DNA from: a virus
Direction: 5' to 3' (one strand)
Virus record (IMG/VR): IMGVR_UViG_3300037225_001121
Coordinates: 1 to 20,782 of that record
DNA length: 20,782 nt
The notes under the pieces were generated by a model, which had not been told where the DNA came from, did no database searches, and saw only the letters and a list, made by a program, of their open reading frames with translations. A program made the position numbers and the translations under genes. Shown here piece after piece: positions 1 to 20,782 of the stretch. Position 1 is the stretch's first letter. Every line of letters begins with the position of its first letter.

Positions 1-1
1 T

Positions 2-598
2 ACGAGTGGTTGGAATGTCAATAATGTAGATACGATGAGAATTGATAATACAAATTTAAGTGGTCAGTTAAAAATGACAAATCCTTATGATTTATATGCA
101 AGTAATACTAAAATAAGTAGCAATATCACAACAGATTTTAATTTCGCCAATAGAGCATTTGATATTGAGTTGAATAATTGTCCGAATTTAACTGGAAACC
201 TATCGGGAGTAACATTATGCAATTCACAGTATATCTTTTATATCTATGGTTGTACTGGTATTACTGGTTCAAATAGTTTTATTAATTATTTGTTTATTAA
301 TAGAAAAAATTTCACATATAATACTCTTCAAATTAATATATCTGGTATTGGCGATAGTGTTACGGGTGGAACAAAAGTACTTGGTGATACCGGAACATTT
401 CCTGTTGGAACAGGTGGCACAGGTCAATGGAATTTAACAGAATCTCAAGTTGATTATCTTGTTGCTGGTCTTGATTATACTGGAATAGGTACAACTGCAG
501 CTTGGACACAAGGACAAAAAGTATATTGGATGGAAAATGCAAAAATTAGTTCAACAAATTTAAATCAAAGGTATATAACCTATTATATAGGTTATTAA
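2..598 (+). CDS. Tail/surface protein with leucine-rich-repeat-like repeats (5' partial)
   Basis: The reading frame is open to the left edge: the codons before the first ATG (35) read TSGWNVNNVDT without a stop, so the gene very probably begins outside the window. The visible part (198 residues) holds irregular repeats of about 20-25 residues of the type NTNLSG, CPNLTGNLSG and CTGITGS. These resemble BspA-like leucine-rich or beta-solenoid repeats. A Gly/Thr-rich stretch (SVTGGTKVLGDTG) and a globular C-terminal end follow. Such repeats are common in phage tail or receptor-binding proteins and in Bacteroidota surface proteins. With two more virion-type genes downstream, I infer a tail fibre or other adhesion component. 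No catalytic motif is seen. The exact role and the N-terminal attachment domain cannot be judged from this fragment. Confidence 0.6.
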   Translation, partial: TSGWNVNNVDTMRIDNTNLSGQLKMTNPYDLYASNTKISSNITTDFNFANRAFDIELNNCPNLTGNLSGVTLCNSQYIFYIYGCTGITGSNSFINYLFINRKNFTYNTLQINISGIGDSVTGGTKVLGDTGTFPVGTGGTGQWNLTESQVDYLVAGLDYTGIGTTAAWTQGQKVYWMENAKISSTNLNQRYITYYIGY

Positions 599-618
599 AA
601 TGTTTTAAAAATTAATTA

Positions 619-627
619 GTATTTATA
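619..627 (+). promoter_or_regulatory. GTATTTATA box upstream of the 88-aa gene (candidate late promoter)
   Basis: GTATTTATA followed by an A/T run lies 14 bases before the ATG at 642. It is one of seven copies in this window, all oriented with the gene that follows. Function as a promoter or transcript start is inferred from recurrence, orientation and spacing. Confidence 0.5.
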
Positions 628-641
628 TAAAAATAAGAAAT

Positions 642-908
642 ATGACAGCATTTACAGGTTTTACAGATTTTAATAATATTCATGACAATCCACAATATTA
701 TAATTTTGAACCACATGTTATAATTAGTGGTCTTACTGGAACAACAAAATATATAGGAACGGCAATATCTGGCAGTGATAAAAGTCAACCAATTTGGAGC
801 ATAAAAAAAGAATGGCAATCTGGAGATATCAGATATGAGGGATATCCTAATGGCGACTCATCATATGCATATGTTTGGAATAGTGGAACGTCATATACAT
901 ATTTATAA
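642..908 (+). CDS. Small beta-rich virion-type protein, unknown function
   Basis: This 88-residue protein has no signal peptide or membrane segment. The central segment TKYIGTAISGSDKSQPIWSI followed by a basic-aromatic stretch (KKEW) resembles the YIGxAxxGS...WxIxK pattern I associate with small beta-sandwich proteins next to phage tail genes; this is recall, not a search result. The C-terminal half is rich in Tyr, Ser and Gly. The ATG at 642 sits 14 bases after a GTATTTATA box. The gene lies between a repeat-containing surface protein and a baseplate-like protein, so a structural role in the tail or its decoration is the best guess. The reading frame is convincing from its compact position and its own upstream box. 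Confidence 0.6.
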   Translation: MTAFTGFTDFNNIHDNPQYYNFEPHVIISGLTGTTKYIGTAISGSDKSQPIWSIKKEWQSGDIRYEGYPNGDSSYAYVWNSGTSYTYL

Positions 909-909
909 A

Positions 910-918
910 GTATTTATA
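910..918 (+). promoter_or_regulatory. GTATTTATA box upstream of the 137-aa gene
   Basis: GTATTTATA starts two bases after the previous stop codon, with 14 bases between the box and the ATG at 933. This spacing is identical to that of the copy at 619. Candidate phage late promoter or transcript start, by inference. Confidence 0.5.
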
Positions 919-932
919 TATAAATATTATTT

Positions 933-1346
933 ATGAATTATTCGACATTTGATAATGATAATTTTTTTATAAAGAAGGATAGTACACTTCCGGATTTGAA
1001 ATATCATTTGACCCAAAAAATATTGCAGGAGTATAATATTACTGATGATATGCTTCAAAACGTAGCTGTTACATTCTCAATGATTGATGCAGATACTGGT
1101 TTATATAATATTGCCAATGTTCCGGCAGATATTGAATATATTGTATTAAGACCTCAATATCCGGATAATTTTATATATGAACTATCATATAGGTTTAAAT
1201 TATATCAAACAAGAAAGTCTGGCAGATATTTGGGTGAATTTGTTTGTGATTTTTTAGGAGAAAACTGCGGAAAATTAAAACTACCAGTTGACGGACAAAT
1301 TAATATAATTATATCAGATTCAATTACTAAGACTACTGTCATCTAA
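933..1346 (+). CDS. Baseplate-type structural protein (BppU-like N-terminal domain)
   Basis: The protein has 137 residues. Its pattern is a start with KKDSTLPDL, then VAVTFSMIDADTG, a YRFKLYQTRKSGRYLGEFV segment and a closing DGQINIIISDS strand. This resembles the small beta-barrel domain at the N-terminus of siphophage upper-baseplate proteins (BppU_N-like: a potential parameter, a G-x-Y-x-x-E-F strand, then a final I-x-I strand). A free-standing copy next to tail-type genes fits a baseplate or neck component; this assignment is from pattern recognition only. The ATG lies 14 bases after a GTATTTATA box. The last 27 bases overlap the 3' end of a minus-strand homing endonuclease, so the C-terminus (TKTTVI) may have been altered by that insertion, although the domain itself looks complete. 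Confidence 0.55.
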   Translation: MNYSTFDNDNFFIKKDSTLPDLKYHLTQKILQEYNITDDMLQNVAVTFSMIDADTGLYNIANVPADIEYIVLRPQYPDNFIYELSYRFKLYQTRKSGRYLGEFVCDFLGENCGKLKLPVDGQINIIISDSITKTTVI

Positions 1347-2120
1347 CCAATTCCATCTCAATCTTTTAACAATTTTATATATAAACATATAATTTTTATT
1401 ATATTTTGTTTGTAAATTTGATATGGAAATACCATTATTATAATCGTTTCGTATGGCAATAATCTCTTTTTTAGTTGTAATTGCCATACCATTATTTTCA
1501 CCCCTATTTTTTATTGTGTTGTTTATTTTTTTAAATTTTTTATCTTTTTTTATTATCCACTGACCAGTTTTTTCTGATGGAACTAATCCATTTCTCCAAT
1601 CACTTAATTTTTTCTTAGTTATATCAGACATTGGTCCATGAGGTTTTCTCATTTTCTTTTTAGTTTCTTCAGTATGTGTTCTTCCGAGTTGACTAATTTT
1701 ATTTTTTTCACCTATTTTTTTCTTTGTTTCTTCAGAATGTTTATAATTTTTTCTTGTTGATGGTTTATTTTTCTTTAAAAGACTCATTTTTAATTTACTT
1801 TCATCAGAAAATTCAAACCCAAGAGTATTTCCAGCAGTTGGTGATAAATTATATCCCTTATTTTTATTGCACGTATCATAATAATCAATATAATATTGTT
1901 CTTTTTCAAGTAAATTTTTGGGTTGAACTTCTTCGATAATAATAAATTTGAAATTATTTGCACCATATTTATTCCATGCTTTTTGTAGATAAGAATTATC
2001 GTGATAATTGCCTTTAAGTGTGGATTTGTGTTGATACCATCTTTTTTGAATATTTATCGCACTACCAACATATTTTTTATTGTTAATAATATTTTCTATT
2101 AAATAAATTCCTGATGCCAT
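1320..2120 (-). CDS. GIY-YIG homing endonuclease with NUMOD3 repeats
   Basis: This 266-residue protein, the only real minus-strand gene here, has a GIY-YIG nuclease domain at residues 4-95. It shows G4-I-Y6, K-Y-V-G19, the catalytic-type Arg in QKRW (R27), and the metal-binding-type Glu in LLEKEQYYID (about E74). A linker then carries repeated NUMOD3-type DNA-contact motifs (ESKLKMS, HSEETKKKIGEKN, HTEETKKKMRKP, DITKKKLSDWR). The C-terminus (KKEIIAIRNDY...ISNLQTKY...IYKIVKRL) looks like a helix-turn-helix. This order is standard for phage-borne free-standing homing endonucleases, which cut an allele lacking the gene and spread by repair. All catalytic positions are present, so it is probably active. 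The ATG at 2120 is preceded by its own GTATTTATA box on the minus strand. It converges with the baseplate-like gene and overlaps it by 27 bases. Confidence 0.93.
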   Translation of the reverse strand: MASGIYLIENIINNKKYVGSAINIQKRWYQHKSTLKGNYHDNSYLQKAWNKYGANNFKFIIIEEVQPKNLLEKEQYYIDYYDTCNKNKGYNLSPTAGNTLGFEFSDESKLKMSLLKKNKPSTRKNYKHSEETKKKIGEKNKISQLGRTHTEETKKKMRKPHGPMSDITKKKLSDWRNGLVPSEKTGQWIIKKDKKFKKINNTIKNRGENNGMAITTKKEIIAIRNDYNNGISISNLQTKYNKNYMFIYKIVKRLRWNWLDDSSLSN

Positions 2121-2132
2121 AGTATTTTTTTA

Positions 2133-2141
2133 TATAAATAC
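2133..2141 (-). promoter_or_regulatory. GTATTTATA box upstream of the GIY-YIG gene, minus strand
   Basis: On the minus strand the sequence reads GTATTTATA followed by an A/T run, 12 bases before the start codon. This copy shows that the box follows gene orientation and is not a plus-strand compositional artefact. Confidence 0.5.
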
Positions 2142-2182
2142 TTTAAACTTGATTTTCTACTAATCAATGTTGTGGCAAATCC

Positions 2183-2212
2183 TTGACAAAAGCTGTTTTT
2201 TGATTAACTTTG
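2183..2212 (+). promoter_or_regulatory. Bacteroidota-type promoter of the replication operon
   Basis: TTG (2183-2185), 19 bases, then TAACTTTG (2205-2212). This fits the -33 TTTG / -7 TAnnTTTG consensus of the Bacteroidota primary sigma factor, with a perfect -7 element and a partial (CTTG) -33 element. The start codon of the helicase gene lies 19 bases further on. It is the only clear promoter of this class seen, and it supports both the host assignment and host-RNA-polymerase (early or middle) expression of the replication genes. Confidence 0.65.
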
Positions 2213-2231
2213 CATTATACGAACCAATAAA

Positions 2232-4028
2232 ATGCAAGATATAATTTTTGTTGTGCATTGTGAAAGAATTCCAAGAAGATTAGCTTATTACCTTAGATTC
2301 CCAATCAATGACCAACTCCTTCAACGTATTAAGGACCTTCCGGAAGAAACTCGTAAATGGAATGCCGGAATGATAGTATGGGAGGTTTCAACACCATCAC
2401 TACTTGCTTTAATCAAAAAGTATCGGGGTTCAAATAAAATTTATTTTGACTTCGGTAATGAAGATAGTCGTAAGATTTTTATACAACAAATTAAAAAGAT
2501 TGAAATTGCTGAAGTAGAAAAACGTAAATTTATTGCTGAACTTGATATCAAAAAGGAACATTGGGTCAAATATAAACAGGAATTAGAATTAACGTATGAA
2601 AAATATTCTGATGATATTCATAAATTTTTAAAAGAAGGTGTTCACCTATATCCACATCAGATTGTAGGTAGCATGTTTTTAAATACGGTCAGAAACGCAT
2701 TATTAGCATTGGGTATGGGTAGTGGAAAAAGTTTAATTTCGATAACCTATGCTGAAATGAATGGTTTTGAAAAGGTTTTTGTTATCACTCCAAATTCTTT
2801 AAAGTTTAATTATCGTAATGAAGTTGAAAAATTCACAACTTCGAATGCCTTTATTATCGGTAAGAAAAATAAATGTAGTATTGATAATGCTAAATACATT
2901 ATTGTTAATTACGATTATTTTAATTCATCTGATTTTAAAAAGGTAAAAGATAAATTTGATAAATTAAATATTGGTAAAATTGATTGTTTAATTGTAGACG
3001 AGTGTCATCGTATCGCTTCAACCAAAACAAATACTTATAAGGCTTTTAAAAGAATATTTAAAGATAATATTTTTAAAGACAATAAAGTTTCAAAAGTATT
3101 TATGTCTGGTACACCTGCAAAATCTCGTGCATATCAATTATATAGCGTATTACACCAAATATCACCAACAGATTTCCCAACAAAAAATCATTTCAATAAG
3201 TATTATTGTGGTATGACCTATAATGTTGATGAGGGTGGTTGGGAAACAGATATTAGCATGACTAAATTTGAAGAGTTATTTAATAAAATTGCTCCCTTTA
3301 CATATAGAAAAAAACTTGAAGATGTTATTAAAGATTTACCAGAAAAAACAACACAAAAAATTATTCTGGAAATGTCACCAAAAGAATATGAAACATATTT
3401 TAAAATTGAAGAAGGTGTTGCTAATGAATTTACTGATAGAATAATTACACATCCTTTAGCAATATTAAATAAGTTACGAGAATATACTTCACATATAAAA
3501 GTTAATGGTGTAAAAGAATTAATTGATTCAATTTTAGAATGTGATGAAAAATTTGTTGTTGTTGATTTTTTTAAAGATAGTTTATGTGAATTAAATAAAT
3601 TATATCCAAAAGAATCTGCTTTACATACTGGAAATGAAACAGATGTGCAACGTGCTGAAATATTAAAAGATTTTCAGAATGAAAATGGAAAAACAAAACT
3701 TTTGTTAGGTTCTCAGAGTACAATTTCTGAAGGTGTTACATTAACTGCAGCAAATAAAGTTGGTATTATAAGTATACCTTGGACTCCTTCGGATGCAGAC
3801 CAAATAATTTATCGAATTTTGAGAATAGGACAAAAAAATGCAGTTAATGCATATTTTTTCATATATAAAGATACTATTGATGAATATGTTTTTGATTTGA
3901 TTGAATCAAAAAGAGCAGAACTTTCTCAGGTAATTGATGGTGAAAAATATGAATCTAATATTAATCAGAGCATTATTAATGATTTAATTGAAATAATTAA
4001 AAATAAACATAAAAAAATTGATGAGTAA
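2232..4028 (+). CDS. SNF2/SMARCAL1-like superfamily 2 DNA helicase or translocase
   Basis: This 598-residue protein has an N-terminal region (1-135) with LPEETRKWNAG...IVWEV, resembling the substrate-binding module before phage SNF2-type helicases. A RecA-like domain follows with a Q-motif-like segment YPHQIVGSMFL (140-150), Walker A GMGSGKS (161-167), Walker B DECH (256-259) and motif III MSGT (291-294). The second RecA domain carries HTGN (465-468), SEGVTL (499-504) and motif VI QIIYRILRIGQ (524-534). The QxxxRxxRxGQ form is characteristic of SNF2-family translocases. ATP-driven remodelling of forks or recombination intermediates is the expected role, comparable in context to T4 UvsW, but the family looks closer to SMARCAL1. 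It is the first gene of the replication operon, directly behind a host-type promoter. Confidence 0.9.
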   Translation: MQDIIFVVHCERIPRRLAYYLRFPINDQLLQRIKDLPEETRKWNAGMIVWEVSTPSLLALIKKYRGSNKIYFDFGNEDSRKIFIQQIKKIEIAEVEKRKFIAELDIKKEHWVKYKQELELTYEKYSDDIHKFLKEGVHLYPHQIVGSMFLNTVRNALLALGMGSGKSLISITYAEMNGFEKVFVITPNSLKFNYRNEVEKFTTSNAFIIGKKNKCSIDNAKYIIVNYDYFNSSDFKKVKDKFDKLNIGKIDCLIVDECHRIASTKTNTYKAFKRIFKDNIFKDNKVSKVFMSGTPAKSRAYQLYSVLHQISPTDFPTKNHFNKYYCGMTYNVDEGGWETDISMTKFEELFNKIAPFTYRKKLEDVIKDLPEKTTQKIILEMSPKEYETYFKIEEGVANEFTDRIITHPLAILNKLREYTSHIKVNGVKELIDSILECDEKFVVVDFFKDSLCELNKLYPKESALHTGNETDVQRAEILKDFQNENGKTKLLLGSQSTISEGVTLTAANKVGIISIPWTPSDADQIIYRILRIGQKNAVNAYFFIYKDTIDEYVFDLIESKRAELSQVIDGEKYESNINQSIINDLIEIIKNKHKKIDE

Positions 4029-4033
4029 TTTAT

Positions 4034-4756
4034 ATGATATTAGATGAATATGTTAAAGTAAGATGGAATCAAAATAATAAAAAATATTATATTAAAAAAG
4101 GATATAATCTTACTAAAATTGGTGATTTATTTGATGTTAAAGTTGATGATTTATCAAATGAATCACATGTATTTGTCAATGCAAAATGTGATGTTTGTGG
4201 TAAAATAAAAACGATTATATATCGAGAATATACCAATAATATTAAAAATGAAAATTATTATTGCTGTTCAAGAAAGTGTTGTGTTGGTAAAAAAAACAAA
4301 ACTGTTTTAAAAAGATATGAAGTTAAAAATGTTTCACAACGTGAAGAAATCAAAGAAATGAAAAGACAAACCAATATTGATAATTATGGCGAAATTTATA
4401 TGAAATATTTTCCAAAATATAATGTTAATTCAATAATATATTTGGATATACTTTCAGAAAAATTAAAGTTACCAATATTACATGCATTAAATGGTGGCGA
4501 AAAAAAATTTATAAGATATTATGTTGATGGTTATATTCCAGAATATAATATATGTATTGAATGGGATGAAAGACAGCACAATATAAAAAGAAAAATAGAA
4601 AGAGACAATAAAAAAGATAATTTATTAAAGGAAAATTTTGGTTGTCAAATTGTGAGAATTAATCAAAAAAATTTTTTAAGTGATATTAATGGTCAGACAG
4701 AAATTGCAGTCAATAAAATTAATGAGGCAATAGCAAGACATGGCAAGCGAGTATGA
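4034..4756 (+). CDS. Vsr-like (PD-(D/E)XK/EDxHD) endonuclease with Cys cluster, putative homing or repair nuclease
   Basis: The protein has 240 residues. The N-terminal half has a probable zinc site made of CDVC (52-55) and two CC pairs (77-78 and 82-83). A DNA-binding-type linker follows (KTVLKRYEVKNVSQREEIK ... TNIDNYGE), like the K-T-x-x-x-Y-G-V-x-N-x-x-Q repeats of phage endonucleases. The C-terminal domain has D165-G-Y-I-P-E, IEWDE (174-178), H182, ERD (189-191) and a G-x-x-x-x-R-I strand near 203-209. This matches the very-short-patch-repair-like nuclease fold. It sits 5 bases after the helicase gene and overlaps the next gene by 17 bases, so it is cotranscribed with replication genes. 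It may be a selfish homing nuclease lodged between replication genes, or a resident DNA-processing nuclease; sequence alone does not decide. Confidence 0.75.
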   Translation: MILDEYVKVRWNQNNKKYYIKKGYNLTKIGDLFDVKVDDLSNESHVFVNAKCDVCGKIKTIIYREYTNNIKNENYYCCSRKCCVGKKNKTVLKRYEVKNVSQREEIKEMKRQTNIDNYGEIYMKYFPKYNVNSIIYLDILSEKLKLPILHALNGGEKKFIRYYVDGYIPEYNICIEWDERQHNIKRKIERDNKKDNLLKENFGCQIVRINQKNFLSDINGQTEIAVNKINEAIARHGKRV

Positions 4757-5099
4757 GTGGGGAAAAAACATAATTCAGGATACTCTTGTGAAGATGATGT
4801 ATGATGGTATTGATGTTTCAAATATAAAATTCAGACAAGATTTATATTTTATTTTCGGTTCAATTATTGAAGACAAATTAAAAAACCATGAAGATTTAAT
4901 ATATATGGATTTTGATATCAAACAATCCGGAGTTTTAACAAAGGTAATTGGCAATAATATTGTGAGTGCCTTATGGTTATCAGGAATTATGCCTAATAAT
5001 CCAACTATAGTTGAGAAAGAAAATAAATGTTATGTTGGTGATAGAAAATATACGTTTAATAAAAAGAATAAAATTTTAAAATATACTTTGAAAAAATGA
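4740..5099 (+). CDS. Conserved-looking small protein of the replication operon, unknown
   Basis: I do not recognise this 119-residue protein. The ATG at 4740 overlaps the preceding gene by 17 bases, and its end overlaps the next start by 4 bases (ATGA), so translational coupling is likely. The N-terminal 70 residues look alpha-helical (EWGKNIIQDTLVKMMYDGID... IFGSIIEDKLKN). The C-terminal part is a short basic beta-type segment (KCYVGDRKYTFNKKNK). There are no membrane segments or recognised catalytic motifs. Its position between a nuclease and a QueC-like enzyme suggests an accessory role in DNA metabolism, but that is context only. Confidence 0.6.
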   Translation: MASEYEWGKNIIQDTLVKMMYDGIDVSNIKFRQDLYFIFGSIIEDKLKNHEDLIYMDFDIKQSGVLTKVIGNNIVSALWLSGIMPNNPTIVEKENKCYVGDRKYTFNKKNKILKYTLKK

Positions 5100-6064
5100 G
5101 CAAAAAGGTAGCTGTATTATTCTCCGGTGGTTTGGATTCCACATATTTAGTTTGGAAAAATTTAAAAGATGGTAATGAAGTTCAGCCAATTTATATTGAA
5201 ATTCAAAATAATAAAGTTAAATCAACTATTGAAAAAAATCGTATAGGATTATTGGTTAAGGAATTTCGTAAGGAATTTAATAAGGATGAGGAAGAAGGTT
5301 GGAGTGAAGAAAGACATATACATGATGTCAGGTATATATTAAAGATTGATGTTGATGCACGTGAAGACAGTTTGTTATTTAAACAAGTACCTATATGGAT
5401 TATTGCTGCATTATTTTCACAGGATTTAAATGTTGATGAAATACAAATTGCTTATGTTGCCAATGATGATGCTATTGGTTATTTATCTGATATTAAAAAG
5501 GCTTATAAATCATATAAACCTCTTATGAGATACTTGAAACCTTTAGTATTTCCGCTTTCAAAAGTACCTAAATATGAAATGGCACATCATTTACCAAAAC
5601 AATATCGTAATTTTATATTCAGTTGCGAAATGCCTACAATTATTGGTCCAGAAGATGCTGAATTTATTGAATATAAACCATGTTGTGGTTGCACGCCATG
5701 TAAACATATAATATCAGATAATTATTATGGTTTGGGTGAATTTCCTGAATATTATAAGGAAAATATATTGAAACAGCATGTACATGAAATAAACAGTTTT
5801 GGATATAAAGTTGTAGATAAAGAAGGAAAAGAGTTTAATAATTGGGGTAGTTTGGACAAAGAGAAAGATAAGGCAGAACCCAAAGATGAACCAATGCCAT
5901 ATCAGCTTAAATTGGATTTAAAACCTCCTGTAGATATGAGTGTATTTAAATCTCCGGGAGTTTTTACTGTTGAACGTGATGAAAATATGATGAAAGGTAA
6001 AATAGTAGATGATAAAGGAGTATTGTCAGTAATACCAATGACAGAAACACAATTTAACGTATAA
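5096..6064 (+). CDS. QueC-like PP-loop ATPase (7-cyano-7-deazaguanine synthase family)
   Basis: This 322-residue protein has the PP-loop ATP-pyrophosphatase motif SGGLDS at 10-15. It also has an IAYVANDDAIGYL segment (118-130), the region that in QueC contacts the substrate, then PLVFPLSK (149-156) and a Cys set C177 ... C196-x-x-C199-x-x-C202 resembling QueC's zinc site. QueC converts 7-carboxy-7-deazaguanine to preQ0 with ATP and ammonia. Phage copies are known to serve 7-deazaguanine modification of phage DNA. Its place just before the DNA polymerase fits that idea, but no QueD, QueE, FolE or DpdA-type transglycosylase gene is in the window. Residues from about 240 form a charged, Pro-rich extension absent from standard QueC. 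A related amidating or adenylating PP-loop activity is the alternative. Confidence 0.82.
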   Translation: MSKKVAVLFSGGLDSTYLVWKNLKDGNEVQPIYIEIQNNKVKSTIEKNRIGLLVKEFRKEFNKDEEEGWSEERHIHDVRYILKIDVDAREDSLLFKQVPIWIIAALFSQDLNVDEIQIAYVANDDAIGYLSDIKKAYKSYKPLMRYLKPLVFPLSKVPKYEMAHHLPKQYRNFIFSCEMPTIIGPEDAEFIEYKPCCGCTPCKHIISDNYYGLGEFPEYYKENILKQHVHEINSFGYKVVDKEGKEFNNWGSLDKEKDKAEPKDEPMPYQLKLDLKPPVDMSVFKSPGVFTVERDENMMKGKIVDDKGVLSVIPMTETQFNV

Positions 6065-6065
6065 T

Positions 6066-9000
6066 ATGAAAATAGATAAATTAAAAGTTTTAACCGAAAT
6101 TAAAGGTTTTCTTGATGGTTATAATAATGAATTAAAATATTTGGTTCATGTTGAAACCGACCCTGATGATTATATGGCTGATTGTGTCATACACGAACCA
6201 GGAAAAGACCCAGAAATTCGTAGAATAAAATATACACCTTTCATGTATATGAAGGATTTATCGTTAAATAACTTAGAATTATATTCTGACAGGCGTGAAA
6301 TATATGAGAATAAAAAAATACAATACGGCATAACAATAACAAAATTAAAAACCGGAAATCATAAAAGGTTAAAAAATGGTTATTGCTATAAATTAACAAG
6401 TAGTAAATCATATAATGCAATTATTGATTTTTTGAAGGACGGCAGAATATATCCATACGAAAAATTACGTGATGAAGATGGCGAAATTGTGTTTGATGCA
6501 AAAGGTGACCCGATTTATTTATACAGAGATATGTATTTTTCTCCAAGACTTACTGAACAATTTTTCATATCAACACAATCAAGATTATTTAAAGGCATTG
6601 AAGAATATAAAAATGTTCGTAAAGTAACATTTGACTGTGAAACCACAGGTTTAAGATATCAAAGGGCACGATTGATTTTAATTGGTGTGAGAAGTAATTG
6701 GGGTTTTGAAACAATATTGGAAGCTAAACAACCAGATGATGATGATTCTGAAAGGAATTTAATTCAAGATTTTTTCAATCTTATAATTTATCTACAACCT
6801 GCAATTGTTTCCGGTTTTAACTCTGAAGAATTTGACTTTGAATTTATTCTTGGCAGGGCAAAAGAACTTAAGATGGATTTAACAAAAATTCCAACTTCAT
6901 TACGAAAAGGTACAACAATAAAAAGAAGACCAAATGTTTCAGTAAAATATGGTAATACTACTGAAAAATTTACTGCAACAGAAATGTGGGGAATTTCAAT
7001 TATTGATATTATTCATGCCGTAAGAAAAACTGCTGCGGTAAACAGTGAAATAAAAGCAAGTGGTTTGAAGTATATTGCAAAACATGAAAAGATTGCAAGA
7101 CCAAACAGGACATATATTCCAGGTGAAGATAATTCCATTGGCAGATATTATAATGAAAATAAAATATTTCTTGTTGATGAGAAAAATAATTTTATACAAA
7201 TTCCTGATGAATTTCAAACAGTAGCAAGAAATTTTTATAAGTTACAGGCAAATAAATCTACTATAAGTGATTTAGAATATCGTGTATTAAAAAAGAAAGA
7301 AGTAAATAATGCTCCCGAATTTATTAAATGGTTCAAAAGAGAAGCACAACCCAAAAATTTAAATACATTTATTGGTGGTAAAAAGTTAGTAAAAAATTAT
7401 CTTCTTGATGACCTTTGGGAAACCGAACAGGTTGATGAATTATATAATCAGTCGGCATTTTTATTAGCTAAAATTATTCCTACAACATATCAGAGAGTTT
7501 GTACGATGGGTACTGCAGGAATTTGGAACTTGCTTATGACTGCATGGAGTTATGAGAAAGATTTAGCAATTCCATATTCTGATGTATATGAAAGATATGT
7601 TGGTGGTCTTGCAAGGTGTTATAAAATTGGTTTTAATGAAAGAATTATTAAGATTGACTATGCTGGTCTTTATCCTTCAATTCAATTAACAGAAGATGTT
7701 TTCCCGAATTTTGATATTACTGGTGCAATGAGAATGATGTTGTTATATTTTACAACAACACGTAACATTTATAAAAAATTAGCAAACAGTACTGATTTGA
7801 ATGCTGAAGAAATTGAATTATTTAAGCAGATTGACCCTGAAATGCATCATAAATTCATTAATAAAGAATTTACTTCTGCAGATATTGCAATGTTTAAAAT
7901 CAAACAATTACCTATTAAAATTTTGAATAATTCACAATACGGTGCATTTGGTTCAAATGTTTCATTTAACTGGTCCGATAATATTTGCGCAGCACGTATA
8001 ACTTGTACGGCAAGACTACATTTAAGACATGCTATTAATTGGTTTAGTCAATATGGTTGTATTGCATTGCTTGCAGTAACTGATGGTATTAATTTTAAAA
8101 TTCCCAATAAAACAAATATTGGATTTAATGATAATGGTGAAGTACCTGTTGGTGTTGATTGTCCTATTGAAACTGCTTGGAAGTATAACGGTAAAACAGG
8201 TATTGCTGCTCTTATTGAAAAATATAATAAAGAAGAAATGAAACCACCATTTATGTCGGTTGATAATGATGGCGAATATATAAGTTGTTTAAATCTTTCC
8301 CGTATTAATTATGCTACTCTTGCCAATGTTAAAGATAAAAAAACCGGAGAAACGAAAGAAAAAGTAAAACTTACTGGTAATACAATTAAATCCAAGGTAA
8401 TGCCGGAATATATTGAAGAGTTTATTGATAAGGGTTTTGCGTTAATTCTTCATGGTAAAGGCAAAGAATTTGTTGATTATTATTATAGTTATGTTCAGGA
8501 TATTTATTATAAACAAATTCCTTTGAAAAAAATTGCAACGAAAAATAGGATTAAAACATCATTAAATGCTTACAAAAAAAGAGGTAAAGACAAAAATGGT
8601 AGAGAGAAGGGAAAGCAGGCACACATGGAGTTATTGATTGAAAAAAGAGAAAAAATTGCTAAAGAATTATTTGAAAAGTATAAAGCTGATATTCAATTTA
8701 CTAAAGATGAAGAAAAATTAACTCCTGATGATAAATTGAGATTAGTTGCTACTTATATGCCACCCGAACCTGCATTGGATTCTGTAGTATATCAGGTTAA
8801 TACTGGTTATATTAAATCAGATGGAAGTTCAAAACGAATTAAGGATAAAGAAACTGGTGAAATGAGATATGCTTCAACATTAATTAGTGCTGAAGAATTA
8901 TTGGAAAATCCTAATCTGACTGGTTATTATAATATAACTAAATATTTGGATGCTTTTAATAGTAGGGTAAGTTCAATATTAGCTGGTTTTGATGAAGAAG

Positions 9001-9764
9001 TTTGTAATAAAATGCTCTCAAAGATTAAAAAAATTAAAACTAAAGATGAATTTGGAAATAAGGTGGTTACAGAAGAATTAACTCCCAATATTAATGAATT
9101 TGAACCAGATAAATTAGTTCTTAAAAGTTTTGATAGTGATATTTTCGAAGAATCAATGTTTTTGGAAGAGATGGAAGTTGAATTTTGGAATAAAACCGGA
9201 TATGACCCAAGATTAATATGGAATGGTTTTAGTATGTCTGAAAATTATAAAGTATATTATGAAATTTATGAAGGTGCTTTAAAATATTTAAATGATTTAA
9301 TGTTAAAAAGTGGTAAACCTTTAATTAAATCAATTAATGATACTTATGAAAAGGGTGATTTGGTATTGATTAAAGATGGAAGTCAATATCATGTGGGAAT
9401 ATTTAACGGAATAATTATTGGAATTATTAAGGAAAATGTCAGTGTGCCAAAAACAGAAATTGAACTTGAACTTGACAAAAAAAGAGAAGAACAACAAGAA
9501 AAAATCAAGAATCTTGAAACATTGGGTGCTGAAACTGAAAGAGATAAACATTTAAAAGCAAAAATATTAAAACGTGAAAAATATTTTGAAGGTTTTAAAC
9601 GAGAATTCAGACTTCCTGCTCACGTAACAATGGAAAAACTTTTTGTCGAAGAGCCATCGGCAAATACTGCTTTTGAGAATTATATTTTTAATATGGAAAA
9701 TCAATTGGAGCAAGAAGCTGCGGAATATCAAGATGAAGACGAAGACGGTATGGGTGACGAATAG
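6066..9764 (+). CDS. Family B DNA polymerase with 3'-5' exonuclease
   Basis: This replicative polymerase has 1232 residues, longer than T4 gp43 (about 900). The exonuclease motifs are TFDCETTGL (Exo I, D190/E192), SGFNSEEFDFEF (Exo II, N252/D257) and YLLDD (Exo III-like, in the KNYLLDDLWET segment). The polymerase motifs are A, DYAGLYPSI (D531); B, KILNNSQYG (K618-G626); and C, AVTDGINF (D673). Motif C lacks the usual first Asp of DTD/DTDS but keeps the second, which is the metal-binding one in family B. A Lys-rich stretch (about 835-860) and a long thumb-side region follow, then an acidic tail (EYQDEDEDGMGDE). The gene starts 1 base after the QueC-like gene and ends the replication operon. 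It ends in TAG, which argues against amber recoding. Confidence 0.96.
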   Translation: MKIDKLKVLTEIKGFLDGYNNELKYLVHVETDPDDYMADCVIHEPGKDPEIRRIKYTPFMYMKDLSLNNLELYSDRREIYENKKIQYGITITKLKTGNHKRLKNGYCYKLTSSKSYNAIIDFLKDGRIYPYEKLRDEDGEIVFDAKGDPIYLYRDMYFSPRLTEQFFISTQSRLFKGIEEYKNVRKVTFDCETTGLRYQRARLILIGVRSNWGFETILEAKQPDDDDSERNLIQDFFNLIIYLQPAIVSGFNSEEFDFEFILGRAKELKMDLTKIPTSLRKGTTIKRRPNVSVKYGNTTEKFTATEMWGISIIDIIHAVRKTAAVNSEIKASGLKYIAKHEKIARPNRTYIPGEDNSIGRYYNENKIFLVDEKNNFIQIPDEFQTVARNFYKLQANKSTISDLEYRVLKKKEVNNAPEFIKWFKREAQPKNLNTFIGGKKLVKNYLLDDLWETEQVDELYNQSAFLLAKIIPTTYQRVCTMGTAGIWNLLMTAWSYEKDLAIPYSDVYERYVGGLARCYKIGFNERIIKIDYAGLYPSIQLTEDVFPNFDITGAMRMMLLYFTTTRNIYKKLANSTDLNAEEIELFKQIDPEMHHKFINKEFTSADIAMFKIKQLPIKILNNSQYGAFGSNVSFNWSDNICAARITCTARLHLRHAINWFSQYGCIALLAVTDGINFKIPNKTNIGFNDNGEVPVGVDCPIETAWKYNGKTGIAALIEKYNKEEMKPPFMSVDNDGEYISCLNLSRINYATLANVKDKKTGETKEKVKLTGNTIKSKVMPEYIEEFIDKGFALILHGKGKEFVDYYYSYVQDIYYKQIPLKKIATKNRIKTSLNAYKKRGKDKNGREKGKQAHMELLIEKREKIAKELFEKYKADIQFTKDEEKLTPDDKLRLVATYMPPEPALDSVVYQVNTGYIKSDGSSKRIKDKETGEMRYASTLISAEELLENPNLTGYYNITKYLDAFNSRVSSILAGFDEEVCNKMLSKIKKIKTKDEFGNKVVTEELTPNINEFEPDKLVLKSFDSDIFEESMFLEEMEVEFWNKTGYDPRLIWNGFSMSENYKVYYEIYEGALKYLNDLMLKSGKPLIKSINDTYEKGDLVLIKDGSQYHVGIFNGIIIGIIKENVSVPKTEIELELDKKREEQQEKIKNLETLGAETERDKHLKAKILKREKYFEGFKREFRLPAHVTMEKLFVEEPSANTAFENYIFNMENQLEQEAAEYQDEDEDGMGDE

Positions 9765-9795
9765 CAATTTCATGGTGCATATTAACATTTTAATA

Positions 9796-9804
9796 GTATT
9801 TATA
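9796..9804 (+). promoter_or_regulatory. GTATTTATA box upstream of the 216-aa gene
   Basis: AATAGTATTTATA, 15 bases before the ATG at 9820, in the 55-base gap after the polymerase gene. Its reverse complement equals the T4 late promoter core TATAAATACTATT, but it stands in the opposite orientation relative to the gene it precedes. Candidate late promoter or transcript start. Confidence 0.5.
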
Positions 9805-9819
9805 TGAAAATATTATACT

Positions 9820-10470
9820 ATGAATTACAAAAAAAAGGAATTATTGGAAATCATAGATTCCAATGGCGACCTGATTGGAAAAAATGACGTACCTTCAAGT
9901 GGTTCTGATTTGGAATCACAAGCATCAAATACTACAGACTATAACTCAAAAATTGGTCAACAGCCGTTTAGGTATGATATGTTGGGTCGTTTTGGTTTTA
10001 CCTTATTACCATTCTTTGAAGGTAAAGAAGATGAAGGTCAACAAGAATTGATAAAAGATTTGGCAAAATTAATGCATGAAAAACGTACTGACGTTTTAAG
10101 GTATTATTATAAAAATCCTAATAAATTAAAATCTGATTACAGAAAAGAAGCCGAAGGACAAGAACATTCAGAACAATGTGAGAGTGAGGATGTTGCATGG
10201 GCAAAAAAAATCATTAAAACAGTTGAGCCACATTTTGAAAAAGCATTCAAAGAACCTATTGATGAAATTGATTCAATTAATGAGGATGCAATTGCTGAAG
10301 AGAATATGGTTGAAGATAAATTAGTTGACAAAAGAACTGAAGACGAAATATCAAAAAAATCTGAAGATAAGGAAGTACGTGAAAAACGTCTTGAAAAAAT
10401 TGCAGGTTTAATTAGTAAGTTGGATAAAGAAGCTAAAGATAAGTTAACAAAATTATTGGAAATGAAGTAA
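9820..10470 (+). CDS. Acidic, helical protein of unknown function
   Basis: This is a 216-residue protein that I do not recognise. The N-terminal 45 residues are polar and probably disordered (IGKNDVPSSGSDLESQ). A short aromatic segment follows (QPFRYDMLGRFGFTLLPFFEG). The rest is charged and helical, with a likely coiled coil at about 165-215 (KRTEDEISKKSEDKEVREKR). There is no signal peptide or membrane segment. It is the first gene after the replication operon, has its own GTATTTATA box, and its stop codon TAATG overlaps the start of the Nudix fusion gene, so the two are translated together. Acidic, coiled, late-type proteins of this kind are often assembly or scaffold factors, but nothing here proves that. 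Confidence 0.6.
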   Translation: MNYKKKELLEIIDSNGDLIGKNDVPSSGSDLESQASNTTDYNSKIGQQPFRYDMLGRFGFTLLPFFEGKEDEGQQELIKDLAKLMHEKRTDVLRYYYKNPNKLKSDYRKEAEGQEHSEQCESEDVAWAKKIIKTVEPHFEKAFKEPIDEIDSINEDAIAEENMVEDKLVDKRTEDEISKKSEDKEVREKRLEKIAGLISKLDKEAKDKLTKLLEMK

Positions 10471-11270
10471 TGGCAAACTCACAATTACTCGATAAACAGT
10501 ATAAGATACCTCCAGAGGTTTTAAAAAGTATACAAACGACTCTTATGTCCAATCCAACCGGAGAAGGTGTTAAAAGAGCCAAATATGTGCTTAAAAACGG
10601 TTCTGTTACATATCAGGAACTAAAAAGATTAAAAAACTTTTTTGATTATTTTAATCCTGAAACAGATAATAAAGCACAATATGCATTAGCTGGTGGTGAT
10701 TTAATGAAATCGTTTATTGAAACAACTTTGAATGCTGACAGGGATGCCATAAAAAGGTCTAAAAATGTTCGTCAGGATATGAATGTTGACCCGAATTTAG
10801 CTACTCATGCATTTCAAACACCAAGATTAACTGAAGCCGAGAAAAAGGATAAAGAAAAAAAAGAGGATTTACAAAAAAATGCTGTTGCTGTAATTGTTGA
10901 TAACGACAATAAAATTTTATTATTAAAAAGAAGCAAAAAAGCACCTTGGATGCCCGAACAATGGGGGTTGGTTGGTGGTGGAATTGAAAAGGGTGAAACA
11001 CCACAACAAGCAGTTGAAAGAGAAATGCTTGAAGAAACAGGATTGAATATTAAAAAGTTTACTAAAACATTTACAATTCAAAGAAATCCCGGTAGTATTG
11101 AACATATTTTTGCTTGTCGTTATGAAGGCGACCCTACGGATATAAGGCTTAGTGAAGAAAATACAAATTATGGCTGGTATGATGTTGATGAAATGCAGTA
11201 TTTGGATATTGTACCAAACTTAATTGAATATGTTACATTATCATTTACAGGTAAAAAATATAATGATTAA
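10470..11270 (+). CDS. Nudix hydrolase fused to an unknown N-terminal domain
   Basis: The protein has 266 residues. Residues 1-120 form an unrecognised helical domain (PPEVLKSIQTTL ... VTYQELKRLKNFFDYF). A Lys/Glu linker (121-136) joins it to a Nudix domain (137-260). The Nudix box is complete at 170-192: G-x5-E-x7-R-E-M-L-E-E-T-G-L, with the metal-binding Glu residues at 185, 188 and 189. The segment KAPWMPEQWGLVGGGIEKGE is typical of the MutT/RppH branch, so substrates could be nucleoside triphosphates, dinucleotides or capped RNA 5' ends; the sequence does not decide. The start overlaps the preceding stop by one base. Free Nudix proteins are common in phages, whereas fusion to a 120-residue phage-type domain is unusual and suggests targeting to a complex or the virion. 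Confidence 0.88.
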   Translation: MANSQLLDKQYKIPPEVLKSIQTTLMSNPTGEGVKRAKYVLKNGSVTYQELKRLKNFFDYFNPETDNKAQYALAGGDLMKSFIETTLNADRDAIKRSKNVRQDMNVDPNLATHAFQTPRLTEAEKKDKEKKEDLQKNAVAVIVDNDNKILLLKRSKKAPWMPEQWGLVGGGIEKGETPQQAVEREMLEETGLNIKKFTKTFTIQRNPGSIEHIFACRYEGDPTDIRLSEENTNYGWYDVDEMQYLDIVPNLIEYVTLSFTGKKYND

Positions 11271-11271
11271 T

Positions 11272-11280
11272 GTATTTATT
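11272..11280 (+). promoter_or_regulatory. GTATTTATT box upstream of the 76-aa gene
   Basis: GTATTTATT begins 2 bases after the Nudix stop, 31 bases before the ATG at 11312. This is a variant of the box with T in the last position and a longer leader. Confidence 0.42.
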
Positions 11281-11311
11281 ATAAATAACGTGAAAAATTA
11301 AAATAAAAACT

Positions 11312-11542
11312 ATGAGTAGATTAGAAGATATTAGCTTACCATTCAGAAAAATTGAAATTGCTCGAAACGAATTTGATTATAATGACGAATATACTACTGG
11401 TAACCCAGATGAATTATCACCAATAGGTAAGGATACAAATAATGGCGAAACTGGTAGTGCTGTTGATATTGCTACAAGAAAAAATTTGGTTACAAAAAAC
11501 AAATTTAACTACAACAACGAGTATAACCAAGGAACAGCATAA
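11312..11542 (+). CDS. Small protein with two short linear repeats, unknown
   Basis: This 76-residue, highly polar and probably disordered protein carries two near-copies of a decapeptide: RNEFDYNDEY (18-27) and KNKFNYNNEY (62-71). They are separated by a Gly/Asp/Asn-rich linker. The repeat suggests a short linear motif that binds two copies of a partner, for example a capsid or tail protein; that is inference. A GTATTTATT box lies upstream, and the next gene starts 1 base after its stop. A GTG 22 bases upstream of the ATG is followed quickly by a stop and is not used. There is no enzymatic signature. Confidence 0.6.
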   Translation: MSRLEDISLPFRKIEIARNEFDYNDEYTTGNPDELSPIGKDTNNGETGSAVDIATRKNLVTKNKFNYNNEYNQGTA

Positions 11543-11543
11543 A

Positions 11544-12449
11544 ATGTTGAGTGAAGCTAAAATATTTTTGGAAAATTTGACCCATTTTAGGCAACTTTTA
11601 AATGAAGCTGTTGGTCAGGGTACTATTGCCGATGCCATTAACAAGCATAAAATTGTTCATATTTATTATGCTGGTGATGATACTGTTTTAAAAGGTTATC
11701 GAACAATATATCCATTGGTATTGGGTCAAAGTAAATCAAAAAAAGCACAAGCAGAAGGTGGTTATTCATTACTTAGGGCATGGGAAACAGCAGGTAATTC
11801 AGATAGTAGAAAAATATATTATAATCAAAAGGGAAAACCACAATATGGTTGGAGATTATTTAGGGCAGATAAAATTACTTCATTTTTACCAACTGGTGAA
11901 AATTTTAGTACTGATGTAAAGAAATTTCCGGATGTTGAACATTACAATCCTAATGATTCTCAAATGACAGGTATTGTTGCAGCAGTAAAAGTTGATAGTG
12001 GTGAACCCGAAACACAAGTATTGGGTAAAACTACTGCACAGAAACTTCCTGAACCCGCACAGCCATCAGTATTTGCAGGACAGAAAGATAAATTTCAAAG
12101 ATTTTCAAATGTGGCTAAGAAACAAAGAGAAATTACTGCTGATGAGGTTTCTCATTTGTGGGGAATGGTAAATCAAATGAGGTCAAGAGGGTCAAGAGAA
12201 AAATATTGGGTAGTAAATAATGAACATGGTGATATGGTATTAAAGACTGAAAATCAATTAAAAGATATTGACCCTGATGCAATTATCGGTAATTTAAAGG
12301 ATTTATATGTTAAATTGGTTAAACCAAATGAAAAGATAAATACTACTTTTTTGGATAAAGCTAAAAACGATGCTTTGAAAGAAGCCAATAAAATGAATCA
12401 GCCAAATATTACTCAAGAAAATACTGTAAATAAGACTTTTTTCAAATAA
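11544..12449 (+). CDS. WYL-like domain protein without a DNA-binding domain
   Basis: The chosen start at 11544 gives 301 residues. An upstream in-frame ATG at 11442 would overlap the 76-aa gene by 100 bases and add an unlikely Thr/Leu-rich leader. Residues 27-117 resemble a WYL sensor domain: AINKHKIVHIYYAGDD, YRTIYPLVLG (52-61), YSLLRAW (74-80) and GWRLFRADKITSFLPTGENF (102-121). WYL domains bind nucleic acids or nucleotides and usually sit behind a helix-turn-helix, as in regulators of CRISPR, BREX and phage functions; here no such N-terminus exists. The C-terminal half (140-301) is helical and unrecognised. The N-terminus MLSEAKIFLE holds (L)xE triplets. It is cotranscribed with the preceding small gene, 1 base apart. 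Confidence 0.7.
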   Translation: MLSEAKIFLENLTHFRQLLNEAVGQGTIADAINKHKIVHIYYAGDDTVLKGYRTIYPLVLGQSKSKKAQAEGGYSLLRAWETAGNSDSRKIYYNQKGKPQYGWRLFRADKITSFLPTGENFSTDVKKFPDVEHYNPNDSQMTGIVAAVKVDSGEPETQVLGKTTAQKLPEPAQPSVFAGQKDKFQRFSNVAKKQREITADEVSHLWGMVNQMRSRGSREKYWVVNNEHGDMVLKTENQLKDIDPDAIIGNLKDLYVKLVKPNEKINTTFLDKAKNDALKEANKMNQPNITQENTVNKTFFK

Positions 12450-12453
12450 TGAA

Positions 12454-12462
12454 GTATTTATA
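12454..12462 (+). promoter_or_regulatory. GTATTTATA box upstream of the 255-aa gene
   Basis: GTATTTATA begins 5 bases after the WYL-like gene's stop and lies 30 bases before the ATG at 12493, followed by an A/T-only leader. Confidence 0.45.
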
Positions 12463-12492
12463 AAAAATAATAAAATTTTATAATTTAATATA

Positions 12493-13260
12493 ATGGCAAA
12501 TCTTATAAAACCCGATTTAAATAAATTAAGAACAGAAATTGATTCCCGTAGAAAAGAAAAGGGTGGTATTCTTACGGAAAGTAGTAAAGGTTCAGGTCAA
12601 AAAATGTTACCAAAGGATGTATTTTTAAATACTTTACTTACATCACTTCATACAGGTCAAAATAATCCTTTGACAAGTAACATGAAATCATTAAATGAAA
12701 GGGCAGAAATTGTTACTAATTCAATTAAAAAGGGTGTTGTAACTCCTGAAGCAATAAATAGGATAAAAGAATTGAAAAATAATGCGGTTTCTGCACCACC
12801 ATATCAACCACCACAATATAATGAGCAATATCAACCATCATATCAACCACCAAGAATGAATGAAACAGTTGAAATGTCACCGGAAAGAGATGATAGGATT
12901 TTTGCTGATTTAGAACAAAAAAGAAGAAATGTAACTCTTGCCGAATCAATTGAAGGATTTAACAGAGAAAAAGCAATTGCTCCGGTACAACCTACTACAA
13001 TGTATAGTGCCAATGGAACACCGATGCTAAATGAAGGTTATTTGGTTGAAAATGTAAAAAAAGTTGTTAATAATTATTTAACTGAAAATCTTGGTCCTAT
13101 TTTCGAAGAAGCTATTAAAAGTACAATTATTGAAATGTATGCTGTTGAAAGAATCAAAGATGTATTACAAGAAAATAAAGAAATGATAAAATCTTTGGTA
13201 TATGATACCATTCGAGAAATTCAGCAAAAAAATAAAGAAGCAAAAGCAAAAGGACATTAA
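12493..13260 (+). CDS. Pro/Gln/Tyr-rich late protein with C-terminal helices, unknown
   Basis: This 255-residue protein is not recognised. The N-terminal half is helical and charged. A low-complexity Pro-rich stretch at about 97-116 repeats the unit YQPP (PPYQPPQYNEQYQPSYQPP). A long helical, probably coiled-coil C-terminus runs from about 183 to 253 (GYLVENVKKVVNNYLTENLG, then an acidic-basic helix). LTE (27-29) and LNE (179-181) would fit a T4 prohead-protease type site. Overall composition resembles phage head-core or scaffold-like proteins, but this is only an analogy. The gene has its own upstream GTATTTATA box, and a hairpin terminator overlaps its stop codon, so it appears to be a one-gene unit. 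Confidence 0.6.
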   Translation: MANLIKPDLNKLRTEIDSRRKEKGGILTESSKGSGQKMLPKDVFLNTLLTSLHTGQNNPLTSNMKSLNERAEIVTNSIKKGVVTPEAINRIKELKNNAVSAPPYQPPQYNEQYQPSYQPPRMNETVEMSPERDDRIFADLEQKRRNVTLAESIEGFNREKAIAPVQPTTMYSANGTPMLNEGYLVENVKKVVNNYLTENLGPIFEEAIKSTIIEMYAVERIKDVLQENKEMIKSLVYDTIREIQQKNKEAKAKGH

Positions 13261-13276
13261 TCTGTCCTTTCTTTTT
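13249..13276 (+). terminator. Rho-independent-type hairpin terminator
   Basis: AAAGGACA (13249-13256), a 6-base loop containing the TAA stop codon, TGTCCTTT (13263-13270), then CTTTTT. The 8-bp perfect stem and T run fit an intrinsic terminator separating the 255-aa gene from the giant gene downstream. The stem begins inside the coding sequence. Confidence 0.75.
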
Positions 13277-13288
13277 ATAATCAAGTTT

Positions 13289-13297
13289 GTATTTATT
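13289..13297 (+). promoter_or_regulatory. GTATTTATT box upstream of the giant multidomain gene
   Basis: TTTGTATTTATT, 20 bases before the ATG at 13318 and just after the terminator hairpin. It is the likely transcription start region for the whole 13318-to-end unit, since no other box appears before the overlapping genes that follow. Confidence 0.45.
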
Positions 13298-13317
13298 AAT
13301 AACTTAATATTCTTAGC

Positions 13318-16300
13318 ATGACATACGCTGAATTCAAACAGAATTTCTTACCACAATTTCTTAATATTAAAACATTTAGTGGCAAAATGGAATATGCCAA
13401 ACAAAATCTTCAAAGGATTGGTTCAGGCACTGGCAGAATTGTATATGATATTGATGGTCAAAAGGTATTAAAATTAGCAAAAAATACTAAAGGTATTGCA
13501 CAAAATGCTGAAGAATCAAGTATCGGTAGAGATTATTATGTTGCAAATATTGTTACAGAAGTATTCGAAGCTGCGGATGATGATAGCTGGCTGATTGCTG
13601 AAAAAGCTAAAAAGGTTAATGAGAATAGAATCAAACAATTAACAGGTATTCCAAGTTTAACAGAGTTATATTATTATTTAAGTCAATTTAAAGAAGAAAA
13701 TAAAGGAAGAAGAAGCTGGTATAGCGTTAGTGTTGAAGTCAAAGAAATACTTGATGAAAATGATTTTGCCATGAGTTTAAAAGAACTTATAGCAAATTAT
13801 GACCAATCTGCCGGAGATATGAGTAGACCAAGTAGTTACGGGGAAGTACTTCATGATGGTCAACCAACAATTGTTTTGACGGATTATGGTTTAAGTGATG
13901 AAGTATATAATACTCATTATAATCCTGAAAGAAAAAATAAACCTCAATATCAAATGTATGAATATTATAATGATGCAAATGGTAATGATGACATGCTTTC
14001 AAATATGGGCGATAGTGATGGTAAAGAAATACGTAATGGTATGTGGGCACTTTCTCCCTATGATGTTGATGATGGTTCGGGTGTTATAAATGAAGACTTT
14101 ATATCATTCATACTTAACAGAGATAAATATCCTACAAGAGCATTACCAAGTGCACCATATTTGATTGATGAATTTCATAATTGTGTAAATAATTTAAATG
14201 AATATATAAATCATTCCGGAAATAAAAGAAAATTCTACAATAACTTACTTGAATTACAAGATTATTTGATAAGAGGAAAATTTTATGATAGAGAACCATT
14301 GCCAAAAGAAATGGTTATTGATGAATCTAATGTTTTAAAAGAATATGTTGAAAGAGAATTAGCTAATAGTATTGCTTCTCAGGTCGTACAACAATATAAT
14401 TATGGAACTCCTAAATATATTGGTGAAGGTGGATTTGGTGTTGCTTATGATATTGATAATAAAATGGTATTGAAAGTTACATCAGACAGAAGTGAAGCAA
14501 ATGAAAATATGGAATTAATGGGTAAACCATTAAAATATATTGCTGAACCTTATAGAGTATTTGCAATTAAACCAGAATCAGGTGAAACAAAATATTATGT
14601 AATTATATTAGAAAAACTTAAAACCGATAGTGCTTATTTTAAAACAATGGTTGATAGAATGAATTTTGCTTTTGCAAGAATTATGGGTAGTAATTATGCT
14701 GATGTTGTTGATTATTATGTTAATAAAGATAAAGGTATTTTTGATAGTAACATTGATGAAGAAAAGATTAAAAAATACATGGCAAGAAATCCAAAGGATA
14801 AAGAATTCTTTGATAAAATATTGGCAATAGGAGAAGAAGTAAATAAATATGGTCTTGAAAGTACTGATTATATAAATCCAAATAATTTGGGTTATAAGCC
14901 TGATGGTACTTTAGGATTTTTTGATGTGGGTTTTGGTAATTATTTCTTTAAGTCTGCAAATCAACCAGAAGAAATTACAGTAAATGAAGATGGTACTTCA
15001 AAATTTTCAACTGCTGATGCTATTGGTAATGATAATTTTCCTGCACATAATAATATTGATAATTCACCAATGACAGATAATAATATTCCTACAACTGCTG
15101 ATACATCAATTGATGAAGATTTGGAATATAATCATGCCAGTGATGCTACTAAGGATAAATATATTATGACTGAAAGAGTTAAATCATATATGCCTGGAAG
15201 TAAAAGTGTTGAAGTTAAAAAGAAATGCAGGTTAGGTGGTTTGGGACATACAAGTGTTGCATGCAATCAAGGTGATATGAGCAATTTAAATCTCAAATCA
15301 ATCGATGAAAATGCAGAGGTTACATTACCAAGTACACTTCCTGGATATGAATCATTTCCAATATTGAATGACAGTGAAACAGTAGGTGAACTTAGCATTA
15401 TTGACAGGGGTGTTTGGGGTGGTAATCATTATATCGCTGTTGATAAAATCTTTATCGAAAAAGAATTTAGAGGCATGGGTTTTGCTAATGAAGCAATGGA
15501 AGATTTATTTGAATATGCTGACCAAAATAATATAATAGTTACATTAACTCCAGACAATCTTTGGGGTGCAAATAAAAATAAATTAAAAAGTTGGTATAAA
15601 TCTATAGGATTTGTAGAAAATAAGGGTAAAAAGAAAGATTTCCAGACAATGCAGGCAATGTACAGACTACCAAAGAGTTTAATGAATGAAAACATTGAGG
15701 CAAGTGAAGTATACAGCAATGATGATTCAATTAAGACTGTTATTGGCAAGAAACGTGATATTGGCTTTGTTGAAATAAATAAAGCAATATTTCAATCATT
15801 GGAAAAATATCGTATTGGTGTTATACCAGTAAGAATGGTTACTGCATATGTTATGATGGCAATAATTTATCATCAAACTGCTAAAGATAAAGCATTAAGA
15901 TTATTTAATATTGTTAAGCAACATAATGGTTATCTGAAAGATAAAACTCCAGAAGAAGCACGTGAAATCGGTCAATTATTAGGATATACAGAAAGAAGTA
16001 TTGCTGAATATATTCGTAGAAAATATCCTAATAAAGTTCCTACAGCACCAGAACCTGAAGATTATAATAATATTGATGAAAATTCTCAAAATGAAAATGA
16101 AAATTCTCAAAATGATAAACAAATTAATAAAGATGTTGCTACACATGGTTTGAATCCAGTATATGTCAGAACATATAAAGATAATGATGATACTGTAGAT
16201 GTTTATACTGTTAATGGTGATGAAATGCGTGATATGGGATTTATCGAATGGGTGGATGGTGGAAATCATTGGGTGGATGCAGATTTACCTAAATCAGAAC

Positions 16301-19182
16301 AAAAATATGCGAAACATATACCAAAAGATAAAATTGTTGTTGATGATGTATTCGTAAAAAAACCAATTGATTTTGAAGGAATTTTATTGCATGAAAGGAC
16401 TGAAAGTTATATTATAAAACATTTTGGTTATCAGTATGATGATGCTCATATAATTGCAAATAAAATTGAATTGTTATTCAGAAAAAAAGCAGTAAAAGAG
16501 AATATTCAAACTGATGAAGATGCCGAAAGATTGGCAAGTTTAATGTATGCAGGTTTTAAGAAGAAATTTAAAGGCAATAAAAAACATCATAAATTTTTAA
16601 GTGAAGATGTTGCAGATACTTATGGACAACAAAAATTCGGTCTTGAATTACCTCATAAAGGTTTTGAAGATAAATTTAATAGAGAAGAAAAGGAAGATGT
16701 TGTATTTGTAAGTCCTGTAAGCGATTTGGTAATTATCAGAAATCCCAAATCTTTGAATGATATTGGAAATGATGTGAGAGGAATAATTGACCCTGAAGGT
16801 AATTTATATACTGAGCAAAGAAATGCAGGTATACATTTTGATATGCTTTATGAATTAAATAAACTGGGTCTTGTTGTAGATGAAGAAGATTGGGATGCTA
16901 AACTTCCTACAAATTTTGTTACTGTTCAAAGATATGGAAAAACAAATAAATATTGTTTGGGCGAATCAAATTATCCGATGTATAATAATATGACACATAG
17001 AATTGGTTCAGCATATTGGGAAAAAATGCCTACTTTCGAACAAGCAACACCAGTATATCAAAGATTTTTGGATAAAGCAAAACAAAAAAATCCATCGATT
17101 GAATTTATTAATGAACCAATAAATTATTATTATGGGGATGGAACGGAAAAAGATGATATCTTTGAAACAAAAAATATAAATGAAGCTGAAATAATGTCAC
17201 TACAAAATTTACCATTTAAAGATGAAGTTGAAAAACTTGGCGGTGAGATATATGCTGTTGGAGGTGCTGTCAGGGATGAATTTCTTGGCAAACAATCCAA
17301 AGATTTGGACATTATTATTCGTAATATTCCTGAAGAACAGCTTGTTAAAATTTTAGCTAAATATGGTACTGTTAATCCTGTGGGAAAATCGTTTGCTGTA
17401 ATGAAATTCAGACCTAAAAATTCTACTGAAGTTATTGATATTGCTCTTCCAAGAACAGAAGTATCTACAGGTGAAGGACATAAAGATTTTGAAATAACTG
17501 CTGATTACAGATTGCCGATTGAAAAAGATTTGGAACGTAGGGATTTTACAATCAATGCTATTGCCAAAGATATGCAAGGTAATATTATTGACCCATTTAA
17601 AGGTCAAGAAGATTTAACTGATAAAGTTATTCGTGTTACACATCCAAAGTCATTTTCTGATGACCCACTCAGAATGTTACGTGCTGTACAGTTTTCTTCA
17701 CGTTTTGGTTTTAAAATTGAACCTGAAACGTATCAAATGATTAAAGATAATGCTGGTAAAATAAAAACCGTTGCAAAAGACAGAGTTCAGGAAGAGTTAT
17801 CTAAAATTATTGAGAAAGGTAATCCATTTATTGGAGCACAATTATTACAGGATAGTGGTTTACTTTCACAAATGATAGGCACAAACGTTCCACCATTTAC
17901 TAATGATGAAAATTGGAAAAATGTTCGAACAATGGCTGAATTTGTATATATGCTCGTACATAATGTTCAATCACCATTGGATTTTTATAAAAGAAATTTA
18001 AGGGGTGACACAGCAATTATTAATGAATTACAAGGTTTAATGATTGGTATGGATGAAAAAAATATCAGTACTAATCTGGTTGTTAACAGGTCTATTGCAC
18101 ATAATATGGCTTTGGTAGCTAAAGGAAATAATGTATTGCAAAGTAAATTATTATCACAAAATTTACAGGTTGCTTGTCAGGAATTATTAACAGGTAAATA
18201 TCCTATTACTATTAACGATTTGGCTGTTAATGGTAATGATTTAATATCGCTTGGCTTAATAGGTAGAGAAGTCGGTGATATGCAGAAATCGTTATTAGTA
18301 AAAGTTTATGCTGATAAAGTAAAAAATGATAAAGATTCCTTATTAGGTATAGCAGGTCAGGGTAATAATGAAGTAAAAGAAGGTATTGCTGATACATATG
18401 CGGAAAAACAGTTTAATATTCCTAATGTGCCTGCTAAAATGAATGTACAGGCAATGGCAGGTATGCAAAAAGAAGCTGAATTTCCTGTTGGTTATGTTGA
18501 AACACCATATTCTTCCAAAGAGAAAAAAGTAGCAATATATTTAAATCCAAAATCATTAACCAATTTTGATTATGAAGTCAGGGCAATTGTAAATGATAAA
18601 GGAGATTTATATGTTGCACAGACAGGTGGCAGATTTAATCATGGTATGATGGCAAAAGCATTAGGTTTATTTGATAATGATAATGATTTATATGTACATG
18701 GAGATGAATATCAGGGATTACAGAGAATTGGTAAAACAAATTCATTTGGTGTAAGTGATAGTGGTATGGAATATGCTCAAAAGAATTATGAAAATATTGA
18801 AAATACTAAAGAAATATTACGTGAAGTAAAAAGAAAAAATCCACAATATGAATTTTATTTACAACGTTACGATGACCAATTATATAGTAAATCAATAAGT
18901 CTTGACGAATTTGCATTTCCTGAATTTCCAGAACCAAATGATACTTGGGATATAAATGGTGAACAAGTTGGTATACCATTTTTTGTGGAAAAATATGACA
19001 TATGGAATCAGGGTGGATATTCAGACCCTTCAGAAGGGTCAGTACTTGAATTTTTACAAAATAATTATGAAGATTTTGTTCATGATGAAAGGTTAAAAAA
19101 AATATTATTACAAGCATTGACCGATAGAAATATTTTGGATGAAATAAATCAAGACGTAGTAAATCAGCACGATAATGAATGA
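13318..19182 (+). CDS. Giant multidomain protein: two kinase-like folds, GNAT, HExxE module, CCA-adding-type nucleotidyltransferase
   Basis: The protein has 1954 residues. The domain order is: kinase-like 1 (30-200; GSGTG 35-39, K52, D167, D189-Y-G); kinase-like 2 (360-545; GEGGFG 369-374, K386, D517, N522, D536-V-G); Cys motif CRLGGLGHTSVACNQGD (637-653); GNAT acetyltransferase (about 674-786; acetyl-CoA loop RGMGFA 718-723); helical module (802-907); HERTE module (about 930-1080; H1025-E-R-T-E1029 and H1044); ADTY module A (1097-1263); and a class II CCA-adding/poly(A)-polymerase-like domain (about 1290-1670). The last shows GGAVRDEFLG 1315-1324, D1329/D1331, ERRDFTINAIA and DDPLRMLRAVQF. 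ADTY module B (1689-1848) and an acidic tail complete it. Linkers are Asn/Asp/Glu-rich. There is no signal peptide or membrane segment. It opens an operon whose next genes are also RNA-end-processing types. It could be a precursor cut into parts; no protease gene is in view. Confidence 0.85.
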   Translation: MTYAEFKQNFLPQFLNIKTFSGKMEYAKQNLQRIGSGTGRIVYDIDGQKVLKLAKNTKGIAQNAEESSIGRDYYVANIVTEVFEAADDDSWLIAEKAKKVNENRIKQLTGIPSLTELYYYLSQFKEENKGRRSWYSVSVEVKEILDENDFAMSLKELIANYDQSAGDMSRPSSYGEVLHDGQPTIVLTDYGLSDEVYNTHYNPERKNKPQYQMYEYYNDANGNDDMLSNMGDSDGKEIRNGMWALSPYDVDDGSGVINEDFISFILNRDKYPTRALPSAPYLIDEFHNCVNNLNEYINHSGNKRKFYNNLLELQDYLIRGKFYDREPLPKEMVIDESNVLKEYVERELANSIASQVVQQYNYGTPKYIGEGGFGVAYDIDNKMVLKVTSDRSEANENMELMGKPLKYIAEPYRVFAIKPESGETKYYVIILEKLKTDSAYFKTMVDRMNFAFARIMGSNYADVVDYYVNKDKGIFDSNIDEEKIKKYMARNPKDKEFFDKILAIGEEVNKYGLESTDYINPNNLGYKPDGTLGFFDVGFGNYFFKSANQPEEITVNEDGTSKFSTADAIGNDNFPAHNNIDNSPMTDNNIPTTADTSIDEDLEYNHASDATKDKYIMTERVKSYMPGSKSVEVKKKCRLGGLGHTSVACNQGDMSNLNLKSIDENAEVTLPSTLPGYESFPILNDSETVGELSIIDRGVWGGNHYIAVDKIFIEKEFRGMGFANEAMEDLFEYADQNNIIVTLTPDNLWGANKNKLKSWYKSIGFVENKGKKKDFQTMQAMYRLPKSLMNENIEASEVYSNDDSIKTVIGKKRDIGFVEINKAIFQSLEKYRIGVIPVRMVTAYVMMAIIYHQTAKDKALRLFNIVKQHNGYLKDKTPEEAREIGQLLGYTERSIAEYIRRKYPNKVPTAPEPEDYNNIDENSQNENENSQNDKQINKDVATHGLNPVYVRTYKDNDDTVDVYTVNGDEMRDMGFIEWVDGGNHWVDADLPKSEQKYAKHIPKDKIVVDDVFVKKPIDFEGILLHERTESYIIKHFGYQYDDAHIIANKIELLFRKKAVKENIQTDEDAERLASLMYAGFKKKFKGNKKHHKFLSEDVADTYGQQKFGLELPHKGFEDKFNREEKEDVVFVSPVSDLVIIRNPKSLNDIGNDVRGIIDPEGNLYTEQRNAGIHFDMLYELNKLGLVVDEEDWDAKLPTNFVTVQRYGKTNKYCLGESNYPMYNNMTHRIGSAYWEKMPTFEQATPVYQRFLDKAKQKNPSIEFINEPINYYYGDGTEKDDIFETKNINEAEIMSLQNLPFKDEVEKLGGEIYAVGGAVRDEFLGKQSKDLDIIIRNIPEEQLVKILAKYGTVNPVGKSFAVMKFRPKNSTEVIDIALPRTEVSTGEGHKDFEITADYRLPIEKDLERRDFTINAIAKDMQGNIIDPFKGQEDLTDKVIRVTHPKSFSDDPLRMLRAVQFSSRFGFKIEPETYQMIKDNAGKIKTVAKDRVQEELSKIIEKGNPFIGAQLLQDSGLLSQMIGTNVPPFTNDENWKNVRTMAEFVYMLVHNVQSPLDFYKRNLRGDTAIINELQGLMIGMDEKNISTNLVVNRSIAHNMALVAKGNNVLQSKLLSQNLQVACQELLTGKYPITINDLAVNGNDLISLGLIGREVGDMQKSLLVKVYADKVKNDKDSLLGIAGQGNNEVKEGIADTYAEKQFNIPNVPAKMNVQAMAGMQKEAEFPVGYVETPYSSKEKKVAIYLNPKSLTNFDYEVRAIVNDKGDLYVAQTGGRFNHGMMAKALGLFDNDNDLYVHGDEYQGLQRIGKTNSFGVSDSGMEYAQKNYENIENTKEILREVKRKNPQYEFYLQRYDDQLYSKSISLDEFAFPEFPEPNDTWDINGEQVGIPFFVEKYDIWNQGGYSDPSEGSVLEFLQNNYEDFVHDERLKKILLQALTDRNILDEINQDVVNQHDNE
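16078..16119 (+). repeat. 21-bp tandem duplication in a linker
   Basis: Two adjacent 21-base units beginning GAAAATTCTCAAAATGA encode ENSQNEN and ENSQNDK inside the giant protein. They lie in a disordered linker between the helical module and the HERTE module. The near identity of the copies suggests recent slippage expansion. Confidence 0.8.
16606..17106 (+). repeat. ADTY module copy A of the giant protein
   Basis: Residues 1097-1263. It shares with copy B the sequence VADTYGQQKF, NPKSL with a DVRGI strand and G-N-L-Y, YGKTNKY, and a final KAKQKNPSIEF. The fold is unknown. It lies just before the nucleotidyltransferase domain. Confidence 0.75.
18382..18861 (+). repeat. ADTY module copy B of the giant protein
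   Basis: Residues 1689-1848. It matches copy A in order: IADTYAEKQF, NPKSL with an EVRAI strand and G-D-L-Y, IGKTNSF, and a final EVKRKNPQYEF. The copies are diverged, so this is an old internal duplication, now flanking the nucleotidyltransferase domain. Confidence 0.75.
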
Positions 19183-19555
19183 GATAGCTTATAGTGCAAT
19201 TGTTCTGGACCAAAAATCTCGTTCAAGATTATTGGAACGTTTTAAATCAATGATACCTGAAGATTGGGAAGTTCTTGCTGACCATATGACTATTAATTTA
19301 GGTGAAATAAATCCTGAATATCAAAAGTATTTGGGATTACCAATACAATTGAGTGTTAAAGATATTGCAATGGATGATATTGTAATGGCAGTAGGCGTAA
19401 CAGGTTTTGGTAGTACAAATGCCAAACCACATATTACAATTGCAGTAAATCGTATTGAAGGTGGAAAACCATATATGTCAAATAAACTTACTGATTGGAA
19501 ATCAATTGGCAGACCATTATTATTAACCGGAAAAGTAACTGAAATAAATAAATAA
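19175..19555 (+). CDS. 2H phosphoesterase (RNA-repair type)
   Basis: This 126-residue protein has two H-x-T motifs, HMT at 37-39 (ADHMTINLGE) and HIT at 86-88 (KPHITIAV). These are the catalytic signature of the 2H phosphoesterase superfamily, which acts on 2',3'-cyclic phosphates or 2'-5' linkages in RNA. The N-terminal strand YSAIVLDQKSRSRLLERF followed by DWEV resembles the 2H domain described in Swiss-Army-Knife RNA-repair proteins. The start overlaps the giant gene by 8 bases, so expression is coupled, and the next gene begins 1 base after its stop. Opening of cyclic phosphate ends on cleaved tRNA is an attractive role beside a CCA-adding-type domain and a HAD phosphatase. Nucleotide-second-messenger cleavage (anti-CBASS Acb1-like activity is also in the 2H class) is a genuine alternative. 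Confidence 0.8.
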   Translation: MNEIAYSAIVLDQKSRSRLLERFKSMIPEDWEVLADHMTINLGEINPEYQKYLGLPIQLSVKDIAMDDIVMAVGVTGFGSTNAKPHITIAVNRIEGGKPYMSNKLTDWKSIGRPLLLTGKVTEINK

Positions 19556-19556
19556 T

Positions 19557-20144
19557 ATGGAAAATTTTAGTAATAATCAATTTAAAATTTTTGGTGATTT
19601 TGTTGAAGACGAAATTTTAAAAAAAATACAAGTAAAATGTTCATTAGCATGGAATGTAAATAAAGAAGGTGTAAGAAACAAAAAACGTGATATTAAGATA
19701 CCCGAAATTAAAAAAAGTGTTGAAGTTAAGGCAGATTATGTTTGTCCTGCAACAGGTAATTTATGGATTGAAGTTGTTGGTTGGGATGGTGATTCTGGAT
19801 TAACAACAACTGATTCTGATTGGTGGATATTTGTTACTGGTTTTCGCATAATCTGGATTACACCACTTGAGATATATCGTTTTCTTGAAACACATCCCAA
19901 ATCACATCATGGAAGAGAAAGTAAAGTTGGTAAAGGTGATAGTTATAATAAAATCGTATATTCTGTAAATCATGATGATTTTGTGAATTATGTTTATAAT
20001 TTGGATAAAAAAAATGGTCATGTTGAAATGATTGATAAAAATGATTCATTATATTGGTTTAATTGTTTGAAATATAATTCAGATTTAGAAGAAAAATATA
20101 TGGAAGATGTTAAAAAGATGATGAAAAATTTAAATATGAAATAA
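19557..20144 (+). CDS. PD-(D/E)XK nuclease-like protein, paralogue 1
   Basis: This 195-residue protein has an N-terminal helix with acidic residues (GDFVEDEILKKI, E18). A core follows with RD (D45) and SVEVKADY (E56-x-K58), consistent with a PD-(D/E)XK active site. The stretch TGNLWIEVVG (66-75) and SGLTTTDSDWW (80-90) comes next and is shared with the next gene. The rest is a beta-rich segment and a charged helical tail. PD-(D/E)XK proteins include restriction enzymes, Holliday-junction resolvases and repair nucleases; this one is not assigned further. It starts 1 base after the 2H gene and ends 1 base before its paralogue, within the same transcription unit. Confidence 0.68.
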   Translation: MENFSNNQFKIFGDFVEDEILKKIQVKCSLAWNVNKEGVRNKKRDIKIPEIKKSVEVKADYVCPATGNLWIEVVGWDGDSGLTTTDSDWWIFVTGFRIIWITPLEIYRFLETHPKSHHGRESKVGKGDSYNKIVYSVNHDDFVNYVYNLDKKNGHVEMIDKNDSLYWFNCLKYNSDLEEKYMEDVKKMMKNLNMK

Positions 20145-20145
20145 T

Positions 20146-20649
20146 ATGGCAAGCTGGAAAGAAACTTCTGAAATGGGATTTGAATTTGAAGATTTTGTTT
20201 TGGAAGATATTAATAAAAAAGTTCTTCCTTTAGCATATAAAAATACGATAAAGGAAAATTATAGTTTTTATGATATTATACTTTTTAAAGGGAATTTTGG
20301 TGAACAAAGTAAAACACTTGAATGTAAATATGATGAAAAGGCAAGTCATACAGGCAATATTTGTATTGAAGTTGGTTGTAATGGTAGAGCATCAGGTCTT
20401 TTAGTAACTACAGCAGATTATTGGCTTATTGGTGATGGTTATATTGGATATTTGATTGAAACAACAAGAATTCGTGAATATATTCTTGAAAATGGAAATG
20501 AAATTATATATAAACCAAAATGTCTAATAAAACAGGAAGATGGTGTTTATAAAGAAATGGATATTTATCTTATAAAAAAAAGTATTTTTGAAAAATATTG
20601 TTCTGAAATAAATAACATAGATGATATGAAGTATGATTGTTTAAAATGA
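20146..20649 (+). CDS. PD-(D/E)XK nuclease-like protein, paralogue 2
   Basis: This 167-residue protein has GFEFEDFVLEDI at the N-terminus (E13/E15), SFYDIILF with D43, and KTLECKYD with E59-x-K61. TGNICIEVG (69-77) and SGLLVTTADYW (83-93) follow. Order and spacing match the preceding protein, so the two arose by tandem duplication and diverged strongly. The D...ExK arrangement is a clearer PD-(D/E)XK match than in paralogue 1. Its stop overlaps the next start as ATGA, so it is translationally coupled to the HAD phosphatase. The substrate, DNA or RNA, is unknown. Confidence 0.7.
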   Translation: MASWKETSEMGFEFEDFVLEDINKKVLPLAYKNTIKENYSFYDIILFKGNFGEQSKTLECKYDEKASHTGNICIEVGCNGRASGLLVTTADYWLIGDGYIGYLIETTRIREYILENGNEIIYKPKCLIKQEDGVYKEMDIYLIKKSIFEKYCSEINNIDDMKYDCLK

Positions 20650-20782
20650 TTACAAAGTTAGTAGCAATTGATTTTGATGATACTCTTTCAAATTCTCCAC
20701 ATCCTGAAGAAGGTAAAGAAATCTGGAAAGAAAAAACCGGACAGGAATTTCCATATACTGGTTGGTGGAGCAAACCTGAAAG
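20646..20782 (+). CDS. HAD phosphatase, Swiss-Army-Knife RNA-repair type (3' partial)
   Basis: Only the first 45 codons are in the window. The start reads MITKLVAIDFDDTLSNSPHP, giving the HAD motif I DxDxT with the nucleophile and acid/base Asp residues. It is followed by IWKEK ... FPYTGWWSKPE. A DFDxTL-x-x-S-P-x-P start followed by GWW is the pattern of the HAD domain found in Swiss-Army-Knife RNA-repair proteins (HAD_SAK). It would remove a 3' phosphate, or act as a phosphatase partner to the upstream 2H protein. The start overlaps the preceding gene by 4 bases. The rest of the gene runs past the right edge, so length and extra domains are unknown. Confidence 0.75.
   Translation, partial: MITKLVAIDFDDTLSNSPHPEEGKEIWKEKTGQEFPYTGWWSKPE

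Follow-up and report, generated by a model that had tools for sequence, protein, structure and literature searches.

Two adjacent, distantly related PD-(D/E)XK-type genes in a probable giant phage and the phage family that they match

The gene pair and its neighbours

The window, that is, the whole 20,782-base stretch of viral DNA that was analysed, carries two genes, hereafter A and B, which lie on the same strand, are separated by a single base and both correspond to intact open reading frames (Table 1). A previous sequence-only reading had described them as a tandem pair of PD-(D/E)XK-like genes sharing a TGN and an SGL motif, and the ORF positions as well as the D, E and K residues that it listed for each protein were found to be exact. 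From the ExK motif onwards the two proteins are spaced identically, with 8 residues from K to TGN, 14 from TGN to SGL and 8 from SGL to a D-x-W motif, and the sole difference in spacing concerns the distance from D to ExK, which is 11 in A versus 16 in B.

Table 1. Position, strand and basis of the features discussed in the text
Feature	Position or motifs	Strand	Basis or remark
Source stretch (window)	20,782 bases		IMG/VR virus record
1954-aa multidomain protein, poly(A)-polymerase/CCA-type nucleotidyltransferase and GNAT-like region	13318..19182	+	Pfam, PHROGs
2H phosphoesterase-type gene upstream of A	19175..19555	+	PF08302, E 2.6e-5; two H-x-T motifs, HMT and HIT
Gene A, divergent protein of PD-(D/E)XK type, 195 aa	19557..20144	+	ORF and phrog_13596 match
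Gene A motifs	G13-x3-E17 (first helix), D45, E56-x-K58, TGNLWIEV 66-73, SGL 80-82		Residue numbering
A, codons D45-K58, putative catalytic and metal-binding residues	19689..19730	+	Aligned with B
Gene B, protein of PD-(D/E)XK type, 167 aa	20146..20649	+	ORF and phrog_13596 match
Gene B motifs	G11-x3-E15, D43, E59-x-K61, TGNICIEV 69-76, SGL 83-85		Residue numbering
B, codons D43-K61, putative catalytic and metal-binding residues	20272..20328	+
Start of HAD phosphatase gene, DFDDT motif	20646..20782	+	Overlaps B stop; cut by window end

The two genes had also been called paralogous, which holds in the sense of adjacent homologues. BLASTP aligned A with B at 38% over 47 aa (E 4e-7), and their Smith-Waterman score of 77 was reached in none of 2000 shuffles of B, for which the mean was 32.8 (sd 5.3) and the maximum 66. 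Both proteins also matched the same PHROGs v4 profile, phrog_13596, with E values of 1.2e-7 for A and 4.9e-9 for B; this HMM further matched all six members of our first family alignment at E <= 1. On these comparisons the likeness of A and B exceeds chance and their common ancestry is established, so that they are best described as adjacent but distantly related homologues, their origin by duplication in place being a separate claim. Their GC contents are 0.265 and 0.255, respectively. Neither protein matched a Pfam model at E <= 5, an NCBIfam model at E <= 0.1 (the Hjc and RecU family models included), a PADLOC model at E <= 0.1 or any of the RNA-repair models tested, and phrog_13596 was not found by name in the literature searched.

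The surroundings of the pair had been described as RNA-repair-type, and this proved to be real for a 2H phosphoesterase, a CCA-type nucleotidyltransferase and a HAD protein resembling the Swiss-army-knife type. The 1954-aa protein matches PF01743 (4.6e-23), PF12627 (7.8e-14) and phrog_2244 (1.4e-67), together with PF13508 at 2.1e-4, below the cut-off. CCA-type and paired H-x-T (2H) motifs were found upstream of B in 8/8 loci (seven distinct related loci and the window), and a HAD gene lies downstream of B in 7/8 (six by motif, L009 from its ORF), the eighth locus, L008, ending at a contig edge. For the HAD orthologues of relatives, PF10307 (HAD_SAK_1) matches were obtained at 5.4e-5 and 1.4e-4, both short of the curated cut-off. 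RNA ligase matches occurred in two of the five related records searched, which are the two long ones. Passages of PMC7824862 attribute 2H proteins, CCA-adding enzymes, Swiss-army-knife HAD proteins and RNA ligases to the RNA repair of jumbo phages.

The 1954-aa protein also contains long stretches to which no domain could be assigned, and in a number of relatives this ORF also includes the 2H domain as a fusion. In this it resembles the 'polyvalent' proteins, and passages of PMC5512222 describe 2H domains as parts of such injected proteins.

Other endonuclease genes were seen in the window and its relatives. A free-standing, homing-type GIY-YIG endonuclease with NUMOD3 repeats occupies positions 1320-2120 of the window on the minus strand, antisense to its neighbours, while the ORF at 4034-4756 has weak MTES_1575 and DUF559 matches. 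DUF559/Vsr-like ORFs were found between B and the HAD gene in L009 (3507-4226), the only locus with such an insertion beside B, and after the HAD gene in L039 (5088-5831). Each occupies a different spot near the B locus, and these ORFs are probably mobile endonucleases.

Conserved residues and predicted fold

Conservation was examined in an alignment of 26 rows (B numbering hereafter). E59 and K61 of the ExK motif, E75 of the IE motif and G84 of the SG motif are invariant (26/26), while N71 of TxN and S83 of SG each occur in 25 rows. The glutamate of the first helix, E15, is retained in 21 rows and replaced by Q in the remaining five. The TGN motif is not strict, as three B-clade rows have TQN and some compact rows other forms. 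The upstream D is more variable: it is present in 11/26 rows, replaced by Q in four and falls in a gap in the 11 compact rows, which have no D hairpin. D43, E59 and K61 are all present in the eight B-clade rows, and the D also occurs in A. Its exact place in A, D45, depends on the alignment, since one alignment misplaced it whereas a second one and L-INS-i put it on D43 of B. In four aligned members linked to MT-A70 genes (see below), Q replaces the helix E as well as the D. With the D absent or changed to Q in 15/26 rows, some members of the family may rely on a different acidic residue or lack activity.

All 11 aligned rows of the compact members (L018-L037 and L004) carry an F-x-x-D-L-x-x-G motif just before the first helix, and its aspartate is possibly a relocated acidic residue.

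The predicted structure of B was obtained with AlphaFold2 from a 17-sequence alignment, with a mean pLDDT of 89.2 and a pTM of 0.85. Re-alignment of the top Foldseek PDB chains against this model gave the best Z value for I-Ssp6803I (9.3 over 121 residues, rmsd 2.9), followed by Hjc of A. fulgidus (8.9), Eco15I (8.6), NhoI (8.4) and RecU (8.3), and further down by D212 (8.1), SPARDA (7.8), HinP1I (7.5), PvuII (6.5) and EcoRV (5.5). Middling structural Z values are common among unrelated folds. Of the 36 entries listed at Z >= 5, 35 are ones that we take to be PD-(D/E)XK nucleases, the exception being 8a4c. In the Foldseek PDB search itself the B model matched nothing at E <= 0.001 (best, MutH at E 0.059), and the profile of the family alignment gave no match at E <= 5 against all PDB sequences. 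In BFVD, 12 matches for B and five for A were found at E <= 0.001, none with a stated function.

The model of A has a lower pLDDT (62.5), although most of residues 45-150 lie at 70-89, and the order of its elements is as in B. Its best Z values are those of Eco15I (7.2) and NhoI (7.0), then RecU and, in fifth place, I-Ssp6803I, down to 6.5. As the alignment used for A consisted of B relatives, this model is not an independent test. A PD-(D/E)XK fold is thus well supported for B by its predicted structure, and reasonable for A by homology and by its weaker, non-independent model. According to the sequence-only reading, the assignment would fail if no fold match existed or if the D, E and K residues varied among relatives; a fold match was found by prediction and E and K are kept in 26/26 rows, but the D is not conserved across the family, being kept in only 11.

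Distribution and origin of A and B

Relatives of B were detected by tblastn in 14 named phage records, 12 of which are pelagiphages. Searches with two compact members returned 44 places in 44 records each, one per record, among which the 385-kb Xanthomonas phage XacN1 is the one long-genome member. Compact members of phrog_13596 comprise about 112-160 aa, are often found within DNA-replication modules and match A and B directly in sequence; they share the same ExK, TxN, IE and SG core but are shorter and devoid of the D hairpin.

In IMG/VR, eight related records of up to 365 kb carry a B orthologue with 42-64% identity; the locus DNA of two of them (L039 and L040) is identical, which leaves seven distinct sequences. 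The source phage of the window is a probable giant phage. Each of the eight related records, which may be fragments, contains a single copy of the family, always the B orthologue (profile search, E <= 1), and B is syntenic in 9/9 records when the window is included. A profile search with A recovered only these same B copies, in 6/8 records. A permissive search of two records added a single match (E 0.016), which fell within a 1540-aa frame and was taken as chance. When the B-clade alignment was compared with genome contigs, 93 pattern matches were obtained, none of which was confirmed. As for A, the whole protein had no relative in viral contigs and no match in named phages. The A-B tandem pair was therefore seen in the window only, with the reservation that the related records may be fragments, and the best reading is that B has long been resident in this phage lineage while A is an accessory, strongly diverged extra copy.

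The strong divergence of the two genes had been attributed to events following a duplication, a view that fared less well. When bit scores of A are compared, the B orthologue of L041 (45.4) and the compact members of L018 (43.5) and L025 (40.4) all rank above the window's own B (33.9), and the eight related records have B only. As A is no closer to the B next to it than to members from other phages, a recent tandem duplication appears unlikely. The tree recovered the eight B rows as a supported group (100/99) with A outside, the placement of A being weak, its branch long and only 4 of the 23 inner branches starred. Constraining A to group with the window's B gave a tree 15.6 log units worse, which was not rejected (p-AU 0.124). 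A may possibly be a paralogue of old standing, a duplicate that has evolved fast or a copy that was acquired. The tree and the 26-row counts omit L006 (close to L004), L040 (identical to L039) and L063-L065, as well as the compact L019-L022, L024, L026, L027, L029, L033, L034 and L037, mostly near-copies of the rows used, and L062 was trimmed to its first 200 residues for both.

Neighbours of the wider family and candidate roles

Outside this lineage, members of the family are found next to genes of another kind. In the pelagiphage HTVC019P (AGE60597.1) the member lies between a DNA polymerase and an exonuclease, and in a further pelagiphage an exonuclease adjoins it. In C75C1 it is located between an exonuclease and an annotated DNA methyltransferase, with Endonuclease VII, Erf and SSB genes nearby. 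A T7-type helicase-primase adjoins the member in L025, an exonuclease VIII-like gene in L028 and also, as judged by the shared Pfam domain, in L030, and C5 methyltransferases in L017 and L018. In 5/5 loci scanned with Pfam (L059-L063), an MT-A70 domain on a ParB-like protein occurs directly upstream, overlapping or adjoining the TGN-type nuclease; these loci belong to seven returned by a query biased to A's core, with L065 identical to L061. No recognised partner gene was found beside the member in L023, L031 and L035, so that the link with methyltransferases is recurrent but not general. Taken as a whole, the surroundings of the wider family point to DNA.

These data are most consistent with A and B being phrog_13596-like phage PD-(D/E)XK nucleases acting as metal-dependent DNA endonucleases or nickases, with B as the resident enzyme and A as an accessory diverged copy, a reading to which we give a probability of about 0.6. 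The putative active site, the DNA substrate and the role of the two proteins are those that we infer from the data above. The second-strand acidic residue and the ExK glutamate would bind a divalent metal, the conserved first-helix E may take part as it does in Hjc-type enzymes, and phage or host DNA would be cut or nicked while the phage replicates or recombines its DNA or takes over the genome of its host. The counter-point is that in this particular lineage the neighbours are RNA-end enzymes, not DNA enzymes. The phrog_13596-like family is an unnamed variant within the well-known PD-(D/E)XK superfamily, and the reading would provide a fold and a candidate active site for a family so far without function in pelagiphages, XacN1 and jumbo-type phages. 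It would also correct two likely misreadings, as the pair need not be a recent duplication and RNA-repair neighbours need not imply an RNA substrate.

The recurrent methyltransferases raise the question of whether the family is the cutting half of restriction-like pairs, which would cleave DNA lacking (or carrying) the mark of a phage methyltransferase, whose gene may be adjacent or at another place in the genome, and so destroy host or rival DNA. The MT-A70 genes directly upstream in five of five loci, the C5 genes in L017 and L018 and the methyltransferase of C75C1 all agree with this, as does the presence among the top structural matches of Eco15I and NhoI, both solved with methylated DNA (first and second for A, third and fourth for B), with which no sequence relation was found. 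Unlike these, A and B have no partner methyltransferase: none lies beside either gene in the window, none was recognised in those portions of the fetched B-clade loci whose ORFs were read, and a C5 methylase was seen in only one of the two long related records. Moreover, the pelagiphage members read adjoin polymerase or exonuclease genes and the MT-A70 loci were retrieved with a query weighted towards A's core. We regard such a role as rather unlikely.

A role of B as a Holliday-junction or branched-DNA resolvase serving phage recombination is also one that we regard as unlikely. The best structural matches of B include Hjc and RecU, and its succession of helix E, D and ExK is one that we take to be the layout of Hjc. 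The archaeal Hjc and Bacillus RecU resemble the B model in fold; B, however, has an additional TxN-xx-IE strand and SG turn, and neither enzyme matches A or B in sequence. REase-fold proteins of jumbo phages are proposed as alternative resolvases in passages of PMC7824862, which also names a jumbo-phage REase 'novel family' (APU01428.1). Both long related records nevertheless already encode Endonuclease VII, a finding that makes a resolvase role less likely, and endonuclease VII in C75C1 and endodeoxyribonuclease I in HTVC019P are annotated in the same region as their family member. RuvC was found in neither of the two long related records.

Two further proposals concern A more specifically, and both are improbable. 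In the first, A would be a selfish endonuclease of the free-standing homing type that arrived next to a distant cousin. I-Ssp6803I is the best structural match of B and the fifth of A, A occurs in the window only, and the lineage is rich in mobile endonucleases of the GIY-YIG/NUMOD3 and DUF559-like types. Against this, A and B are homologous, have the 1-base spacing of an operon and are alike in GC, and neither a target site nor an insertion scar was identified. As for B, its presence in 8/8 related records differs from what is expected of a mobile gene, a pattern that the window-only occurrence of A would fit, and despite its fold match to I-Ssp6803I it is syntenic in 9/9 records and not missing from close relatives. 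In the second, A and B would form a candidate heteromeric nuclease, as had been suggested earlier, with one subunit specialised for recognition. The genes are adjacent, co-directional and intact, and ExK is present in both proteins, but all eight related records have B alone. A broader version is just as doubtful, namely that a widespread nuclease family defined by E-x-K, T-x-N-xx-I-E and S-G would repeatedly pair with unrelated C5 or MT-A70 methyltransferases as a restriction-like weapon; in this jumbo-phage lineage it lies within an RNA-repair cluster, and in the window it would have acquired a second, diverged subunit as a candidate heteromer partner.

Finally, it is very improbable that A and B act with their RNA-repair neighbours in cutting or trimming damaged tRNA or RNA, as PD-(D/E)XK enzymes mostly act on DNA and members outside the lineage have DNA-type neighbours, in spite of the CCA-type and 2H genes upstream in every locus scanned, the HAD gene downstream in all but one and the RNA ligases of both long related records. 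The earlier suggestion that the nucleases work with repair enzymes amounts to a guess from position, since the wider family stands beside DNA-replication and DNA-methylation genes; moreover, the whole block is collinear among relatives, so that the linkage may be inherited and is weak evidence of joint function. Gene types that passages of PMC7824862 place in jumbo-phage RNA repair are neighbours of A and B, but none of the RNA-repair models tested is matched by either of the two proteins.

A further point in favour of the nuclease reading comes from the fuller-length member of XacN1, which has weak matches to the PADLOC models CARF_PDDEXK (0.0015) and homing endonuclease (0.0074). At this locus (L058, 4181-4996) the family member overlaps an R2K-clade ATP-grasp gene (PF14243).
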